Assembly: GCF_014048475.1 (NCBI RefSeq)
Contig: NZ_NWUS01000003.1
Location: 124,001 to 188,000, forward strand
Reading direction: 5' to 3'
Length of the DNA: 64,000 nt
From: Bombella favorum
Lineage (GTDB): Bacteria; Pseudomonadota; Alphaproteobacteria; Acetobacterales; Acetobacteraceae
A program made the translations under genes and the position numbers. The notes under the pieces are model-generated. The model worked only from the letters and a program-made list of their open reading frames with translations, was not told the origin of the DNA and ran no database searches. Below are positions 1 through 64,000 of this stretch, in pieces; positions within the stretch are counted from its first letter, which is position 1; every line of letters starts with the position of its first letter.

Positions 1-36
1 GTGAGTTCTTCTAGTCGTTCCTGAAAAGTAACCTCT

Positions 37-1029
37 ATGTCTGCCTCTTCTCCCCCACCGCAGCCAGAGCATAAGGCCCGTTTCATTGCCCGACATGTGC
101 GATACCCGCACATCCATATTCCCCATATCCATTTTTCCCGCCGGGAACTGGTGGACCGCCCGCTGGCTGGCAAACCTCACCCTGACCAGCCCCTCCACTG
201 GAAGCTCTACTTCATGGAGGCCATCGCCACAGCCATCATGCTGACCATCGGCATCAGCACGACCACTATTCTAGCCTCGGGCAGATCGCCCCTTGCCGCC
301 CTGCTGGCCCCTCATCCTGTCATACGCTCCATTCTTATCGGGCTGTTCTTTGGGCTAGCAGGGACCATCGCTACGCTATCCCCCTTCGGCAAGGTCAGCG
401 GGGCGCATCTCAACCCCTCTGTGACACTGGCTTTCTTCCTCACCAAGAAGATTCGCTGGCCCGATGCCTTGGGCTATCTCGGTGCCCAACTTGTTGGAGC
501 CTTCTCTGGCACACTCATTGCATGTCTGGGGATCAGCTTGCTGCTGCCCATCTGGCATCCCATGGTCAGCCAGATCAATTATGCCGGGACGTTCCCCTCT
601 AGCAATTACGGTCTCGGCCTTGCCGCCTTGATGGAGGCCATCGCCACGGCAGGGCTGATCATGATCATCTATTTCACGGCCTCAAGGCCGAAATGGCAGC
701 ATCTGACAACATGGATTTGTGCCTTCTATTTTGCCATCACCAATCCGCTAATTTCTGGATTTTCCGGCAATAGTACAAATTTTATGCGAACACTGGCCCC
801 CGATACGCTGGCCCATAATCTGCATGGTGTATGGATCTATCTAGTCGGGCCTTTCATCGGTTCGGCACTGGCACTCCAACTAGCTCGCCTTCTTTTCTCC
901 ATGCATGGGCTAAAAGAGGCCCGCATTGTCAATTTTGGCCATCATGGGCGTGTGCCCCGCTATGAAGCCCCCGAGGCTACCGGCCCCACGCCGCAAGAAC
1001 TCAAACAACAAGACCAAGAAAAGACCTGA
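37..1029 (+). CDS. MIP/aquaporin-family channel with altered NPA boxes
   Basis: Inner-membrane channel of the major intrinsic protein fold, expected to pass water or small neutral solutes. Residues 58-290 hold about six hydrophobic segments in two similar halves. The first pore box sits in GAHLNPSV (N126-P127-S128, NPS instead of NPA). The position of the second box reads SGNSTNFM (N245-S246-T247, NST instead of NPA, with Met where the box-following Arg would be expected). The first 50 residues form a His-rich cytoplasmic extension containing HIHIPHIHF. The protein is longer than a typical 230-280 residue aquaporin because of this tail. Family assignment is firm. Substrate is unknown, and the altered boxes argue against assuming ordinary water or glycerol transport. 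Confidence 0.85.
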   Translation: MSASSPPPQPEHKARFIARHVRYPHIHIPHIHFSRRELVDRPLAGKPHPDQPLHWKLYFMEAIATAIMLTIGISTTTILASGRSPLAALLAPHPVIRSILIGLFFGLAGTIATLSPFGKVSGAHLNPSVTLAFFLTKKIRWPDALGYLGAQLVGAFSGTLIACLGISLLLPIWHPMVSQINYAGTFPSSNYGLGLAALMEAIATAGLIMIIYFTASRPKWQHLTTWICAFYFAITNPLISGFSGNSTNFMRTLAPDTLAHNLHGVWIYLVGPFIGSALALQLARLLFSMHGLKEARIVNFGHHGRVPRYEAPEATGPTPQELKQQDQEKT

Positions 1030-1062
1030 CAGAGAGGGGTTTCAGCCCCTCCGTCACGGCTG

Positions 1063-1656
1063 CTACTGCTCATCCAGCACACGGATAGGCTCCTGACCCC
1101 GTGTCAGGTCCCGCAGCCAGTTTTCTACGGCTGTACGTTCCTGCACGGGAACAGCTAGCTCCATCGTCGCCCCTTCAGCCCCGAAATCGCAACGTCGTAT
1201 CTCTACATTCCAACCCGGAAGTTTAGCCTCTACCTCGGCATAAACGGGGAAAGGGCAATGAAACCCGAGGCGGATACGTTCCACCCGCTCAATTTTAGCA
1301 GCCTCCCGCAGGCAGGCCGCCGCCGCCCCGCCATAAGCCCGAACCAACCCACCAGCCCCAAGCTTAATGCCACCAAACCAGCGGATGACGACTACCATTA
1401 CGCCATCAAAATCCTGCCCCTCTATAGCAGAGAGGATCGGACGGCCTGCAGTACCAGACGGCTCGCCATCATCACTTACACGGTATCGCCCGCCAACACG
1501 GAAGGCCCAACAATTATGGGTAGCGTCCGGCACAGCCACTTTTGCCAGAAAGGCCATGGCCCCGGCCTCATCTTCCACAGGGGCTGCCAGAGTGCGGAAC
1601 ACGCTATGGCGGATGATACTTTCATGCTCGGCAATGCCGTCCAACGTCCAGGTCAT
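1063..1656 (-). CDS. YigZ/IMPACT family protein (UPF0029)
   Basis: Cytoplasmic protein of the YigZ family, related to eukaryotic IMPACT; its biochemical role in bacteria is not settled. The family core is clear: a conserved stretch around NCWAFRVG, the DDGEPSGTAGRPIL segment and the VVIRWFGGIKLGAGGLVRAY segment, followed by a C-terminal alpha/beta domain. The ATG at 1656 gives 197 residues, close to the family norm. An in-frame upstream ATG at 1707 would add 17 residues with no similarity and no clear ribosome site, so I prefer the shorter form. It stands alone, convergent with the aquaporin gene. Confidence 0.85.
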   Translation of the reverse strand: MTWTLDGIAEHESIIRHSVFRTLAAPVEDEAGAMAFLAKVAVPDATHNCWAFRVGGRYRVSDDGEPSGTAGRPILSAIEGQDFDGVMVVVIRWFGGIKLGAGGLVRAYGGAAAACLREAAKIERVERIRLGFHCPFPVYAEVEAKLPGWNVEIRRCDFGAEGATMELAVPVQERTAVENWLRDLTRGQEPIRVLDEQ

Positions 1657-2009
1657 ACATCCATTTTGCCGCAGATCAGCCGTCCTGTCAGCCAGAAAGC
1701 CCCACATCGAAACAGAGTACCCAATGGCCTACTCTGGTGGGTATTAGGACATACATCACCCTCTTTTCCCTCACAGATCATCGCAAGGGATAGAAAAAAG
1801 CCATCCATCGGGCTAGTAATCCCTGTGCCTATGGTAGTCGCTGGGACGAGATCCCCGGTCTTAACTGCCAGAAAGCACCATCATCACACTCCCGACAGGG
1901 CCCTACTAAGAGCCATGCGGGAATGTTCCGGTCCGGCTGAGGGGCCGCCTGGCCCTGGCCTTTTATTCCATGCAGAGCCTGCAAGGACACAAAGGGGACA
2001 GATTTCTAC
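1657..2009. other. Intergenic region, divergent promoters
   Basis: 353 bases between the start of the YigZ gene and the start of hpnN. It must carry the promoters for both. I find no convincing open reading frame, repeat or terminator here; the frames open across it lack family resemblance. A purine-rich AAAGGGGACAG 11 to 21 bases upstream of the hpnN start is the likely ribosome site. Confidence 0.5.
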
Positions 2010-4601
2010 ATGCTTTCTACTCTGACAAGCCGCCTCAACGCTTTTTGCGGACGCCATGTCGCCCTTGTCCTATCTCTCTTCATATTGCTCTGTGCAGGGT
2101 CTGCGTGGCTGAGCCTGAACCAGCTGGGCATCACTACAGAGACAGACAAACTCTTTGCCGATACGCTACCGTGGAAGCAAAAGAACCGTCAGATAGAAAA
2201 TCTCTTCCCCGGCGAAAAAAACACGCTTGTAGCTATCATCAGTGCATCCACGCCGGAAGAAGGGCGTGAGACTGCCAATGCTCTTACGGCTATCCTTGCC
2301 AAAGACACACTCCATTTTGACCGGGTAGACCAGCCCGATGCCAATCCCTTCTATAGCCGGAATGCCTTCCTCTTTGTCGATACAAAGCAGCTTGAACCCC
2401 TGCTAGACTCGACCATCTCTGCCCAGCCCTTTCTTGGGATGCTCGCAGCGGACCCTTCCGCCCGTGGGCTGTTTGGCACGTTCACCCTCATGGCCACGGC
2501 CATACGCAGTAACCAGCCCATCCCTGCTAGCTTCAACACCGCACTAGATGGCCTGACCAATACTCTAAATGATGGCCTCGCCGGCCATGCCACACCTCTT
2601 TCTTGGGAGAAGCTACTGGCAGGCGGGCTGAGCGAAATGGGCGGTCATTACCAGTTTGTCGTCACCCACCCAAAGCCGGACTTCACCTCCTTTGAACCTT
2701 CCGAAGCCGCTACAAAGGCTATGCGTACAGCGTTGGACAGCCTGCCCACCATAAAAGCTGGCCGGGCCCATGCGCTCATCACCGGTGAAGCTAAGCTAAG
2801 TGATGAAGAATTCTCCACTGTCGCACAGGGCATGATCATCGGGCTTTTCATCTCCTTCGCCCTTGTCACGCTTTGGTTGCTACTGGCTGTCCGCTCACTG
2901 CGTGTCGTCCTTCCTATTCTGCTCACACTCATCATAGGGCTGCTGCTGACAACTGGATTTGCCTCTCTGGCCGTTGGCACGCTCAACATGATCTCCGTCG
3001 CCTTTGCCATTCTCTTTGTGGGCATTGCTGTGGATTTTGCCATACAATTCGGTGTGCGCTTCCGCTGCCAGAAGGATGAGACAGGCGCTCCGCTTTCCCC
3101 CCTCGCCGCACTAGACCGCACAGGCACAGAGAGCGGCAGCCAAATCTTCGTTGCCTCCTTGGCTACAGCAGCGGGCTTCCTCGCCTTTACCCCAACCAAC
3201 TTCGTAGGCGTAGCGCAACTCGGGCTGATCGCTGGTGGGGGAATGATCATTGCCTTCTTCTGCACGCTAACCCTCCTGCCCGCCCTGCTACGGCTCTTCC
3301 GAGCTACACCGGGCGATAGCCTACGGGGCTTCACCTTCCTCAAGCCGGTGGACCATGCCCTGCGCCGTTTCCGCCTGCCCGTGTTGGCCATTTTTGCCGT
3401 GCTGGGCATCATCGGTACCTGCCTGGCACCGTCCCTCACATTTGATGCTGACCCCCTCCATACTAAGAACCCCAATACGGAGGGGATGAAAGCCCTTACC
3501 CTGCTTGAGGAAAACCCGCTCACAACACCCTATAATGCGCAAGTGCTCGTCCCCGACACGGCAACAGCGGAGCGGATGGCAAAAGCTCTTAGCAAACTGG
3601 ACAGCGTGCATGATGTTCTCTGGCTCGGGGCACTCGTTCCAGATGATCAGCAGACAAAACTACAGCTGATCCATGAGGCTGCCGATATTCTGCTGCCGAC
3701 ACTCTCGGTTCCCCACCCGGCCCCAGCTCCTTCGGCGGCTGACCTACGCGCGGCGGCTCTCAAAGCAGCACATGACTTTGATGGGCTAGATGCTAAGCTC
3801 TCCCCGTCCCTCAAAGCCCTACATGACGCACTGACACGCCTTTCTACAGCACCAGATGCAACCCTGCTGGCCACAAACGAAGCCCTGACCCGCTTCCTGC
3901 CAACGGAGCTAACCCAGCTAAAAACCCTCTTGCTATCCCCAGCCCCCATCACACTGGAGACAATCCCAGCAGATATCCGAAGCGATTATATCGCCTCCAC
4001 GGGGGCTTACCGTCTGGTCATCCATCCTAATGGCCGGATGTCTGAAACAAAAACACTGCATCATTTCGTGCAGGAGCTGGAAAGCGTAACGCCGGACATC
4101 TGCGGCCCAGCACTGGAAATCATCGCCAGTGCGCAGACCATCACACACGCCTTCATTACAGCGGCCCTGTGTGCCATCGTGGCCATTGCGCTGATTCTTC
4201 TCGTTACACTGCGCCGCTTGCTGGATACGCTGCTTGTCCTGCTGCCGCTGCTACTCTCCTCACTTCTGACAGTCATTCTGGTCATCACCGTGCCGGAGCA
4301 GCTCAATTACGCCAATATCATTGCCCTGCCACTGCTGCTGGGTGTTGGTGTGTCCTTCAATATCTATTTTGTCATGAACTGGCGGGTGGGCCTCAAGGAG
4401 CAGCTTTCATCCCCTACAGCCAGGGCCGTTCTCTTCTCCGCCCTGACGACAGGCTCTGCCTTCGGCTCATTGGCGGCCTCGGCCCATCCGGGAACAGCCA
4501 GTATGGGACGACTGCTGCTGCTGTCTCTCGGCTGCACACTGGTCTGTACCTTGCTCTTCATCCCGGCTCTGCTCCCCCATAAAACGGATAAGAAGCACTG
4601 A
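2010..4601 (+). CDS. hpnN: Hopanoid-associated RND transporter HpnN
   Basis: MMPL/RND-type inner-membrane transporter that in other bacteria moves hopanoids from the cytoplasmic to the outer membrane. The 863 residues show the expected plan: one N-terminal membrane helix, a periplasmic domain containing PFLGMLAADPSARGLFG (characteristic of HpnN), a bundle of membrane helices at about 275-430, a second helix and periplasmic domain, and a final helix bundle at about 710-855. Hopanoids are major membrane lipids of acetic acid bacteria and support tolerance of acid and ethanol. No other hopanoid gene lies nearby, so the gene is separated from the squalene-hopene cluster. A stem-loop follows the stop. 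Confidence 0.9.
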   Translation: MLSTLTSRLNAFCGRHVALVLSLFILLCAGSAWLSLNQLGITTETDKLFADTLPWKQKNRQIENLFPGEKNTLVAIISASTPEEGRETANALTAILAKDTLHFDRVDQPDANPFYSRNAFLFVDTKQLEPLLDSTISAQPFLGMLAADPSARGLFGTFTLMATAIRSNQPIPASFNTALDGLTNTLNDGLAGHATPLSWEKLLAGGLSEMGGHYQFVVTHPKPDFTSFEPSEAATKAMRTALDSLPTIKAGRAHALITGEAKLSDEEFSTVAQGMIIGLFISFALVTLWLLLAVRSLRVVLPILLTLIIGLLLTTGFASLAVGTLNMISVAFAILFVGIAVDFAIQFGVRFRCQKDETGAPLSPLAALDRTGTESGSQIFVASLATAAGFLAFTPTNFVGVAQLGLIAGGGMIIAFFCTLTLLPALLRLFRATPGDSLRGFTFLKPVDHALRRFRLPVLAIFAVLGIIGTCLAPSLTFDADPLHTKNPNTEGMKALTLLEENPLTTPYNAQVLVPDTATAERMAKALSKLDSVHDVLWLGALVPDDQQTKLQLIHEAADILLPTLSVPHPAPAPSAADLRAAALKAAHDFDGLDAKLSPSLKALHDALTRLSTAPDATLLATNEALTRFLPTELTQLKTLLLSPAPITLETIPADIRSDYIASTGAYRLVIHPNGRMSETKTLHHFVQELESVTPDICGPALEIIASAQTITHAFITAALCAIVAIALILLVTLRRLLDTLLVLLPLLLSSLLTVILVITVPEQLNYANIIALPLLLGVGVSFNIYFVMNWRVGLKEQLSSPTARAVLFSALTTGSAFGSLAASAHPGTASMGRLLLLSLGCTLVCTLLFIPALLPHKTDKKH

Positions 4602-4638
4602 TCACTCTGAAGCAGACAGGTCTTCAGCCCGATTCGGG

Positions 4639-4669
4639 CCTGCCCCCTTCCCTACGGATTGGGGGCAGG
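4639..4669 (+). terminator. Stem-loop after hpnN
   Basis: A perfect 9-bp stem (CCTGCCCCC at 4639-4647 with GGGGGCAGG at 4661-4669) closes a 13-base loop 38 bases after the hpnN stop. A smaller GCCCG/CGGGC hairpin precedes it. No T tract follows, so it may act as a transcript 3' end or weak terminator. Confidence 0.45.
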
Positions 4670-5015
4670 GCACTCACTACCCCGTGATGAAAGTCAAGGT
4701 GTCCCTATGATAAAATCACAGAGAAAGGCAAAACCGATTAAATAATTTTGTAGCAAATCCTCCCCCTGCCTCCTTTTTTCATCCTCCTTCTTTTACATTT
4801 TAAGTTTCATAACATACTGTTTTTTAAGTATTTTTTTCACAAAGTGAATCTTCCCTAATCCGGCCATTTCCTCCCTCTGACAGGTTTTTTGTATCATTGT
4901 AAAAGGTTTATTCTATGGGAATCTTTTGCACATTCTTGCCTTAAATCAATGTTGAGACAGTTTTTTTCCCGTCTTCTCGGCTCACCACTTCACAAACGAG
5001 CTGTGAAAGAAGACC
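4670..5015. other. AT-rich upstream region of the porin gene
   Basis: The hpnN-porin gap spans 4602-5015 (414 bases) and is markedly richer in A and T than its surroundings from about 4720 to 4960, with runs of T at 4740-4850. It most likely carries the porin promoter and a 5' untranslated leader. A GAAAGAAG ribosome site lies just before the ATG at 5016. I see no gene or repeat in it. Confidence 0.5.
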
Positions 5016-6746
5016 ATGAAATACTCCTTTTTCTCCCGGACCATTCTGTGTTCCACCCTCCTTGCAACGGGCTTTGGCATTTCCGCTGCCCATGCAGACA
5101 CAGCATCCGGAACGGTCTCCACGCTCAATACGACCCAGCAGCGCAGTATCCTAGACCGCATCATGCATACAGCCCCCGGCGGCTGCCCCAAGGATGATGG
5201 CAAACAGGCTACACCCAATCCCTACGGTGTTTGGGCACGAGGAGACGGCAGCGAAACAGGTTTTGGCCCCGTCTCCCAGTATGGGACACCCGCTGGTATG
5301 GACAGCATCAGCGAGCCCAAAAAAGGCGTCTGTGACAGTGGCGACCCTTTTGACTCCTACAAACATATGAAGCTGAATGACAGCGGCTCCATCTGGCTCA
5401 GCCTCGCTGGGGAAACTCGCCTCAACAACTGGTATGATAGACGGCCTGTCTTCGGTGCCGCCATCGACCCCACATCCTCCATGAAGGCACGCCCCTTCAA
5501 TTCGGGCCGTTTTGCTGTCCGTAACCTCTGGAGTGCAGACCTGCACCTCGGAAAGCATGTGCGTTTCTTCGGCCAGCTCATCAATGCCGATGCAGGCGGC
5601 TGGCGTGGATACAGCTACGACGGTACGTTCCGCAAGAATCTGGACCTACAACAAGCTTTTGTGGAACTTAGCGGCAATGCTGTAGGTGGACATGGCGGTT
5701 TCATCTTTGGTCGCCAGCAGTTCCTTGATGCGCCCGATTACATGATCGGAAACCGCGACGTACTGAACGTCCCGCTCAGCTGGGATGGTTTCCGCATCTA
5801 TGAACACTGGAACCGTGTCCGCTTTGATGGCTTCTATTTCATCAATACAAAGAACAACCATCCAGACAGCTTCCGCGGCGGCAACTCCCTCTTCCACGAC
5901 ACGCTGGATTACAAGACGAAACTCTACGGGGCCAATGTTACTATCGCCCCGCCGGATTTCCACTTCCTCGGCGAGAAGGGCTATTCTTTCATCAACCTGT
6001 TCTATTACGGGTATGAAATTAATGGCGGGCCTGCACAGCAGACCGTGATGTATAATGCCTCTGCCCTCGGCCATACCAAACGTAACAATTTCGGCCTACG
6101 GTGGCACGGTGAAGCAGGGCCGATCAGCTTCTCCCTTGGTGGGGCCTACCAGCAGGGTACGTTCTATCAGTCCTATAACCAGGCCAACCACTACAACAAA
6201 ATGAACCGCAACGTGAATGCATGGTCCATGAATGGCACAGTGGATTACCACTTCCGCCATGTCATGTGGCACCCGACCATCGGTGTGCAGGGTGATGCCT
6301 ATTCCGGCGGTGGTGCCCGTGGAACGACTGGCAGTGTGAACACCTATATCGAGCCCTTCGGTGTGAACACCAACTATCTGGATCCGACCAACTATCTGAC
6401 CGGGCAGAACCTGATCGACTTTGCCCCCAAGGCAAGCTTTACCCCCACCAATTATCTGACCTTCCAGCTGAAGCTGCCTATCTACTGGCGTTACAACACG
6501 GGGGATGACACCTACTCCATCTATGGCCGTAACATCTTCCAGCGTCAGTTCAGCGCCGGCATGTTCAACGCCTACAACCATAGCTCCTTTGTTGGCATTG
6601 CCCCGCAGATGTCCGCCAGCCTACGCCTCGGCCCACATCTGACATGGGACCACCATGTCGTCCGCTTCCTCACCTCCCATGCCATGCATCAGGTTGGCGC
6701 TCATGATGCCACCTACTACCAGTCTTCTCTAACACTGACCTACTAA
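5016..6746 (+). CDS. Alginate-export-family outer-membrane porin
   Basis: Probable outer-membrane beta-barrel for uptake or export of sugars or other small molecules. Residues 1-27 form a signal peptide ending AAHA-DT. From about residue 115 onward (SIWLSLAGETRLNNWYD) the sequence alternates polar and aromatic residues in strand-like segments and ends in an aromatic residue (LTLTY), as barrels do. The start of the barrel and the overall length of 576 residues resemble the alginate-export/AlgE family (PF13372) that is common in acetic acid bacteria. The alternative, an OprB-type carbohydrate porin, is less likely. There is no alginate synthesis operon nearby, so the family name should not be read as a function. 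The true substrate is unknown. Confidence 0.75.
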   Translation: MKYSFFSRTILCSTLLATGFGISAAHADTASGTVSTLNTTQQRSILDRIMHTAPGGCPKDDGKQATPNPYGVWARGDGSETGFGPVSQYGTPAGMDSISEPKKGVCDSGDPFDSYKHMKLNDSGSIWLSLAGETRLNNWYDRRPVFGAAIDPTSSMKARPFNSGRFAVRNLWSADLHLGKHVRFFGQLINADAGGWRGYSYDGTFRKNLDLQQAFVELSGNAVGGHGGFIFGRQQFLDAPDYMIGNRDVLNVPLSWDGFRIYEHWNRVRFDGFYFINTKNNHPDSFRGGNSLFHDTLDYKTKLYGANVTIAPPDFHFLGEKGYSFINLFYYGYEINGGPAQQTVMYNASALGHTKRNNFGLRWHGEAGPISFSLGGAYQQGTFYQSYNQANHYNKMNRNVNAWSMNGTVDYHFRHVMWHPTIGVQGDAYSGGGARGTTGSVNTYIEPFGVNTNYLDPTNYLTGQNLIDFAPKASFTPTNYLTFQLKLPIYWRYNTGDDTYSIYGRNIFQRQFSAGMFNAYNHSSFVGIAPQMSASLRLGPHLTWDHHVVRFLTSHAMHQVGAHDATYYQSSLTLTY

Positions 6747-6763
6747 CACACCCGGTTTCTGGG

Positions 6764-6789
6764 CCGCCCCTGCCTCTATGCAGGGGCGG
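6764..6789 (+). terminator. Stem-loop after the porin gene
   Basis: Perfect 10-bp stem (CCGCCCCTGC at 6764-6773, GCAGGGGCGG at 6780-6789) with a 6-base loop, 17 bases after the porin stop. It lacks a T tract, so it may stabilise the mRNA end as well as terminate. Confidence 0.55.
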
Positions 6790-6897
6790 TCTGCCATCTG
6801 GCCAGGCCTTCCAGAATGGCATTTGCATCCATGCCGCAATGAGTCCATTATTCGTCCTTCCTTGGTCCTGTTTCATCACTACCAGAAGGTCTCCACC

Positions 6898-7392
6898 ATG
6901 CAGGCTGTCTTCCGCAACGCCATGAGCCGCCTTGGCTCTCCTGTCGTTCTTGTTACGACCGATGGCCCGGCTGGCCCGCATGGCCTAACCGTCTCTGCCA
7001 TCACCAGTGTGACGGATACACCACCGACCGTTTTGGTCTGCCTGAACCGCGGCAACCAATCCCATCAAGCATTTTTAAAAAATGGTCAGCTGGGAATCAG
7101 CATTCTGGGCAAGGGCCATGACAAGCTCGCTTTTGCCTTCGCCAACAGTGAGATGACATCCGCAGACCGCTTCTCCCATGGCACATGGAAGAACGGCCCA
7201 CTCGGCTCCCCACTACTGGAAGACGCCCTGGCCACGCTCGATTGTACGATTGACGACACACACAGCATCGGCACACATGATGTTCTGATCTGCCGTGTTC
7301 ACACCATTACGGTGAAAGATGGGGCCGGCCACGGTCTGACATGGTTCGACCGCAGCTTCCATTACCTACCACCGAAATGCACCCCCTGCTGA
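6898..7392 (+). CDS. Flavin reductase-like domain protein
   Basis: FMN-binding split-barrel protein of the flavin reductase family, which uses NAD(P)H to reduce free FMN, often for a partner monooxygenase. The 164 residues carry the family signature: the N-terminal FRNAMSRLGSPVVLVTT, GLTVSAITSVTDTPPTVLVCLNR, FLKNGQLGISIL and the terminal ICRVHTITV. The ATG at 6898 is preceded by AGAAGGT at good spacing. A longer in-frame start at 6778 would run through the porin stem-loop and is rejected. No partner monooxygenase is adjacent, so the physiological acceptor is unknown. Confidence 0.85.
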   Translation: MQAVFRNAMSRLGSPVVLVTTDGPAGPHGLTVSAITSVTDTPPTVLVCLNRGNQSHQAFLKNGQLGISILGKGHDKLAFAFANSEMTSADRFSHGTWKNGPLGSPLLEDALATLDCTIDDTHSIGTHDVLICRVHTITVKDGAGHGLTWFDRSFHYLPPKCTPC

Positions 7393-7398
7393 AATCCA

Positions 7399-8739
7399 TC
7401 AGAACAGGGCATCACCTAGCAGTTTGATATTCAGGGCCACGATTACCAGCACAACCAGCCAGGACAGTACCACCAGTACGGGAGAGAGGCGGAACCGCCC
7501 CATATACTTCCGGCTAGAAACAAACCAGACCAATGGTACCATGGCAAAAGGGAGCTGCATGGACAGCACAACCTGACTGAACACCAGCAGGTCCCCTACC
7601 TTGCCCTGCCCAAAAATGGCAATGACAGCGATAACAGGCAGCACCGCCAGCCCTCGGGTCAGCAAACGCCGCACCCAATATGGCATATGAAGGTGCAAAA
7701 ATCCTTCCATGACGATTTGCCCTGCCAGCGTTCCCGTCACGGTAGAATTGGTACCCGCCGCCAACAGGGCCACAGCAAATAGTGTGGAAGCCAGCCCGAA
7801 CCCCAGTACGGGAGAAAGCAACTTCCACGCATCGCTGATCTCCGCCACATCCTGATGCCCCGTGCCATGAAAAGCAGCGGCAGCCACGATCAGGATGGCC
7901 GCATTGATGAACAGAGCAAGCGTCAGGGCCAAGGTGCTATCCCATGTCGCCCAGCGCAACGCATCCTTCCGTCCTTCATCCGTACGAGGATAGGTGCGGC
8001 TTTTGACCAACGACGAATGAAGATAGAGGTTATGAGGCATGACAGTCGCCCCAATAATGCCAATGGCCACATAAAGCATAGCCGGATTGGTAAAAACCAC
8101 CGATGAAGGCATGAAGCCTTTCAACACCGCCCCAACAGGCGGAGCCGCTGCCACAAGCTGCACACCGAAACAGACAGCAATAATCCCCAACAGGGTGATA
8201 ACGAAGGCCTCCAGTGCCCGCATCCCCCGCCGCATGAGCAGCAGGACAATGAACACATCCAGCACGGAAATCAGCGTTCCAGCCATGATGGAGAGGCCAA
8301 AAAGCAAATTAAGAGCTACGGCCGTCCCGATGACCTCGGCCAGATCACAGGCGATGATGGCGAGCTCGCAGGTCAGCCAGAGAGGTAGACTCAACCCCCG
8401 TGGCAGCCAATCCCGGCACGCCTGCGCAAGGTCTTTCCCCGTGATGATCCCCAGCCGAGCAGCAAGAGCCTGAAGCAGAACGGCCATAATGTTGGCCAGC
8501 AGAATGACCGAAAGCAGCCGGTAACCGAACTGAGCCCCACCTTGAAGGTCAGTCGCCCAGTTGCCGGGGTCCATATAGCCTACGGCCACCATGTACCCCG
8601 GCCCCACAAACGCCAGAAAACGACGAAACCAGAAGCTTGCCCGCTCCGGTACTGTAACAGCACCGTGACCGGCATCCCCTAAGGGCATGATGTCTGCCTC
8701 TTTCACGGTTTCATCCTTTTCTCCGTGTCCTAACGCCAT
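7399..8739 (-). CDS. mntH: Nramp-family divalent metal transporter
   Basis: Proton-coupled manganese or iron importer of the inner membrane. The 446 residues contain about eleven membrane helices. The helix 1 metal-binding motif appears as [10 protein letters not shown] (DPGN) near residue 55, and the helix 6 motif as [10 protein letters not shown] (MPHN) near residue 235. It starts 3 bases after the DUF3297 gene on the same strand, so the two are probably co-transcribed. I could not identify a clear Mur, Fur or MntR operator upstream. Confidence 0.93.
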
Positions 8740-8742
8740 CTA

Positions 8743-8991
8743 TCAGGCGTCAGCGTTATCCTTAAACCACACCTCGACCGGGCCTTTCAGCTTCAGCGTC
8801 ATGGGGCGACCACGGCGGTCCAGCGTCCGGCCAACAGAAACACGGATCCAGCCTTCACTGATGCAGTATTCCTCAACATTGGTCTTCTCTTCCCCCTTGA
8901 AGCGCACACCAATGCCGCGGCTCAGTATCTCTTCATTAAAATACGGGCTATCCGGGTAGACCGAGAGACGATCAGGAATTGTATCACTCAT
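8743..8991 (-). CDS. DUF3297 family small protein
   Basis: 82-residue cytoplasmic protein matching the DUF3297 family in length and in its core (LSVYPDSPYFNEE, RGIGVRFKG, YCISEGWIRV). Function is not known. It lies immediately upstream of mntH on the same strand, and a link to metal uptake would be inference from position only. Confidence 0.85.
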   Translation of the reverse strand: MSDTIPDRLSVYPDSPYFNEEILSRGIGVRFKGEEKTNVEEYCISEGWIRVSVGRTLDRRGRPMTLKLKGPVEVWFKDNADA

Positions 8992-9100
8992 CCGTTAATC
9001 CATCCTTTTACAGAATATGGCTACACCGCCTCTGAACGGTTCTGGCAGTGTTCTTCCTCCATAACAGGCAACCCGCCAAAAAGAACCCCCCAATATGATA

Positions 9101-9134
9101 CGGGCCGCCCACCCCCATAGGGATGAACGGCCCG
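9101..9134 (-). terminator. Possible stem-loop after the RidA gene
   Basis: CGGGCCG (9101-9107) pairs with CGGCCCG (9128-9134) around a 20-base loop, 24 bases past the RidA stop on the minus strand. A T-rich stretch follows further on. The loop is large and the call is weak. Confidence 0.3.
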
Positions 9135-9158
9135 CCCTCGGTCTCTATGGCCTATCGA

Positions 9159-9626
9159 TCAGGCAACTTCGAACATCGCTTCAACCTCGACCGGGGCATT
9201 CAGCGGCAAACTGGGAACACCAACAGTCGAACGGGCATGCTGCCCAACCTCACCGGCAAAGACAGCCGCTGCCAGATCGGACGCACCATTCATCACGGCG
9301 GCATGGTCGGTAAAGTCCGGCGTGCAGGCCATAAAGCCCCCAAGGCGCACAACACGACGCACACGGGAGAGATCACCACCCAAAGCCGTATTAAGCTGCG
9401 CCAGAATATTGATAAAACAAGCCCGGGCACAGGCTGTCCCTGCCTGATTGGAAACTTCTGCTCCCAGTTTACCGGTAATCAGAAGCTTGCCATCCACCAG
9501 CGGCAACTGTCCGGACACGACTAGAAGGTTCCCTGTCCGCACGACTGGCAGATAATTCGCCACAGGGGCCGCAGCGACGGGCAGTTCGATATTCAGCTCA
9601 GCAAGGCGGCTTTCTGGTGTGGACAT
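9159..9626 (-). CDS. RidA/YjgF-family enamine/imine deaminase
   Basis: Cytoplasmic protein that hydrolyses reactive enamine or imine intermediates, such as 2-aminoacrylate released by PLP enzymes. At 155 residues it belongs to the longer YjgH-like subgroup. Visible family elements are VRTGNLLVVSGQLPLVDGK, the central RACFINILAQLNTALGGDLSRVRRVVRLGGF and the C-terminal ARSTVGVPSLPLNAPVEVEAMFEVA, which carries the substrate-binding Arg near residue 133 and the Glu near residue 151. The PLP enzyme MetY is encoded just upstream on the same strand (100 bases apart), which fits a role in containing PLP side products, although this is inference. Confidence 0.88.
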   Translation of the reverse strand: MSTPESRLAELNIELPVAAAPVANYLPVVRTGNLLVVSGQLPLVDGKLLITGKLGAEVSNQAGTACARACFINILAQLNTALGGDLSRVRRVVRLGGFMACTPDFTDHAAVMNGASDLAAAVFAGEVGQHARSTVGVPSLPLNAPVEVEAMFEVA

Positions 9627-9726
9627 GATGATCTTCCTTTCCTGTTCATCACTTCATCGAATAAGCTGAACGCCACACTGCGCCGTAAAGAAAGTCTTGC
9701 CAAGAGGGCCCAACCGAAAACGCTCA

Positions 9727-11049
9727 TCACCCAACAGCACGATCCAACGCCTGTGCTAGATCAGCCAGAATATCCTCGGGATGTTCCAGCCCGATGGACA
9801 AACGGACATAGCCCGGCGATACACCCGCCGCCTTCTGCTCGGCCTCGCTTAGCTGGGCATGTGTGGTGGAAGCTGGATGAATGGCCAAACTACGCGCATC
9901 CCCAATATTGGCCACATGATAGAACAGCTCCAACGCATCAATGAAACGCTGTCCAGCATCCCGGCCACCGGGCAGCTCGAAGCCAACAAGCCCCCCGAAA
10001 CCGCCCTTCAGAACAACCTCTGCTCGCTGGCGAGTTTCTCCCGCCTGCAAGGCTGGGTAGATCACACGGGCCACATCGCTACGGCCCTTCAGAAACTGAG
10101 CCACCTTCAAAGCGTTCTCACAATGGCGGGGCATACGCAGGGGTAGTGTCTCCACGCCTTGAATAAGCTGAAAAGCATTAAAGGGTGACAGGGCCGCCCC
10201 GCCGTCCCGCAGCAGCACGGCTCTGGCCCGCAGCGCATAAGCCACCGGCCCCAGCGGACGGGCGGCCTCTGTCCAGACAGCACCGTGATAACTTGGGTCT
10301 GGCTGTGTCAGCAGCGGATGACGGGAGGGTGTTTGCGCCCAGTCGAACTGGCCGCCGTCAATAATCAGCCCGCCGATTGATGTCCCATGCCCGCCAATAT
10401 ATTTTGTAGCAGAATAGACCGTAATGGCTGCCCCCTGCTCCAGAGGCCGAGCTAAAAGCGGAGCAGCGGTATTATCAACAATCAGCGGAATCCCCATTAC
10501 TCGCCCTGCCTTGGCAATGGCCGCTATGGGCGGCACGATCAGCTTGGGGTTGGGCAAAGTTTCCAGATACCAGGCCCGTGTCCGCTCATCACTAGCAGCC
10601 TCGAAAGCAGACGGGTCGGCGGGGTCTACAAAACGCACCTCTATGCCCATATTCTTTAATGTATGGGCAAACAGGTTCCATGTTCCACCGTACAGGTCTG
10701 TCCCGCTAACAATATTGTCCCCTGCCTCCGCTAGTGTCTGCACGGCCACGGTGGCAGCGGCCTGACCGGATGCCACGGCAACGGAGGCCGCTCCACCTTC
10801 CAAAGCTGCCATGCGCTGCTCAAATACATCCACGGTCGGGTTTGTCAGGCGGGAGTAGATCATCCCCACATCTTTCAGCGCAAAACGGTCTGCCGCCTGC
10901 TGGCTACTCTCGAACTGATAGGATGTTGTCTGATGAATGGGCGGCACGACCGACCCCGTCACCGGGTCTGCCCGCCAACCTGCATGAAGGGCCAGTGTTT
11001 CAGGGTGCTGTGTTTTCCGTACCATTGGGGGCCTCGTATAGTTCGTCAT
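9727..11049 (-). CDS. metY: O-acetylhomoserine sulfhydrylase (MetY)
   Basis: PLP-dependent enzyme that makes homocysteine from O-acetylhomoserine and sulfide for methionine synthesis, in the cytoplasm. The cystathionine-synthase fold is clear: IHQTTSYQFESSQQAADRF, YSRLTNPTVDVFEQRMAALEGG, the LYGGTWNLF loop typical of this subgroup, and YSATKYIGGHG with the PLP-binding Lys. The ATG at 11049 gives 440 residues starting just before the conserved region. The in-frame start at 11109 would add 20 residues that do not resemble the family. MetZ (succinyl substrate) is the main alternative, but the length and the LYGGTW stretch favour MetY. Confidence 0.9.
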   Translation of the reverse strand: MTNYTRPPMVRKTQHPETLALHAGWRADPVTGSVVPPIHQTTSYQFESSQQAADRFALKDVGMIYSRLTNPTVDVFEQRMAALEGGAASVAVASGQAAATVAVQTLAEAGDNIVSGTDLYGGTWNLFAHTLKNMGIEVRFVDPADPSAFEAASDERTRAWYLETLPNPKLIVPPIAAIAKAGRVMGIPLIVDNTAAPLLARPLEQGAAITVYSATKYIGGHGTSIGGLIIDGGQFDWAQTPSRHPLLTQPDPSYHGAVWTEAARPLGPVAYALRARAVLLRDGGAALSPFNAFQLIQGVETLPLRMPRHCENALKVAQFLKGRSDVARVIYPALQAGETRQRAEVVLKGGFGGLVGFELPGGRDAGQRFIDALELFYHVANIGDARSLAIHPASTTHAQLSEAEQKAAGVSPGYVRLSIGLEHPEDILADLAQALDRAVG

Positions 11050-11254
11050 GACATCCACTACACCGTGACCCCAAAAAGGCTCATTCGTCCAGAGCCTATC
11101 CAATGCCATTACCCAAGTGGGCTGATGTCTACAAACCCACCAGAGATGAAGTATGTGTAATCGCTCTAATAGGGAATATAGGATTGATTTTATCCAGAAT
11201 AACTCTATAAGCGGCGCTTCTTCCTGTTTTTCAGTCCGTTAGAGAGTTACAGTC

Positions 11255-12031
11255 ATGCAGCTCGCTTCCATTGTCCGCAACGAAACAGGTGTGGACAACG
11301 CACCAACAGTTGTCATGCTTCATGGCGTCTTCGGGCGTGCTCGCAATCTTGGCATCCTCCAGAGGGCCTTAAGCCCCTATTTCAACACGGTTGCGTTCGA
11401 CCTACGCTGCCATGGTGATAGCCCCCATGCGCCTATCTCCTACCCGGAAATGGCCAAGGATGTTCTAGAAAGCATGGATGCGCTGGGGATTCAGGATGCC
11501 CATATTGTGGGGCACTCCATGGGCGGGAAAACGGCTATGGCCACCGTCCTGACAGCTCCAGATCGTTTCCGGAAACTGCTGGTGGCTGATATCGCTCCGG
11601 ACATCATGATCCACGGGCAGCACGACCTGGCCCAGCAGCTCTATCACACGCCACTCCCTACGCTGAACAGCCATGCTGAGATCCGCAAATTCCTGCATGA
11701 TCTGACGGAAGACCCTTCCGTTGGGGAGCTGATTGCCCAGCACATCACCCCCGGCGACCCGGCTAAATGGAATATCGGCGTTACGGATATTGTGGCCAGC
11801 TTCCCTGTCATTCAGGCATGGCCCGATGCTTTTGACGGCAAAACGTGGGACGGCCCTGCCCTGTTCATCCGAGGTGGGAATTCACCCTACATCAAGCCGC
11901 AGCATCATGATGTCATCCGTGGGTACTTCCCAGGGGCAGACATCAAGACCATTCCCAATACTGGCCACTGGCTCCATGTCGAAGATCCTACAAACTTCAA
12001 TGCAATGATGCTGGAGTTCCTGCGGGATTGA
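11255..12031 (+). CDS. Alpha/beta-fold hydrolase
   Basis: Predicted cytoplasmic esterase-like hydrolase of 258 residues, resembling the YbfF group. The oxyanion loop appears in VVMLHGVFG, the nucleophile elbow is GHSMGG with Ser88, and the catalytic His lies in the C-terminal PNTGHWLHVEDP. The natural substrate cannot be told from sequence; acyl-CoA or short-chain ester hydrolysis is plausible for relatives. Single gene ended by a strong terminator shared with the convergent hisD. Confidence 0.87.
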   Translation: MQLASIVRNETGVDNAPTVVMLHGVFGRARNLGILQRALSPYFNTVAFDLRCHGDSPHAPISYPEMAKDVLESMDALGIQDAHIVGHSMGGKTAMATVLTAPDRFRKLLVADIAPDIMIHGQHDLAQQLYHTPLPTLNSHAEIRKFLHDLTEDPSVGELIAQHITPGDPAKWNIGVTDIVASFPVIQAWPDAFDGKTWDGPALFIRGGNSPYIKPQHHDVIRGYFPGADIKTIPNTGHWLHVEDPTNFNAMMLEFLRD

Positions 12032-12061
12032 TCACTCCACTAGGAGTCTTCTTCTAAACTG

Positions 12062-12103
12062 AAAAGGGCCGCTCCACCGTAGTGGGAGCGGCCCTTCTTT
12101 TTG
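12062..12103. terminator. Bidirectional rho-independent terminator
   Basis: AAAAGGGCCGCTCC and GGGAGCGGCCCTT form a long stem around a short loop and are followed by CTTTTT; on the other strand the stem is followed by the run of T complementary to the leading A tract. It lies between the convergent hydrolase and hisD genes and can end both. Confidence 0.92.
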
Positions 12104-12108
12104 GCAAA

Positions 12109-13401
12109 TCAACCTTTTTTCAACCGTTCTGACAGGCTCATGGCGTGGGCATCCAGCCCCTCTTCCCGGGCGAGGACCACACCGGCAGGGCCGACCTTTT
12201 CCAACCCCGCCCTATCCGTCTCGATAGAGGTGGTCCGTTTCAGGAAGTCATAAACTGACAAGCCAGAGGCAAAACGGGCCGTGCGGCTGGTTGGCAGAAC
12301 GTGATTGGGGCCACCCACATAATCACCGACAGCCTCCGGGCAGAACCGCCCCATAAAGATCGCCCCAGCATGACGGACCTTCAAGCTGAACGCCCTTGGG
12401 TCATCCAGCAGAACCTCCAGATGCTCCGGGGCAAACTCATTCACCACCTCGGCAGCCTCATCCTCAGAGCGGACGATCACGACCGCACCGCAATCTTCCC
12501 AGCTTTTACGGGCGATCTTTGCGCGTGGGAGCGTCTTCAGCTCGTCCTCCACAGCGGCGACAACTTTATCGGCAAAGGCTTCATCCTGTGTGATCAACAC
12601 AGACTGGGCTTGCTCATCATGCTCCGCCTGTGCCAGCAGATCAATCGCCACAAGGCGGGGATCATTATTCCCATCGGCCACCACCACAACCTCGGATGGT
12701 CCAGCGATGCTGTCGATCCCCACATGGCCGAACACCTGCCGTTTGGCCTCCGCTACAAAGGCATTACCCGGCCCGACAATACGATCCACCGGGGCAATGG
12801 TCGGTGTCCCATAGGCCAGAGCCCCTACAGCCTGCGCCCCACCGATGCGATAAATCTCCGTCACACCACAAAGGCGGGCAGCCTCCATAACAAGCGGATT
12901 CAACACACCATCCGGTGTCGGCACGCACATGGCCAAACGCCTAACCCCAGCCACATGAGCCGGAAGGGCGTTCATCAATACTGATGACGGATAAGCGGCC
13001 TTACCTCCAGGCACATACAGGCCGGCAGCATCCAAAGCCGTCCAGCGCATACCCAGCCTCAGACCGGCTTCATCTGTGTAATCAAGGTCTTTAGGCAGTT
13101 GGGCCTCATGGAACGCCCGGATGCGCTTTGCTGCCAGTGCCAGTGCCTCTTTTGTTTCCGGGGCGACACGGTCTGCCGTTTCCTTGATTTCTGCCTCGCT
13201 GATACGCAGCTGGGCCGATGTGAGCTTCAACCGGTCGAACCGCTCCGTATAGTCGCAGAGGGCTGCATCGCCCCGTTTCTGCACATCCGCCAGAATCGCC
13301 CGCACCGGTTCAGCCACGGAGCCACTCTGCTCGCCCCGGCGGGCCAGAACAGCTTTCAACTCGGCTGCAAACTGGGATGATGTCGTGTTCAAGCGTTTCA
13401 T
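12109..13401 (-). CDS. hisD: Histidinol dehydrogenase
   Basis: Zn-dependent, NAD-linked enzyme that converts L-histidinol to L-histidine in the last two steps of histidine synthesis. All 430 residues align with the family as known: the AGLYVPGGKAAYPSSVLMNALPA segment, RIGGAQAVGALAYGT, the IDSIAGPSEVVVVAD loop, the catalytic region FAPEHLEVL and the C-terminal VGPAGVVLAREEGLDAH. The start codon overlaps the hisG stop as TGATG, which indicates translational coupling. Confidence 0.96.
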   Translation of the reverse strand: MKRLNTTSSQFAAELKAVLARRGEQSGSVAEPVRAILADVQKRGDAALCDYTERFDRLKLTSAQLRISEAEIKETADRVAPETKEALALAAKRIRAFHEAQLPKDLDYTDEAGLRLGMRWTALDAAGLYVPGGKAAYPSSVLMNALPAHVAGVRRLAMCVPTPDGVLNPLVMEAARLCGVTEIYRIGGAQAVGALAYGTPTIAPVDRIVGPGNAFVAEAKRQVFGHVGIDSIAGPSEVVVVADGNNDPRLVAIDLLAQAEHDEQAQSVLITQDEAFADKVVAAVEDELKTLPRAKIARKSWEDCGAVVIVRSEDEAAEVVNEFAPEHLEVLLDDPRAFSLKVRHAGAIFMGRFCPEAVGDYVGGPNHVLPTSRTARFASGLSVYDFLKRTTSIETDRAGLEKVGPAGVVLAREEGLDAHAMSLSERLKKG

Positions 13402-14093
13402 CAGGCGGACTCTCCCTTCTGGACAGACTGAGCTACAGCGGTACGGAACCGCTCAATCAGGCTGCCGACCTCTTCCGGGCGGGTTTTCAGGGCAATACGA
13501 TTTACAATCAAGCGGCTGGTGACGTGGGCGATCGTTTCCACTTCCTCCAACCCATTGGCCCGCAGGGTAGAACCTGTATCCACAAGGTCCACAATCACAT
13601 CGGCCATATCCAATGCGGGGGCTAGTTCCATCGCGCCGTGCAAATGCACGATCTCGGCATTAATCGCCCGTGAGGCAAAATGACGGCGGGCAATAGCCGG
13701 ATATTTAGTAGCCACCCGCAGGCGAGACCGCCCCTCTGGCGGCTCCTCATCCCCGCTGCCCTTCGGGCGGGCTACAGCAATGCGGCACCCGCCAATCCCT
13801 AGGTCCAGCGGCGCATAAAGGTCGGGATAATCGAACTCCAGCAGTACATCCGCCCCGCAGACACCAATGTCCGCACCACCATAAGCCACGAATGTCGCCA
13901 CATCGAAAGAGCGCACCCGTACGACATCCAGCCCCGGGTTAGATGTAGGGAAACGGAGCCGACGGCTGCTCTCATCCAGACAGTCCTGCGCCGGCTTAAA
14001 CCCCGTATGATGCAGGACAGGACCTAAAGCCTTGAGGATCCGCCCCTTAGGAAGGGCCAGAATAAGCGGCGTCTTGGCCTGCATGTCTGTCAT
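13401..14093 (-). CDS. hisG: ATP phosphoribosyltransferase, short form
   Basis: First enzyme of histidine synthesis, joining ATP and PRPP. The 230 residues contain LALPKGRI at the N-terminus, the YGGADIGVCGADVL segment and the PRPP loop near DLVDTGSTLRANGLEEVE. The C-terminal regulatory ACT-like domain of the long form (about 290 residues) is missing. Known short HisG enzymes need HisZ as a regulatory partner; none is encoded in the window, so hisZ should lie elsewhere. The gene overlaps hisD by one base. Confidence 0.94.
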   Translation of the reverse strand: MTDMQAKTPLILALPKGRILKALGPVLHHTGFKPAQDCLDESSRRLRFPTSNPGLDVVRVRSFDVATFVAYGGADIGVCGADVLLEFDYPDLYAPLDLGIGGCRIAVARPKGSGDEEPPEGRSRLRVATKYPAIARRHFASRAINAEIVHLHGAMELAPALDMADVIVDLVDTGSTLRANGLEEVETIAHVTSRLIVNRIALKTRPEEVGSLIERFRTAVAQSVQKGESA

Positions 14094-14141
14094 CAGTAAG
14101 CTCCTGCTTCAACGTACGGGGGTAGCTTATCAGAGCCGCCC

Positions 14142-14765
14142 TCAACCTGCTACTGGCCAGAGGGCTGCAATATCCCGGCGGCGGGCACGGGCCAGACGAC
14201 TGGCCACCAACACGGCCCTTGCTTCCTCAACGGCCTTATTCAGATCATCATTAACCAGAACATAATCAAACTCCGGCCAGTGTGAAATCTCACTCAGTGC
14301 GGCTTTCATGCGGAAGGCAATTTCCTCGTCACTATCCGAGTTACGCCCCCGCAAGCGGGATTCCAGCTCTTCCAAAGAGGGAGGCAGGACGAACAGTCCG
14401 ACCACATCTTCCGGCATGGCATTGCGCATCAAACGATAGCCCTGCCAATCAATATCTAGAATCACATCACGCCCGGCGGCCAGAGCCTCCTCCAGCGGTG
14501 CACGGGGCGTCCCATAGCCACGGCCGAACACCTCTGCCCATTCCAGCAGCTCACCCTCTGCCGCCATGCGGCGGAAGGTCTCTAGATCACGAAAGTGATA
14601 ATGCACGCCCTCTTCCTCGCCAGGGCGGGGGCTACGGGTCGTGACAGAAACAGAGGTGAAAATGGTCGAGTCTGCTTTACGCAGAGCCTGCGCTATCGTG
14701 GATTTCCCCGCCCCTGATGGCGCCGAAATTACCAGGCACACACCCCGCCGTGACTGCTCAACCAT
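14142..14765 (-). CDS. gmk: Guanylate kinase
   Basis: Phosphorylates GMP to GDP in the cytoplasm. The P-loop is SAPSGAGKST; the GMP-binding domain has TTRSPRPGEEEGVHYHF; the DILDIDWQG segment (seen as VILDIDWQG) and the LRGRNSDSDEEIAFRM lid follow. The ATG at 14765 gives 207 residues, the normal length, with the P-loop close to the N-terminus. An upstream in-frame start at 14849 would add 28 unrelated residues. The gene is divergent from pqqA. Confidence 0.94.
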   Translation of the reverse strand: MVEQSRRGVCLVISAPSGAGKSTIAQALRKADSTIFTSVSVTTRSPRPGEEEGVHYHFRDLETFRRMAAEGELLEWAEVFGRGYGTPRAPLEEALAAGRDVILDIDWQGYRLMRNAMPEDVVGLFVLPPSLEELESRLRGRNSDSDEEIAFRMKAALSEISHWPEFDYVLVNDDLNKAVEEARAVLVASRLARARRRDIAALWPVAG

Positions 14766-14965
14766 ACTGCTTCCCCAACTGCTGCTCTGTTCTGCCGTGC
14801 CCAATGGACACGTCCCGCCTTTATTGCCCTGTTCCTGCCAGAAAAACACGTCTCTTGCCAGCAGTCTGCCACTAACACCCGGGCGTATATACGGGCTACC
14901 CCCCTCCCCTGAAGGGGGCTTACGTTTCTTCTGGCATTTTCGACAGATTCTGCTTTATCCTGCCT

Positions 14966-14998
14966 TGGCAGGCCTATTCCTCATCGGGTGGCCTGCCA
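14966..14998 (+). repeat. Perfect inverted repeat in the pqqA leader
   Basis: TGGCAGGCC (14966-14974) and GGCCTGCCA (14990-14998) are perfect 9-base arms around a 15-base loop, ending 42 bases before the pqqA start. It could be a stem-loop in the pqqA 5' leader or a binding site for a dimeric regulator. Confidence 0.6.
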
Positions 14999-15040
14999 CT
15001 GTGCGGACACACGCACTGACCTAAAACAAGGAGTACCATC

Positions 15041-15121
15041 ATGGCATGGAATACACCGAAAGTAACCGAGATCCCTCTGGGCGGCGAAATCAACTCCTAT
15101 GTCTGCGGCGAGAAGAAATAA
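15041..15121 (+). CDS. pqqA: PQQ precursor peptide PqqA
   Basis: 26-residue ribosomal peptide whose Glu and Tyr side chains are cross-linked to build pyrroloquinoline quinone. The conserved E-x-x-x-Y is present as EINSY (Glu16 and Tyr20), within the typical PLGGEINSYVC segment. A strong AAGGAG ribosome site precedes the ATG. It is the first gene of pqqABCDE and is flanked by a leader inverted repeat and a downstream stem-loop. The gene is too short for most automatic ORF lists. Confidence 0.96.
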   Translation: MAWNTPKVTEIPLGGEINSYVCGEKK

Positions 15122-15142
15122 TCTCCGTACGGGCATATGCGT

Positions 15143-15181
15143 AACAGGGAGGTACGGGCAGAACTGCCACGCCTCCCTGTT
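15143..15181 (+). terminator. Stem-loop between pqqA and pqqB
   Basis: AACAGGGAGG (15143-15152) pairs perfectly with CCTCCCTGTT (15172-15181), and an inner GGCA/TGCC stem extends the hairpin. It begins 22 bases after the pqqA stop. It probably acts as a partial terminator or a 3' stabiliser that makes pqqA RNA more abundant than pqqBCDE RNA; there is only a short T run after it. Confidence 0.65.
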
Positions 15182-15275
15182 TCCACACCGGGCTGATCTG
15201 CGAGGCAGGCCCTTTACGGGCACGTAACACGGACACAGCCAGCCACCACACAGCTGGGGAAAGGGTGCCTCTGTC

Positions 15276-16193
15276 GTGCTTGATGTCATTATTCTGGGGG
15301 CCGGTGCTGGCGGCGGTTTCCCGCAATGGAACTCCGCCGCACCGGGCTGCCTTCAGGCCAGAGAAGGCAAACAGGCCAAACCCCGCACACAGGCCTCCCT
15401 CGCTGTAAGTGGGGATGGCGTGCATTGGTTTCTTCTCAACGCTTCGCCGGACCTACGCCAACAGATTCTTTCCACACCAGCCCTTCAGCACAATGGCTCC
15501 ACCCGTGGAACACCGATTCAGGGTGTCATCCTTGCCGGTGCGGAAATTGATGCCATCACCGGGCTGCTGACCTTGCGAGAGAGGGAACCCTTCACCCTGA
15601 TGGGCAGTGCCTCCACACTGGCGCAGCTGGACCGCAACCCCATCTTTGAAGCTCTGGACCGCAACATTATCCCCCGTATCGCCCTTACGGAAGGGATAGC
15701 CGTGCCGCTGCCCCTCAAAAATGGAACACCATCCGGACTTGTGCTGGAGGCTTTCACAGTCCCCGGCAAAGCCCCCCTCTATGCCGAGGCCGAAGGGACA
15801 AAGCCCGATGATACACTTGGTCTATCCATCTCCGATGGGCAAAAGACCATGCTCTTCATCCCTGGTTGTGCCAAAATCACACAGGCCCTGAAGGACCGTG
15901 CCGGCCGGGCCGATCTACTCTTTTTTGACGGCACCCTCTGGCAAGATGATGAAATGATCCGCACGGGCCTCAGCCCCAAAAGTGGGCACCGTATGGGCCA
16001 TGTCTCCATCAATGAGGAAGACGGCCCGCTCCGACAGTTTGCTGCCTGTACAAAGCCGAGGAAATTCTTCGTCCACATCAACAATTCCAATCCGGTCCTT
16101 CTGGAAGACAGCCCCCAGCGTCAGGCAGCCGAACAGGCAGGCTGGGTCATCGGCGAGGATGGGATGAGAATCAAAGCTGAGGTACCGTCATGA
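15276..16193 (+). CDS. pqqB: PQQ biosynthesis protein PqqB
   Basis: Metallo-beta-lactamase-fold protein of PQQ synthesis; its relatives act as an iron-dependent hydroxylase on the cross-linked tyrosine. The 305 residues open with LDVIILGAGAGGGFPQWN, typical of PqqB, and include the ASPDLRQQI and HMGHVSINEEDG-like regions. The start is a GTG at 15276. The gene ends in an ATGA overlap with pqqC, so translation is coupled. Confidence 0.96.
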   Translation: MLDVIILGAGAGGGFPQWNSAAPGCLQAREGKQAKPRTQASLAVSGDGVHWFLLNASPDLRQQILSTPALQHNGSTRGTPIQGVILAGAEIDAITGLLTLREREPFTLMGSASTLAQLDRNPIFEALDRNIIPRIALTEGIAVPLPLKNGTPSGLVLEAFTVPGKAPLYAEAEGTKPDDTLGLSISDGQKTMLFIPGCAKITQALKDRAGRADLLFFDGTLWQDDEMIRTGLSPKSGHRMGHVSINEEDGPLRQFAACTKPRKFFVHINNSNPVLLEDSPQRQAAEQAGWVIGEDGMRIKAEVPS

Positions 16194-16921
16194 ACACACT
16201 TCTTTCCCCTGACGAGTTGGAAGCCCGCCTGCGGGCCATCGGAGCGGAACGCTATCATCGCCAACACCCGCTCCATAAAGCCATGTACGAGGGTAAGCTG
16301 ACTAAAGGCCAGCTACAGGCATGGGCCCTGAACCGTTATTACTATCAGGCCCAGATTCCCCGAAAGGATGCCACGCTGCTCGCCCGCCTGCCCACGACCG
16401 AACTGCGCCGGGAATGGCGCCGCCGGATTGAAGACCATGACGGCACAGCAGACAGCCCCGGCGGCATTGCCCGCTGGCTGAAACTGACCAACGGGCTAGG
16501 CCTTGATGATAAGTATGTGACGAGCCTGAAGGGCCTGCTGCCTGCTACGCTCTTCGCCGTGGATGCTTACGTGGCCTTTGTGCGGGACCGTTCCATTCTG
16601 GCAGCCATTGCCTCCTCCCTGACAGAGCTCTTCTCACCGACCATCATCGGGGAGCGTATGGAAGGGATGCTCCGCAACTATCCCTACATCTCTGAGGATA
16701 CGTTAGCCTATTTCAAGCCCCGCCTGACACAGGCCCCGCAGGACTCCACCTTTGCGCTAAATTACGTCAAGGAACACGCCCGCACGCCAGAGCAGCAGCA
16801 GGAAGTCCTCGGTGCGCTGGAGTTCAAATGCGCCATTCTCTGGCAACTGCTTGATGCTCTGGACCATGCCTATGTAGCAGGCCATATTCCGCCGGGTGCT
16901 TTCGTCCCTGAAACACCCTGA
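16190..16921 (+). CDS. pqqC: Pyrroloquinoline-quinone synthase PqqC
   Basis: Cofactorless oxidase that performs the last ring closure and eight-electron oxidation to PQQ. The all-helical protein of 243 residues has the expected conserved segments: RYHRQHPLHKAMYEGKLTKGQLQAWALNRYYYQAQIPRKD is spread over residues 21-60, then ELFSPTIIGERMEGML and DSTFALNYVKEHA. It overlaps pqqB by four bases and is followed 29 bases later by pqqD. Confidence 0.97.
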   Translation: MNTLLSPDELEARLRAIGAERYHRQHPLHKAMYEGKLTKGQLQAWALNRYYYQAQIPRKDATLLARLPTTELRREWRRRIEDHDGTADSPGGIARWLKLTNGLGLDDKYVTSLKGLLPATLFAVDAYVAFVRDRSILAAIASSLTELFSPTIIGERMEGMLRNYPYISEDTLAYFKPRLTQAPQDSTFALNYVKEHARTPEQQQEVLGALEFKCAILWQLLDALDHAYVAGHIPPGAFVPETP

Positions 16922-16950
16922 TCTCCCTCCCCCCTGCCAGCAAGGTTCTC

Positions 16951-17247
16951 ATGACCACCCATGCGCCACACACGATGCTGACTGAAGATGACTGCCCCGG
17001 TTTCAGCCGGGGTTACCGCCTCCAGCATGACAAAGTGCGGGAACAATGGGTGATTCAAGCCCCAGAACGTGCCCTGCTGGCAGACCCCATTGCTGTTGCC
17101 ATTCTTCAAGAGCTTGATGGCCAGACCCGCCTCGGGGTGGTCATCGACCGGCTGGCTGAACGCTATGAAGCCCCCAGAGACCAGATTGCCACCGATGTTC
17201 TCGCCCTGCTTTCCGACCTCACGGAAAAAAGGATTATTCGGTTATGA
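16951..17247 (+). CDS. pqqD: PqqA-binding chaperone PqqD
   Basis: Small chaperone that binds the PqqA peptide and presents it to the radical SAM enzyme PqqE; the fold is the RiPP recognition element. The 98 residues contain RGYRLQHDKVREQWVIQAPER followed by a winged-helix-like C-terminal half (ILQELDGQTRLGVVIDRLAERY). It overlaps pqqE by four bases (ATGA), which fits stoichiometric synthesis of the pair. Confidence 0.95.
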   Translation: MTTHAPHTMLTEDDCPGFSRGYRLQHDKVREQWVIQAPERALLADPIAVAILQELDGQTRLGVVIDRLAERYEAPRDQIATDVLALLSDLTEKRIIRL

Positions 17248-18374
17248 GCGAGACTTCGCATAGCAATAAAGCTGGCAGGGCAGAGCACACCATCCCCGCC
17301 CCCATGAGCCTGCTGGCCGAGCTGACCCACCGCTGCCCGCTCTCCTGCCCCTATTGTTCCAACCCTGTCGAGCTGGAACGCAAAGCGCAGGAACTCAGCA
17401 CGGAAGATTGGCTGCGTGTATTGGAGGAAGCCGCTGAACTGGGCATTCTACAGGTCCATTTCTCCGGCGGGGAGCCCATGGCCCGGCCAGACCTCTACAC
17501 CCTCATCTCCCATGCGCATAAGCTGAATCTTTACACCAACCTGATCACCTCCGGTGTTCTCATCACACCCCAGACCATGAAACGTCTGGATGAAAGTGGG
17601 TTGGACCATGTGCAGCTCTCTTTTCAGGACACGGACGGGCCAGAAGCAGACCGGCTAAGCGATTTTCCGCAGGTTCAACCCCGCAAACTGGAAGCAGCCC
17701 GCCTCATCACGCAGGCCGGGATTCCCCTAACGCTGAACTTCGTTCTGCAAAAAGCCAATATATCCCGCATGCCCGCCATGTTTGCTCTGGCCCGTCAGCT
17801 AGATGCCCAACGTGTCGAAATGGCCCATACTCAATATTATGGCTGGGCATTGAAAAACCGTGCTGCTCTGCTGCCCTCCCGCACACAGCTTGAAGAAGCC
17901 TCCCGCTATGTTGCCGCCGAGGAAACCAAAGGCGGGCTGGCTATTGATTACGTCACACCAGATTATTATGCCGAACGCCCCAAACCCTGTATGGGCGGCT
18001 GGGGACAACGTTTCCTCAACATCTCACCTTCCGGTCATGTCCTGCCCTGTCATGCGGCAGAAACCATCCCCTCGCTAACGTTCGATAATGTTCGGGATCA
18101 TTCACTTAGCCATATCTGGTACCACTCCCGGGCCTTCACCCTTTTCCGGGGAACAGACTGGATGCCAGAGCCCTGTGCCTCTTGCGCCCGCAAGGAAATT
18201 GACTGGGGCGGGTGCCGCTGTCAGGCTCTGGCCCTTTTGGGGGATGCCTCCCAGACGGACCCTGTCTGCTCACTTTCTCCCCATCGTCACCTAATTGATG
18301 AAGCCATCGCTGAAGCCGAAAAAACAAATGAACAAGTGTTCATCTATCGCCGCATGGGCCAGAATACCCGCTGA
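17244..18374 (+). CDS. pqqE: Radical SAM enzyme PqqE
   Basis: Radical SAM enzyme that forms the Glu-Tyr carbon-carbon bond in PqqA. Cys31, Cys35 and Cys38 (CPLSCPYC) bind the catalytic 4Fe-4S cluster, and VHFSGGEPMARPDL is the SAM-binding GGEP motif. The C-terminal SPASM domain supplies further Cys ligands (KPCMGGWGQRF, VLPCHAAE, PCASCARKEIDWGGCRCQA). Last gene of the pqq cluster. The pqqF/G peptidase genes are not in the window. Confidence 0.97.
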   Translation: MSETSHSNKAGRAEHTIPAPMSLLAELTHRCPLSCPYCSNPVELERKAQELSTEDWLRVLEEAAELGILQVHFSGGEPMARPDLYTLISHAHKLNLYTNLITSGVLITPQTMKRLDESGLDHVQLSFQDTDGPEADRLSDFPQVQPRKLEAARLITQAGIPLTLNFVLQKANISRMPAMFALARQLDAQRVEMAHTQYYGWALKNRAALLPSRTQLEEASRYVAAEETKGGLAIDYVTPDYYAERPKPCMGGWGQRFLNISPSGHVLPCHAAETIPSLTFDNVRDHSLSHIWYHSRAFTLFRGTDWMPEPCASCARKEIDWGGCRCQALALLGDASQTDPVCSLSPHRHLIDEAIAEAEKTNEQVFIYRRMGQNTR

Positions 18375-18548
18375 CGTTCCTTACACATAAACTTCATTAC
18401 GATAATATAAAATAATTTCTACATTGAAATGATTATTTATTTCTTTATTAATAAAATGACATGGTCTCTCCCATAAAAGGACTCCCTTACCTTGTGCTCA
18501 TCTATCATCCACTTTATGTAATGTAGACCCCCTCACATGGAACTTATT

Positions 18549-19346
18549 ATGACCGCCCCTGAGATCAGCATCATCATCCCATGCTATAATGAGGTTAAAA
18601 ACGTCGTCCCGCTCGTAAATGCTCTAGAAACTGTTCTAAACGGCATGGCGTGGGAAGTTGTCTTCGTAGATGACAATTCTCCCGATGGCACGATGGACGC
18701 TGTACGCCAACTGGCCCAGCAAAAACCCTATGTACGGGGCCTGCTACGCATTGGCCGGCGGGGGCTGTCTTCTGCCGTGATTGAGGGGGCACTGAGCGTC
18801 TCAGCTCCTTTAATTGCTGTCATGGATGGAGACCTCCAACATGATGAAAGCTGCCTCCACGCAATGATTGCCGCCCTGCGGGATGACCAAGCCGATATCG
18901 CCGTGGCAAGCCGCCATGTCGCCGGAGGCAGCAATGAAGGACTATCCAACGGCTGGCGTCGTTTTCTATCCAACAGTGGCATCTGGGCGGCACGCCAGCT
19001 GCTTAATGTCCCACTGACAGACCCCATGAGTGGCTTTTTCGCCATCAAGCGTTCCGTCTTCACCGATCGTGCCGCCCAGCTAGACGGTAAAGGCTTTAAG
19101 ATTCTGCTGGATATCATGATCGCTCGGTCCAAGCCTTTGCGGGTCAAGGAAGTTCCCATGGCCTTCCGAGACCGAGCCCACGGTGAAAGCAAGCTGGATT
19201 CAGGCGTCATGATCTCCTTTGCCCAAATGCTGGCAAAGCACAGTTTCCGCCGCCGCCCCGTGCCGACCTATAGTGCTGCAACCCTCGTCGGGGGTGGGCT
19301 GCTCTGGTCCGCATGGCGTCTTTTATCCCGCAAGCGGTCGGGCTGA
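18549..19346 (+). CDS. Polyprenol-phosphate mannosyltransferase-like GT2
   Basis: Family 2 glycosyltransferase resembling dolichol-phosphate mannose synthases, which load a sugar on a lipid carrier at the cytoplasmic face of the membrane. Visible motifs are ISIIIPCYNEVKNV, VFVDDNSPDGT (first Asp pair), VMDGDLQHDE (DxD-type motif) and the acceptor region DPMSGFFAIKR. I chose the ATG at 18549 because GGAA lies 8 bases upstream; the in-frame ATG at 18537 has no ribosome site. It lacks the multi-helix tail of some homologues but ends in a possible membrane segment. It may supply donors for the GT-C enzymes nearby, which is inference. A strong terminator follows. Confidence 0.85.
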   Translation: MTAPEISIIIPCYNEVKNVVPLVNALETVLNGMAWEVVFVDDNSPDGTMDAVRQLAQQKPYVRGLLRIGRRGLSSAVIEGALSVSAPLIAVMDGDLQHDESCLHAMIAALRDDQADIAVASRHVAGGSNEGLSNGWRRFLSNSGIWAARQLLNVPLTDPMSGFFAIKRSVFTDRAAQLDGKGFKILLDIMIARSKPLRVKEVPMAFRDRAHGESKLDSGVMISFAQMLAKHSFRRRPVPTYSAATLVGGGLLWSAWRLLSRKRSG

Positions 19347-19348
19347 TA

Positions 19349-19384
19349 CAAAAAAGGCCGCTCCTAAAATGGAGCGGCCTTTTC
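19349..19384. terminator. Bidirectional rho-independent terminator
   Basis: AAAAAAGGCCGCTCC and GGAGCGGCCTTTT form a 10-bp GC-rich stem with a short AT loop. It sits between the convergent glycosyltransferase and rfbD genes and has A and T tracts on the proper sides for both directions. Confidence 0.93.
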
Positions 19385-19409
19385 CATATCACAGACAAGG
19401 AAACTAAAA

Positions 19410-20300
19410 TCAGCCCTCTGGCTTCATCAGAATCCTGACTGTCCGGGACGCACTTTCACGCCAATCAGGCATTTTCTGCCCGAACACACGCTCCAGCTTG
19501 CTATTATCCAGACGAGAGTCCGCCGGACGAGCGGCTGGTGTTGGCCAATCCGCCGTTGCAATAGCCTCTATCTCTGGCATGGGCTGACCATGACGAGCGG
19601 CCTCCTCCAACACATGGTATGCAAGCCCGTGCCATGTCGTCTCGCCACTACCCGTGGCGTGGTATATTCCCGCATAGGAATCCTGCCAACCAGTCTGCTT
19701 GATGTGCTCAACAATGCCCAGAATCACCGTTGCCAGATCATCTGATGAGGTCGGATTGCCCTGCTGGTCCCCCACCACACGCAGGCGAGGATTCTTCGCC
19801 CCTGCATTCAGCATGGTTTTTACAAAGTTCTTACCATGAGGCGAATAGACCCATGCGGTCCGTAAGATGATGCTCTGCGGCTGTGCCTTCAATACCGCAA
19901 CTTCACCCTCGGCCTTGGTCCGCCCGTAGACCGTAACGGGATTAACCGGGTCACTCTCCAAATAAGGGGCAGCCTTTTTGCCATCAAAAACATAGTCCGT
20001 AGAGACATGCAGGAACGGAATTCCTCGGCGGGCTGCTTCTTCTGCCAAACGGGCGGGGCCTGTGTGATTACCCTGCCGTGCTCCTTCCTGCTCCGTCTCT
20101 GCTAGGTCAACGGCTGTCCATGCGGCAGCATTGACAATGAACTCCGGCTGGTAGGCATCAATAACCGCAGCCAGTGTTTCCGGTGCCTGAAAATCCGCCT
20201 CTGGCCGGCCAACGGATACAACACGATCCCCTCCCTGTTCTTTCAGGGATGTTGCAAGCTGGCCTGTCCGGCCAATCACAAGAATGGAAGGCTTCGTCAC
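19410..20300 (-). CDS. rfbD: dTDP-4-dehydrorhamnose reductase
   Basis: NADPH-dependent last step of dTDP-L-rhamnose synthesis. The Rossmann motif is VIGRTGQLATSL, the short-chain catalytic region is STDYVFDGKKAAPY with VYGRTKAEGE (YxxxK), and the C-terminal RPADSRLDNSKLER is typical for RfbD. Last gene of an rfbB-rfbA-rfbC-rfbD unit on the minus strand. Confidence 0.95.
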   Translation of the reverse strand: MTKPSILVIGRTGQLATSLKEQGGDRVVSVGRPEADFQAPETLAAVIDAYQPEFIVNAAAWTAVDLAETEQEGARQGNHTGPARLAEEAARRGIPFLHVSTDYVFDGKKAAPYLESDPVNPVTVYGRTKAEGEVAVLKAQPQSIILRTAWVYSPHGKNFVKTMLNAGAKNPRLRVVGDQQGNPTSSDDLATVILGIVEHIKQTGWQDSYAGIYHATGSGETTWHGLAYHVLEEAARHGQPMPEIEAIATADWPTPAARPADSRLDNSKLERVFGQKMPDWRESASRTVRILMKPEG

Positions 20301-20345
20301 AATAGAGGCCCTTTCATACCAGAAAACACATATCCCGAATGGGGA

Positions 20346-20906
20346 TTACTTATATTCAAACCAGCCTTTAGCAGCATCAAAGGATGGCGCTTCCAGGTCC
20401 TTTTCCGAGAGGACAGCCTCACCCGGGGCAACTGGCCAGTCAATTCCGATCTGGCTGCAATCCCAGCGTACGGAACGCTCGGAGGCTTTGTCATAAAAAC
20501 CGGTGCATTTGTACTGCACTTCGGTATTCTCCTCCAGCGTGACAAAGCCATGCAGGAAGCCAACCGGCAACCAGAGCTGAGACCAGTTTTCTGCCGAAAG
20601 CTCGACACCAACCCACTGCCCGTAAGTCGGTGAGCCTGTCCGTGCATCCACCGCTACATCCCAGATGGCCCCCCGTGTCACCCGCACAAGCTTACCTTGC
20701 CCGTGGGGAGCAAGCTGACAGTGCAAACCACGCACAACCCCCTTCTGGCGGGACAGGCTCTGGTTGTCCTGTACGAATGTCTCCGGGATTCCGGCTTCAG
20801 CCATACTTTTCTGATTGTACGTCTCGGAGAAAAAACCGCGATTATCCCCAAAACGGGCTGGTGTTACCTTCACGATACCGGGCAGGGACAGTGCCTCAAC
20901 CTTCAT
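20346..20906 (-). CDS. rfbC: dTDP-4-dehydrorhamnose 3,5-epimerase
   Basis: Cupin-fold epimerase that converts dTDP-4-keto-6-deoxyglucose to dTDP-4-keto-rhamnose. The 186 residues show FGDNRGFFSETYNQ, FVQDNQSLSRQKGVVRGLHCQ with the catalytic His, GAIWDVAVDARTGSPTYGQWVG and LWLPVGFLHGFVTLEE. It is 45 bases upstream of rfbD and 88 bases downstream of rfbA. Confidence 0.95.
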   Translation of the reverse strand: MKVEALSLPGIVKVTPARFGDNRGFFSETYNQKSMAEAGIPETFVQDNQSLSRQKGVVRGLHCQLAPHGQGKLVRVTRGAIWDVAVDARTGSPTYGQWVGVELSAENWSQLWLPVGFLHGFVTLEENTEVQYKCTGFYDKASERSVRWDCSQIGIDWPVAPGEAVLSEKDLEAPSFDAAKGWFEYK

Positions 20907-20994
20907 CTCGTCATCTCCTCGTCTCTACTCGTTCCACAACCCGGCCTCCAAACCCCGAACAAGCGGGGTCTAGAGCACCAAAGGCCGCCTATAC

Positions 20995-21918
20995 TCACAC
21001 CTTGCCCGGGCGATTTTCCGCCGCCACGTGCAGCAGCATTTGCCCCAGTGGGGTCTTTTTCATCTTGTGGCCCGTCTCCAACAGCTTCTCATGGGAAATA
21101 AAGCCCATGCGATACGCTGCTTCTGTTGGGGAGCCGACCAGCAGCCCCTGACGGGACTGAATGGCATGCACAAAGGTGCCTGCTTGCATCAAACTATCGG
21201 ATGTACCAGCATCCAGCCATGCACAGCCACGGGCCAGCCGGTCCACCTCCAACGTGCCTTCCTCGAGATATATGCGGTTCAAGTCTGTAATCTCCAGCTC
21301 ACCACGTGCACTGGGGCGTACCTTGCGGGCAAATTCACACACCCGACCATCGTAGAAATACAGACCAGTTACCGCCCACTGAGAAGGAGGAACTTGCGGC
21401 TTTTCAACAATATCCAGCGCCCGCCCCTTCTCATCAAAAGAGATAACGCCGTAACGTTCCGGGTCACGCACCTGATAGGCAAAGACAGTAGCCCCGTAAG
21501 GCCGTTTTGCAGCACTCCGCAGCATATGCTCCAGCTCATCTGCAAAGATGAGGTTATCACCCAAAATCAGAGCACAAGGTGAACCGTCAATCCAGTCCTC
21601 GGCAATGTGAAAGGCCTGTGCGATCCCTTCCGGCTTGGGCTGGACACGATAGGTGAAGGTGACACCAAACTGCTCGCCACTCCCCAACAAACGCTCGAAC
21701 TGCGGCTTATCATCTGGCGTGGTGATGATCATGATATCCCGGATACCTGCCAGAATCAGAGTGGTCAGGGGGTAATAGATCATCGGCTTGTCGTAAACAG
21801 GCAGAAGCTGTTTGGAAACGGCCAGTGTCATCGGATACAGGCGCGTTCCCGACCCACCAGAAAGGAGGATACCTTTTGTCAGCGGCGCAGCGGGGGTTTC
21901 CTTTGAGGTGCCTGTCAT
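20995..21918 (-). CDS. rfbA: Glucose-1-phosphate thymidylyltransferase
   Basis: Makes dTDP-glucose from glucose 1-phosphate and dTTP. The nucleotidyltransferase signature is [16 protein letters not shown] followed by [16 protein letters not shown]; further conserved parts are [10 protein letters not shown] and [13 protein letters not shown]. The gene overlaps rfbB by four bases (ATGA), so the two are translationally coupled. Confidence 0.95.
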
Positions 21919-22973
21919 GCCTTAACTCCCAATCTACGGCCATCGTAACGCTGGTTTCGGAGGTTCTGCCACCATGACCGGTTTTCTAGATACCACTGAA
22001 CAGTCTTACGCAGACCGGCCTCAAAATCATGTTCTGCCCGCCAGTCGAGGCTACGCTCGGCATGGCTGGGGTCAATCTCATACCGGAAATCATGCCCCGG
22101 CCGATCGCTGACAAACGTAATCAAACGCTCCCGTGGGCCAGCAGAATCCGGCTCCAGTTCATCCAGCAGAGAGCATATCTTACGGACAACCTCGAGGTTG
22201 CTCCGTGGCTGTCTCGCCCCGATGGCGTAGGTCGCACCCGGCTTGCCACATTCAACAGCCCGAACAAGAGCGGCTGCATGATCTTCCACAAACAGCCAAT
22301 CCCGCAGGTTTTCACCCTTGCCGTAAACGGGCAACGGTTTCCCCTCCAGCGCGTTGATAATCATGAGGGGGATCAGCTTTTCCGGGAAATGCCACGGCCC
22401 ATAATTGTTGGTCGTGTTCGTCACAAACGCCGGGAAACCATAAGTGTGGTACCAAGCCCGCACCAGATGGTCAGAGGCGGCCTTACTGGCAGAATACGGG
22501 CTGCGAGGATCATACGCCGTTTCTTCAGTGAAAGGGGGATCTTCTGGCGAAAGATGCCCGAACACCTCATCGGTCGAAATATGAAGGAAACGGAATCCTT
22601 CCTTCTTCTCTCCCTCTAGCCCCAGCCAGTACCGGCGGGCTACATCCAGCAGGCAATATGTCCCCACGATGTTGGTCTGGATAAACGCATCCGGGCCATC
22701 AATGGAGCGATCCACATGGCTTTCAGCGGCCAGGTGCATAATGGCATCCGGTTGGAACTCTTCCAGAGCTTCTTCTACCGCAGCCTGATCGTTAATCGAG
22801 ATACGGGCATGACGATACCGTGGATCGGACGCCACAGCGGCCAACGTCTCCTCCGAGGCGGCATAGGTCATGCAGTCTATGTTAAGGACCTGATGGTCGG
22901 TCCTATTCATAAGGTGCCGGACAACCGCAGAGCCTATGAACCCGCACCCACCTGTTACTGTAACCTTCATCAT
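21915..22973 (-). CDS. rfbB: dTDP-glucose 4,6-dehydratase
   Basis: NAD-dependent dehydratase making dTDP-4-keto-6-deoxyglucose. The Rossmann motif is [16 protein letters not shown]; the region [14 protein letters not shown], the catalytic STDEVFG and [15 protein letters not shown] (YxxxK) and the [17 protein letters not shown] segment are all present. First gene of the dTDP-rhamnose operon. The promoter should lie in the 212 bases upstream of 22973. Confidence 0.95.
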
Positions 22974-23185
22974 GCCTCCTTATGCATCAATCCTGCCTGG
23001 GATCCCTTTACCCGACCTCCCCGGCTCCGGACAACAAACCTGCTACCATTTTGTTAACAATAAGCATATCGGAAAGAAAATGACCGCCTTTTTAAGGAGG
23101 CATGTTCAATGACGAGGCCATTTTACCGGAGAACTGCCCGCTCTGCTAGTAACGAGCAGTTTTCATCCTCGTATAGAAGCAGAAA

Positions 23186-24598
23186 TCAGCGTTTATAGAC
23201 GTCGTCCAAACGAACGATATCATCCTCCCCCAGATAAGGGCCAGACTGTACCTCGATCAACGTCACAGGAATACGCCCCGGATTCTCCAGCCTGTGAACA
23301 CAGCCCAACGGCAGATAAACGCTCTCATTCTCCCGAACTGTAATCTCCTCATCATCCCGTGTCACAAGGGCTGTGCCTGCTACAACAACCCAATGTTCCG
23401 CACGGTGAAAATGCTTCTGAAGAGATAATTTCTCACCGGGGCTGACATGGATCCGCTTCACCTGAAAGCGAGCGCCTCGAATCAGGCTCTCATAGAACCC
23501 CCAAGGGCGATACATACGGACATGCTGCTCTGCCTCGGGGCGTCCTTCGTCACGAAGGCGTGAGACCATATGCCGGATATCTTGCGCCTGCTCCCGATGC
23601 GATACCATGACGGCATCACCTGTCACGATAATAATGAGGTCTTCCACACCCGTTACGGTCGCTACAACCCCATCGGAATTGACGTAACAGTTCCGGGCAC
23701 GGTCCAAAAACACATTGCCCCGCACGGCATTGCCGTTCTCATCCTTCGGTGTCAGCTCCCAAACGGCATCCCAGCTACCCACGTCCATCCAAGAGAAACC
23801 GGACGGCACGACAGCCGCACGGTCTGTGCGCTCCGCCACGGCATAATCCACCGAAATGGACGGCGCCCGGGAAAAAGCGTCTCCATCCAGCTGCACAAAA
23901 CCAAGGTCGCAATCCGTTTTCTGAACCGCCCGGGACACAGCCTCATGGATGGTGGGTTCATATTTCTTCAGTTCTTCAAGAAAAACCCGGGCCCGGGCCA
24001 CAAACATGCCAGAGTTCCAAAGATGCTGTCCATCCTGCACAAACTGCGCTGCCCGTTCGGCATCTGGTTTCTCCAAAAAACGGGCAATATGATAGGTGTT
24101 TTCCTGCCCCTCTAGAAGACGGCCCTGCTGGATATATCCGTAGCCTGTTTCCGCCCTAGTCGGCCGGATACCGAAAGTGACGATATAATCCTGACGGGCA
24201 GCCTCACAAGCCTGATCCAGAGCCTCCTTGAGAGCGGCATGGTTCTCAATAGCGGCATCAGCCGGCATGAACCAAAGGATGGCTTCCTCATCATACCGGG
24301 CCTGCCAGAAAGCCGCCGCCGCCATGGCCGCCGCCGAGTTGCGGGCAACGGGCTCGAGAATGATGCTGGCAGCCTCTATCCCCACCTGCCGCAGCTGCTC
24401 AGCCATGATGAAGCGATGCTCACGGTTCCCCACGACAATAGGCTCCGCCTCCAGCCCTAGCGTTTTCGTACGCTGTACAGTTTCCTGAAAAGGCGTGTCC
24501 TTGCCCAGCAGCGCACAGAACTGCTTAGGATAGCTCTTGCGGGATACCGGCCACAGCCGTGTCCCGGACCCACCCGAGAGAACAACAGGAACAATCAT
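23186..24598 (-). CDS. manC: Mannose-1-phosphate guanylyltransferase / mannose-6-phosphate isomerase
   Basis: Bifunctional AlgA/XanB/ManC-type enzyme producing GDP-mannose. The N-terminal pyrophosphorylase signature is [23 protein letters not shown], and EPVARNSAAAMAAAA and FMPADAAIENH follow. The C-terminal cupin isomerase domain begins near residue 350 with MYRPWGFYESL and holds LSLQKHFHRAEHWVVVAGTA. The ATG at 24598 places the motif at the very N-terminus. The upstream in-frame start at 24637 adds 13 unrelated residues. The product feeds mannose- or fucose-containing polysaccharides and perhaps the GT2 mannosyl carrier reaction. Confidence 0.93.
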   Translation of the reverse strand: MIVPVVLSGGSGTRLWPVSRKSYPKQFCALLGKDTPFQETVQRTKTLGLEAEPIVVGNREHRFIMAEQLRQVGIEAASIILEPVARNSAAAMAAAAFWQARYDEEAILWFMPADAAIENHAALKEALDQACEAARQDYIVTFGIRPTRAETGYGYIQQGRLLEGQENTYHIARFLEKPDAERAAQFVQDGQHLWNSGMFVARARVFLEELKKYEPTIHEAVSRAVQKTDCDLGFVQLDGDAFSRAPSISVDYAVAERTDRAAVVPSGFSWMDVGSWDAVWELTPKDENGNAVRGNVFLDRARNCYVNSDGVVATVTGVEDLIIIVTGDAVMVSHREQAQDIRHMVSRLRDEGRPEAEQHVRMYRPWGFYESLIRGARFQVKRIHVSPGEKLSLQKHFHRAEHWVVVAGTALVTRDDEEITVRENESVYLPLGCVHRLENPGRIPVTLIEVQSGPYLGEDDIVRLDDVYKR

Positions 24599-24674
24599 AA
24601 CAAGCCTTTCCAGTCTCGATACGCAGCCAAACGCCACAATGCACCGCGTATCACATAGGGGGTCTTCTCTTAAT

Positions 24675-26126
24675 CTAATGAACGTGACCCAGAAGAATCA
24701 TCTGCCCGCTATCAGATACGGGACGGTATCCGGCCTTATGCAGCCAGCTGTCAAATACGATGTTACCGCTGCTGTAATGGCCAACGGTTCCATAGAGCTG
24801 AACAATAGAGAACCGGTGCTGATCAATCTGATCCCGCAGGTAGGTGACATCCTTATTCTTTTTTAACGCCTGCGAGAAATTAAATCCGTCCACAGCTTCG
24901 TGACGATGTGCCCAATAACATAAAGCCATATCGGTACAGAGCAGAGAGGCATTATACGTTCTCAGCATCGCAATATGCGTCTGCCACTCTTGTTCTTTCA
25001 GCGCAACAGTTTGGACTTCCTTGTAAAATTCCACACCCCGCAAAGGTGCAAGCACCAGCAAAGGGAGTGTCAGAATACAGCAGACCCATTTCAGGGATGA
25101 TTCCTGCCCATCTTCTGACAACAACGAAGCAAACCCCAATCCACATAGAAGCGTCCCCGCCACAAGGGCATCGAAGACGCAATTATAATCAACACCCTCT
25201 CCCATGGCTTCCAGCACACCGAACAGGCAGCCCAAAATCAGGAACAGCATGATCAACACAGATGGGTCTCTTAGACTTATTGCCTTCCACCGTCGGCAAA
25301 ATATCCAGACACCGACCAGCAACATTCCCCCCATGAGAGGCAGTTCACGTAAGGCATGAACACCCCGCACCAGCCGAATGACACGCCGCTGGAGAAAAAT
25401 ATTCTGAAAAAAACTAACCCCATAAAACTCATAGAAGGCCACAAACCCCGCCAGCAGCAGCCCAGACACCATAACGGCCCAGATCATCGCCTTTTTCGGG
25501 CTGACAAAAAGCAGCCAAAGCTCCATAGCCAGAGGGAGAGCCACAAGATTATGCTTGGTAAAGCCCCCCAGAACGACCAAACAAGCACTCAGAAACAGAC
25601 GCCCTACAACCAAGTCCGACCCGCCCCTGCCAAGCAGGACACATAACCCACCTAACATCAGGGCCTGTGCCATCCATTGCGGATCATTCATCCCAAAATA
25701 ACCATAAAAAGCCGTATTGACGGTCGCCAAAAATAGAGCCGACGACGCAAAAGCAGCGGATAGCTTACCTGTCAGGTTCCATATGATCTGCGCTATCAGA
25801 CACGCTGCTACAATGACGGAAAGACAGGACAAAAGACGGCCTGCGACAATGGCATCGCACCCCAACCGCACCAACCCTCCCATAAGAATAAAAGATAAAG
25901 GAGGGTAATTATTGAAAACAAAACCATCGTGAGATGAATAGAGCTCATGTGCGCTAGCCAAGGAGGCGGCACGACTGGCTAGCTGGGCGTTCCACCCCTC
26001 ATTCACATCCAAAGGAACATGATGGAAAATAATCAGCCCTGTATGCAGGCAAGTCAGAAGGAACAAGATAGTCCAAAAGACACACCATGACCACGTCAGG
26101 CGTTCTTTCTTATAGGAAACAAACAT
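24675..26126 (-). CDS. GT-C type membrane glycosyltransferase (ArnT/PMT-like)
   Basis: Integral inner-membrane protein with about ten to twelve hydrophobic helices over 483 residues. After the first helix, VPLDVNEGWNAQLASR resembles the acidic first-loop motif of the ArnT/PMT_2 (family 39-like) glycosyltransferases, which take sugars from polyprenyl phosphate carriers in the periplasm. The FNNYPPLSF segment after it is also typical. A specific substrate cannot be named. It neighbours nucleotide-sugar genes, which supports envelope polysaccharide or glycan decoration. Divergent from a second GT-C gene. Confidence 0.65.
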   Translation of the reverse strand: MFVSYKKERLTWSWCVFWTILFLLTCLHTGLIIFHHVPLDVNEGWNAQLASRAASLASAHELYSSHDGFVFNNYPPLSFILMGGLVRLGCDAIVAGRLLSCLSVIVAACLIAQIIWNLTGKLSAAFASSALFLATVNTAFYGYFGMNDPQWMAQALMLGGLCVLLGRGGSDLVVGRLFLSACLVVLGGFTKHNLVALPLAMELWLLFVSPKKAMIWAVMVSGLLLAGFVAFYEFYGVSFFQNIFLQRRVIRLVRGVHALRELPLMGGMLLVGVWIFCRRWKAISLRDPSVLIMLFLILGCLFGVLEAMGEGVDYNCVFDALVAGTLLCGLGFASLLSEDGQESSLKWVCCILTLPLLVLAPLRGVEFYKEVQTVALKEQEWQTHIAMLRTYNASLLCTDMALCYWAHRHEAVDGFNFSQALKKNKDVTYLRDQIDQHRFSIVQLYGTVGHYSSGNIVFDSWLHKAGYRPVSDSGQMILLGHVH

Positions 26127-26162
26127 TCAATTTAATTCCAATATCTTACCTTACGCCCAAAA

Positions 26163-26199
26163 GCATAACGCTTTGACAGCCCATGCCAAAGCGTTATGC
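26163..26199. repeat. 13-bp perfect inverted repeat between divergent GT-C genes
   Basis: GCATAACGCTTTG (26163-26175) and CAAAGCGTTATGC (26187-26199) are exact complements around an 11-base loop. It lies in the 205-base region from which both membrane glycosyltransferase genes are transcribed outward, so it is not a normal terminator position. A shared operator or a transcript hairpin are both possible. Confidence 0.7.
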
Positions 26200-26331
26200 A
26201 AAGACAATTTCTATGCATTCATCATCCACCAAATAAACTTCACAACTTCCTTTTCCTAGAACATTCCTGTAAGAAAACACAGGGCAGGTTGTCAAAGAAA
26301 CATTTCTATTATCTCAAAAAGGCTCCTGAGC

Positions 26332-27816
26332 ATGATGCCATCACATTCCAGCCATCAACCTAGAAAAACATTGCAAAATAATTTATTCCTATACTTTGTG
26401 TTACTTATTGTTGCCGTAATATCCCGATATCCAGCACTCGGCAACCCTTTCATATTTTTTGATGAAGAGTTTTATCTATTCGTCGGTGGCAGGATGCTAC
26501 ATGGCGATATACCGTATGTCGATGTCTGGGACAGGAAACCTATTGGTCTTTTCCTGATTTATGAATTTTTCCATCTTTTTGGCCCCTACCGTATATGGGC
26601 CTATCAGATAGGGGCTCTCCTAAGTGCGTGGGCTACCTCCATCCTGTGCATGAAGATGGCCCGTTTCATCGCTCCAAAAACAGGCGCCTTTCTGACTGGA
26701 TGCCTGTATCTTCTCTGGATCAACGGGGCGCAGGGGATCGGAGGGCAGGCTCCTGTTTTCTATAACCTGCTCATCACAGGGGCCATGCTGGCCATCGTGA
26801 CTTTCCTTGATCAGAAACAGACCAAAAGCCTAAATCGCACTGGTATTCTGGTCATGGCCCTCTTCGGCATTGCCATACAGATCAAGCCAACCGTCGTTTT
26901 TGAGGGCATCTATGCCGGGCTTGTCCTACTCTGGATGACCTATCAAAAGACAAAATCATGGTCTGCCATCTTGGTCAACGCATTCCTCTGGTGTGGAATA
27001 GCACTCATCCCCACGCTCTGCGTGATCGGTTTTTATGCCGGGATTGGACATTTCCATGACTGGTGGTTCGCCAACGTATCATCCATTTTTCTCAAGCAGA
27101 AGACACCTCATGACAGCTGGAAAACCTTCTGGCACTGGATACACTGGGCTGTCACCATTACTCTGCTTCTTCTTTCCATCATGATCCTGCGTGCCCTGGT
27201 CATTAAACAGAAACCCACCAAGGTGAGCCTCATCTTCATCACAGGCTGGGCATGGGCAGCTTTTGCCGGCTTCATCCTATTCGGTTGTTTTTCCAAACAT
27301 TACGCACTGCCTCTTTTTGCACCATTCTTCATCAATGCAGCTCCCCTGTGGCAAGCAAGGATGGGCCGACTCTGGCTGATTATCCTTGTCCTGTGGGGCG
27401 GGCAGCGCAATCTCTCTGAGATAAAGCAGGCCCGACATATGGGGTCAGCCCGTGACCTGAAGCAGATCACCCGTCTTCTCTCCTCACCGGGAGGGTGTGT
27501 CTTCAACTTTGGCGGACCGGATATCATTCTGGATGCTGTGCCCTACTGCCCTCTGACACGCCTGCCATTCTCCGCACATCTCAACTCCGATACGGAAAAA
27601 ACAGCCCTGCCCGTGGACCCTGATACAGAGATGCGGCGTATTCTGGCCCTCTCCCCCCGTTACATCATCATAGGAGAGGATCGAAGCAGCAATGCCGGAC
27701 TGAACATGAGCACGAATGCAATCCTCAATGAGCGGATAAAATCCGCCTACAAGGAAATATATCGGCACAAACAAGATGATGAGAACGACAACATCGTCAT
27801 TTTCATAAAACAGTGA
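26332..27816 (+). CDS. GT-C type membrane glycosyltransferase
   Basis: 494-residue inner-membrane protein with many hydrophobic helices. The first periplasmic loop has FFDEEFYLFVGGRMLHGDIPY, with an acidic DEE in the place of the catalytic Asp/Glu of ArnT/PMT-like enzymes, followed by VDVWDRKPIGLFLIY (the DRKP segment recurs in this group). A hydrophilic C-terminal domain begins near residue 370 and may be periplasmic. The start lies in an AT-rich stretch, with lower GC in the first 150 bases than in the rest of the gene. Substrate unknown; the family is a reasonable call. Confidence 0.65.
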   Translation: MMPSHSSHQPRKTLQNNLFLYFVLLIVAVISRYPALGNPFIFFDEEFYLFVGGRMLHGDIPYVDVWDRKPIGLFLIYEFFHLFGPYRIWAYQIGALLSAWATSILCMKMARFIAPKTGAFLTGCLYLLWINGAQGIGGQAPVFYNLLITGAMLAIVTFLDQKQTKSLNRTGILVMALFGIAIQIKPTVVFEGIYAGLVLLWMTYQKTKSWSAILVNAFLWCGIALIPTLCVIGFYAGIGHFHDWWFANVSSIFLKQKTPHDSWKTFWHWIHWAVTITLLLLSIMILRALVIKQKPTKVSLIFITGWAWAAFAGFILFGCFSKHYALPLFAPFFINAAPLWQARMGRLWLIILVLWGGQRNLSEIKQARHMGSARDLKQITRLLSSPGGCVFNFGGPDIILDAVPYCPLTRLPFSAHLNSDTEKTALPVDPDTEMRRILALSPRYIIIGEDRSSNAGLNMSTNAILNERIKSAYKEIYRHKQDDENDNIVIFIKQ

Positions 27817-27826
27817 AAGAATCTCT

Positions 27827-27852
27827 TCCCCGTATGCCGACTCATACGGGGA
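27827..27852 (+). terminator. Stem-loop after the GT-C gene
   Basis: TCCCCGTATG (27827-27836) and CATACGGGGA (27843-27852) form a perfect 10-bp stem with a 6-base loop, 10 bases after the stop at 27816. No T tract follows on either strand, so terminator function is likely but not certain. Confidence 0.55.
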
Positions 27853-28024
27853 GGCCGATATATATCCCGCAGAACAAGCCCATGAGATGCGCCCATCCGT
27901 ATCATGGTTTTTCAGGGGATAACCCCGTGGTGACCGAGCCATCTAACGCACAGCAATATGTGGCTTTTTCCTGAAAGTCCGATCACCAACGTGCCGCAGA
28001 CCTCCTGAGCCTTGTAGCCCTATA

Positions 28025-28061
28025 ACAGGTATCCAGCTCGTAACAAGACCTAGATACCTGT
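28025..28061 (-). repeat. Inverted repeat downstream of ribH
   Basis: ACAGGTATC (28025-28033) and GATACCTGT (28053-28061) are perfect 9-base arms around 19 bases, starting 11 bases beyond the ribH stop on the minus strand. It may mark the 3' end of the rib transcript. Confidence 0.4.
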
Positions 28062-28072
28062 AAGAGCGTTCT

Positions 28073-28543
28073 TTACTTCCGCAGGAAGGCCACTGTCTCC
28101 ACACAAGCAGCGGCGGCCTCACGTCCTTTATTATGTTCATCAGCACGGGAACGCAGAACGGCCTGTTCTTCCGTATAAGTGGTTAGGATACCAAAGGAGA
28201 CTGGCACGGCTGTTTCCAACTGTGCCTGCATGATGCCGATGGTCGCCCCCATAGAGATAAACTCAAAATGGGCCGTATCCCCCTTGATGACACAACCGAG
28301 GCAGATCACCCCCTCATAAATGCCTTTACGGGCCAGATGCTGGGCCATGATGGGCAGCTCGAACGCACCGGGGGCCTCATAGACATCCACAGTCTCATCA
28401 ATACCACGCTCTTTCAGCCACTCCAGCGCACCATCACGCAGGCCACCCGTCACATCGGGGTTAAAACGGCTGACCAGAAGGGCCAGTCTAGGTGCTGGGT
28501 TCAGTTTCAGCCCTTCCGGGGCCGTAGCGATATGTTTGCTCAT
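28073..28543 (-). CDS. ribH: 6,7-dimethyl-8-ribityllumazine synthase
   Basis: Penultimate enzyme of riboflavin synthesis, condensing the pyrimidine intermediate with the butanone phosphate. The 156 residues include LALLVSRFNPDVTGGLRDGAL, VYEAPGAFELPIMAQ, VICLGCVIKGDTAHFEFI and PVSFGILTTYTEEQA, all typical of lumazine synthase. Last gene of the rib operon, 3 bases after ribBA. Confidence 0.96.
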   Translation of the reverse strand: MSKHIATAPEGLKLNPAPRLALLVSRFNPDVTGGLRDGALEWLKERGIDETVDVYEAPGAFELPIMAQHLARKGIYEGVICLGCVIKGDTAHFEFISMGATIGIMQAQLETAVPVSFGILTTYTEEQAVLRSRADEHNKGREAAAACVETVAFLRK

Positions 28544-28546
28544 GGT

Positions 28547-29803
28547 TCAGCTCTCCTGTAGCGCATGCCCCATACGGGTGCGTTTCGTTTCCAAATAATG
28601 GCGGTTAAAGGGGTTAGACGGCACAACCAGCCGCTCCACAGCCTCCACCGCCAGCCCAGCGTCTAAAAGACCACGCTCTTTTTCCGGATTATTCGTCAGC
28701 AGACGCAAACGGGTCACACCAAGGCTGGCCAGCATATGGGCGGCCATATCCCAGCGGCGGGCATCGGCGGGCAGGCCAAGGGCTTCATTGGCATCAACCG
28801 TATCCATGCCCTGATCCTGCAATTCATAGGCTCGTATCTTGTTGGCCAAGCCGATCCCCCGGCCTTCATGCCCTCGCAGATACAGCAACACGCCAGACTC
28901 CGCCGCCGCAATCCGCTTGAGAGCCTCACGCAGCTGCGGGCCACAGTCGCAACGCAACGACCCCAGCGCATCCCCCGTCACGCATTCGGAATGTAGACGC
29001 ACCAGAGGCATAGTCTGGTCTGGCTTCCCCTTCACGAGAGCCAGATGCTCCACACCATCGGCCCCACGGAAAGCATGAACCCGCATATCTTCCCCACCAC
29101 ATACGGTTGGCAGGTCCGCCACGGCTAGCTGATCCGCCTCCGAAAGCGGAACCTCCGTCACCTCTACAGCGCCGACATCACCTCGGCCATGTTCCGCAAT
29201 CCAGCGGCGCATTTCGGCAATGCTGATAAGCGGCAAACCATGACGATGCGCATAACGCCGCAGCTCTGGCAGGCGCATCATCGTGCCATCCTCGGCCATA
29301 ATCTCGCAGATCACACCAGCCGGACGCAGACCCGCCAGCCGCATGAGGTCCACCGCCCCTTCCGTGTGCCCCTCCCGGGCCATCACACCATCAGGGTTGG
29401 CCCGCAGAGGGAACATATGGCCGGGAGAGATAATATCCGCCGGTGTCGCATCCGGTGCGGAAGCAACCTGAATCGTATGAGCACGCTCGGCAGCGGAAAT
29501 ACCCGTTGTCACGCCATGAGCGGCCTCGATGGACACGGTAAAGGCCGTGCCCCGTGGGTCCTGATTTTTCTCCACCATAGGGGAAAGACCAAGCCGGTCT
29601 ATCTGCTCTGCCTCAAGGGAGAGGCAAATCAGCCCACACGCCTGACGGGCCATGAAATTGATGGTTTCCTGCGTGGCAAACTGGGCTGGAAGAATCAGAT
29701 CGCCTTCATTTTCCCGGTCTTCATCATCCACCATCACAACCATGCGGCCTGCCCGCACAGCAGCAATGGCAGCCTGCAAAGCGGGAGACATTCCGATACT
29801 CAC
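28547..29803 (-). CDS. ribBA: Bifunctional DHBP synthase / GTP cyclohydrolase II
   Basis: Supplies both starting materials for riboflavin. The N-terminal DHBP synthase domain (residues 1-205) has VMVDDEDRENEGDLILPAQ and REGHTEGAVDLMRLAGL. The C-terminal cyclohydrolase domain has VRLHSECVTGDALGSLRCDCGPQL with the three Zn-binding Cys, LRGHEGRGIGLANKIRAYELQD and LLTNNPEK. Both catalytic halves look intact, unlike the RibB-only forms of many alphaproteobacteria. It overlaps ribE by four bases. Confidence 0.95.
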   Translation of the reverse strand: MSIGMSPALQAAIAAVRAGRMVVMVDDEDRENEGDLILPAQFATQETINFMARQACGLICLSLEAEQIDRLGLSPMVEKNQDPRGTAFTVSIEAAHGVTTGISAAERAHTIQVASAPDATPADIISPGHMFPLRANPDGVMAREGHTEGAVDLMRLAGLRPAGVICEIMAEDGTMMRLPELRRYAHRHGLPLISIAEMRRWIAEHGRGDVGAVEVTEVPLSEADQLAVADLPTVCGGEDMRVHAFRGADGVEHLALVKGKPDQTMPLVRLHSECVTGDALGSLRCDCGPQLREALKRIAAAESGVLLYLRGHEGRGIGLANKIRAYELQDQGMDTVDANEALGLPADARRWDMAAHMLASLGVTRLRLLTNNPEKERGLLDAGLAVEAVERLVVPSNPFNRHYLETKRTRMGHALQES

Positions 29804-30450
29804 CGGGCACCTCCCTTATAGCGCAGCTCATCTTCGGGCGTGTAGCGTAGGAGTGTCTCCACATATTTAGCCATCATGTCCACTTCCAGATTCACCTTTG
29901 CCCCGATGGTCAGCGTGGAAAGGTCTGTATGTGTCCATGTATGGGGAATAATCATGAGGCTAATTTCAAAACCTGCCTGCCCCTCGTACTGTAGGTCATC
30001 ATGAACCTCATTCACCGTCAGGCTGATGCCATTGATCGTGATAGAACCTTTCTCGATGACATAGCGGCGAAGAGAGGCGGGCATAAAAATGCGTAAATGA
30101 TGCGAGTCCCCAGCGGACGCTACATGCGTCAACCGCCCCACGGCATCCACATGCCCTTGCACGATGTGACCAGAAAGACGCGTGTTGAGACTGACAGCAC
30201 GCTCCAGATTCACGCGTGACCCCTCCTCCAGTTCACCTAGTGCCGTGCGGGCCAATGTTTCACCACTTAGGTGAAAGTCCACCACACCTTCGGGTGTAAA
30301 ACGGGTCACGGTCAGGCAGACGCCATTGGTGGCGATGCTCTCACCTTCTGTCAGGTCTGTGAAATGGGTGGCAATCCGTACATCCATAGCCCTGTCCCGC
30401 AAGGAAACAGACTGCACAGCGCCAACATGTTCGATAATTCCTGAAAACAT
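29800..30450 (-). CDS. ribE: Riboflavin synthase alpha subunit
   Basis: Dismutates two lumazine molecules to riboflavin. The 216 residues start with the conserved MFSGIIEHVGAV and contain two similar lumazine-binding halves (GESIATNGVCLTVT and KGSITINGISLTVNEV). The start at 30450 is fixed by the family; the longer in-frame reading from 30555 lies within ribD. Four-base overlap with ribBA and close linkage to ribD indicate one operon. Confidence 0.95.
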   Translation of the reverse strand: MFSGIIEHVGAVQSVSLRDRAMDVRIATHFTDLTEGESIATNGVCLTVTRFTPEGVVDFHLSGETLARTALGELEEGSRVNLERAVSLNTRLSGHIVQGHVDAVGRLTHVASAGDSHHLRIFMPASLRRYVIEKGSITINGISLTVNEVHDDLQYEGQAGFEISLMIIPHTWTHTDLSTLTIGAKVNLEVDMMAKYVETLLRYTPEDELRYKGGAR

Positions 30451-30454
30451 TGCC

Positions 30455-31516
30455 TTAGTCCCCATAGCGGCGCAAAAGCTGCACCGGACTTTCATTCCCA
30501 TCACGTCCATTCCGCAGAGTGACGGATAGCTGATCATCTCCACCATGCTCCTCATGGTGAATGGTCAACCAATCATCCCAAAGGTCGGCTTCCCGCACAC
30601 TTTTCAGCAGGGCGGGGCCGGCCTCTATCAAGGCCCAGTTGACGCCCATTTGCCCAAGCAAGGCCGGTACAGACGCCAAGTCGCGGCATTGTTCCACGTG
30701 GAACCCGTCTGCTTCCCGTGCCTGACGCCACGCCATTGGCATACGTCCCTGCCGGTCCAGCACGATCAGAGGGCGCGGGCCTCGTCCTTCATGGTCGGCG
30801 ACATGCCGCACGGTAAAAGAAGGATCATCAGCCAATACAGTGCCAATCCCCGTCACCACCGCATCACAAGCCCGCCGAAGCTGATGCGCCAGACGCAATG
30901 ACGTAGGAGAGGTGAAGGTCTTCTGCCCCGGCGGGGGAAGCATACCCCCTCGCCCATCCAGAGCCTGCTTTACGGTCAACCACGGGCGGCCCCGTATCAC
31001 ACGGGACGCAAACGGGGCGAGCAGAGCCTTGCACTCCTGCGCCAGAGGCTGCAATTCAGGCTCATCAGCGAGAAACCGGACATTTTTTGGTGCTTCGCCT
31101 TCGGCTAGATACTCAGCCCCACCCATGGCCTGCGGGTTAGGGTCACGGGTACCAATCCATACGGTCTGTACAGGGCTGTTCTTTAGCTGTTCGCTGCAAG
31201 GAGGAGTGCGGCCATGATGGTTGCAAGGCTCCAACGTCACCAAAGCGATGCGGGCCCGTTCCAGAACAGCTTTTTGACGAGCCTGCTCCAACGCCATAAC
31301 CTCGGCATGAGGCTGCCCCGCTGCCGGGTGCGCCCCTACAGCAAGAAGACGCCCTTCGCCATCCAGCAAGGCGCAACCTACTGCTGGGTTAGGGGCCGTT
31401 GCCCCCATTTTCTGCACAGCCTCTTTTATGGCGTGCTGAAAGCCGACCCGCACAGCTTCCAACGGGAGAGGCGGTTCTTTCAATCTTCGTGTCTCGCTCG
31501 ACACATCTGTCATCAT
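30455..31516 (-). CDS. ribD: Bifunctional riboflavin deaminase/reductase
   Basis: Deaminates and then reduces the first pyrimidine intermediate. The N-terminal deaminase domain has the Zn motif HAEVMAL and TLEPCNHHGRTPPC; the reductase domain follows from about residue 175 (RPWLTVKQALDGRG and VVTGIGTVLADDPSFTVR). First coding gene of ribD-ribE-ribBA-ribH, controlled by the FMN riboswitch upstream. The start region reads ATGATG (31516 or 31513) with GGGGA just before it. No in-frame start exists further upstream because a stop lies six codons above. Confidence 0.94.
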   Translation of the reverse strand: MMTDVSSETRRLKEPPLPLEAVRVGFQHAIKEAVQKMGATAPNPAVGCALLDGEGRLLAVGAHPAAGQPHAEVMALEQARQKAVLERARIALVTLEPCNHHGRTPPCSEQLKNSPVQTVWIGTRDPNPQAMGGAEYLAEGEAPKNVRFLADEPELQPLAQECKALLAPFASRVIRGRPWLTVKQALDGRGGMLPPPGQKTFTSPTSLRLAHQLRRACDAVVTGIGTVLADDPSFTVRHVADHEGRGPRPLIVLDRQGRMPMAWRQAREADGFHVEQCRDLASVPALLGQMGVNWALIEAGPALLKSVREADLWDDWLTIHHEEHGGDDQLSVTLRNGRDGNESPVQLLRRYGD

Positions 31517-31526
31517 CAGTCCCCAA

Positions 31527-31556
31527 TCATCTCAGGGACGTTCGCGGCGACGTCAC
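31527..31556 (-). CDS. Possible rib leader mini-ORF (9 codons)
   Basis: A GTG at 31556 preceded by GGAGG at a spacing of 7 bases opens a 9-codon frame (MTSPRTSLR) that ends 10 bases before the ribD start, in another frame. The ribosome site is the best one in the rib leader. It could be a translated leader that couples to ribD, or simply chance. No experimental or family support is available from sequence alone. Confidence 0.25.
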   Translation of the reverse strand: MTSPRTSLR

Positions 31557-31609
31557 GCCTTTTCCTCCAGCAGGTTAGGGCATACACCCCACCCATGCAT
31601 GCAGGAAAA

Positions 31610-31760
31610 GAACGTTCTCTCTCATCCGGACTGTAACCGTCGGCCCCGGAATTGCACCGGGTCTGCTTGTCCCCTGCATGGATGCAGGGCGCTCGCGGGC
31701 TGAGGCAGCCAAAGCCGCCAACACCGCCGGTAGGGAATTTCACCCTGCCCCGAGAACGTC
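31610..31760 (-). promoter_or_regulatory. FMN riboswitch (RFN element)
   Basis: Read on the minus strand the segment has the RFN consensus in order: GGGGCAGGGTGAAATTCCC, TACCGGCGGT, CCCGCGAGCGC, CCGGTGCAATTCCGGGGCC, GACGGTTACAGTCCGGATG and GAGAGAACGTTC. The closing P1 helix is GACGTTCTC with GAGAACGT. It lies 94 bases upstream of ribD and should lower rib expression when FMN is abundant. The GACGTTC strand of P1 can alternatively pair with GAACGTC at 31536-31542, a possible switching partner close to the ribD start. Confidence 0.97.
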
Positions 31761-31803
31761 TATCTCAATCCCGTTCTATATGGAGGCACTCCCCCCAAAG
31801 AGC

Positions 31804-31834
31804 AAGAGGCCACCCCAATAGGAGCGGCCTCTCT
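31804..31834 (-). terminator. Terminator after the coiled-coil protein gene
   Basis: On the minus strand GAGGCCGCTCC and GGGGTGGCCTC form an 11-bp stem (two G-T pairs) with a TATT loop, about 40 bases after the stop at 31873. It separates that gene from the rib leader that follows. Confidence 0.7.
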
Positions 31835-31872
31835 CATTACTCTATCCTGTTAGGACTGATCCTCTGGAAGGA

Positions 31873-32397
31873 TCAGAAACCGCCCTTCAGGGAGTGAACA
31901 AAGTCCTTGCCGGACTGCATCGTGCTGTCGCGCATGTCCTTCAGGCTCTTCTTCTGCTCATCAAACTGGGACTTCTGAGAATCCCACTGAGCCTTAAGAC
32001 GCTGCTTCTCTTCGGCAGGTGCGTTCTTGTACTTGTCGCGCATATCCTTGATCTGCTGCTTGCGCTCATCAATATTCTTCTGAAGCTCGGCCTTCTTATC
32101 TGCCGCCAGATTTTTGTACTTGTCCTGCAATGTGTGCAGACGTTCCTCACGCTGCTTCAGATCGGACTTAACAGCATCAATGCGCTTCTGGATACGGGCA
32201 CGGGCACGTTCCGGGGCACCAGCATACTTCTCCTGAAGAGCATGCAGCTTGGCATTCTCGTTCTGAACAGACTTCGTCACGCTATCCATGGTGCTCTGAA
32301 TGGCCAGCGGGTCATTCGCATCATAAGCGTGAGCCTGCGGCAGCAGAGCAAAGGATGATGCCAGCAGCGTGGCTGTAAGCAGAGTGCGGATCTTCAT
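31873..32397 (-). CDS. Secreted coiled-coil protein of unknown function
   Basis: 174 residues with a clear signal peptide (cleavage near LPQAHA-YD, residue 24). The mature part is almost wholly charged coiled coil rich in Lys, Asp, Glu, Gln and Arg, and carries a loose internal repeat: LHALQEKYAGAPERARARI, LHTLQDKYKNLAADKKAEL and IKDMRDKYKNAPAEEKQRL, spaced about 33 residues apart. It has no Cys and no membrane anchor, so it should be periplasmic. An AGGAG ribosome site lies 8 bases before the ATG. I cannot place it in a named family; a Skp-like holdase or an envelope spacer is possible by shape only. Confidence 0.8.
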   Translation of the reverse strand: MKIRTLLTATLLASSFALLPQAHAYDANDPLAIQSTMDSVTKSVQNENAKLHALQEKYAGAPERARARIQKRIDAVKSDLKQREERLHTLQDKYKNLAADKKAELQKNIDERKQQIKDMRDKYKNAPAEEKQRLKAQWDSQKSQFDEQKKSLKDMRDSTMQSGKDFVHSLKGGF

Positions 32398-32496
32398 TTG
32401 AGGAGCTCCTGGAAAAGTACAAAACGTGGTTAGTCACTACACCACGAGGTCACATCAAAAAAGTTAAAAAAAGGCCATCCCTAGGCCATTGCCGTC

Positions 32497-33243
32497 TCAG
32501 TCCCGCTTTATCCCGTTGGCTATATCACTCAATACTCCCGGCGCTAGAAGCGTGACGGAACTTGCTCCCTTAACACTTATTAATCCTTCTTTTCGGAAAA
32601 GACCGAAAGTCCGACTTACCGTTTCAATCGTCAAACCCAGATAGTCGGCAATATCTGTCCGGGACATGGGCAGGGGAAGGGTTATCGGTTCTTGCTCATC
32701 ATGCAGGGCGTGATGCCCACAACAAGGGCTGGCCTGTTCAACTAAAAAACTCGCCAGACGTTCCCGGGCTGTCTTACGCCCCAGCACCATAAGCCGTGAC
32801 TGCATTTTGACGAGCTCGCTAGAGGCTTCTTTCTGCAATCGGCCACGCAAACGCGGGAACCGCTCTACAAGACGATCAATAGCAGAATGAGGGAAGCGGC
32901 AAAGCGTCACATCCCCCAGGGCTTCCGCCGTAAAGGCATAGGTCTCTGACGAGGTCAGCCCCAAAAAATCCCCCAACTCCGCAAAGCCGACAATCTGCCG
33001 CCGCCCATCCGGCATAAGGGTGAACAGTTTGGCCCTACCGCCTGTCAGCACATAAAAATCATGCGCTGGGGCCCCTTCCTGAATGAAACAACGCCCGGAC
33101 GAGACAACCACCCGGGAGGACGCCGCTACAAGGGCAGGCAAATCTTGGTCATCAATGACATTACATATGCTAAGCGACCGGCCAGAACAGCGACCGCACC
33201 GCTCCCGCACGGCGTCCATGAGGCTGCGACCTGTTTCCATCAT
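32497..33243 (-). CDS. FNR/FnrL-type oxygen-responsive regulator
   Basis: Crp/Fnr family transcription factor with a cAMP-receptor-like beta-barrel, a long dimerisation helix and a winged HTH. Cys16, Cys19 and Cys27 (C-x2-C-x7-C) plus Cys115 match the four ligands of a 4Fe-4S cluster in the FnrL/AadR group, so it should sense oxygen. The recognition helix has ETVSRTF with the Glu and Ser-Arg that read TTGAT half-sites. It should bind TTGAT-N4-ATCAA, and a perfect copy lies 98 bases upstream of its own start, in front of divergent ompW. The gene may start at 33243 (as given), 33240 or 33219. Confidence 0.9.
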   Translation of the reverse strand: MMETGRSLMDAVRERCGRCSGRSLSICNVIDDQDLPALVAASSRVVVSSGRCFIQEGAPAHDFYVLTGGRAKLFTLMPDGRRQIVGFAELGDFLGLTSSETYAFTAEALGDVTLCRFPHSAIDRLVERFPRLRGRLQKEASSELVKMQSRLMVLGRKTARERLASFLVEQASPCCGHHALHDEQEPITLPLPMSRTDIADYLGLTIETVSRTFGLFRKEGLISVKGASSVTLLAPGVLSDIANGIKRD

Positions 33244-33341
33244 ATCTTTCCTGTCTCACTATAACCGATATCTGCATTAGCGGGTTGATGGCCCCTTTTA
33301 AAAGAAACGTTCCCTATGACAGTGACAGGATGGCCCATCAA

Positions 33342-33355
33342 TTGATCTAGATCAA
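33342..33355. promoter_or_regulatory. Perfect FNR box between fnr-like gene and ompW
   Basis: TTGATCTAGATCAA is an exact palindrome and a perfect match to the FNR consensus TTGAT-N4-ATCAA. Its centre lies about 155 bases before the ompW ATG. A TATTAC at 33382-33387 could be the minus-10 of ompW and would put the box close to the class II activator position near minus 41.5. The box could also repress or activate the regulator gene itself. Confidence 0.85.
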
Positions 33356-33503
33356 TCTTCCACCATTTTCAGTAAACAACCTATTACAGTTATAAGTTTT
33401 TTCTTGATTTTCGAGAAAGATCATTCCTATAGCCAGAGAAGGAACAATTACATTTTGTCCATTTTCGTCACGCCGTCGTATCACATTGAGGATTCTAGGA
33501 AAC

Positions 33504-34370
33504 ATGAGCCGCACCTTCACCCGGATGGCTACAGCCGCGCTGTTTGCTCTTGGGTCTGTCTCCTTCGCCGTTGCCCAGACAACGCCGCCGGGAGCCCACA
33601 ACTCCGTATCCACATCCAGCACCATGCAGGCCGCACCGGATGCTTCCGTGCATCTCCGTGCACCGGGTGACCACCATTGCGGCATTTTCCAGACCTGCGC
33701 CAACACTAAGATTGGCCTTGGCAAGGGTGACTTTGTGGTCCGCCTCTCCGCTCTCGGTGTGATTACCAACAACACGGGCTCCCGTGTTAAGCTTAATGCT
33801 AGCTCCCCCGCTGCGCAACTGGCAGGCGGCAGCACATTCCGCCATAATGTGAGCGCAACCAATCAGGTTATGCCGGAGCTGACGCTTGAATATTTCCTGA
33901 CAGATCACCTCTCTCTGGACCTCATTGCCTCCTCCACTCGCCACGAAGCCGCCGCCCATGTTGGCAATCTGGGTAAGCTGGATGCTGGTAGTTTCTGGAT
34001 CCTCCCCCCGACACTGACTGCCGCCTACCATTTCCGCCCGCATAAGCGCTTCAACCCCTATGCTGGCCTTGGTATCACGGTAGCCATCTTCCACAACATG
34101 CATTCAGCTACCAATCTTGGTGGGGCCTATAATGGGGCCGTTTTTAATGCCATGCACATGAAGACCAACGTCGGGCCTAGCTTCAATCTCGGGTTTGATT
34201 ACCAGCTGGTCGGCAATTGGTTCTTCAACTTTGATATCAAACAGATTCTGCTTTTCAATCAGAGCATCCATCTGAGTTCACGCAACAACCCCATTACTGG
34301 TGGCCGCGTGCGTGTTCATGATGATGTCCACCCTACTGTTGTTGGTGCTGGTATCGAATACCGCTTCTAA
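33504..34370 (+). CDS. ompW: OmpW-family outer-membrane protein
   Basis: Small eight-stranded beta-barrel of the outer membrane, thought to pass hydrophobic or small solutes. A signal peptide ends near VSFAVA-QT. The barrel begins at KGDFVVRLSALGVI, a hallmark of OmpW, and includes MPELTLEYFLTDHLSLDLIAS, LPPTLTAAYHF and NPYAGLGI; the last residues are GAGIEYRF with terminal Phe. An insertion of about 40 residues precedes the barrel. The ATG at 33504 gives a normal signal peptide; an in-frame alternative is at 33486. Regulation by the divergent FNR-type protein is likely from the perfect FNR box. Confidence 0.9.
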   Translation: MSRTFTRMATAALFALGSVSFAVAQTTPPGAHNSVSTSSTMQAAPDASVHLRAPGDHHCGIFQTCANTKIGLGKGDFVVRLSALGVITNNTGSRVKLNASSPAAQLAGGSTFRHNVSATNQVMPELTLEYFLTDHLSLDLIASSTRHEAAAHVGNLGKLDAGSFWILPPTLTAAYHFRPHKRFNPYAGLGITVAIFHNMHSATNLGGAYNGAVFNAMHMKTNVGPSFNLGFDYQLVGNWFFNFDIKQILLFNQSIHLSSRNNPITGGRVRVHDDVHPTVVGAGIEYRF

Positions 34371-34403
34371 TCCTTCTTCAAGGACATCGGGATATTTATA
34401 GGA

Positions 34404-34433
34404 GGGGCTGCAGAGTAATTGCGGCCCCTTTTT
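34404..34433 (+). terminator. Rho-independent terminator after ompW
   Basis: GGGGCTGCA (34404-34412) and TGCGGCCCC (34420-34428) form a 9-bp stem with one G-T pair, followed by TTTTT. Confidence 0.88.
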
Positions 34434-34586
34434 CATAGGCTCGCAATACTATTTCTGAATTACTCCCCACTGCCATAAAGTTCAAATGTTACGGTACAAA
34501 TACAATCCCGTGACAAAACATTCCATCTGTGTCAGAAAGGAACGAATTTTGTCCAAGCAGTCAGAAGAGCGGAGAACATTCCAATA

Positions 34587-35702
34587 ATGCGTGTCTCACG
34601 TAACATTATTATTACTGGCATCGTCCTGATCGCTCTTCTACTTCTCTGGGGTGCGTGGTCTCTCCTCCCGCATCGCACCATAGAGACTGCACCTCCCCCT
34701 GCCGTTACTCACGATGGGGACCTACTGCGCATTCGCTCCGGCGGGCCATTGGATGGTCAACTCACGATTGAACCTGTTCAGGAGACCCTTTCTCCCCATC
34801 AGGTAGAGCTCCCTGCCCAAATCATCACCCCTCCCGGCCAGAGCGTGGACATCCACTCCCCAGTCGTCGGTCGGTTAGCCAACCTGTATGTGCAGACAGG
34901 CCAGCATGTGCAGAAAGGCGATATTCTTGCCATCCTCTACTCTGGCGACCTTGCACAGGCTTGGTCGGATGACCACAAAGCACAGGCAACCCTTACCCTC
35001 ACCCGGCAGGCCTATCGCCGTGCCGTTGGCGTGCTCAATGCTGGGGGGAATGCTGTAAAGGACATGCAGTCCGCCAAAAATGATCTGGAACAGGCACAGG
35101 CCGAAGCAACCCGGGCCCGCCTTCGCCTTCAGGCACTCGGTACGGATGGCAATGCAGGCTACCAGCCACTCTTTGCCCCTGTCTCCGGGATTGTGACGTC
35201 TGTCTCCACCGGCGTCGGCCAGAACGTAACGGATATGACAGCCGTCCTAATGAATGTCTCCAACGTGGATACGGTGTGGGTCCAAGCCAGCCTGCCGGAT
35301 ACCCTCCTGCCCATGCTTGGCACAACCATGACGCTGGACGCCCCCTTCCCCGGCCAGGCCTGCCATGGCCCCGTGACATCACTGGACGGCACTGTCCATA
35401 CCGATACACGCCGCCTTAACCTCTATCTGCGCTGCAATAACCCGCAAGGTATATTGCGCCCCGGCCAGTTCACCACCGCCACACTGAACATCACCCAGCA
35501 GGCTCAACCCATCCTGCCCAAAACGGCCCTGCTTATGGATAATGATCAGGTTTCCGTTTTTGTGGAAACATCGCCCAATACTTATCGCCGCCGCTTCATC
35601 ACCATCAGCTACGAGGAGGGAGAGTCCGTGCGCATCCTCTCCGGCCTAAAGGCTGGTGAGCGTATCATCACGCATGGGGCCATCCTGCTCAATGATTACT
35701 GA
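34587..35702 (+). CDS. Periplasmic adaptor of a heavy-metal RND pump (CzcB/CusB-like)
   Basis: Membrane-fusion protein linking the inner-membrane pump to the outer-membrane channel. Residues 1-30 hold an N-terminal membrane anchor. The lipoyl halves are VDIHSPVVGRLANLYVQTGQHVQKGDIL and YQPLFAPVSGIVTSVSTGVGQNV, with a short helical hairpin between them (about residues 130-190). The beta-barrel and membrane-proximal domains follow (LRPGQFTTATLN, ISGLKAGERI-like end). First gene of a three-gene unit; the pump gene starts 16 bases later. No His- or Cys-rich metal-binding extension is present. Confidence 0.9.
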   Translation: MRVSRNIIITGIVLIALLLLWGAWSLLPHRTIETAPPPAVTHDGDLLRIRSGGPLDGQLTIEPVQETLSPHQVELPAQIITPPGQSVDIHSPVVGRLANLYVQTGQHVQKGDILAILYSGDLAQAWSDDHKAQATLTLTRQAYRRAVGVLNAGGNAVKDMQSAKNDLEQAQAEATRARLRLQALGTDGNAGYQPLFAPVSGIVTSVSTGVGQNVTDMTAVLMNVSNVDTVWVQASLPDTLLPMLGTTMTLDAPFPGQACHGPVTSLDGTVHTDTRRLNLYLRCNNPQGILRPGQFTTATLNITQQAQPILPKTALLMDNDQVSVFVETSPNTYRRRFITISYEEGESVRILSGLKAGERIITHGAILLNDY

Positions 35703-35718
35703 AGGCCGCTGAGCAGCT

Positions 35719-38700
35719 ATGTTTATCGAGAAATTTATTACATGGTGCTTTGGTCACCGTAAGGCTGTAGCCTTTCTCACCGTTGCCCTATTCATCACCG
35801 GGATGCTGGCTTGGAAACAGTTACCCGTGGAAGCCTATCCAGACCTCGGCCCGGCCAGTGTTCTGGTAACGACGCAGGTCAATGGTCTTGCTGCAGAGGA
35901 AATGGAGCATCAGGTCACCACACCTGTCGAGCGTGAGCTAGCAGCCGTCCCCGGCGTGGTGGAAAGTCGTTCCAGCACGACATTCGGCCTCTCTCTCATC
36001 ACGCTTATCTTTAAGGATGGAGAGGACATATACCGGGCCCGCCAGTTGGTACAGAGCCAGCTTGATGGCCTCCAGCTAACAGGCGGCGCCCAGCCTTCCC
36101 TCGGCCCCATCAGCGGGGCCAGCGGGGAAATCTACCGCTACACGGTGGAATCGGACGATCAGGACCTCATGACCATCTCTGATGTCCAGAAATGGGAGAT
36201 CATCCCCGCCCTCCAGCGGGTACCCGGTGTGGTAAATATTGATAATTTCGGTGGTTTCACCCGGGAATATCAACTGATCCTCGACCCCAATGCTCTCATC
36301 CGCTTTGGTATCAGCATCAGCGATGTGATGAATGCCATCCGCAACAGCAACGCCAATGCTGGTGGCGGCCGTGTCACCCGTGGGGAGCAGTCCTACATCG
36401 TCCGTGGGGTGGGGCAGATCCACTCTCTGGAGGATATGCGCAATACCGTCATCGGCCATCATGATGGCGTCCCCGTTCTCCTCTCCGAGCTAGGGCGGAT
36501 TGAGTTTGGCCATCAGGTCCGTGAAGGGATGCTCGGTAAGAACGGCAACCCCGATACAATCGAAGGCGTCGTGACCATGCTACGAGGGGCCAACCCCTCG
36601 CAGGTGCTGGATGATCTGCACACAGCTATCGCCAAACTCCAGACGCAGCTCAAACCCAAACATATCCGTATTGTCCCGTACCTAGACCGTGACAACCTTG
36701 TAAAATCTACAACGGACAAGGTCAGCGAAACCATTCTGGAGGGGATCGGCCTCGTGCTGATCATTCTAACCTTCTTCCTTGGTTCGCCACGCAGTGCTGC
36801 CATCACGGCCGTGACCATTCCCTTTGCTCTGTCTTTCGCCTTCATTCTCATGCGGGCCTGCGGCATGGCGGCCAATCTCTTCTCTCTAGGGGCTGTGGAT
36901 TTCGGTGTGATTGTCGATGGGGCCATCGTCATTACCGAGGTTATCCTCCGCCACAGGGAGGAGCATCCCTCCCTTCCGCTGAACCAGCCGGACATCCTTG
37001 CTATCACCCGCCGTGCGGGCCGGGCCATCTTTGCCTCCACTATCATCATCGTGGTGGCCTACAGCCCACTGTTCGCTTTTGAAGGGAGCGAGGCAAAAAT
37101 CTTCCGCCCCATGGCCTGGACTGTCAGCTTCGCCCTACTTGGTGCCCTGCTCTGCGCCCTGGCTCTAACACCCACCATGTCGTTTCTGGCACTGCGTAAG
37201 CCACGGCGCATCTGGCACAACAAGCCGCTAGACTGGCTGCATAAATATTATGACGCCTTGCTCCGCCATCTGCTTGATCATCCCGTCATCCCCTTCGTCA
37301 GTGCGGGGCTAGCGTTAGTAGCAGTCATCGCGCTTGGCGTTACAACGGGCCGGGAGTTCTTGCCCGATCTGGATGAAGGCGCACTCTGGCTTCAGATTCA
37401 GATGCCAACAGGCATTTCGCTGGAAAAGGGGCAGGAAAAAGCCTCAGAAATTCGCCGTGCAGTCCGGGAGTTCCCAGAGACCTCCTACGCCATTACCCAG
37501 CTTGGCCGCTCGGATGATGGAACAGACCCATGGACTCCCTCTCACATTGAGATGCCTGTCGGCCTGACGCCCTACAACCAGTGGGCCCATGGCGAGACCA
37601 AGGCTGAGTTCATCACGAAGCTCCGTGCCCGTCTCAATAAGATTGCTGGTATTTCCTTCTCCATCAGCCAGCCGATTGAAGATAACCTCAGCGACCAGCT
37701 TGGCGGGGCGCATAGCCCACTTGTTATGCGCATCTATGGTGATGACCTGGCAGGACTGCGGACGCTGGGGGCGCAGGTGGTTCAGCAGCTCTGGCAAGTA
37801 CCCGGTACCGTCCAGGCGGATATCTTTCAGGAACCTAGAATTCCGCAGATTGAGATCACACCGAACCGGCTGAAGGCTGCCCGTTACGGCATCAGCATCA
37901 ATGACGTGACGGATGTCATTAACAGTGCCATCGGCGATGAGCCGCTGACCAGCGTGATCGAAGGGGACCGCTTCTATAATGCAACCCTGCGTATTGATAA
38001 CACGCAGCGTTCCAATCTTCAGCTTCTGGGGCAGATCCCCCTGATCACGAGCGATGGCAGTGCCATCCCTCTGGCCGAAATTGCCCGCATTCGTCTCCAA
38101 ATGGGAGAAAGCAGCATCGCCCATGAAATGGGAGAACGGCAGATCACCCTTCAAGTAGATAACGGCAACCGGCCGATGTCCCAGTACCTTGATGATGCCC
38201 AGAAGCTCATTGACCAGAACGTCCATTACGACCACCAAAAGTTCCGCTTGGAATGGGCAGGAACGTTCCAGGAAGCCCAGCATGCCCAGGTCCGGCTTGT
38301 GGCGGCTCTTGGTGTCATGTTTGCCGTCATGCTGGGGCTACTTTATGCGGAGTTCCAAAAATTCCGTCATGCGCTACTCATCATCGGCATTGTGCCTCTT
38401 GCTGCTCTGGGCGGGCTAATCGCCCTGCATCTACGGGACGAAACCCTGAATATCGCCACAGCTGTCGGCTTTATTGCCTTGTTTGGTGTGGCTATTCAGA
38501 ATGGGATCATTATGGTCTCCAACATCAACCGTCATCTCGGTGAAGGCGGCGACATCAGGGAAGCTACCCGGCTGGGGGCAACGGAGCGTTTCCGCCCTGT
38601 TTTGATGACCGCCACCGTGGCCAGTGTTGGCATGCTGCCCGCCGCCATGGCCACGGGCGTGGGTACGGACGTACAACGTGGTCTGGCAACCGTGGTTGTA

Positions 38701-38811
38701 GGGGGGCTTGGCATTGCCACCCTGCTGACCCTCTTCATCCTGCCTGTCTGCTTCTGCCGGCTGGAAGAAACGGTCAAACGCCGGACGGGCCAGAAAGAGC
38801 AGGAGGCCTGA
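35719..38811 (+). CDS. CzcA/CusA-family heavy-metal RND efflux pump
   Basis: Proton-driven inner-membrane exporter of 1030 residues. It has the HME-RND pattern: WKQLPVEAYPDLGPASVLVTTQ at the start of the first periplasmic domain, and in helix 4 the sequence DFGVIVDGAIVITE with Asp394, Asp400 and Glu407 at the spacing of the CzcA proton relay. The second half repeats the plan. The metal is not evident. The Cus-type Met triad would need an alignment to verify, so Co/Zn/Cd and Cu/Ag remain possible. The outer-membrane gene follows one base after the stop. Confidence 0.92.
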   Translation: MFIEKFITWCFGHRKAVAFLTVALFITGMLAWKQLPVEAYPDLGPASVLVTTQVNGLAAEEMEHQVTTPVERELAAVPGVVESRSSTTFGLSLITLIFKDGEDIYRARQLVQSQLDGLQLTGGAQPSLGPISGASGEIYRYTVESDDQDLMTISDVQKWEIIPALQRVPGVVNIDNFGGFTREYQLILDPNALIRFGISISDVMNAIRNSNANAGGGRVTRGEQSYIVRGVGQIHSLEDMRNTVIGHHDGVPVLLSELGRIEFGHQVREGMLGKNGNPDTIEGVVTMLRGANPSQVLDDLHTAIAKLQTQLKPKHIRIVPYLDRDNLVKSTTDKVSETILEGIGLVLIILTFFLGSPRSAAITAVTIPFALSFAFILMRACGMAANLFSLGAVDFGVIVDGAIVITEVILRHREEHPSLPLNQPDILAITRRAGRAIFASTIIIVVAYSPLFAFEGSEAKIFRPMAWTVSFALLGALLCALALTPTMSFLALRKPRRIWHNKPLDWLHKYYDALLRHLLDHPVIPFVSAGLALVAVIALGVTTGREFLPDLDEGALWLQIQMPTGISLEKGQEKASEIRRAVREFPETSYAITQLGRSDDGTDPWTPSHIEMPVGLTPYNQWAHGETKAEFITKLRARLNKIAGISFSISQPIEDNLSDQLGGAHSPLVMRIYGDDLAGLRTLGAQVVQQLWQVPGTVQADIFQEPRIPQIEITPNRLKAARYGISINDVTDVINSAIGDEPLTSVIEGDRFYNATLRIDNTQRSNLQLLGQIPLITSDGSAIPLAEIARIRLQMGESSIAHEMGERQITLQVDNGNRPMSQYLDDAQKLIDQNVHYDHQKFRLEWAGTFQEAQHAQVRLVAALGVMFAVMLGLLYAEFQKFRHALLIIGIVPLAALGGLIALHLRDETLNIATAVGFIALFGVAIQNGIIMVSNINRHLGEGGDIREATRLGATERFRPVLMTATVASVGMLPAAMATGVGTDVQRGLATVVVGGLGIATLLTLFILPVCFCRLEETVKRRTGQKEQEA

Positions 38812-38812
38812 T

Positions 38813-40372
38813 ATGAAACAATGTTTCACCCTTTTGGAGCGGGTACGCCCTTCCCTGCTGATGGCCAGCACCTTAATCAGCGGGTTGGCTGTCGGGCTAG
38901 GGGGCTGCGTTGTTGGCCCTTCCCCCAAAGACATTCCCCCCCTGCCTAAACAGACAGGCTATAGCCAGCAGGCCATCACACAATCTGAGGCAGGGCGGGA
39001 GAAGACTAAGGATAGCCTCCTCGGCCGCCAGCAGTTCATCTCCGGGGCTGATGTTGCTGGTAGATGGTGGGAGGCCTTCCAGAATCCCCATCTTAACCAG
39101 ATGGTGGAACTGGCCCTGACCAACAACCAGACATTAAAAGCCATGCAGGCCGGCCTGCGGGCAGCATGGGAGCAGCGTCGAGTAGAGGGGGCTTCACTCT
39201 ACCCGAGCATTTCTGCCCAGTTCATTCCGACACGAAACAAGACCTCCAAGGCACTCTCACCCGTCCCCAACAACAATGAATGGCTCTACAACCTACATAC
39301 GGCACAGCTAAATATCGGCTATGTGCCCGACCTTTGGGGTGGGTCCCGTCTTGCTATCCGCAATGCCAAGGCACAGGCGGATATCCAGCGTTTCCAGCTG
39401 GAAGCAACAACGCTGACGATGATCGCCAATATCGTCAATACGGCCATCACCGAAGCCGGGCTCCGTGAGCAGATACGTGCCAAGGAAGATTTAATCGCCC
39501 AACAGACGGCTATGGTTCGCATCAACCAGAATCAGGTTGGGCTAGGGGATCAGTCCCGCCAGAGCCAGCTCATCATGCGGGATTCTCTAGCGCAGTTGCA
39601 GGCAGACATACCACCGCTGCGGACACAACTTGCCCAGACCCGGGACCAGCTGGCTGCCCTCGTCGGCCTTAGCCCTAATGCGGACCTCCCTATTTTTGAG
39701 CTAAAAGACTTCTCCCTGCCCCAGCAGCTACCTGTTACGTTACCGGCTCAGCTTCTCTCACAGCGGCCCGATATTGCTTCTGCTCAGGCGCAGATCCGTT
39801 CTGCCGGGGCACAGCTTGGTATCGCCATTGTCAACCGCCTCCCCAATGTGCAGCTGAGTGCCCTGCCGGGTGAGGCTGTCGATAGCATGAGCAAAATGTT
39901 CAAGCCCGGTATGGGTAACTGGATGTTGGCTGCAACTGTCACCCAGCCCATTTTCCAAGGTGGGTCTCTGCTTCATGCTCAACGGGAGGCCAAGGCCAAT
40001 TACGAGCAAGCCAAGCACTATTACCAAGCGGCCATCATGTCTGCTGTTAGTGATGTAGCAGACAGCCTTCATGCTGTAGAGCTGGATGGCAGCACGCTTC
40101 TGGCCGACCAAGGCGGGCTTGATGCTGCCACGCAGGCCCTACATATCGCCGAGGCCCAACACAGGCTGGGGGATAATAGTCAGATTGACGTGGCACAAGC
40201 CCGCATGGCCGTGGCGCAGGATCAAATTTCTGTCGCACAGGACAAGGTAACCCGCCTATCCGATACAGTCGGGCTATTTCAGGCTCTCGGCGGCGGATGG
40301 TGGAACCGTAACGACCTTGGGGTTAGCCCGGAGACTGCCAAACGTCTCTCCACAACACTCGTCCCCTGGTAA
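38813..40372 (+). CDS. Outer-membrane efflux lipoprotein (NodT/OprM-type)
   Basis: Channel of the tripartite pump. The N-terminal signal ends in a lipobox (VGLGGC with Cys32), so the mature protein is lipid-anchored. Two OEP repeats follow: WWEAFQNPHLNQMVELALTNNQTL begins the first, and DQLAALVGLSPNADLP closes it, with LPAQLLSQRPDIASAQAQIRSAGAQLGIA opening the second. The NodT-like type, rather than CzcC, is unusual with an HME pump but does occur. A strong terminator ends the operon. Confidence 0.92.
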   Translation: MKQCFTLLERVRPSLLMASTLISGLAVGLGGCVVGPSPKDIPPLPKQTGYSQQAITQSEAGREKTKDSLLGRQQFISGADVAGRWWEAFQNPHLNQMVELALTNNQTLKAMQAGLRAAWEQRRVEGASLYPSISAQFIPTRNKTSKALSPVPNNNEWLYNLHTAQLNIGYVPDLWGGSRLAIRNAKAQADIQRFQLEATTLTMIANIVNTAITEAGLREQIRAKEDLIAQQTAMVRINQNQVGLGDQSRQSQLIMRDSLAQLQADIPPLRTQLAQTRDQLAALVGLSPNADLPIFELKDFSLPQQLPVTLPAQLLSQRPDIASAQAQIRSAGAQLGIAIVNRLPNVQLSALPGEAVDSMSKMFKPGMGNWMLAATVTQPIFQGGSLLHAQREAKANYEQAKHYYQAAIMSAVSDVADSLHAVELDGSTLLADQGGLDAATQALHIAEAQHRLGDNSQIDVAQARMAVAQDQISVAQDKVTRLSDTVGLFQALGGGWWNRNDLGVSPETAKRLSTTLVPW

Positions 40373-40401
40373 GTTAACAGCCATACAAACCATCCAGACA
40401 T

Positions 40402-40440
40402 AAAAAAGGCCGCTTCCTTTTCGTCAGGAAGCGGCCTTTT
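40402..40440. terminator. Bidirectional rho-independent terminator
   Basis: AAAAAAGGCCGCTTCC and GGAAGCGGCCTTTT form a 10-bp or longer stem with a TTTTCGTCA loop, between the convergent efflux operon and the phosphatase gene. Confidence 0.93.
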
Positions 40441-40457
40441 ATGGAAGAAGGACTCTC

Positions 40458-41054
40458 TTAAGCTGAAAGCAATTTCAGAACCCAGCCCTCTTCCTCCGGT
40501 GTGGCCTTCAGCGGCATCGCATTAGGCAGACGGACATTAATCTCCAACCCCATAGCGGCCCTCAACCCACGGAAAAGTGCCCCATGAGCAACGATCAAAG
40601 GGGCACCCTCACCAGCATCCTGCGCCCTGTTGAGGGCCTGAATGCCACGGGTCTTCAGCGTGATGAAATCCTCGCCCTTCTCTGGCACGAAGCTTCCAGC
40701 AATCCATGTATTATACCAATCACCCATTGGCTTACCTTCCTGCACACCAAAGCTAACCTCCTGAAGGTCCGCATCCTTGGTCAAGGGTAAGTCAATGCCT
40801 GTCCGGTCACGGATTGCATCCCTTACATGCTCGGCTGTGACAAAAGCTCGCTTTAGCGGGGAGCTCACAATATGCGTGAAGGGGCGCACCCCTGCCTCAA
40901 ACAGGTCAGCCAACTGGCGACCTGCTAGACGAGCTTGTGTCAGGCCAGTCTCATTAAGCGGAATATCTGTCCGCCCTTGTGAGAGATGGCGTGCGTTCCA
41001 GTCCGTTTCACCATGCCGAAGGAACCAGTATGGTTCTGCACGAAGCTGTGTCAT
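40458..41054 (-). CDS. Histidine phosphatase family protein
   Basis: Phosphoglycerate-mutase-like phosphatase of 198 residues. The catalytic motif is FLRHGETDWNARHLSQGRTDIPLNETG (RHG near residue 14); the second catalytic His lies in LIVAHGALFRGL, and the SSPLKRAFVTAEHV segment is also typical. The substrate is not evident; candidates are small phosphorylated metabolites. Not likely to be a glycolytic mutase because it lacks the mutase-specific C-terminal parts. Confidence 0.87.
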   Translation of the reverse strand: MTQLRAEPYWFLRHGETDWNARHLSQGRTDIPLNETGLTQARLAGRQLADLFEAGVRPFTHIVSSPLKRAFVTAEHVRDAIRDRTGIDLPLTKDADLQEVSFGVQEGKPMGDWYNTWIAGSFVPEKGEDFITLKTRGIQALNRAQDAGEGAPLIVAHGALFRGLRAAMGLEINVRLPNAMPLKATPEEEGWVLKLLSA

Positions 41055-41128
41055 TTCCTGACCTCCCCCAAAATCCCGTCAGAACGTGGCTGTGCCTTAT
41101 CTCCTGCTCCAGCCACGGAATATCTGTC

Positions 41129-42064
41129 TCAATCGAAAAGAGTGGAGACAGAGCTTTCATCTGCCACGGCCCGGATAGCCCGCCCCAGCAGATTAGCCGT
41201 TGGAATCTGCCGAATATTGGAAACCGCCTTCAGCTCCTCCGTAGCGGGAATGCTGTCCGTCAATGTCAGCATGGAAAGCGGGCTGTTCTGCACACGCTCG
41301 CAAGCATTGCCTGTCAGCACACCATGCGTCACATAGGCCTCCACACCAGCGGCGCCGTACTTCATCAGAGCTTCGGCTGCGTTGCAGAGAGAGCCCCCAC
41401 TATCGATGATATCATCCACCAGCACACAGAAGCGGCCTGATACATCACCAATCACGTTCATCACTTCGGAGACACCAGCCCGCTCACGACGCTTATCAAT
41501 GATGGCCAAGTCAACATTCAGCCTACGAGCCAGCTGGCGGGCCCGCACCACACCGCCTACATCGGGTGAGACAATCATCAGTTTTTCATGGTTAGGATGG
41601 CGGGTCATTATGTCCCGCACGAAGAGCGGGGCGGCGTAGAGATTATCCGTGGGGATGTCGAAGAAGCCCTGAATCTGCATAGCGTGCAGGTCCATCGTCA
41701 GGATACGGTTGGCACCGGCTTCTGTTAGAAGATTAGCCACCAGCTTGGCACTAATAGGTGTACGGGGGCCGGATTTACGGTCCTGCCGAGCATAACCAAA
41801 ATAAGGCATCACAGCTGTAACACGCCGTGCAGACCCACGCCGCAAAGCATCTAGCACGACGAGAAGTTCCATCAGATGATCGTTAGTCGGTGTGCAGGTA
41901 CTCTGGAGAACGAACATGTCCTCGCCACGCACATTTTCCTGAATCTCGACAAACACTTCACCATCCGCAAAGCGACGGATGGATGTCTTGCACAAAGGGA
42001 TCTCAAGCTCATCAGCCACAGCCTGAGCCAACGGCAGATTACTGTTACAGGCAACGATCTTCAT
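41129..42064 (-). CDS. prs: Ribose-phosphate pyrophosphokinase
   Basis: Makes PRPP from ribose 5-phosphate and ATP, feeding purine, pyrimidine, histidine (hisG above) and NAD synthesis. The 311 residues include [25 protein letters not shown], the [17 protein letters not shown] flexible loop, [11 protein letters not shown], and the PRPP loop [20 protein letters not shown]. All catalytic segments are intact. Confidence 0.96.
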
Positions 42065-42171
42065 GACAGGTACTTTTCATAGAAGGACGGTAAGAAGCGG
42101 TACAGCTCTTTCTATCAGCCTGCCCGATCAATGTCATGATTTTACAGCAAACCTGCCACAGCACAGACGGA

Positions 42172-42489
42172 CTAGAACTGCCGGCACTGCTTCACATAGC
42201 GATAAGCCTGCGTAATTTCAGCAGTTCGGCGAACAGATTCCTCATAAACCTCGCCACCGACATGGGCAAACCGGTCCGGGTGATGCTGCTTGATAAGCCG
42301 CCTATATGAGGCGGTAATCTCCTCGGCGGATGCGGTTACGGAAACTTCCAGCACGACATGCCAAGGCTCATCCTCTGGCGAAGCTGCCACGGCCTGTTTT
42401 GCCCGGCGATAAGCTTTCGCCCGTTCCCGCTGTTCCTGTGCGGCGTCCTCATCCCTATCCTGAAAATGTTCCTTCAGGAACGCCAACAC
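42172..42489 (-). CDS. Small J-domain (DnaJ-like) protein
   Basis: 105 residues with a C-terminal J-domain: EPWHVVLEVSVTASAEEITASYRRLIKQHHPDRFAHVG contains the invariant HPD loop that stimulates DnaK ATPase. The first 40 residues are charged helix. The start is a GTG at 42489 with AGAGG too close upstream (1 base), or the TTG one codon on; the exact start is therefore uncertain. A possible small membrane ORF overlaps its 5' end in another frame. Confidence 0.8.
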   Translation of the reverse strand: MLAFLKEHFQDRDEDAAQEQRERAKAYRRAKQAVAASPEDEPWHVVLEVSVTASAEEITASYRRLIKQHHPDRFAHVGGEVYEESVRRTAEITQAYRYVKQCRQF

Positions 42490-42628
42490 CTCTATGGAAA
42501 AACGCTGAAAGCCCTTTCCAGCTAAACAGCGCTGTAATGAAACTCCGGATCAGCTGGACAAGCCTTATGGGCAAGCAGAAGATGAATACCACCACACGCC
42601 AGACTGCCGACAACACGGCACCACACAT
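42455..42628 (-). CDS. Possible small membrane protein overlapping the J-domain gene
   Basis: A 57-codon frame starts at ATG 42628 and ends at 42455, overlapping the J-domain gene by 35 bases in a different frame. Its first 40 residues are strongly hydrophobic (AVWRVVVFIFCLPIRLV), predicting one or two membrane segments. Many J-proteins of this type carry a membrane anchor, so this may be a separate coupled subunit, the remnant of a frame-shifted N-terminal anchor, or chance. No ribosome site is obvious. Confidence 0.22.
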   Translation of the reverse strand: MCGAVLSAVWRVVVFIFCLPIRLVQLIRSFITALFSWKGLSAFFHRGVGVPEGTFSG

Positions 42629-42864
42629 ATGAATGACGGCACCAAGAATCTGAAACAGCAGAGCCAGAAGGGAAGTATGCCCTCCTGCCGTTTCATGATC
42701 GGCCTCCCGCCGAGGGCTGCATCATCCGAAGAGAGTGAAGACGGCGGAACTGATTCATGCTGAGGGAGAGACGCCTCCGTAGATGAGGCGGTGCCCCCTG
42801 ACGGTGGCTGGCGCCCAGCATTGCTAGGCCCCCTCTCTGCCGCAGGATAGAAGGAGCAGGCCCG
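42629..42864. other. Intergenic region without recognisable gene
   Basis: Together with the doubtful small ORF this makes a 375-base gap between the peptidoglycan-binding protein gene and the J-domain gene. I read all three minus-strand frames and found only short frames without family resemblance (the longest hydrophilic one begins near 42825). No terminator-like hairpin with a T tract is present. Confidence 0.4.
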
Positions 42865-43242
42865 TCAGCACCTGTTCCTGCCTCTGTCGAGGCGGGGAGG
42901 TACCCCCTGTGTACTAGTTTCAGTGGCCAGCTCTGGCATCAGTGATAGGGCGTCGTCATTCCCCAGAAAGCCATCTCGATTAGGCTGACTAGCCTGTTCC
43001 TGCCACCGCAAAATGGCCCGTCGAGTTGCGTCCCCATACACGCCATCGGGCACAACCTCGGAGGGTAGAAAACCAAGTGCCTGAAGTTTTCTCTGTAAGG
43101 CGATATGATCGTCAATCGGGCGGGTAGCGTCCTCATGCGCCCGGCTACAGTCAAAGTCGGGATGATAAACTTCAGCAGAAGCCGCCTGACACTGAACAGC
43201 GCCCCATAAAATCAGCAAACATATCAGACGAACAGAACGCAT
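42865..43242 (-). CDS. Exported peptidoglycan-binding-domain protein
   Basis: 125 residues with a signal peptide (cleavage near QAASA-EV) and a single PG_binding_1 domain: IALQRKLQALGFLPSEVVPDGVYGDATRRAILRWQEQ. It should attach to the cell wall in the periplasm. No catalytic domain is present, so it is a binder or an adaptor. It has three Cys in the mature part or signal region, one at the C-terminus. Confidence 0.82.
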   Translation of the reverse strand: MRSVRLICLLILWGAVQCQAASAEVYHPDFDCSRAHEDATRPIDDHIALQRKLQALGFLPSEVVPDGVYGDATRRAILRWQEQASQPNRDGFLGNDDALSLMPELATETSTQGVPPRLDRGRNRC

Positions 43243-43368
43243 AACGGGCCATCTATTATCTATGTCCAGTTTGTATAAGTTGATTGATACACCCTATCCA
43301 TTCCCGGCCAGCCCGTCATTTTCTATGGGGCAGTAGGCAATACCAGCCTTTAAGCCCCGATCCTTTCA

Positions 43369-44391
43369 TTATTCTGCTCCTGTAGGGCCAGTCTGATCCG
43401 TACCGGCGATAAATTTCTTCATGCCATCCTTTTCTTTGGATGCTTCCCCGCCAACATCCGGCTGCGCCGTGGCAGCCTTGCGGGCCCGGCCTGAATAATT
43501 GGTGATGATGGTCCGCACGGCCTCGGCGGCCTCCTGCGCTGCGGCACCTGCCACATCAGCCCAAGGGCCATCAAGCGAATGTGCCACTACGTCATGCACC
43601 TGCGTGGCAGCCCCGGCCTCCACGCCCTGCGGCGTCATCACATGCCACACGATAGTGACCTGCTGCTTCGGTGCTTCACCCGGCGGGGGAGCATCCGGCG
43701 ATGGTTTGAGGCTGACTTCAGTCTTCACAATGTAATCAGCCCCGTTTCGTGTGGTCTGCACGCTATTATGGCCATCAGGCAACATCATATAGAACGCCTC
43801 GGCCAGAGACTTGTTGCCATCCCCCGGGGCCCCCTGCACACCCTCAAAACAAATGCGGGCTGAACGGTGCATAAGGCTCTGCGGGTCATCCATCATCATA
43901 CGGGTTTGAATTTCGGTCAGCTCACGGGCAATTTCTGGAGCCATCTGGAGGGCAACCGTGTTCAGAGCGGCCGGGTCTGCACTGCGCCAACCTTCATCAT
44001 CAATCACAGCCCCAAATCCACGGGCCTTCACTTTGCCATCCGGCCCGACAATCGCATAACGGGGGCGGATACCGCCATTCTCTGCCCGGACAGCCCCTAG
44101 GCGAACCCACCAGTCGCCCGGTTCTGGCAGTTTTGCCACGGCTGGAATGGACTGCCCGACCAACGCCACCACCACATCCCGCGCCCACATAGCCGTTGCC
44201 TCACGCCACGGTGCTTTCTCCGGCACAGGAACGGGAACAGCCAGACGAACAGGTGGAATATTGTCCCTCACAAGATGCTGGGCCTGCTTGCCCGGATTAT
44301 GGGCAAACGGCTTATAGACCTGAAGGCACCCCCCCAGACCGAGGAGAGACACGCACAGCCCTGATACCAGCAGCTTACGACAGAAGCGCAT
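43369..44391 (-). CDS. Putative lipoprotein of unknown function
   Basis: 340 residues with a lipoprotein signal (SLLGLGGC, Cys22), so it should be anchored in the envelope. The mature part is mixed alpha/beta with a conserved-looking stretch LAVPVPVPEKAPWREATAMWARDVVVAL and an Ala-rich C-terminal helix. I do not recognise a Pfam family. It lies 119 bases downstream of the TonB-like gene on the same strand and may form an envelope unit with it and with the peptidoglycan-binding protein, although the gaps exceed 100 bases. Confidence 0.7.
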   Translation of the reverse strand: MRFCRKLLVSGLCVSLLGLGGCLQVYKPFAHNPGKQAQHLVRDNIPPVRLAVPVPVPEKAPWREATAMWARDVVVALVGQSIPAVAKLPEPGDWWVRLGAVRAENGGIRPRYAIVGPDGKVKARGFGAVIDDEGWRSADPAALNTVALQMAPEIARELTEIQTRMMMDDPQSLMHRSARICFEGVQGAPGDGNKSLAEAFYMMLPDGHNSVQTTRNGADYIVKTEVSLKPSPDAPPPGEAPKQQVTIVWHVMTPQGVEAGAATQVHDVVAHSLDGPWADVAGAAAQEAAEAVRTIITNYSGRARKAATAQPDVGGEASKEKDGMKKFIAGTDQTGPTGAE

Positions 44392-44510
44392 GAACAGCCC
44401 ACTTTCCCTGCAATGTTTGGACAGATACCCGGCCGGCTCTTCCCGGTGGGTCTTGCAATTTAACGTCCTTTCCCACTCCTGGCCACAGGGAGAAGGACCG
44501 CAGACGCCCC

Positions 44511-45593
44511 TTAATGACGAATCAACATGTAATGGATCGTCACATCCAGATCAAAATGATCCCCCTGCATGTCCGGCGGGACGGGGGGAAGTTGCACCCC
44601 TTGGAACATGCCCGTCGTCGCAGCATCCAGCGCATAGGAGTTAGATGAATCCGTCAGCCGTACACGGAGAACCTTCCCGGTACGGTCGATCACCACATGC
44701 ACGGAAGAAGGCCCTTCTTCTCCATTCTGTACCGCTTCATCCGGATAGAACATATGATTACGTACCCAACGGTCGATCTCACTTCCGTAATCGGAACTGA
44801 CACCCTTTACGCTACTGCTTGTCTTATAGGGTGCATTAATCTGGCCATTCAGGCTAAGCGGCCCAAGGGAGAAATCAATCGGCCCACGTGTCCCGCCATG
44901 CCGTCCCCGCTTGTGGGGATGTGGTGCAGGCTCGCCATCCAAGGACAGGTCCATCGGATGTGCAAACGGATTTGTTTCACTCTGCCGGGTCACACGCTGG
45001 TGGGTTGGGGTTGCCCGGCTCCTATGTGGGCGGCGGGGTGCCGCCTTGGAGATCGGCTTCTCCGACATTTCCGCATTCGTTAGCTCCCCGGTGGGCGATG
45101 GGGCTGTCTGCGGGGAGGATGGCGTATGGGGAATTGGCTCCATCGGGGCGGGGGTAGCTTCCTCTTGCGTGGTCGGTGCCGGGGCACTGGTGGCTCCGCC
45201 TACCTCATGCGTTGGAGCCCCCTGCATACTGTGTTTGACCGGCGGGGCATCAAACACCATTTCCACTTGAGGCTGCTGTGCACCATTGGGTGTGCCATGC
45301 ATAGCAGCACTGGTCTGCATCATCAGCCACAGTGCGATGCCATGCACGCTGGCCGCAAGCAGCAGCGGGCCAATCAGCGGCGGGTCTACCAGAACCTGCG
45401 TGCGCCGCATGGGGGTGCGGGCTTCCGTCCGCAGGCCAGCCACTGGCTCTGCGTAATCACCCAGCCGCCTCCGGCGCTGCTGCGTGGGAGCGTCCTGCAT
45501 CGTCACGGGCGAGAAACCCGCCGGCAAAAAGAGGGGCGCAGACTGGTGAGGAACATATCCCCCCTTGTGCCTCAAAAAGGGCCATATTGTCAT
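44511..45593 (-). CDS. TonB-like energy transducer
   Basis: Long protein with an internal membrane segment at about residues 72-95 (IGPLLLAASVHGIALWLMM), a Pro/Ala/Thr-rich periplasmic linker of about 170 residues, and a C-terminal TonB-type domain: EIDRWVRNHMFYPDEAVQNGEEGPSSVHVVIDRTGKVLRVRLTDSS is spread over residues 270-320. It would couple the proton gradient to outer-membrane receptors. No ExbB/ExbD genes are adjacent. The start is uncertain: ATG 45593 is used here, a GTG lies at 45596, and ATG 45500 would remove 31 residues before the membrane segment. Confidence 0.75.
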   Translation of the reverse strand: MTIWPFLRHKGGYVPHQSAPLFLPAGFSPVTMQDAPTQQRRRRLGDYAEPVAGLRTEARTPMRRTQVLVDPPLIGPLLLAASVHGIALWLMMQTSAAMHGTPNGAQQPQVEMVFDAPPVKHSMQGAPTHEVGGATSAPAPTTQEEATPAPMEPIPHTPSSPQTAPSPTGELTNAEMSEKPISKAAPRRPHRSRATPTHQRVTRQSETNPFAHPMDLSLDGEPAPHPHKRGRHGGTRGPIDFSLGPLSLNGQINAPYKTSSSVKGVSSDYGSEIDRWVRNHMFYPDEAVQNGEEGPSSVHVVIDRTGKVLRVRLTDSSNSYALDAATTGMFQGVQLPPVPPDMQGDHFDLDVTIHYMLIRH

Positions 45594-45654
45594 CACTGGA
45601 AAATGCCCTTGCCATTACTTTTATATAACATCTTTCCCACGTGAGGTCCGTTCT

Positions 45655-46317
45655 ATGGTCTCCCTGCCAGCCTGCTTCATCCAAGATGCTGCTCTTTCCC
45701 GCTTCATTGCAGAGATCGGCCCCTGCCTCTTACATAAACAGGCTGCCCCGGACCCTCAGGTACAGAGCCCCTATGCGTCACTCATCAAAGCTGTGACGGG
45801 CCAGCAGCTCCATAATGCCGCTGCTAGAACTATATTCAGGCGGCTATGCGCTCTTGGGCCAGACCACAAGGAAGACGGCCCACCCCCACCTCCAGAAGCA
45901 ATTCTTGCTCTGGAGGATGATACCTTGCGACGCTGCGGCCTTTCAGCAGCCAAGATTGCCAGCTTACGGGCCATCGCCCGGGGGCGGCTGGAGGGGCTCG
46001 TACCCAGTCTGGCTGAAGCTCACCAACTGGATGATGCCACACTCATAAAGCGACTGACGTCTCTGCGGGGTGTCGGACAATGGACAGTCGAGATGCTGCT
46101 CATCTTCCATCTTGGCAGGCAGGATGTCATGCCAGCAGGCGATCTTGGCGTGCAAGAAGGCTGGAAGAGACTGAAAAAACTGCCCGCCCGCCCCACGCCC
46201 CGACAGCTACACGAGGCTACAATCAGGTTCAGCCCACACCGCTCGGCTCTGGCATGGTACTGCTGGCAGGCAAAAGCCCACCTGCCTGATCCTGCTCCAT
46301 CCAGCAAAAAACCTTGA
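45655..46317 (+). CDS. DNA-3-methyladenine glycosylase II-like protein
   Basis: HhH-GPD base-excision enzyme that removes alkylated purines. The helix-hairpin-helix is [15 protein letters not shown] and the catalytic Asp is Asp163 in [10 protein letters not shown]. The 220 residues lack the N-terminal AlkA domain, as in the shorter bacterial AlkA/Mag1 forms. ATG 45655 is the best start; the upstream in-frame start at 45565 would overlap the divergent TonB-like gene. Precedes infA by 118 bases on the same strand. Confidence 0.88.
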
Positions 46318-46435
46318 CGTCATCCCCTCCTCCCCGCACATAATGCGCCGTCATGACGAGGCTACGGGCCGGGCTTTTCCAAAGGCTGGCTGTGTGGCCC
46401 GCACAGTTTTTACCCACTTCCTGCAAGGGATATTC

Positions 46436-46654
46436 ATGCCTAAAGAAGACCTGATCGAGTTTACTGGTACGGTAACCGAACTTCTGCCCAACGCCATGTT
46501 CCGCGTCACGCTGGATAACGAGCATACCATCCTCGCCCATACGAGCGGTAAAATGCGCAAGAACCGCATCCGTGTGCTGGCTGGGGACCGGGTCAATGTC
46601 GAAATGACCCCGTATGACCTCAGCAAGGGCCGCATTACCTTCCGCTTCAAGTAA
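46436..46654 (+). CDS. infA: Translation initiation factor IF-1
   Basis: Essential 72-residue OB-fold factor that binds the ribosomal A site. The full family sequence is visible: [51 protein letters not shown] and the C-terminal [14 protein letters not shown]. An AAGGGA ribosome site precedes the ATG at 46436. Upstream in-frame codons from 46343 do not belong. It begins the conserved infA-maf-RNase E/G-yacG cluster. Confidence 0.97.
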
Positions 46655-46685
46655 GATAGCGGAAGTCAGGATCATTTCGTCCCTT

Positions 46686-47306
46686 ATGTCTGCTCCATCC
46701 CGGCCTGCCCTTGTACTGGCCTCCGCATCGCCCCGCCGCATCGCCCTACTCCGCCAGATCGGAGTGGAGCCGGACGCCATCTGCCCGGCGGCTCTGGATG
46801 AAACACCACATAAGGACGAACTGCCTCGCCCTTATGCGCTACGAATGGCCCGAGCCAAGGCGGCGCATGTCGCTACTCACCATGATGGCCCTGCGCTCAT
46901 CATCGGGGCAGATACGGTCGTCGCAGCGGGGCGGCGTATCCTACCCAAAGCAGAAGATGCCGATACCGCGCGCCGTTATCTCACCCTCCTTTCTGGTCGC
47001 CGGCACAAGGTCATTACCGCTGTTGTGTGCCACCCCACAGAGAGTTGGGCCGAGGGTCGCCGCTGCGAACGTGTGGTAGAAAGCTACGTCACCTTTAACC
47101 GCCTGACCGTTCGACAGATTGACTCTCTCATTGAGGGGGGAGACTGGCACGGCAAAGCAGGTGGCTACGGTTTGCAGGGGCAGGCAGCAGCCTTCATCCG
47201 GCAGGTAGGGGGCAGCCCCTCCGGCGTGATCGGCCTGCCACTGTTTGAGACTGCCCAGCTACTCCGGGGCCAGCCTCTACCCGCTGGACAGCACTGGCTG
47301 CTCTGA
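46686..47306 (+). CDS. maf: Maf-family nucleoside triphosphate pyrophosphatase
   Basis: House-cleaning enzyme that hydrolyses modified or excess nucleoside triphosphates; overexpression in other bacteria inhibits septation. The N-terminal motif is LVLASASPRRIALLRQIG; IIGADTVVAAGRRILPK carries the catalytic Asp; SLIEGGDWHGKAGGYGLQGQAAAFIRQVGGSPSGVIGLPL is the C-terminal signature. ATG 46686 gives 206 residues. The next gene starts 6 bases later. Confidence 0.93.
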   Translation: MSAPSRPALVLASASPRRIALLRQIGVEPDAICPAALDETPHKDELPRPYALRMARAKAAHVATHHDGPALIIGADTVVAAGRRILPKAEDADTARRYLTLLSGRRHKVITAVVCHPTESWAEGRRCERVVESYVTFNRLTVRQIDSLIEGGDWHGKAGGYGLQGQAAAFIRQVGGSPSGVIGLPLFETAQLLRGQPLPAGQHWLL

Positions 47307-47311
47307 CCCTT

Positions 47312-48370
47312 ATGGAAATCCGCCTCGCCAGTGCGCCGGGAAATGTCCGCATCGCCCTGCTAAAGGATGACGAGCTGCTGGATGTCGCCCTATGGCGACC
47401 CGGTGCCCCGGATGGCTGGGGCGATGTGCATATCGTCCGCATCACGGCCCATGCCCCTCATCTTGGCGGTGCTTTCGTAGAATTAGCTGGCCCGACAGGC
47501 TCGGGCTTCATGAAAGGGCGCAAACTGCCGGCCGAAGGCAGCCTACTCTGCGCTCAAGTAACCCGGTCGGCCCAAAATGGGAAAGGACTACGTCTGCGTG
47601 CCCTTCCCTTACCGAATGATGTGGAGCTGGGGGACTCGCCACGCCTCATCACGCCCGGCCCCACCCCATTGGATGACATTCTCCAACAAGCCCCGGCTAA
47701 TTGCCCCCTAATCGTTGATGATGCTGCACTAGCAGCCCGCCTGCCCACTGCCCTGCATCCCCGCCTAAAACGGGTAACCCGCAGTTTTGATGAAGTTCTG
47801 GAAGCAGACTGGGCAGCCCTGCTTGGCCCTGATTCCTCGGTTGGTCCGCTGATTGCCCGCATCACCCCTACCCCGGCCCTAACAGCCATTGATCTGGACG
47901 CCCATCAGAACCCGGACTTTGCCGCCAACCTGGCATGTTTTGGCCCGCTGCTGCGGGAGGTCAGGCTCCGCAATCTTTCCGGCACCCTGCTGATCGACCC
48001 GGCGGGCGTCCGCAGCAACAAGCGGCCCGCTCTTGTCCCCTTCCTCCGTAAGGCGGCTGATAAGGAGCAAGACCCGCTCCAGCCCCGCATTACCGGCATC
48101 ACGCCCAGCGGGTTGCTGGAAATGACCCGCCCTCGCCATAGGGCACCACTCCATGAGCTATATAGCTCCCCTCATGGGCAAGGATTAGCGATCCTTCAGC
48201 GCATTGTCGGTGAAGGCCTGAAAGGTGACCAGCTCCATGCGCCACCAGCCATCATCCGGGCACTAGAGGCCGACACTGTGGCACTGAAAGACCTCTTTCA
48301 TACCACGGGCCAAAGCCTTACCCTCCATAGCCATCCTGTTTCTCCATCACCTTGCTGGAGTCTTTCGTGA
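47312..48370 (+). CDS. RNase E/G-like protein without Zn-link
   Basis: 352 residues resembling the catalytic half of RNase E/G, an endonuclease of RNA processing. An S1-like part lies at residues 30-90, and the DNase I-like core retains the two Mg-binding Asp as Asp194 (LTAIDLDA) and Asp229 (LLIDPAGV), followed by ITGITPSGLLEMTRPRHR, the counterpart of the GLLEMSRQR helix. It ends soon after this point and lacks the CPxCxG Zn-link that joins subunits in RNase E and G. It could be a monomeric or degenerate enzyme. It overlaps yacG by four bases (GTGA). Confidence 0.85.
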   Translation: MEIRLASAPGNVRIALLKDDELLDVALWRPGAPDGWGDVHIVRITAHAPHLGGAFVELAGPTGSGFMKGRKLPAEGSLLCAQVTRSAQNGKGLRLRALPLPNDVELGDSPRLITPGPTPLDDILQQAPANCPLIVDDAALAARLPTALHPRLKRVTRSFDEVLEADWAALLGPDSSVGPLIARITPTPALTAIDLDAHQNPDFAANLACFGPLLREVRLRNLSGTLLIDPAGVRSNKRPALVPFLRKAADKEQDPLQPRITGITPSGLLEMTRPRHRAPLHELYSSPHGQGLAILQRIVGEGLKGDQLHAPPAIIRALEADTVALKDLFHTTGQSLTLHSHPVSPSPCWSLS

Positions 48371-48564
48371 GTTGCCCCATCTGCCAAAAGCCGACCACCC
48401 CTGCCTTCCGGCCCTTCTGCTCCCAACATTGCGCTGATGTGGACCTCGGGCGTTGGTTCAAGGGGGATTATCGTGTCCCCTCTCTACGGCAAGACAATGA
48501 CCCAGAAGAGCTTGAGACCCAGATCGCACAGCTAACAGAAGAGGCCTCCCCTCACACACCATAG
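48367..48564 (+). CDS. yacG: DNA gyrase inhibitor YacG
   Basis: 65-residue Zn-finger protein that binds GyrB in E. coli. The four Zn ligands are Cys3 and Cys6 (CPIC) and Cys18 and Cys22 (FCSQHC), followed by the typical ADVDLGRWFKGDYRVP. The GTG at 48367 overlaps the RNase E/G-like stop and has GGAG 9 bases upstream. Normal family length. Confidence 0.93.
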   Translation: MSCPICQKPTTPAFRPFCSQHCADVDLGRWFKGDYRVPSLRQDNDPEELETQIAQLTEEASPHTP

Positions 48565-48661
48565 GCTTGGTGCATTTTCTTCTGCAAAGAGGGTTGATCA
48601 CCCCTCGTTCATAGGGTAAACCCCTCCTCATAGCCGGGTGGCCATGCCGCCAAGGCCCGGT

Positions 48662-48737
48662 GCCCAAGTAGCTCAGTTGGTAGAGCATGCGACTGAAAAT
48701 CGCAGTGTCGGTGGTTCGATCCCGCCCTTGGGCACCA
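48662..48737 (+). tRNA. tRNA-Phe (GAA)
   Basis: 76 bases including an encoded CCA. The acceptor arm GCCCAAG pairs with CTTGGGC; the D-arm is GCTC-AGTTGGTA-GAGC; the anticodon arm GCGACTGAAAATCGC has anticodon GAA; the T-arm is GGTGG-TTCGATC-CCGCC. It follows yacG by 97 bases. Confidence 0.97.
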
Positions 48738-48912
48738 TTTTTCTTACCCTGAAAAATTATTTTTTTACCGTTTCGATTACTGTTTCCTGCCGGTCTTCGA
48801 CAGGCGGTAATAGAGCCTTTACGCAAAATAACTTTCCCTCCCTCGGGGGCAGGCTTACCATGCTGGTGTAGAGTCGAATTCGGTCTCTTATTCCAGAAGG
48901 AAGGGCCTCATC

Positions 48913-49773
48913 ATGACCACAACCTCCCATCCCACTGTTACGCTCAGAAATGGCATCACGCTTCCAGCTCTTGGCATGGGAACATGGCGCATGGGCGATG
49001 ATCCTGCACAACGAGCGCATGAGGTCCGTAGCCTTCAGATCGGGCTCGATGCTGGCCTCAAAATTATTGATACAGCAGAAATGTACGGTCATGGCCGCTC
49101 GGAAAACGTGGTTGGGGAAGCTTTACGAGGGCGGAGGAACCAAGCTTTTCTCATCAGCAAGGTTCTACCTCAGCATGCATCCTATAATGATATGCTCAAG
49201 GCCTGTGAACGCTCACTAAAGCATCTCGGTACGGACTATTTAGACCTCTACCTTCTACACTGGCGCAGCACTATCCCCTTTAATGAAACGCTCTATGCTT
49301 TCGAAACGCTCCGGGAGCGGGGCCTGATCCGGGATTGGGGTGTTTCCAATTTCGATACGAATGATATGAATGAGCTGGCCGACTTCGGCGCATACCCTCT
49401 CGTCAATCAGATTCTATATAGTCTGGAATATCGTGGCACAGAATATGACCTTCTGCCACGGGACGAAGAAGCGCACATCACCAACATGGCCTATTGCCCG
49501 ATCGGTCAAGGGGGCGACCTGCTGCATCATCCCGTCCTGCGGGCTATTGCCCATGAGCATAAAACCAGCGTTGGCCATGCGACACCGGCACAAATTGCGC
49601 TGGCGTGGGTGCTACGCCGCAGCAACATGATTGCTATCCCCAAAGCAGCAACGCCTCATCATCAAGCTCTCAATATTGCCGCTCAAGAAATCCGGCTAAC
49701 ACAGGGCGACCTGAACGCCCTTGATGACGCCTTCCCACCGCCCAGCGTCAAAGAGGCGCTTGCGGTTATCTAA
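48913..49773 (+). CDS. Aldo/keto reductase
   Basis: NADPH-dependent reductase with the TIM-barrel fold, cytoplasmic, 286 residues. Catalytic tetrad residues appear in DTAEMYGHGRSE (Asp and Tyr), the Lys in ISKVLP, and the His in DLYLLHW. The C-terminal cofactor site is NMIAIPKAATPHH. Similar to the YeaE/2,5-diketogluconate reductase-like group, which would suit sugar or ketogluconate metabolism in acetic acid bacteria, but the substrate is not proven. Confidence 0.9.
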   Translation: MTTTSHPTVTLRNGITLPALGMGTWRMGDDPAQRAHEVRSLQIGLDAGLKIIDTAEMYGHGRSENVVGEALRGRRNQAFLISKVLPQHASYNDMLKACERSLKHLGTDYLDLYLLHWRSTIPFNETLYAFETLRERGLIRDWGVSNFDTNDMNELADFGAYPLVNQILYSLEYRGTEYDLLPRDEEAHITNMAYCPIGQGGDLLHHPVLRAIAHEHKTSVGHATPAQIALAWVLRRSNMIAIPKAATPHHQALNIAAQEIRLTQGDLNALDDAFPPPSVKEALAVI

Positions 49774-49779
49774 TAAATA

Positions 49780-49814
49780 AACACCCATCCCAGCATTTCA
49801 CTGGGATGGGTGTT
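49780..49814. terminator. Terminator between aldo/keto reductase and GH32 genes
   Basis: AACACCCATCCCAG (49780-49793) and CTGGGATGGGTGTT (49801-49814) form a perfect 14-bp stem with a 7-base loop. On the minus strand it is followed by TTATTTATT, so it terminates the GH32 gene well; it also caps the convergent reductase transcript. Confidence 0.85.
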
Positions 49815-49824
49815 AAGGGAAAAC

Positions 49825-51723
49825 TTACCCCTGTTCCATACGGTCCATCGTCTTCCGAAGGGGATAGAGAGCCACTTTATGGATCACCGCTGCGGCGTTG
49901 GTGACCTGAAAACTCAGTGTCTCCAACGGGCTGGCTGGGTAGATCAGAGCCGTGCCGACAGACATGCCCTCATTAGCAAAAACCTCCAACGTGCAGGCAT
50001 CCAGCACGATCCTCAACTTAAAGCGGCGGCTACCTGGAATCAGAGCAGAGGAGAATGTCCCCGTAAAGAAGGGATGAGTGAACCCGTGCAGATTGCTTCT
50101 ATCCAACCACAGCTGGCAGGAGAAGCCATCAAAGCCGATACTCAGGCTTTCCCCCTGACGGTTGGAAAACGCCACCACAAAGCGGCCTGCTCGGCCCTGA
50201 TCACCATCAGGCAAATTGCTCGCCCGATCCTCCAGCGACACATCAAGTAGTAGCTCCACAGCGTCCCCGGTTGGGAGGGATAGCTGACGGCTACTTTGTG
50301 GCTCCAGTCGGGACAGAGCAAACGGGATAGCAGGCTGCCGCAATGCTTCCAACCCATAAGGGTTCTGGGCGATCCGCAACCATCCCGCCGTATCCCGCCG
50401 CAGCACAACCTTGCGGGGGATGGTCATAATGCCACGCCAGCTTTTATTAGGCAGCTCCTCGCAATACTGCCAATTATCCAACCATGCGATATAGACCGTC
50501 TGATTACCCGGCATGTTCTCATAGGTCTGAAGAGCGTAACTGTCCTTGCCGAAATCCGTCAGGTCCACAATCGTATCATCAGGGGTGAAACGCTCACCAT
50601 CAAACTGCCCAACAAAATACTGCGTGATGCTGCCCCCCTGTGGGCCGCCGGGGTTGATGGACACAAACAACACCCAGCGTTTTTCGCCGGGGGCTTCGCC
50701 TTCTACCTCCACCTCGGCCAGAGCCGGACATTCGTAATCCACCCCTGTAATGCCGGACGGGCCGAAATCACTCAAATGCATCCAGTGCTTCAGATCAAAT
50801 GATCCATAGAAGGACACCTTATGCTCACGGGAGCGGACCACAACCATGACCCATTTTTCGGTTGGGGCATGCCAGATCACCTTAGGGTCACGGAAGGAAT
50901 TATGCCCGATATCCAACACCGGGTTACCCTCATAATCCTTCAACGTCTGCCCCCCATCGGGGCTCCATGCAATATACTGTGTTTGCCGTTGCGGGGTTGC
51001 ACGTGTGTAGATCGCCACAAGGCCACCGGCCATCGGCGGCAGTGCCGGAGCCATAGGAACAGGCGACATATCTCGTGATACGGGATTGTCACTCAGCTGT
51101 CTCAAAAGGTCCGTATTCGTCTTTGTTTTATCCAGTAGGTCTTGCGCCTGCTTGTTGACCGAACGCCGGTCCTGCTCATCTTCTGGCAATGATGGGAAAA
51201 GCTGGGCCGCTTTCTGGGCTGCTGTTTCTACTGACCCTGGCTGAGGTTTATCCTGTGTGCGGGGCGGGAACAGGCCAGAGCGGTTATCACGGTCTAGCAC
51301 GGCACAGCCACTATAGGCCTCTCCGGCTTCCGTTTCCCGAATCGCAATCGGAAGGTCCTGCCATGTGTAGAGGTCTGTACTGACAGCATGTCCCCAATGG
51401 ACATGGCCAGCATAAGGCCCAAATGGGTTGTACTGATAATAAAGATGGAAATAACGCCCATCAAAAATCAGTCCGTTTGGGTCGTTCATGAATCCTGTTG
51501 GCGGGGAGAAATGAATATTCGGTCGGTATTGCTTGTCTGCCAGTGTCTCATGCACAGGCTGGGGTGCGGGTGCGGCTGCGTTACCCGGCTCGGCATGGGC
51601 GTTGTTAGGCTGTGCAGGCGCCGCCTGTCCGCCGCCATTGCTTTCCGCTGCTTGAGCCCTACCACCCCACAGGGCACCTGCTGCCAGAAATGATCCCAGA
51701 ACCATACGCCGATTGACGGTCAT
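49825..51723 (-). CDS. Exported GH32 fructosidase (levanase/sucrose hydrolase)
   Basis: Glycoside hydrolase family 32 enzyme that releases fructose from sucrose, levan or inulin, outside the cytoplasm. A Tat-like signal (NRRMVLGSFLAAGALWGG) ends near residue 26, followed by an Ala/Pro-rich linker. Catalytic residues are Asp81 (FMNDPNG nucleophile), Asp279 (FRDP transition-state stabiliser) and Glu331 (YECPA acid/base). A C-terminal beta-sandwich (from about residue 480) is typical of levanases. Residues about 152-232, between YSGCAVLDRDNRSG and GGLVAIYT, are an insertion rich in Gln, Asp, Lys and Pro not seen in ordinary GH32 enzymes. Single gene, divergent from a transporter. Confidence 0.92.
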   Translation of the reverse strand: MTVNRRMVLGSFLAAGALWGGRAQAAESNGGGQAAPAQPNNAHAEPGNAAAPAPQPVHETLADKQYRPNIHFSPPTGFMNDPNGLIFDGRYFHLYYQYNPFGPYAGHVHWGHAVSTDLYTWQDLPIAIRETEAGEAYSGCAVLDRDNRSGLFPPRTQDKPQPGSVETAAQKAAQLFPSLPEDEQDRRSVNKQAQDLLDKTKTNTDLLRQLSDNPVSRDMSPVPMAPALPPMAGGLVAIYTRATPQRQTQYIAWSPDGGQTLKDYEGNPVLDIGHNSFRDPKVIWHAPTEKWVMVVVRSREHKVSFYGSFDLKHWMHLSDFGPSGITGVDYECPALAEVEVEGEAPGEKRWVLFVSINPGGPQGGSITQYFVGQFDGERFTPDDTIVDLTDFGKDSYALQTYENMPGNQTVYIAWLDNWQYCEELPNKSWRGIMTIPRKVVLRRDTAGWLRIAQNPYGLEALRQPAIPFALSRLEPQSSRQLSLPTGDAVELLLDVSLEDRASNLPDGDQGRAGRFVVAFSNRQGESLSIGFDGFSCQLWLDRSNLHGFTHPFFTGTFSSALIPGSRRFKLRIVLDACTLEVFANEGMSVGTALIYPASPLETLSFQVTNAAAVIHKVALYPLRKTMDRMEQG

Positions 51724-51825
51724 ACTCTGACCCCCTCCCTAGGATTTGATGGAGATGACCCGCTCTCAGGTCCGCCGAAAAAATGCCCTTATCCGGTCCT
51801 GTTTTGCAAGTCATTTACCATTAAA

Positions 51826-51843
51826 CATAAAAAATGTTTTATG
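51826..51843. repeat. Small AT-rich inverted repeat upstream of the GH32 gene
   Basis: CATAAAA (51826-51832) and TTTTATG (51837-51843) are perfect arms around AATG. It lies in the 260-base divergent region between the GH32 and SBF-like transporter genes, and may be part of a promoter or operator. Confidence 0.35.
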
Positions 51844-51983
51844 ATGCGCTGCGTTATTAACCATGCTGTTTCACTCATTGGCAGCGTGGAGCTTCTGTTT
51901 TACCGTTCCCGCTGCACTGGTCACTAGGATTGCAAGGTGGCCTTCCCGCTGCCACATCGCTCCAACCGCAGGGACCATCGCCC

Positions 51984-52976
51984 ATGAAACGCCTCGACCC
52001 TTTCCTGATGTGCCTGATTGGTGCGGTTCTTCTGGCATCGTTTCTACCCTGTCCGACTATCTGGCAGCCGTGGCTCTCCCGCCTGACATCCCTGCTTATC
52101 ATGCTGATGTTCTTCTTTCAGGGGGCCAAGCTGCACCGCAGGGCTTTGCTCGACAGCGTGAAGAACTGGCGATTACAGGGCATAACGCTGCTCATCACCT
52201 TTCTTGTTTTCCCCCTGTTAGGGATCGGGCTGTATGGCCTATCTCACCAGCTATCAGCTACTGGTTTTCTGGGGCCAGAACTCTGGGCGGGGATGCTCTT
52301 CCTCTGTTGCCTGCCTTCCACCATACAATCCTCCATCGCCCTGACCTCCATGGCCCGGGGCAACGTGCCGGCAGCTATCTGTGCAGCCACAGTATCGAAC
52401 ATTCTGGGCATTTTCATTACCCCCCTCCTTTGCGGCCTGTTCTTCGACCATAACAGCGGTGGCGGGTCCGGCCTTCAGACCATTCTTAATGTGGCAGAAG
52501 AACTGCTCCTCCCCTTCATTCTGGGGCAGTGCGTGCAACGCTGGATGGGCCCCATCGTCCACCGTCATAAGTTCCTCATTTCCTGTAGTGACCGTGGCTC
52601 TATTATCGTGCTGGTTTATTCCGCTTTCAGTACGGCAGTATTGCAGGGCCTCTGGCATCGTATCCCCGTCATCCTGCTTATCGGGGTGGGTGTCGCCGAT
52701 GCCATAGTATTAGCCCTCGCACTAAGCATTACCTATCTGCTGGGCCGGATGATGCGCCAGAGCATTGAGGACGACATCACGTTGCAGTTTTGTGGTTCCA
52801 AAAAAGCCCTGACATCTGGCGTCACTATGGCCAGCGTCATTTTTCCCACCTCAGCTGGGATCATCGTCCTACCACTAATGATCTATCACCAGCTTCAGCT
52901 TTTCGTCTGCACCGTCATTGCCCGCCATTATGCACGACGCCCCCAGTTGGACCATGAAGCTGGCACGCCACAATAA
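51984..52976 (+). CDS. SBF-like (YfeH-type) membrane transporter
   Basis: Inner-membrane protein of 330 residues with about nine to ten helices, matching the bile-acid:sodium symporter-like family (PF13593, YfeH). Typical segments are LIMLMFFFQGAKLHRRALLDSVKNWRLQ, LFLCCLPSTIQSSIALTSMARGN, AAICAATVSNILGIFITPLL and LQFCGSKKALTSGVTMASVIFP. The substrate is unknown; despite the name, bile acids are unlikely. The ATG at 51984 begins just before the first helix; the upstream in-frame start at 51930 is not supported. Confidence 0.87.
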   Translation: MKRLDPFLMCLIGAVLLASFLPCPTIWQPWLSRLTSLLIMLMFFFQGAKLHRRALLDSVKNWRLQGITLLITFLVFPLLGIGLYGLSHQLSATGFLGPELWAGMLFLCCLPSTIQSSIALTSMARGNVPAAICAATVSNILGIFITPLLCGLFFDHNSGGGSGLQTILNVAEELLLPFILGQCVQRWMGPIVHRHKFLISCSDRGSIIVLVYSAFSTAVLQGLWHRIPVILLIGVGVADAIVLALALSITYLLGRMMRQSIEDDITLQFCGSKKALTSGVTMASVIFPTSAGIIVLPLMIYHQLQLFVCTVIARHYARRPQLDHEAGTPQ

Positions 52977-53058
52977 CGCTATCATGCCGCAGGATCATTG
53001 CCTGCCTGTTTCACAAATGTCGCAAGCAGGCTAGGCTTACCTCTCTTGCTCGCCCGCC

Positions 53059-53568
53059 ATGGAGACAGACGTGCCACGTCATCCTACTGAATCACCCTCC
53101 ATACGCCTCACCTATCTGGAGCGTCTACACGCCCACTTGGTACTAACAGGCACATTGCGAGAGAGCCTGCTGGAGCTGCTCAGCCGCCCTGCAGCCCCGC
53201 CACCGCTCCAACACTGGATCACCACCATTCTGGACCAGAACCAGAAGCAGGAACGGCAGATCGCCCACCTCCTCCGCACACACGGGGAAAAGCCCCGCAA
53301 CGACTCAGACACCCTCTCCGGGCTGCTAGACACGGTGGTGACCTGTTTTCCCTCGGGGGATATTCCCGTCCACCTTCTGGGCGTGATGCTGGACATTGCG
53401 GGCTACATCGCCCGGCTACGCACCTCCCTTGCCCTGCTCCTGCTGCTGGCTGAAAAACTCTCCCTGACGGAGGATGCCACCATCCTCATGGAGCTGCGCC
53501 AGAACAGCCGGCATGCCTCCCGCAGCCTCAAGGAGGTCCTGCCCGCTCTGCTGACGAACGAGCAATAA
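53059..53568 (+). CDS. Helical protein resembling a degenerate DUF892 ferritin-like protein
   Basis: 169 residues, almost entirely helical, no signal peptide. The layout resembles DUF892 (YciF-type ferritin-like) proteins: a first helix YLERLHAHLVLTGTLRESLLELL, a QKQERQIAHLLRTHGEKP stretch before a GLLDTVVT helix, then two further helices ending in a LKEVLPALL tail. The acidic and His residues that bind the di-iron site in YciF appear largely replaced by Leu, Ala and Arg. Family membership is tentative. A GTG at 53071 has a better ribosome site (GGAG at 6 bases) than the ATG used here. Confidence 0.6.
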   Translation: METDVPRHPTESPSIRLTYLERLHAHLVLTGTLRESLLELLSRPAAPPPLQHWITTILDQNQKQERQIAHLLRTHGEKPRNDSDTLSGLLDTVVTCFPSGDIPVHLLGVMLDIAGYIARLRTSLALLLLLAEKLSLTEDATILMELRQNSRHASRSLKEVLPALLTNEQ

Positions 53569-53577
53569 GACACAAAG

Positions 53578-53615
53578 AAGGGGCTGCACACTCTCATGTG
53601 CAGCCCCTTCCTTTT
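53578..53615. terminator. Bidirectional rho-independent terminator
   Basis: GAAGGGGCTGCACA (53577-53590 region) and TGTGCAGCCCCTTC form a long perfect stem with a 6-base loop, followed by CTTTT. It lies between the convergent helical protein gene and htpG. Confidence 0.92.
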
Positions 53616-53636
53616 CATCAGATGATCAGCCTGACC

Positions 53637-55511
53637 TTACTTCTCGACAGTCCCAGCAAGCAGGCCTGCGAGCGTGCGGGCAAAGCCGCTGGGGTCTGGC
53701 AGGGCTTCGCCTTCCTGAACACGGGCAAGGTCCAGAAGGATGCGGGCATGTTCTGCAACGCTCTCGCCCTTCTCCACACGTTCAGCCAGCGCGCGGATGA
53801 GCGGGTGACGGGGATTGATCTCCAACACCGGCGGCAGGGCTGGCATCTCCTGCCCGGAACGGCGCATGAGACGCTGCATAGCCAAGTCCGGCCCGCCCTC
53901 GCTCGTCATCACCACGGCACTGCCTGTCAGACGCACGGTGCTGCGGACATCCTTCACAGCATCACCCAGAGCGTCCTTCAGGGCTGGAGACAGCTTTGCC
54001 ACATCGGCGGCTTCACCTTCTTCCTCGGTCTCCAGAGCGAACTTTTCAAGATCACCATGAGCCTGCGCTACAGAACGGAAGGTCTTGTCCTTGTAGGAAT
54101 GGAGACGGTCCGGCCAGAAGCTATCCACAGCGTCGGAGAGCAGCAGGACTTCTAGCCCACGAGCACGGAAACCTTCCAGCTGGGCAGATGCCTTGAGGGC
54201 ATTCAGATTGTCCCCGACCAGATAATAGATGGTCTCCTGCTCTGGCTTCATGCGGCTGATGTAGTCATCCAGCGTTGTCAGCTCATCATCACGAGTGGAA
54301 TGGAAGCGGGAGAACTCGGCAATTTCCTGCCGGTGTTCGGAATCTTCCCAGAGGCCTTCCTTGATAACGAGGCCGAAGTTGTTCCAGAAACCGGTGAAAG
54401 CCTCACCACCTTCCTGCGCACGCTTCTTGATCTCGCTGATGACACGCTTGGTCACGGCTTTGCGGATGCGGGCCAGAACCGGCGTGGATTGGAGCATCTC
54501 ACGGGAGACGTTCAACGGTAGGTCATCCGTATCGACTACACCCTGCACGAAACGCAGCCAGTTCGGCACCAGATTGGCTTCATCGGTGATGAACATGCGC
54601 TTTACATGCAGGTGCAAGCGGCTTTCACGGCTGCTCTGCTCCATAAAGTCGAACGGACGAGCACCGGGGAGGAACAGCAGGGAGGCAAATTCAACCGTGC
54701 CTTCAGCCTTCCAATGCAGTGTGGCGTAGGGTTCATCAAACGCACGAGCGACATGACGGTAGAACTCGGTATATTCCTCAGACGTGATCTCAGATTTCGG
54801 ACGTAGCCAGAGGGCTTTGCCCTCATTGATGGTTTCTTCCTTTTCCTTGCCATCTTCGTCCGGCTCATGCAGCACGACCGGCCATGCAATATGGTCAGCC
54901 CATTTGCGAATGATGCTGCGCAGACGCCACGGATCAATGAATTCCTCGGCATCGTCCTTCATATGCAGGACGATGTCCGTACCCGGACGGTCACGCTCGG
55001 CGGGGCCGAGGCTGTAAGAGCCTTTCCCTTCGGAGACCCAGCGAGCAGCTACATCCTCACCAGCGCGGCGGGATACGACATCCACCTTATCCGCCACCAT
55101 GAAAGCGGAATAGAAGCCCACACCAAACTGACCGATCAGGTTCGGGCGTTCTTCCGGCTTGGCATTGCTCAGCTTCTCACCGAAAGCCTTCGTACCGGAC
55201 CGAGCGATTGTGCCGAGATTCTGGGTCAGCTCATCCGGGCTCATGCCTAGCCCATCATCGGAAAGCGTGATCGTCTTGGCATCTTTATCGGCTGAGATAT
55301 GGATAGACGGCGTCTCTGGCAAGGAAAGGGCCGGGTTGGTCAATGCCTCGAAGCGGCGTTTGTCTATAGCATCGGCCGCATTGGCGACCAGCTCACGCAG
55401 AAAGATTTCCCGGTCGGAATAAAGAGAATGGACAACCAGATCGAGCAGCTGCCCAACCTCGGCACTGAAACTATGCTGCTTCATCTCTGCTGCGTTCTTG
55501 CCATCACTCAT
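53637..55511 (-). CDS. htpG: Hsp90 chaperone HtpG
   Basis: ATP-dependent cytoplasmic chaperone of 624 residues. The N-terminal ATPase domain holds [45 protein letters not shown] and [17 protein letters not shown], the Bergerat-fold motifs. The middle domain has [14 protein letters not shown]-like [16 protein letters not shown] and the C-terminal dimerisation domain ends in a basic/acidic tail. The ATG at 55511 has GGAGGAG 11 bases upstream; the longer in-frame start at 55568 is rejected. Confidence 0.95.
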
Positions 55512-55682
55512 GATGCGTCGCTCTCCTCCAAAATGGCAGGCTCCATAGGCTTCATCTTCTGCGGCCATCCTGCCCCGCCGCCATAAGATGGTGCAGATAT
55601 GGGAGAGGCCCTTCCCGCTTTCAAGCTATTAACAGAGCGGGAAGGAGTTGTTCATGGTCCTCATGAAACCACAAGAAGGACC

Positions 55683-56480
55683 TCAAACGAGGCCAAGAGA
55701 TGTTCCTTCATCCACCACGATGGCCGACCCATGCAGGGCTACAGCCCCCGGGCCAGCAAGAAACTGCACCACAGCGGCAATATCTTCCGGCGTAGAGAAG
55801 CTCCGCTTACTGGGGTTGGCGTCTGCCACGGCCTTCAGGACATCAGCCTTCGTAGGGTCGTTGATCAACGCATCATGCATGGAGGTCTTTACCCGGCCCG
55901 GCTCCACGGCATTGATGTTAATACCCAACGGCCCGAGTTCGAGAGCAAGACTGCGGACTAATGCCGTAGCAGCCGCCTTACTGGCAGCATAACCCGCATA
56001 CCCAGCAAAACCATAAAACCCACAGATGGAGGAAATGGCTACAATCTTCCCTCCCGGCACATCACCTTCTTTACGCCGGATGAACGGCAGGGCCGCCTGC
56101 ACGACGTGCCACATGCCATTGACGTTGATGGTCATCATTTTATCGAACGCATCAGGCGTTTCATCCGTAATGGGCGTTCCAAAAAACACACCTGCGGAAT
56201 GAACTAGAACATCCAGCGTCCCAGCTTTATCGCCAATGCTCTTCATCACCGTTTTTACGGCAGCAAAATCTGTAATGTTCACACCATAAGCACAAACATG
56301 CACATCATGTCCTGCTTCCCGGCCTGCTGCCTCTACAGTCTGAACAATTTTTGTATAATCACGCTCCGGGTTACTGCCCAGAAGGATAAGATTATCCCCT
56401 GCCCGTGCAAATGTCTCTGCAATCGCCAGCCCAATGCCGGAGGTACCACCCGTTACCAATACGGTTCTACCCTGTGTCAT
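55683..56480 (-). CDS. Short-chain dehydrogenase/reductase
   Basis: Classical SDR of 265 residues with the cofactor motif VTGGTSGIGLAIAE near the N-terminus, the catalytic Ser in ISSICGFYG, and the active-site YAGYAASKAA (YxxxK). The C-terminal VEPGRVKTSMHD and GPGAVALHGSAIVVDEG segments complete the fold. Substrate unknown; a sugar, polyol or ketone is likely. ATG 56480 is used; a GTG two codons upstream (56486) is possible. Ribosome site AAGGAA. Confidence 0.9.
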   Translation of the reverse strand: MTQGRTVLVTGGTSGIGLAIAETFARAGDNLILLGSNPERDYTKIVQTVEAAGREAGHDVHVCAYGVNITDFAAVKTVMKSIGDKAGTLDVLVHSAGVFFGTPITDETPDAFDKMMTINVNGMWHVVQAALPFIRRKEGDVPGGKIVAISSICGFYGFAGYAGYAASKAAATALVRSLALELGPLGININAVEPGRVKTSMHDALINDPTKADVLKAVADANPSKRSFSTPEDIAAVVQFLAGPGAVALHGSAIVVDEGTSLGLV

Positions 56481-56596
56481 ACCCACTATTTTCCTTCCAC
56501 ATCGTCATGCCACGACCTGAATGGCCATAGCTCAAGATATGGTCAGACGGGCACGACTTGTCCACCATGCCCGCCCCGGAACAAGTTGTCCGGTTT

Positions 56597-58351
56597 TTAG
56601 AACGTACTACCGCCCAGCCTTACGCCCTCTCCAGTAGTTGAGTCGACCTCGCAGAGATAAGGGCCAGCAGCCAGAAGCTCGATGGACAGGAAAAGCGGTT
56701 GAGCTGTTTTCTCCGCCCTATCAGACAGAACAAGACGAGCCTCGCCCTTGGTCCAACGGCAAGGAGATGCTTCTTGCACATCCCACCCATCCCGTTGGGG
56801 CGCGGAGAGAAAGCCCGTCACCTCTTCCCGCATACCATCTTCCCAAAAGAGTTGTACGCGACTAACCAACACACCTAGCCAGCGTCTATCATCCACAAAA
56901 GGACCAATCACATCACAGGGACGACTGATGCGGGAGATAAGCCTAACCTCATCGCATGTCTCTGTCAGACGGAACAGATACCGTTTCCCAGCCTTGCGAA
57001 CCAAAGGCAAAGCATGACCTGATGGAGCCAATACAGTCAGATCAGGATCGGTGACTAAGTCTCTCGTTTCATTTATTCCTAATATGGAACGTTCCTGAAT
57101 CTTACGATAAACAGGCTCCACAAAGGCCCGCTGAACACCTAGCGGTGCCGCTGCATCTTTCTCCCAGCACCGGCTAATACTTTCGGACCACTGGCCGGCC
57201 TGAAAAACAAAGCCATGACGATTGCCAGTTTCTAGGTAACTTTCCGTCAGCGCACCATCGACCTCGACAATGGCGTGAGGCTCGACCTCGAAATGCCAAT
57301 AATCATATTCCGTAAGGCTTCGATCATAGAAAATAGAAGAGCCATTGACCAACATCCGTACCGGGATGAAATGGCCCTCCAGCAAAAGACAATGCTCTGC
57401 CGTAACGAACATATCCTTCTGCGGTACATTATCCGCCAGTGCATTCCGCCGGATGCATACAGGCCAGCCCGCCTCATCATCGGGTAATTCAGGCCGAACA
57501 GAAACATGCCCTTGCCCAACCCACGTAACCCGTCGAAGACCCTGTGACTGCCCCTCGGCCGTAAAGACCTGCACGGAATCCCCTACAGCTAACGTCTCCA
57601 CGGCTACGGTTCCCGTGTCCGTGCGGACCATACTGCCGGGCAGATAACAGGTTATGACACCACCCCTTCCATCATCATGACCATTATTTCTGGTAAAATT
57701 ATAGCCATAGCCCGTGATATTCCCCAGAAAATCCCGCTTGACCGTACCGTTAACTCGTAGATTAAACGGATCACCTTGCAGCGTTGTTGTCCGCCCGAGG
57801 CTCAAAAAACCCAGGGCATCAATCCCATCACCAATTTTTGTCCGGTCCGTGCTGGGGTCGTAAACAGCCCCGACAGACTGCGTATTCGGAAAGTCCATGA
57901 CAAAATTTGAGGGAATTTGTGTTGTTGGTCTACCGAGACCGTCCACAAAATTAACTGGAACATCAAGCCGGACACCAAACCCCTGCACTTCTATCCGCAG
58001 CTCACCAGCATTAGGCCCCACCGTAATGGAGGACACTGCAGAAGCACTCAACAAACTGGAACGAATAACAAGGCGCCCCCCATCCAGCGTAAGCGAATTG
58101 CCTAGCCCTAGATTGACGAACCCCCCACCTACATAAGCTGTTGCGCCCCCCTGCACAGTGATGGAACAGTCACCACGCACCTGCCCTAAGAGAGAAGACA
58201 GGTCTACCTGAACAGGATCACCCGGTGAGGTATCCCGCGTGCGGGTCACAACGATGGATGAAAGCCCCCCAAAATCCAAAAGACTGGGGATTGATCCACT
58301 ACCGTAGATAGTGGCTTTGCCAGCTTCCAACCTGATTAATGCCATGGCCAT
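56597..58351 (-). CDS. Hint-domain surface-type protein
   Basis: 584-residue protein with an N-terminal beta-rich part (residues 1-230, repeated short strands rich in Gly and Val, like passenger or adhesin domains) followed by a Hint domain of the Hint_2 type. The Hint domain starts with the nucleophile Cys235 in ITCYLPGSMVRTDTGTVAVETLAVGD and has block B VTAEHCLLLEG with Thr317 and His320. These residues allow N-S acyl shift and autocleavage. About 200 further residues follow. No Sec signal is visible, so export may be by another route. Gene stands between AT-rich flanks; the family is frequent in Acetobacteraceae but its role is not established. Confidence 0.8.
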   Translation of the reverse strand: MAMALIRLEAGKATIYGSGSIPSLLDFGGLSSIVVTRTRDTSPGDPVQVDLSSLLGQVRGDCSITVQGGATAYVGGGFVNLGLGNSLTLDGGRLVIRSSLLSASAVSSITVGPNAGELRIEVQGFGVRLDVPVNFVDGLGRPTTQIPSNFVMDFPNTQSVGAVYDPSTDRTKIGDGIDALGFLSLGRTTTLQGDPFNLRVNGTVKRDFLGNITGYGYNFTRNNGHDDGRGGVITCYLPGSMVRTDTGTVAVETLAVGDSVQVFTAEGQSQGLRRVTWVGQGHVSVRPELPDDEAGWPVCIRRNALADNVPQKDMFVTAEHCLLLEGHFIPVRMLVNGSSIFYDRSLTEYDYWHFEVEPHAIVEVDGALTESYLETGNRHGFVFQAGQWSESISRCWEKDAAAPLGVQRAFVEPVYRKIQERSILGINETRDLVTDPDLTVLAPSGHALPLVRKAGKRYLFRLTETCDEVRLISRISRPCDVIGPFVDDRRWLGVLVSRVQLFWEDGMREEVTGFLSAPQRDGWDVQEASPCRWTKGEARLVLSDRAEKTAQPLFLSIELLAAGPYLCEVDSTTGEGVRLGGSTF

Positions 58352-58610
58352 GTATTATATGCCCCGTTAGCCATTATGAAACGGGGAATGACTTAGGTCA
58401 TTTTATTTAAAGTAAAATTAAAATACCCTTTTAAAAAAGCAATTTACGCGTTTAAAAAAGATAAACATGAAGTATAAACCAAAATTATGCCAATATTGTC
58501 TATATTTCTACACAATATACCAATTTTTGACATAGTTACACTCCTCATCATGCCCCACCTTTCAGGAAAATTATTTCACCCTACTCAGTGAAGCACATCA
58601 GCTAATGGAG

Positions 58611-59600
58611 TTAGAACCAGCTACGGATACCAAAGGTGAAACGGGCCTCACTTGCCGTCTCACCCCGTTTCCGCGCCATATGCCGCCCTTGCGTAAGGGG
58701 AGAATCATATGTCACGGCAACATAAGGAGCCATTTTACGCCAAACCTCATACCGCAGACGCAACCCGGTATCGATATCCGCCAACCCTGACCCAATCTGC
58801 CGCCTTGGGTCAGCACGACTATAAAGATTCAACTCCACTTGCGGTTGAAGAATCAGCCTGTTGGTCAACAGAATATCGTAAGAACCCTCAAACCGAGCCG
58901 CTACACCACGATCACTGAAATAACCGGTCGCCTGCACCTCGAACTGGTACAGGGCCAACCCCTCCACACCAAAAGCACCCCAGGCACGGGTCCGACGACT
59001 ATCCAAATCCAACCGGACACCACCCTGAAGGTTAAAGTAAGTGGAGATCGCCCGGCTATAAAGCAGTTCCTGATCCCCATCATGAACTTTCCCTTTTGTC
59101 ATGGTGCCTTCGCTCTTCAGCCAGAGACGGTTATAATCTCCACCATACCAAGCCTCACCATCCCAACGGAGTGATGACTTTCCACCAGCCTGATACCGCC
59201 CCTCAAACTCATCCAGCACACCATGAAACCAGCGGCCCATATCCATTGCATGCATATGGTGCCCAATATCCACTACGGGAGCGGGTGCATCTACGGCTTT
59301 ATGAACGATGCGGGGCTTTTTCTCCGATAGCGGCTTTCCGATAGTCTGTGCCTTCAGTGTGGCAGGGTGGGAAGATGCCTTCATACCCGGCATGTCCATA
59401 CCCTCCATATCGGACATATCCATATCGCCCATGTCCGACATATTCATTCCGGACATGTTATGATCGCTCTCCCCGACAGGCGACATGGTTCTCCCATTAT
59501 CAGGCGCAGAATGGGTTATCATCATCCCATCCATTGCCTGCGCTGCCGTGGCCAGAAAACACCCTATTAGTATCAGGGGCAGTGATTTCCCTGTTTTCAT
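58611..59600 (-). CDS. copB: Copper resistance outer-membrane protein CopB/PcoB
   Basis: Outer-membrane beta-barrel that with CopA forms the periplasmic copper resistance pair. A signal peptide ends near AAQA-MD. A Met-rich stretch follows (MSGMNMSDMGDMDMSDMEG at residues 48-66, then MDMPGM), which should bind copper; its DNA is an imperfect tandem repeat at about 59379-59461. The barrel begins near GRWFHGVLDEFEGRYQ and ends in GIRSWF with terminal Phe. The ATG at 59600 overlaps the copA stop (ATGA). An in-frame start at 59666 lies inside copA and is rejected. Confidence 0.92.
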   Translation of the reverse strand: MKTGKSLPLILIGCFLATAAQAMDGMMITHSAPDNGRTMSPVGESDHNMSGMNMSDMGDMDMSDMEGMDMPGMKASSHPATLKAQTIGKPLSEKKPRIVHKAVDAPAPVVDIGHHMHAMDMGRWFHGVLDEFEGRYQAGGKSSLRWDGEAWYGGDYNRLWLKSEGTMTKGKVHDGDQELLYSRAISTYFNLQGGVRLDLDSRRTRAWGAFGVEGLALYQFEVQATGYFSDRGVAARFEGSYDILLTNRLILQPQVELNLYSRADPRRQIGSGLADIDTGLRLRYEVWRKMAPYVAVTYDSPLTQGRHMARKRGETASEARFTFGIRSWF

Positions 59601-61300
59601 GAGATTACCACCTCCCGGAACATACCAGTTTGCATATGGTACATAAGGTGGCAGTGATACGCCCATGTGCCCGGCGCATCTGCCGTTACCAGCACGCTCA
59701 TGCGGGAACCGGGCTGCGAGATGACGGTATGTTTTAAAGGCCGATGCTGGTCATCCGCCCCATTTTCCAACTCACTCCAAAGACCATGAAGATGAAGAGG
59801 ATGTTCCATCATCGTATCATTAATAATCGTAAAACGAACTCGCTCACCTCGGGCCAGGTGGATTGGTCCGGATTCGGAATATTTGCGGCCATTAAAGCCC
59901 CATATATACCGCTCCATATTCCCCGTAAGATGTAGGATGATCTCCCGTGAGGGGGGGCGTTGATCCGGTGGTGGCCGCAAGGCAACAAGATCGCTATAGG
60001 CCAGCACACGGCGACTTATGCCTTCCAGCCCATCCCCCGGACTGCTGACACGCTCAATCGGGCTGGCAGCCACATTCTGGTTTTCCACATTTAAGGGCGG
60101 AGGACCGGGATCATCAATCTCATCAGCCGGTGTCCGTTGTATGACGGGCGGCATGGCCATGCCCTTCATACTACCCTTCATGGGCATGGCCATACCCATA
60201 TCCACCATGCCCCGCACGGGTCGGGGGTCCATCGGTGGCACGTCTCCCAGCAGGCCATATCGTGGCGTCAACGTGCCACGGGCATAGCCTGTTCGGTCCT
60301 CACTTTGGGCGAAGATCGTATAAGGCTGTGCCTTCTGTGGTTTCACCATTACGACATAAGTCTCGCCCGGACCGATACGAAACTCATCAACCGGCACGGG
60401 AACAACGGGATTCCCGTCTGCTTCCACCACCTGCATCTCCAGCCCCGGGATGCGAACATCAAACAGCGTCATAGCCGCTGCATTGATGATGTGCAGGCAG
60501 ACCTGCTCACCAGGCTGAAACAGCCCGCTCCATCCAGCTGATGGGGCCTCACCATTCATGAGATATGTATATAAGACCCCACTGACATCAGAGATATCTG
60601 TGGCACTCATCCGCATGTGGGACCACTGCAAACGGCTCTTCAACGCCGCACCCAGGCCGCCCGCACGGCGGCTTTCCTCTGGCAAGGACGCAAGACTACG
60701 CTGCCGGAAATTGTAATAATCGTCCTGCATCTTGAGGTTATCGACAATCTGCTCTGCCGATACGTCCGACCAATCCGACAGCAGAATCATATGGTCCCGA
60801 TCAGCCTTTGGCAGCAGGGATGGCCCCATAGGCTCGACCACCAAAGCCCCGTAAAGGCCCGCTGATTCCTGATGGCCCATATGGCTATGATACCAATATG
60901 TTCCACTCTGGAGGACCGGAAAGGAATAAGTGAACTTTCCACCAGCAGGAATCCCGGCAAAGCTCAGCCCCGGCACACCATCCTGATCACTTGATAGGCG
61001 GATGCCGTGCCAGTGCAGGGATGTTGGTTCATCCATGTGATTATGAACATGAATACGAACCTCCCGCCCTTCCTGCCAACGCAGAACAGGGCCGGGCATC
61101 TGACCATTAATGCAATATCCCTCGCCAGAATGCCCCGCAATACGGACCTTCCGACGGGTAATATGCAGGTCCATCTCCAGTGGTGGAAGCGGTTTGGTCA
61201 TGGAGAGTTCGGCCCGGCCTGTCCCTGACAGAGCCACAAAAGAGCCCGCTGCCCCCAAACCAGCCAGAAACTGGCGGCGCAGCATGGAATGATGCGACAT
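59597..61300 (-). CDS. copA: Multicopper oxidase CopA
   Basis: Periplasmic multicopper oxidase that oxidises Cu(I) to less toxic Cu(II). A Tat signal (LRRQFLAGLGAAGSFVALSG) lies at the N-terminus. Copper ligands are in LHWHG (residues 95-99), WYHSH (136-140), HPLHLHG and HCHLMYHMQTGM at the C-terminus, so type 1, 2 and 3 sites look complete. A Met-rich segment near residue 395 (MGMAMPMKGSMKGMAMP) is the usual extra copper-binding loop. Four-base overlap with copB. Confidence 0.93.
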   Translation of the reverse strand: MSHHSMLRRQFLAGLGAAGSFVALSGTGRAELSMTKPLPPLEMDLHITRRKVRIAGHSGEGYCINGQMPGPVLRWQEGREVRIHVHNHMDEPTSLHWHGIRLSSDQDGVPGLSFAGIPAGGKFTYSFPVLQSGTYWYHSHMGHQESAGLYGALVVEPMGPSLLPKADRDHMILLSDWSDVSAEQIVDNLKMQDDYYNFRQRSLASLPEESRRAGGLGAALKSRLQWSHMRMSATDISDVSGVLYTYLMNGEAPSAGWSGLFQPGEQVCLHIINAAAMTLFDVRIPGLEMQVVEADGNPVVPVPVDEFRIGPGETYVVMVKPQKAQPYTIFAQSEDRTGYARGTLTPRYGLLGDVPPMDPRPVRGMVDMGMAMPMKGSMKGMAMPPVIQRTPADEIDDPGPPPLNVENQNVAASPIERVSSPGDGLEGISRRVLAYSDLVALRPPPDQRPPSREIILHLTGNMERYIWGFNGRKYSESGPIHLARGERVRFTIINDTMMEHPLHLHGLWSELENGADDQHRPLKHTVISQPGSRMSVLVTADAPGTWAYHCHLMYHMQTGMFREVVIS

Positions 61301-61368
61301 GATAAACTAACGACCTGAAAGACATGACACGAACAGCCAGCCCCTACAGGGCTGACAGAAAAGGCAAG

Positions 61369-61746
61369 TCAGACAGACAGTGCAGCAGGTGGACGCCAAG
61401 GAAGTGCACTAAGGGACCACAAAGGCCGTTGTACTTCATAAAACGGGAAGGTCGCTTTCGACATCCGTACGGGGTGCAGTATCTGCTTTTCTGGCAAAAG
61501 CCCAGCCTCGCAAACCGCATGATGGCTCTGACAGCATGGGGCCATGCCATCTTCCATAGCCATTCGGGATGAGGATGTATCGTCCATCATCATGTCCGGC
61601 ATACCCATCGCAGATTGCAGATGGACCATGGAGGATGGCATGTCCATTCCACCAGCCATAGCCGTAGGCATGACAAATAGCGGCAACTGCATCATCAGAC
61701 ACAGCACTACCCCCATCACCATACGAAAGAGCCATCTAACTGGCAT
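61369..61746 (-). CDS. Met-rich exported protein leading the copper operon
   Basis: 125 residues with a signal peptide (cleavage near AMA-GG, residue 31) and a Met-rich region (residues 34-68, for example MGMPDMMMDD) followed by a Cys/His cluster CCQSHHAVC (Cys71, Cys72, Cys79, His75, His76). These are potential Cu(I) ligands, so the protein may sequester periplasmic copper. It lies upstream of copA-copB on the same strand, with a 68-base gap. I do not recognise a named family; some copper loci carry small Met- or Cys-rich leaders of this kind. Confidence 0.72.
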   Translation of the reverse strand: MPVRWLFRMVMGVVLCLMMQLPLFVMPTAMAGGMDMPSSMVHLQSAMGMPDMMMDDTSSSRMAMEDGMAPCCQSHHAVCEAGLLPEKQILHPVRMSKATFPFYEVQRPLWSLSALPWRPPAALSV

Positions 61747-61846
61747 GATACGCCTTTTCTCCTCCTGCGATCCTCACCAGATTAAGGAGGTTCCTCCCTT
61801 TTGGGAAGGCAATTCCTAACATCCCCTTATCACAAGCGAGATTTTC
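61747..61846. promoter_or_regulatory. Divergent copper promoter region
   Basis: 100 bases between the Met-rich protein gene and copZ. It contains GGTTCCTCCCTTTTGGGAAGG (about 61789-61809), an imperfect dyad (GTTCC and GGAAGG) that resembles, but does not match well, the CCTTCC-N7-GGAAGG boxes of CueR-type regulators. No cueR-like gene is in the window, so the call is weak. Confidence 0.3.
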
Positions 61847-62056
61847 ATGAGCCACTCCCTAACCCTGCCTATCATCGGCCTGAAATGCGAGGGCTGCATC
61901 CGCTCTCTGACCCGTGCCCTTGAAGCCTCCCCAGCCATTGAGACAGCCACTGTCACGCTCGACCCGCCACAGGCGCACATCATTTTCGCTGGCCCCGCCC
62001 TCTCTAGGGAGGACTGTGCGCTCCTCATTCAGAAGGCCGGTTTCGAGACGGCCTAA
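61847..62056 (+). CDS. copZ: CopZ-like heavy-metal-associated protein
   Basis: 69-residue cytoplasmic copper chaperone with the ferredoxin-like HMA fold. The metal motif is GLKCEGC with Cys14 and Cys17; the remaining SLTRALEASPAIETATVTLDPPQAHI and LIQKAGFETA are typical. It is divergent from the copper operon. A P-type ATPase partner is not encoded in the window. Confidence 0.9.
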   Translation: MSHSLTLPIIGLKCEGCIRSLTRALEASPAIETATVTLDPPQAHIIFAGPALSREDCALLIQKAGFETA

Positions 62057-62060
62057 AGAA

Positions 62061-62096
62061 AAGAACCACCGGGGTCCATGGCCCCCGGTGGTTCTT
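62061..62096. terminator. Stem-loop after copZ
   Basis: AAGAACCACCGGGG (62061-62074) and CCCCGGTGGTTCTT (62083-62096) form a perfect 14-bp stem with an 8-base loop. It lies between convergent copZ and the first microcin-like gene and can serve both. Confidence 0.85.
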
Positions 62097-62142
62097 CAAT
62101 ATCCATATCACCGCCCTGAACAGGCAGTCGTGTCATGGTAGA

Positions 62143-62559
62143 TTAGAAAAGTCCGCCACCCTTGGGCAGCAGGCTGCCTGTCAGGAAGGACTGCACCGCA
62201 CCATCACGGTAGCCCTGTGTCCCAACATAACCACCGGACAGACCCAGCATTGCGCCCGTCAGGCCACCAAACGCCAGTCCCAGAATCACGCCGACGGCCT
62301 CAGCAATCACGCCAACACCGATGACACCGCCTGTACCGTTGGCACCACCGTTAGCACCACCTGTGAGGCCACCAACGGCCGCACCGACAACACCATCCAC
62401 GATGCCGCCAACGAGGCTATCTGCCAAACCAAGCGAAGCACGCACAGGGAAAAGGCCAGTGCTGCTATTGCTGCTTCCTGAAGAACCCGTCCCGTCACGG
62501 TAGCCGAAGAGACCAGCACCAGATACCGCACCAAGCTCGTTAAAAGAAAGTTCACGCAT
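62143..62559 (-). CDS. Microcin-like precursor 1 with double-glycine-type leader
   Basis: 138-residue peptide, likely a secreted class II-type microcin or related bacteriocin precursor. The N-terminus MRELSFNELGAVSGAG closely follows the leader of microcin V (MRTLTLNELDSVSGG), but the cleavage pair is Gly14-Ala15 instead of Gly-Gly. The mature part (about 123 residues) is Gly-rich with many GxxxG-like spacings and long apolar segments (VIGVGVIAEAVGVILGLAFGG), so it may insert in membranes. It has no Cys. An AAAGG ribosome site precedes the ATG. It is paralogous to the gene at 62822 (shared GLADS and GVIGVG/GVLGIG segments). The target is unknown. Confidence 0.78.
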   Translation of the reverse strand: MRELSFNELGAVSGAGLFGYRDGTGSSGSSNSSTGLFPVRASLGLADSLVGGIVDGVVGAAVGGLTGGANGGANGTGGVIGVGVIAEAVGVILGLAFGGLTGAMLGLSGGYVGTQGYRDGAVQSFLTGSLLPKGGGLF

Positions 62560-62583
62560 TTCTAGAACCTTTCAATAAACTCA

Positions 62584-62599
62584 CACTCAATTGCGAGTG
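62584..62599. repeat. Inverted repeat between the microcin-like genes
   Basis: CACTC (62584-62588) and GAGTG (62595-62599) flank AATTGC, 25 bases upstream of the microcin-like gene 1 start. It may be part of a leader hairpin or an operator; the rest of the divergent region (62600-62821) is strongly AT-rich and has no open frame long enough for an immunity protein. Confidence 0.35.
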
Positions 62600-62821
62600 G
62601 GAGCAGTATGCATTAAAAAATGGAAATATGTTTTCATTATGTCGCTGTTATTTTTGATTTTTTACCATATTTTTTATAATTTATTACCTACGCACTCCTA
62701 TTTTGTACTTTTCCTTATTTTTAAATCTACCTTCTCTGTTTTTTAACATTAATTCCCTAGAGTCCCGCATCGGTGACAGTCATAGAGACTGCCCAACCCT
62801 CTGTAGTTTAAGGTACAAAAC

Positions 62822-63232
62822 ATGCGTGAACTTAGCGTTGTAGAACTGGATGCCGTTTCTGGTGCTGGTTTTCTGGGCGACCTATTGGGTCTTGGCGGTT
62901 CCTCCAACCGTGCTCAGGGTACCGGGACCGGGGTATCTAACGGCTTGGCAGACTCCATCCTCGGCGCTATCGCCGGTGCTTCCATCGGTGCAAACAGCGG
63001 TATGATTATCGGCGGCATACACGGCGGTGACGGCGGTGGCGTCCTCGGTATTGGGTCCATTGGTCAGGCTGTTGGTCTGATCGTGCCGACCATCATGGGT
63101 GCCATCAACGGTTGTATTCTGGGTGCTATCTACGGCTTTAGCAACGGCCAGACATGGATCAACCAGCTGATCCAGGGTACGGCTAACGGCACAATCGGTC
63201 AGGGACCGAATGCTGCTGCTATCCGTATCTAA
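62822..63232 (+). CDS. Microcin-like precursor 2 with double-glycine-type leader
   Basis: 136-residue Gly-rich precursor. The leader MRELSVVELDAVSGAG is nearly the same as in precursor 1 and again has Gly14-Ala15 before the cleavage point, leaving about 121 residues. The mature part contains one Cys (NGCILGA) and apolar, small-residue-rich segments (ILGAIAGASIGAN, GLIVPTIMGAI). The paralogue relation to precursor 1 spans the whole length. An AAGG ribosome site lies 8 bases before the ATG, and a strong terminator follows. It is convergent with the exporter gene. A two-peptide bacteriocin or a self/immunity variant are both possible. Confidence 0.78.
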   Translation: MRELSVVELDAVSGAGFLGDLLGLGGSSNRAQGTGTGVSNGLADSILGAIAGASIGANSGMIIGGIHGGDGGGVLGIGSIGQAVGLIVPTIMGAINGCILGAIYGFSNGQTWINQLIQGTANGTIGQGPNAAAIRI

Positions 63233-63257
63233 AACCAGCTTTCACCCTAAATCTCTC

Positions 63258-63301
63258 TAAAAAATCCCCGCCTGTTTTTCGGACAGGCGGGGATTTTTTT
63301 C
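63258..63301. terminator. Bidirectional rho-independent terminator
   Basis: AAAAATCCCCGCCTGT and ACAGGCGGGGATTTTTTT form a perfect GC-rich stem with a TTTTTCGG loop between convergent precursor 2 and the ABC exporter gene. Confidence 0.95.
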
Positions 63302-63321
63302 TAAAATAGACGTCCTTCCTA

Positions 63322-64000
63322 TCAAGCGGGACTAGGGCTGGCAGCTCCAGCCACAGGTGAGGCCGAAACACCCCCTCCCTGCGACAGATTAGCCATCATC
63401 TCGGCTGGAACACCCATAACAAATATCCCATCCGCTCTTTCCGCCGTACCGGGACGATGGGTTACAACTACTCGGGTAATGGGCAGCTCATTCAACACCG
63501 CTTCCACAGCCTGTTCAGAGGCAGGATCAAGATTGCTCGTTGCTTCATCAAGGAACAGAATACGGGGAGCCTGATACAGCGCACGAGCAAGAATCAAGCG
63601 TTGCCTCTGCCCACCGGACAACGTACTCCCCATCTCACCGACAATCGTTTCCAAGCCCATCGGCATACGTTGGATATCTTCATGAATCTGTGCATTTCTT
63701 GCACATTCTGCCACCCATTCTAGGTCCATCTCATCATCAAAGCCTGAAATATTCTCAGCAATGCTGCCAGAAAAGAGAATATCATCCTGAAGAACACCAG
63801 CAATCCGGGCGCGATAAGCCTCCCTGTTAGAGGCTTTCAGTTCCATACCTTTCCAGAATATCTGGCCCTCTTCAGGCTGGATAAGCCCCATCAACAACCC
63901 CAACAGGGTGGATTTGCCACAGCCTGAAGGCCCAACAATCGCCAGACTTTTCCCCGGATAGACCTTTAGATTCAGGTGACGGAACACCCATGTGTCTTCC
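63322..64000 (-). CDS. CvaB-type peptide exporter ABC ATPase, partial
   Basis: C-terminal part of an ABC transporter whose 5' portion lies beyond the right edge; the frame stays open to base 64000 (residues EDTWVFRHLNLK). The nucleotide-binding domain is complete: Walker A GPSGCGKST, signature LSGGQRQRLILARAL, Walker B RILFLDEATSNLD and the H-loop VVVTHR. The AQIHEDIQRMPMGLETIVGEMGSTLSGGQ stretch is characteristic of CvaB/RaxB-type exporters, which carry an N-terminal C39 peptidase that cleaves double-glycine leaders. The peptidase and membrane domains are outside the window and must be checked. It should export the two precursors next to it. Confidence 0.85.
   Translation of the reverse strand, partial: EDTWVFRHLNLKVYPGKSLAIVGPSGCGKSTLLGLLMGLIQPEEGQIFWKGMELKASNREAYRARIAGVLQDDILFSGSIAENISGFDDEMDLEWVAECARNAQIHEDIQRMPMGLETIVGEMGSTLSGGQRQRLILARALYQAPRILFLDEATSNLDPASEQAVEAVLNELPITRVVVTHRPGTAERADGIFVMGVPAEMMANLSQGGGVSASPVAGAASPSPA

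Follow-up and report, generated by a model that had tools for sequence, protein, structure and literature searches.

Introduction

What does the gene cluster at the right-hand edge of a 64,000-nucleotide stretch of the Bombella favorum genome export, by which route, and to what end? The stretch (G000:C3:124001-188000, hereafter the window) is part of a genome of 1.97 Mb. According to the accessible portions of PMC9147383, Bombella strains colonise beehives and have been associated with larval protection, and BAGEL4, applied there to 22 Bombella genomes, found no bacteriocins; the paper names B. apis MRM1 and B. intestini, to whose species two of the genomes compared here (G003 and G001) belong. 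The available part of PMC10149009 mentions that every Commensalibacter genome considered there has a gene for a bacteriocin exporter.

A first-pass annotation, made from the sequence alone, had proposed that the edge of the window holds an undescribed locus of the class II microcin kind, with two Gly-rich precursors beside a CvaB-type exporter. Among the matches listed in literature searches on Bombella bacteriocins, we found no account of the locus, most subscription papers lying outside the search. Searches for type I secretion in Bombella, for microcins with double-glycine leaders in Acetobacteraceae, and for bacteriocins of acetic acid bacteria, returned no publications, and none of the matches listed for class II microcins mentions alphaproteobacteria.

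Results

Two glycine-rich precursors share a double-glycine leader

The features of the locus are collected in Table 1. Two genes, here called pre1 and pre2, lie exactly where the first-pass annotation had placed them and carry the leaders that it had read; its description of the mature parts, as about 120 residues long and rich in GxxxG, is likewise borne out by the numbers given below. The two genes are divergent, and pre2 and the exporter gene are convergent. A scan of the region between the precursors with the sigma-70 consensus found no site, and the terminator-like hairpins behind both genes are only suggestive, given that the region contains six such sites where 2.3 are expected.

Table 1. 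Features of the locus. Positions are those of the window, except where the prefix L004 marks positions in locus L004.
Feature	Position	Strand	Remarks
Hint_2 (intein-like) protein gene	56597..58351	-	584 aa; the Hint_2 gene of the window nearest to pre1 (3.8 kb away); outside the module
69-aa protein gene	61847..62056	+	left flank of the module; heavy-metal-binding-like, by eye
Hairpin 3' of pre1	62061..62086	-	terminator-like
pre1	62143..62559	-	138-aa precursor; 15-aa double-glycine (GA) leader, 123-aa mature part
pre1 leader	62515..62559	-	MRELSFNELGAVSGA
Divergent pre1/pre2 intergenic region	62560..62821		A+T-rich; promoters expected there
pre2	62822..63232	+	136-aa precursor; 15-aa double-glycine (GA) leader, 121-aa mature part
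pre2 leader	62822..62866	+	MRELSVVELDAVSGA
Hairpin 3' of pre2	63271..63291	+	terminator-like, with T run
C39-peptidase ABC exporter (PCAT), C-terminal part	63322..64000	-	gene runs beyond the window
Exporter, whole gene	L004 3323-5521		732 aa
HlyD gene	L004 5518-6933		follows the exporter gene and overlaps it by four bases
TolC gene	L004 7054-8472		divergent, beyond HlyD

When a strict leader pattern was applied to ORFs of 45-400 aa, only pre1 and pre2 matched in the window, and no match arose in any of 100 second-order Markov windows as long as this one. Both leaders place V, L and L at positions -4, -7 and -12, and hydrophobic residues at these positions of a double-glycine leader constitute the class II microcin criterion in the available part of PMC11494933. 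The two precursors are 43% identical over residues 1-125, and glycine makes up 30% of the mature part of pre1 and 27% of that of pre2. GxxxG pairs number 13 in pre1 (shuffle mean 7.9, reached by 43 of 2000 composition shuffles) and 15 in pre2 (shuffle mean 7.2, reached by none of 2000). Each mature part includes a run of six glycines spaced by four, and the zippers are uninterrupted by proline or charged residues, as is the rule for Cdz-like proteins; the C-termini, compared by eye with the corresponding Cdz-like criterion, read LLPKGGGLF in pre1 and GQGPNAAAIRI in pre2. An AlphaFold model of pre2, built from 12 sequences, has two long helices (residues 42-68 and 77-104), which are unreliable at a pLDDT of 57, and we set it aside as evidence.

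The first-pass annotation had advised a profile search of both precursors against bacteriocin leader models. This gave nothing in favour of a known family: neither precursor was matched by an NCBIfam or Pfam bacteriocin model up to an E-value of 1, the sole Pfam match being DUF5862 for pre2, below its cut-off. Plasmid and phage collections held no relative of pre2 at an E-value of 1 or better. A further candidate from our first search, its third match (G000:C2:195793, a 236-aa ORF beside what looks by eye like a HerA-like ATPase gene), was discarded, as no leader was found in that locus.

Both precursors are kept in B. intestini (G001), B. mellum (G002) and B. apis MRM1 (G003), and pre2 also in B. 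pluederhausensis (G008). Values of dN/dS range from 0.07 to 0.18 for pre1 (three pairs), from 0.09 to 0.32 for pre2 (six pairs) and from 0.04 to 0.08 for the exporter. To judge from their retention and these ratios, pre1 and pre2 behave as real genes under purifying selection, evolving faster than the exporter and with no sign of positive selection. Among the window genome, B. mellum and B. apis MRM1, synonymous divergence is 0.15-0.26 for pre1, 0.68-1.26 for the exporter and 0.85-1.51 for pre2, and DNA identity is 0.90-0.93 for pre1, 0.86-0.88 for the flank gene and 0.77-0.85 for the exporter, HlyD and TolC genes. The low synonymous divergence and high identity of pre1 suggest that its tract has been exchanged between species; the flank gene is less clearly part of this exchange.

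The exporter is a complete peptidase-containing transporter

The ATPase end that had been recognised beside the precursors does carry the quoted signature, RMPMGLETIVGEMG, and both parts that the first-pass annotation had recommended looking for to the right of the window, a C39 peptidase domain and an HlyD-type accessory gene, are present there together with a TolC gene. In the whole exporter, Pfam finds C39 peptidase (PF03412, E-value 3.3e-35), ABC_membrane and ABC_tran domains in one protein. At the C39 site, all 16 aligned rows retain Gln, Cys, His and Asp. The rows stand for 15 distinct loci, our own exporter occurring twice; of 18 further loci supplied to the alignment, L061, L103 and L104 yielded no ORF that passed the filter and are absent from it. 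The HlyD gene reaches 59.7 bits with Pfam HlyD_3 (cut-off 22.2) and 141.3 bits with TIGR01843, under the cut-off of 208.65, and the TolC gene 258.1 bits with TIGR01844 (cut-off 225.15).

Assignment to neighbouring exporter classes failed. The NHLP bacteriocin exporter models TIGR03796 and TIGR03797 are the best NCBIfam models for the exporter, both below cut-off (506.6 vs 853.3 and 365.1 vs 709.4 bits), and the best model changes from NHLM_micro_ABC2 for the truncated ATPase in the window to NHLM_micro_ABC1, below cut-off, for the whole protein. Exporters of the HlyB/RTX type have a peptidase-like domain that lacks the catalytic Cys; here the Cys is present, and TIGR01846 gives 363.4 vs 725.55 bits. 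P-glycoprotein-like chains have the lowest E-values in a PDB search, and among near-full-length matches the bacteriocin transporters 8vp3 and 4ry2 come out best.

A search of the plasmid collection with the exporter gave 3187 matching records, none of which reaches 60% identity. Among the best 40 of these 3187 are a Gluconobacter plasmid (51.6%), a protein from Serratia annotated as 'colicin V biosynthesis protein' (43.5%) and one from Salmonella with the annotation mchF, for microcin H47 export (42.7%). The last two plasmid PCATs are about 43% identical over about 95% of the exporter length. Plasmids of Gluconobacter and Kozakia that carry a related exporter were rejected as further sources of precursors: their leader-like ORFs, found with a looser pattern, are not of the pre1/pre2 type.

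The module comes and goes as a unit while its cargo changes

Seven of 11 Bombella genomes encode the exporter at an identity of at least 81% (G000-G004, G006 and G008), and four do not (G005, G007, G009 and G010). The window genome is very near B. intestini, with which it shares both precursors and the exporter at 99% identity. In G005 and G009, which are alike at this site and are thus not independent cases, about 100 bp separate the left flank gene from a gene that appears by eye to be MATE-like and that follows TolC elsewhere. Given this empty site, pre1, pre2 and the ABC, HlyD and TolC genes form one presence/absence module, which comes and goes as a single unit by gain or loss.

The content of the module varies. 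Genome G004 keeps the exporter with no precursor adjoining it, B. pluederhausensis lacks pre1, and in G006 the place of pre1 and pre2 is taken by five other short leader peptides that are not glycine zippers: the cargo changes and the leader stays.

In Bombella, leader peptides co-occur with the exporter, also at a remote locus

Across 12 homologues, nine positions of the leader do not vary. When the 20-residue leader was used by itself to search the 11 whole Bombella genomes, it gave 17 matches, all on precursor ORFs; every one of the seven genomes with the exporter had two or three, and the four without it had none. This search was not exhaustive; it recovered two of the five peptides of G006 and missed one remote precursor of the window genome as well as the remote one of B. 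mellum. The window genome has two further leader ORFs, at 992.0-992.4 and 994.5-994.8 kb of contig C1, around a Hint_2 gene beside an autotransporter gene. Their relatives occur in 4/7 and 6/7 of the exporter-carrying genomes and in 0/4 of those lacking the exporter. The two remote precursors have five (reached by 31 of 2000 shuffles) and zero GxxxG pairs.

Simple one-sided probabilities are 0.003 for the leader matches (7/7 vs 0/4) and 0.015 and 0.11 for the two families of remote precursors, all of which overstate the evidence because the Bombella genomes are related. Physical linkage cannot account for the co-occurrence of remote genes with the exporter, and some exporter substrates are encoded far from the module. 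Three of the four genomes without the exporter (G005, G007 and G010) possess another ABC exporter that is 31-32% identical, and the presence of some type I exporter is therefore insufficient for leader peptides to occur. Given that the G006 peptides are no zippers and that one remote precursor has no GxxxG pair, the exporter is not zipper-specific.

Relatives in other genera often adjoin Hint_2 genes

A profile of 12 precursors matched 11 of 299 genomes of the family, in a sample that evidently does not include B. apis MRM1, and two of 385 genomes of a class-wide sample at an E-value of 1e-4, both already known. The leader, on whose persistence in homologues the first-pass annotation had staked its reading, was retained: 19 of 19 profile matches in the family sit in leader-initiated ORFs, an outcome partly favoured because the profile itself includes the leader. 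All seven matched genomes of other genera (five genera) encode a related exporter of 53-63% identity, the exporter search having covered 18 chosen genomes. Across 23 diverse precursors, chosen by the leader pattern, M1, E8 and G14 never vary and R2 and V12 almost never do, at a mean column identity of 25%. Pfam MccV matches one homologue from another genus at an E-value of 3e-4, below the curated cut-off, and two of the 23 reach 0.1; the NCBIfam class IIb bacteriocin model TIGR03949 also matches two (best E-value 8.2e-5), the remaining NCBIfam matches being mostly weak and unrelated. DUF5862, for which we found no literature, matches eight of the 23 (best E-value 1.1e-9).

The precursor profile located eight loci in other genera, and at five of these (L018, L042, L044, L045 and L046) a Hint_2 gene lies within 1.6 kb of the precursor; the fetched stretches of the other three (L043, L047 and L048) have no Hint_2 gene. 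These genomes contain between one and 18 Hint_2 genes, and about 0.16 adjoining loci would be expected at 2 kb; the probability of at least five is 1e-7, a value to be read with the distance having been chosen after looking and with G154 and G204 representing one locus in sister genomes. At L042, the HlyD, exporter, precursor and Hint_2 genes are consecutive on one strand, and at L044 the precursor/Hint_2 pair is present twice in tandem. L084 and L090 show the pair likewise and were left out of the count, having been fetched around Hint_2 genes. The stretches of L075 and L076, which hold an exporter and leader peptides, include no Hint_2 gene, and at L073, the locus of the G006 peptides, one (G006:C6:92034) lies just beyond the end of the stretch, about 5 kb from the peptides.

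All 12 aligned Hint_2 proteins retain their first cysteine and a TxEHC motif, and the middle part of the Hint_2 neighbour, used in a fold search, matched well only with intein-like domains (BIL, intein). These Hint_2, or bacterial intein-like (BIL), proteins adjoin the precursors at several loci of other genera; they may be partners of the precursors and are not part of the exporter system. We found no literature on intein-like domains together with double-glycine leaders, and the sole match for Hint domains in acetic acid bacteria concerns cellulose.

Discussion

We propose, with a probability of roughly 0.6, that the module exports membrane-active peptides directed against neighbouring bacteria. 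It would constitute a self-contained type I secretion system of the peptidase-containing kind, in which recognition of the MRELS..EL..VSG(A/G) leader and cleavage after GA or GG fall to the exporter's C39 domain, and the glycine-zipper peptides then leave the cell through HlyD and TolC. Leader cleavage and export are very probable in light of the intact C39 site and the co-occurrence of leader and exporter. Once outside, the hydrophobic peptides of about 120 residues and the further leader peptides from a remote locus would most likely insert into, or aggregate on, the membranes of neighbouring cells, as modelled on CdzC and CdzD of Caulobacter. Such an antibacterial role is probable, and the peptides may stay on the surface of the producer; contact dependence is a more tentative suggestion.

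By architecture, the closest described system is not microcin V, as had first been thought, but Cdz of Caulobacter crescentus (CdzA, CdzB, CdzC, CdzD and CdzI). The excerpted text of PMC5380434 describes a pair of small proteins with glycine zippers, whose leaders end in G[G/A/S] (here GA), transcribed divergently in an alphaproteobacterial host, and defines Cdz-like proteins by a length of 60-151 aa and by a type I secretion system no more than 10 kb away; the precursors studied here have 138 and 136 aa and their exporter is adjacent. This likeness is judged by architecture and published criteria rather than by the CdzC and CdzD sequences, with which BLAST gave no matches according to the same excerpts. 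CdzC and CdzD differ in being shorter (86 and 84 aa), CdzI, a small membrane immunity protein, has no recognised counterpart here, and our module differs further in including a TolC gene and in having additional precursors at a remote locus. Five names of acetic acid bacteria and their order, looked for in the main text of the Cdz paper, are absent from it.

How much of the class II microcin interpretation survives? As far as the available sections of PMC10233263 describe the microcin V type (CvaC/CvaB/CvaA/TolC), the double-glycine leader with its hydrophobic residues, a C39 exporter with Cys, His and Asp, a membrane fusion protein and an outer-membrane channel are all shared, and this part of the first-pass reading stands, one homologue even matching the MccV model weakly. 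Length and immunity are where it falls short: the same sections give a core of 60-90 aa for described class II microcins, as against 121-123 aa here, and an immunity gene that normally adjoins the precursor, where we recognised none. Class II microcins are, moreover, described there from Enterobacterales, and our module belongs to an acetic acid bacterium. Given that the mature parts exceed those of described microcins and that an immunity gene was not found, the precursors would seem to fit Cdz glycine-zipper bacteriocins better. A true class II microcin, diffusible and receptor-dependent like microcin V and with its immunity gene elsewhere in the genome, is accordingly rather improbable in our estimate, with the proviso that this alternative overlaps the preferred one, both invoking exported toxins, and that the odds are not exclusive.

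More serious competition comes from the idea that the peptides are harmless building material, that is, amyloid-like glycine-zipper components of a matrix or adhesive layer on the cell surface in the bee gut or hive, with the exporter acting as a general secretion route. The unrecognised immunity gene, the several different leader peptides served by one exporter in each genome, the purifying selection on the precursors and the surface-protein neighbourhood of the remote precursors, with its Hint_2 and autotransporter genes, would all agree with this idea; a clean module of patchy occurrence, the replacement of cargo at one place and tandem multiplication better suit competition factors, and we consider a structural role unlikely. 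PCATs in Gram-positives also export signals, and one exporter shared by several peptides would fit pheromones for communication between cells. To our knowledge, however, all known peptide signals are far shorter than the roughly 120 hydrophobic residues found here, and with neither a receptor nor a response regulator gene in the module such a function is highly improbable.

The main weakness of the bacteriocin reading is that no immunity gene was recognised: the module flanks enclose nothing beyond the five genes, and no conserved ORF is left over for such a role. The weakness is not fatal because a class of Bacteroides microcins with double-glycine leaders lacks an immunity protein, as stated in the accessible sections of PMC10233263, and because immunity genes of Cdz-like systems are hard to identify, as noted in those of PMC5380434. 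Capping or anchoring by Hint_2 proteins, if true, would also explain the missing ordinary immunity gene. In its full form, this idea holds that one leader-cutting exporter of acetic acid bacteria serves dispersed peptide genes, several of them paired with Hint_2 genes, as an undescribed two-component surface weapon in which Hint_2 would process, anchor or cap the zipper peptide; we regard it as speculative and doubtful.

Overall, the locus appears from its sequence to be a Cdz-like or microcin-like peptidase-exporter module of bee-associated acetic acid bacteria, whose cargo changes and is partly encoded at a distance, and which has an unexpected link to Hint_2. A patchy module with changing leader-peptide cargo would be a concrete candidate for competition among bee symbionts and would extend export of the Cdz/microcin type to Acetobacteraceae. 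Given that Bombella species with and without the module are at hand, killing and immunity assays would be straightforward, and the Hint_2 link raises a new question on intein-like domains.

Some small ORFs near the precursors deserve mention. The sole small membrane-like ORF of the module (51 aa, 62591-62746, plus strand) is shared with B. intestini, and in B. mellum the similar stretch lies in an ORF of only 36 aa; nothing like it occurs in B. apis MRM1 or B. pluederhausensis. It is thus not conserved, and we rejected it as a gene. Beside the precursors of genome G023 lies an 84-aa ORF that looks lipoprotein-like by eye (L018 7343-7597), and a 54-aa ORF amid the G006 peptides (L073 12312-12476) is predicted to have two membrane segments.

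Precursor genes and their neighbours

Between Bombella species, pre1, the first of the two glycine-zipper precursors, is far more similar than the C39-peptidase ABC exporter. The 69-aa flank gene beside pre1 likewise exceeds the exporter in between-species likeness, though less clearly than pre1, as if the pre1 tract, and less clearly the flank gene, had been exchanged recently between Bombella species. The second precursor, pre2, matches over residues 45-122 a phage protein family of unknown function (phrog_32251, E 1.7e-8).

Genes of the intein-like Hint_2 family (486-524 aa) adjoin leader precursors at five of the eight other-genus loci found by profile, as well as at the own genome's remote locus, L041. 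At one of the five, L046, precursor and Hint_2 gene lie back to back on a small contig (G275:C3, 9710 bases), which is perhaps a plasmid; a 505-aa ORF of this locus resembles, as judged by eye, a mobilisation protein.

Coordinates of Hint_2-associated loci and other features
Feature	Locus	Position
Precursor with Hint_2 neighbour, other genera	L018, L042, L044, L045, L046	
Precursors with Hint_2 neighbour, remote, own genome	L041	7040-9829
Hint_2 gene	window	56597-58351
pre1 and flank gene	window	61847-62559
pre2	window	62822-63232
Second ABC exporter	G000:C4	13231-15147
Five short leader peptides, Bombella genome G006	L073	11209-12805
Tandem leader peptides next to the exporter, another genus	L075	11720-13963

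Other exporters and cargo

The second ABC exporter of the genome is 31% identical to the first and was present in 9 of 11 Bombella genomes (search at E 1e-60). It aligns only from residue 62 onward and therefore lacks most of the C39 part.

In G006, five different short leader peptides occupy the place of the precursors. This cargo does not resemble glycine zippers: by eye, three of the five have FPP(E/D)-like motifs in common, and three have in common a stretch reading N.GVI(I/V)G. In a genome of another genus, five leader peptides, 100-115 aa in length, follow one another in tandem next to the exporter.
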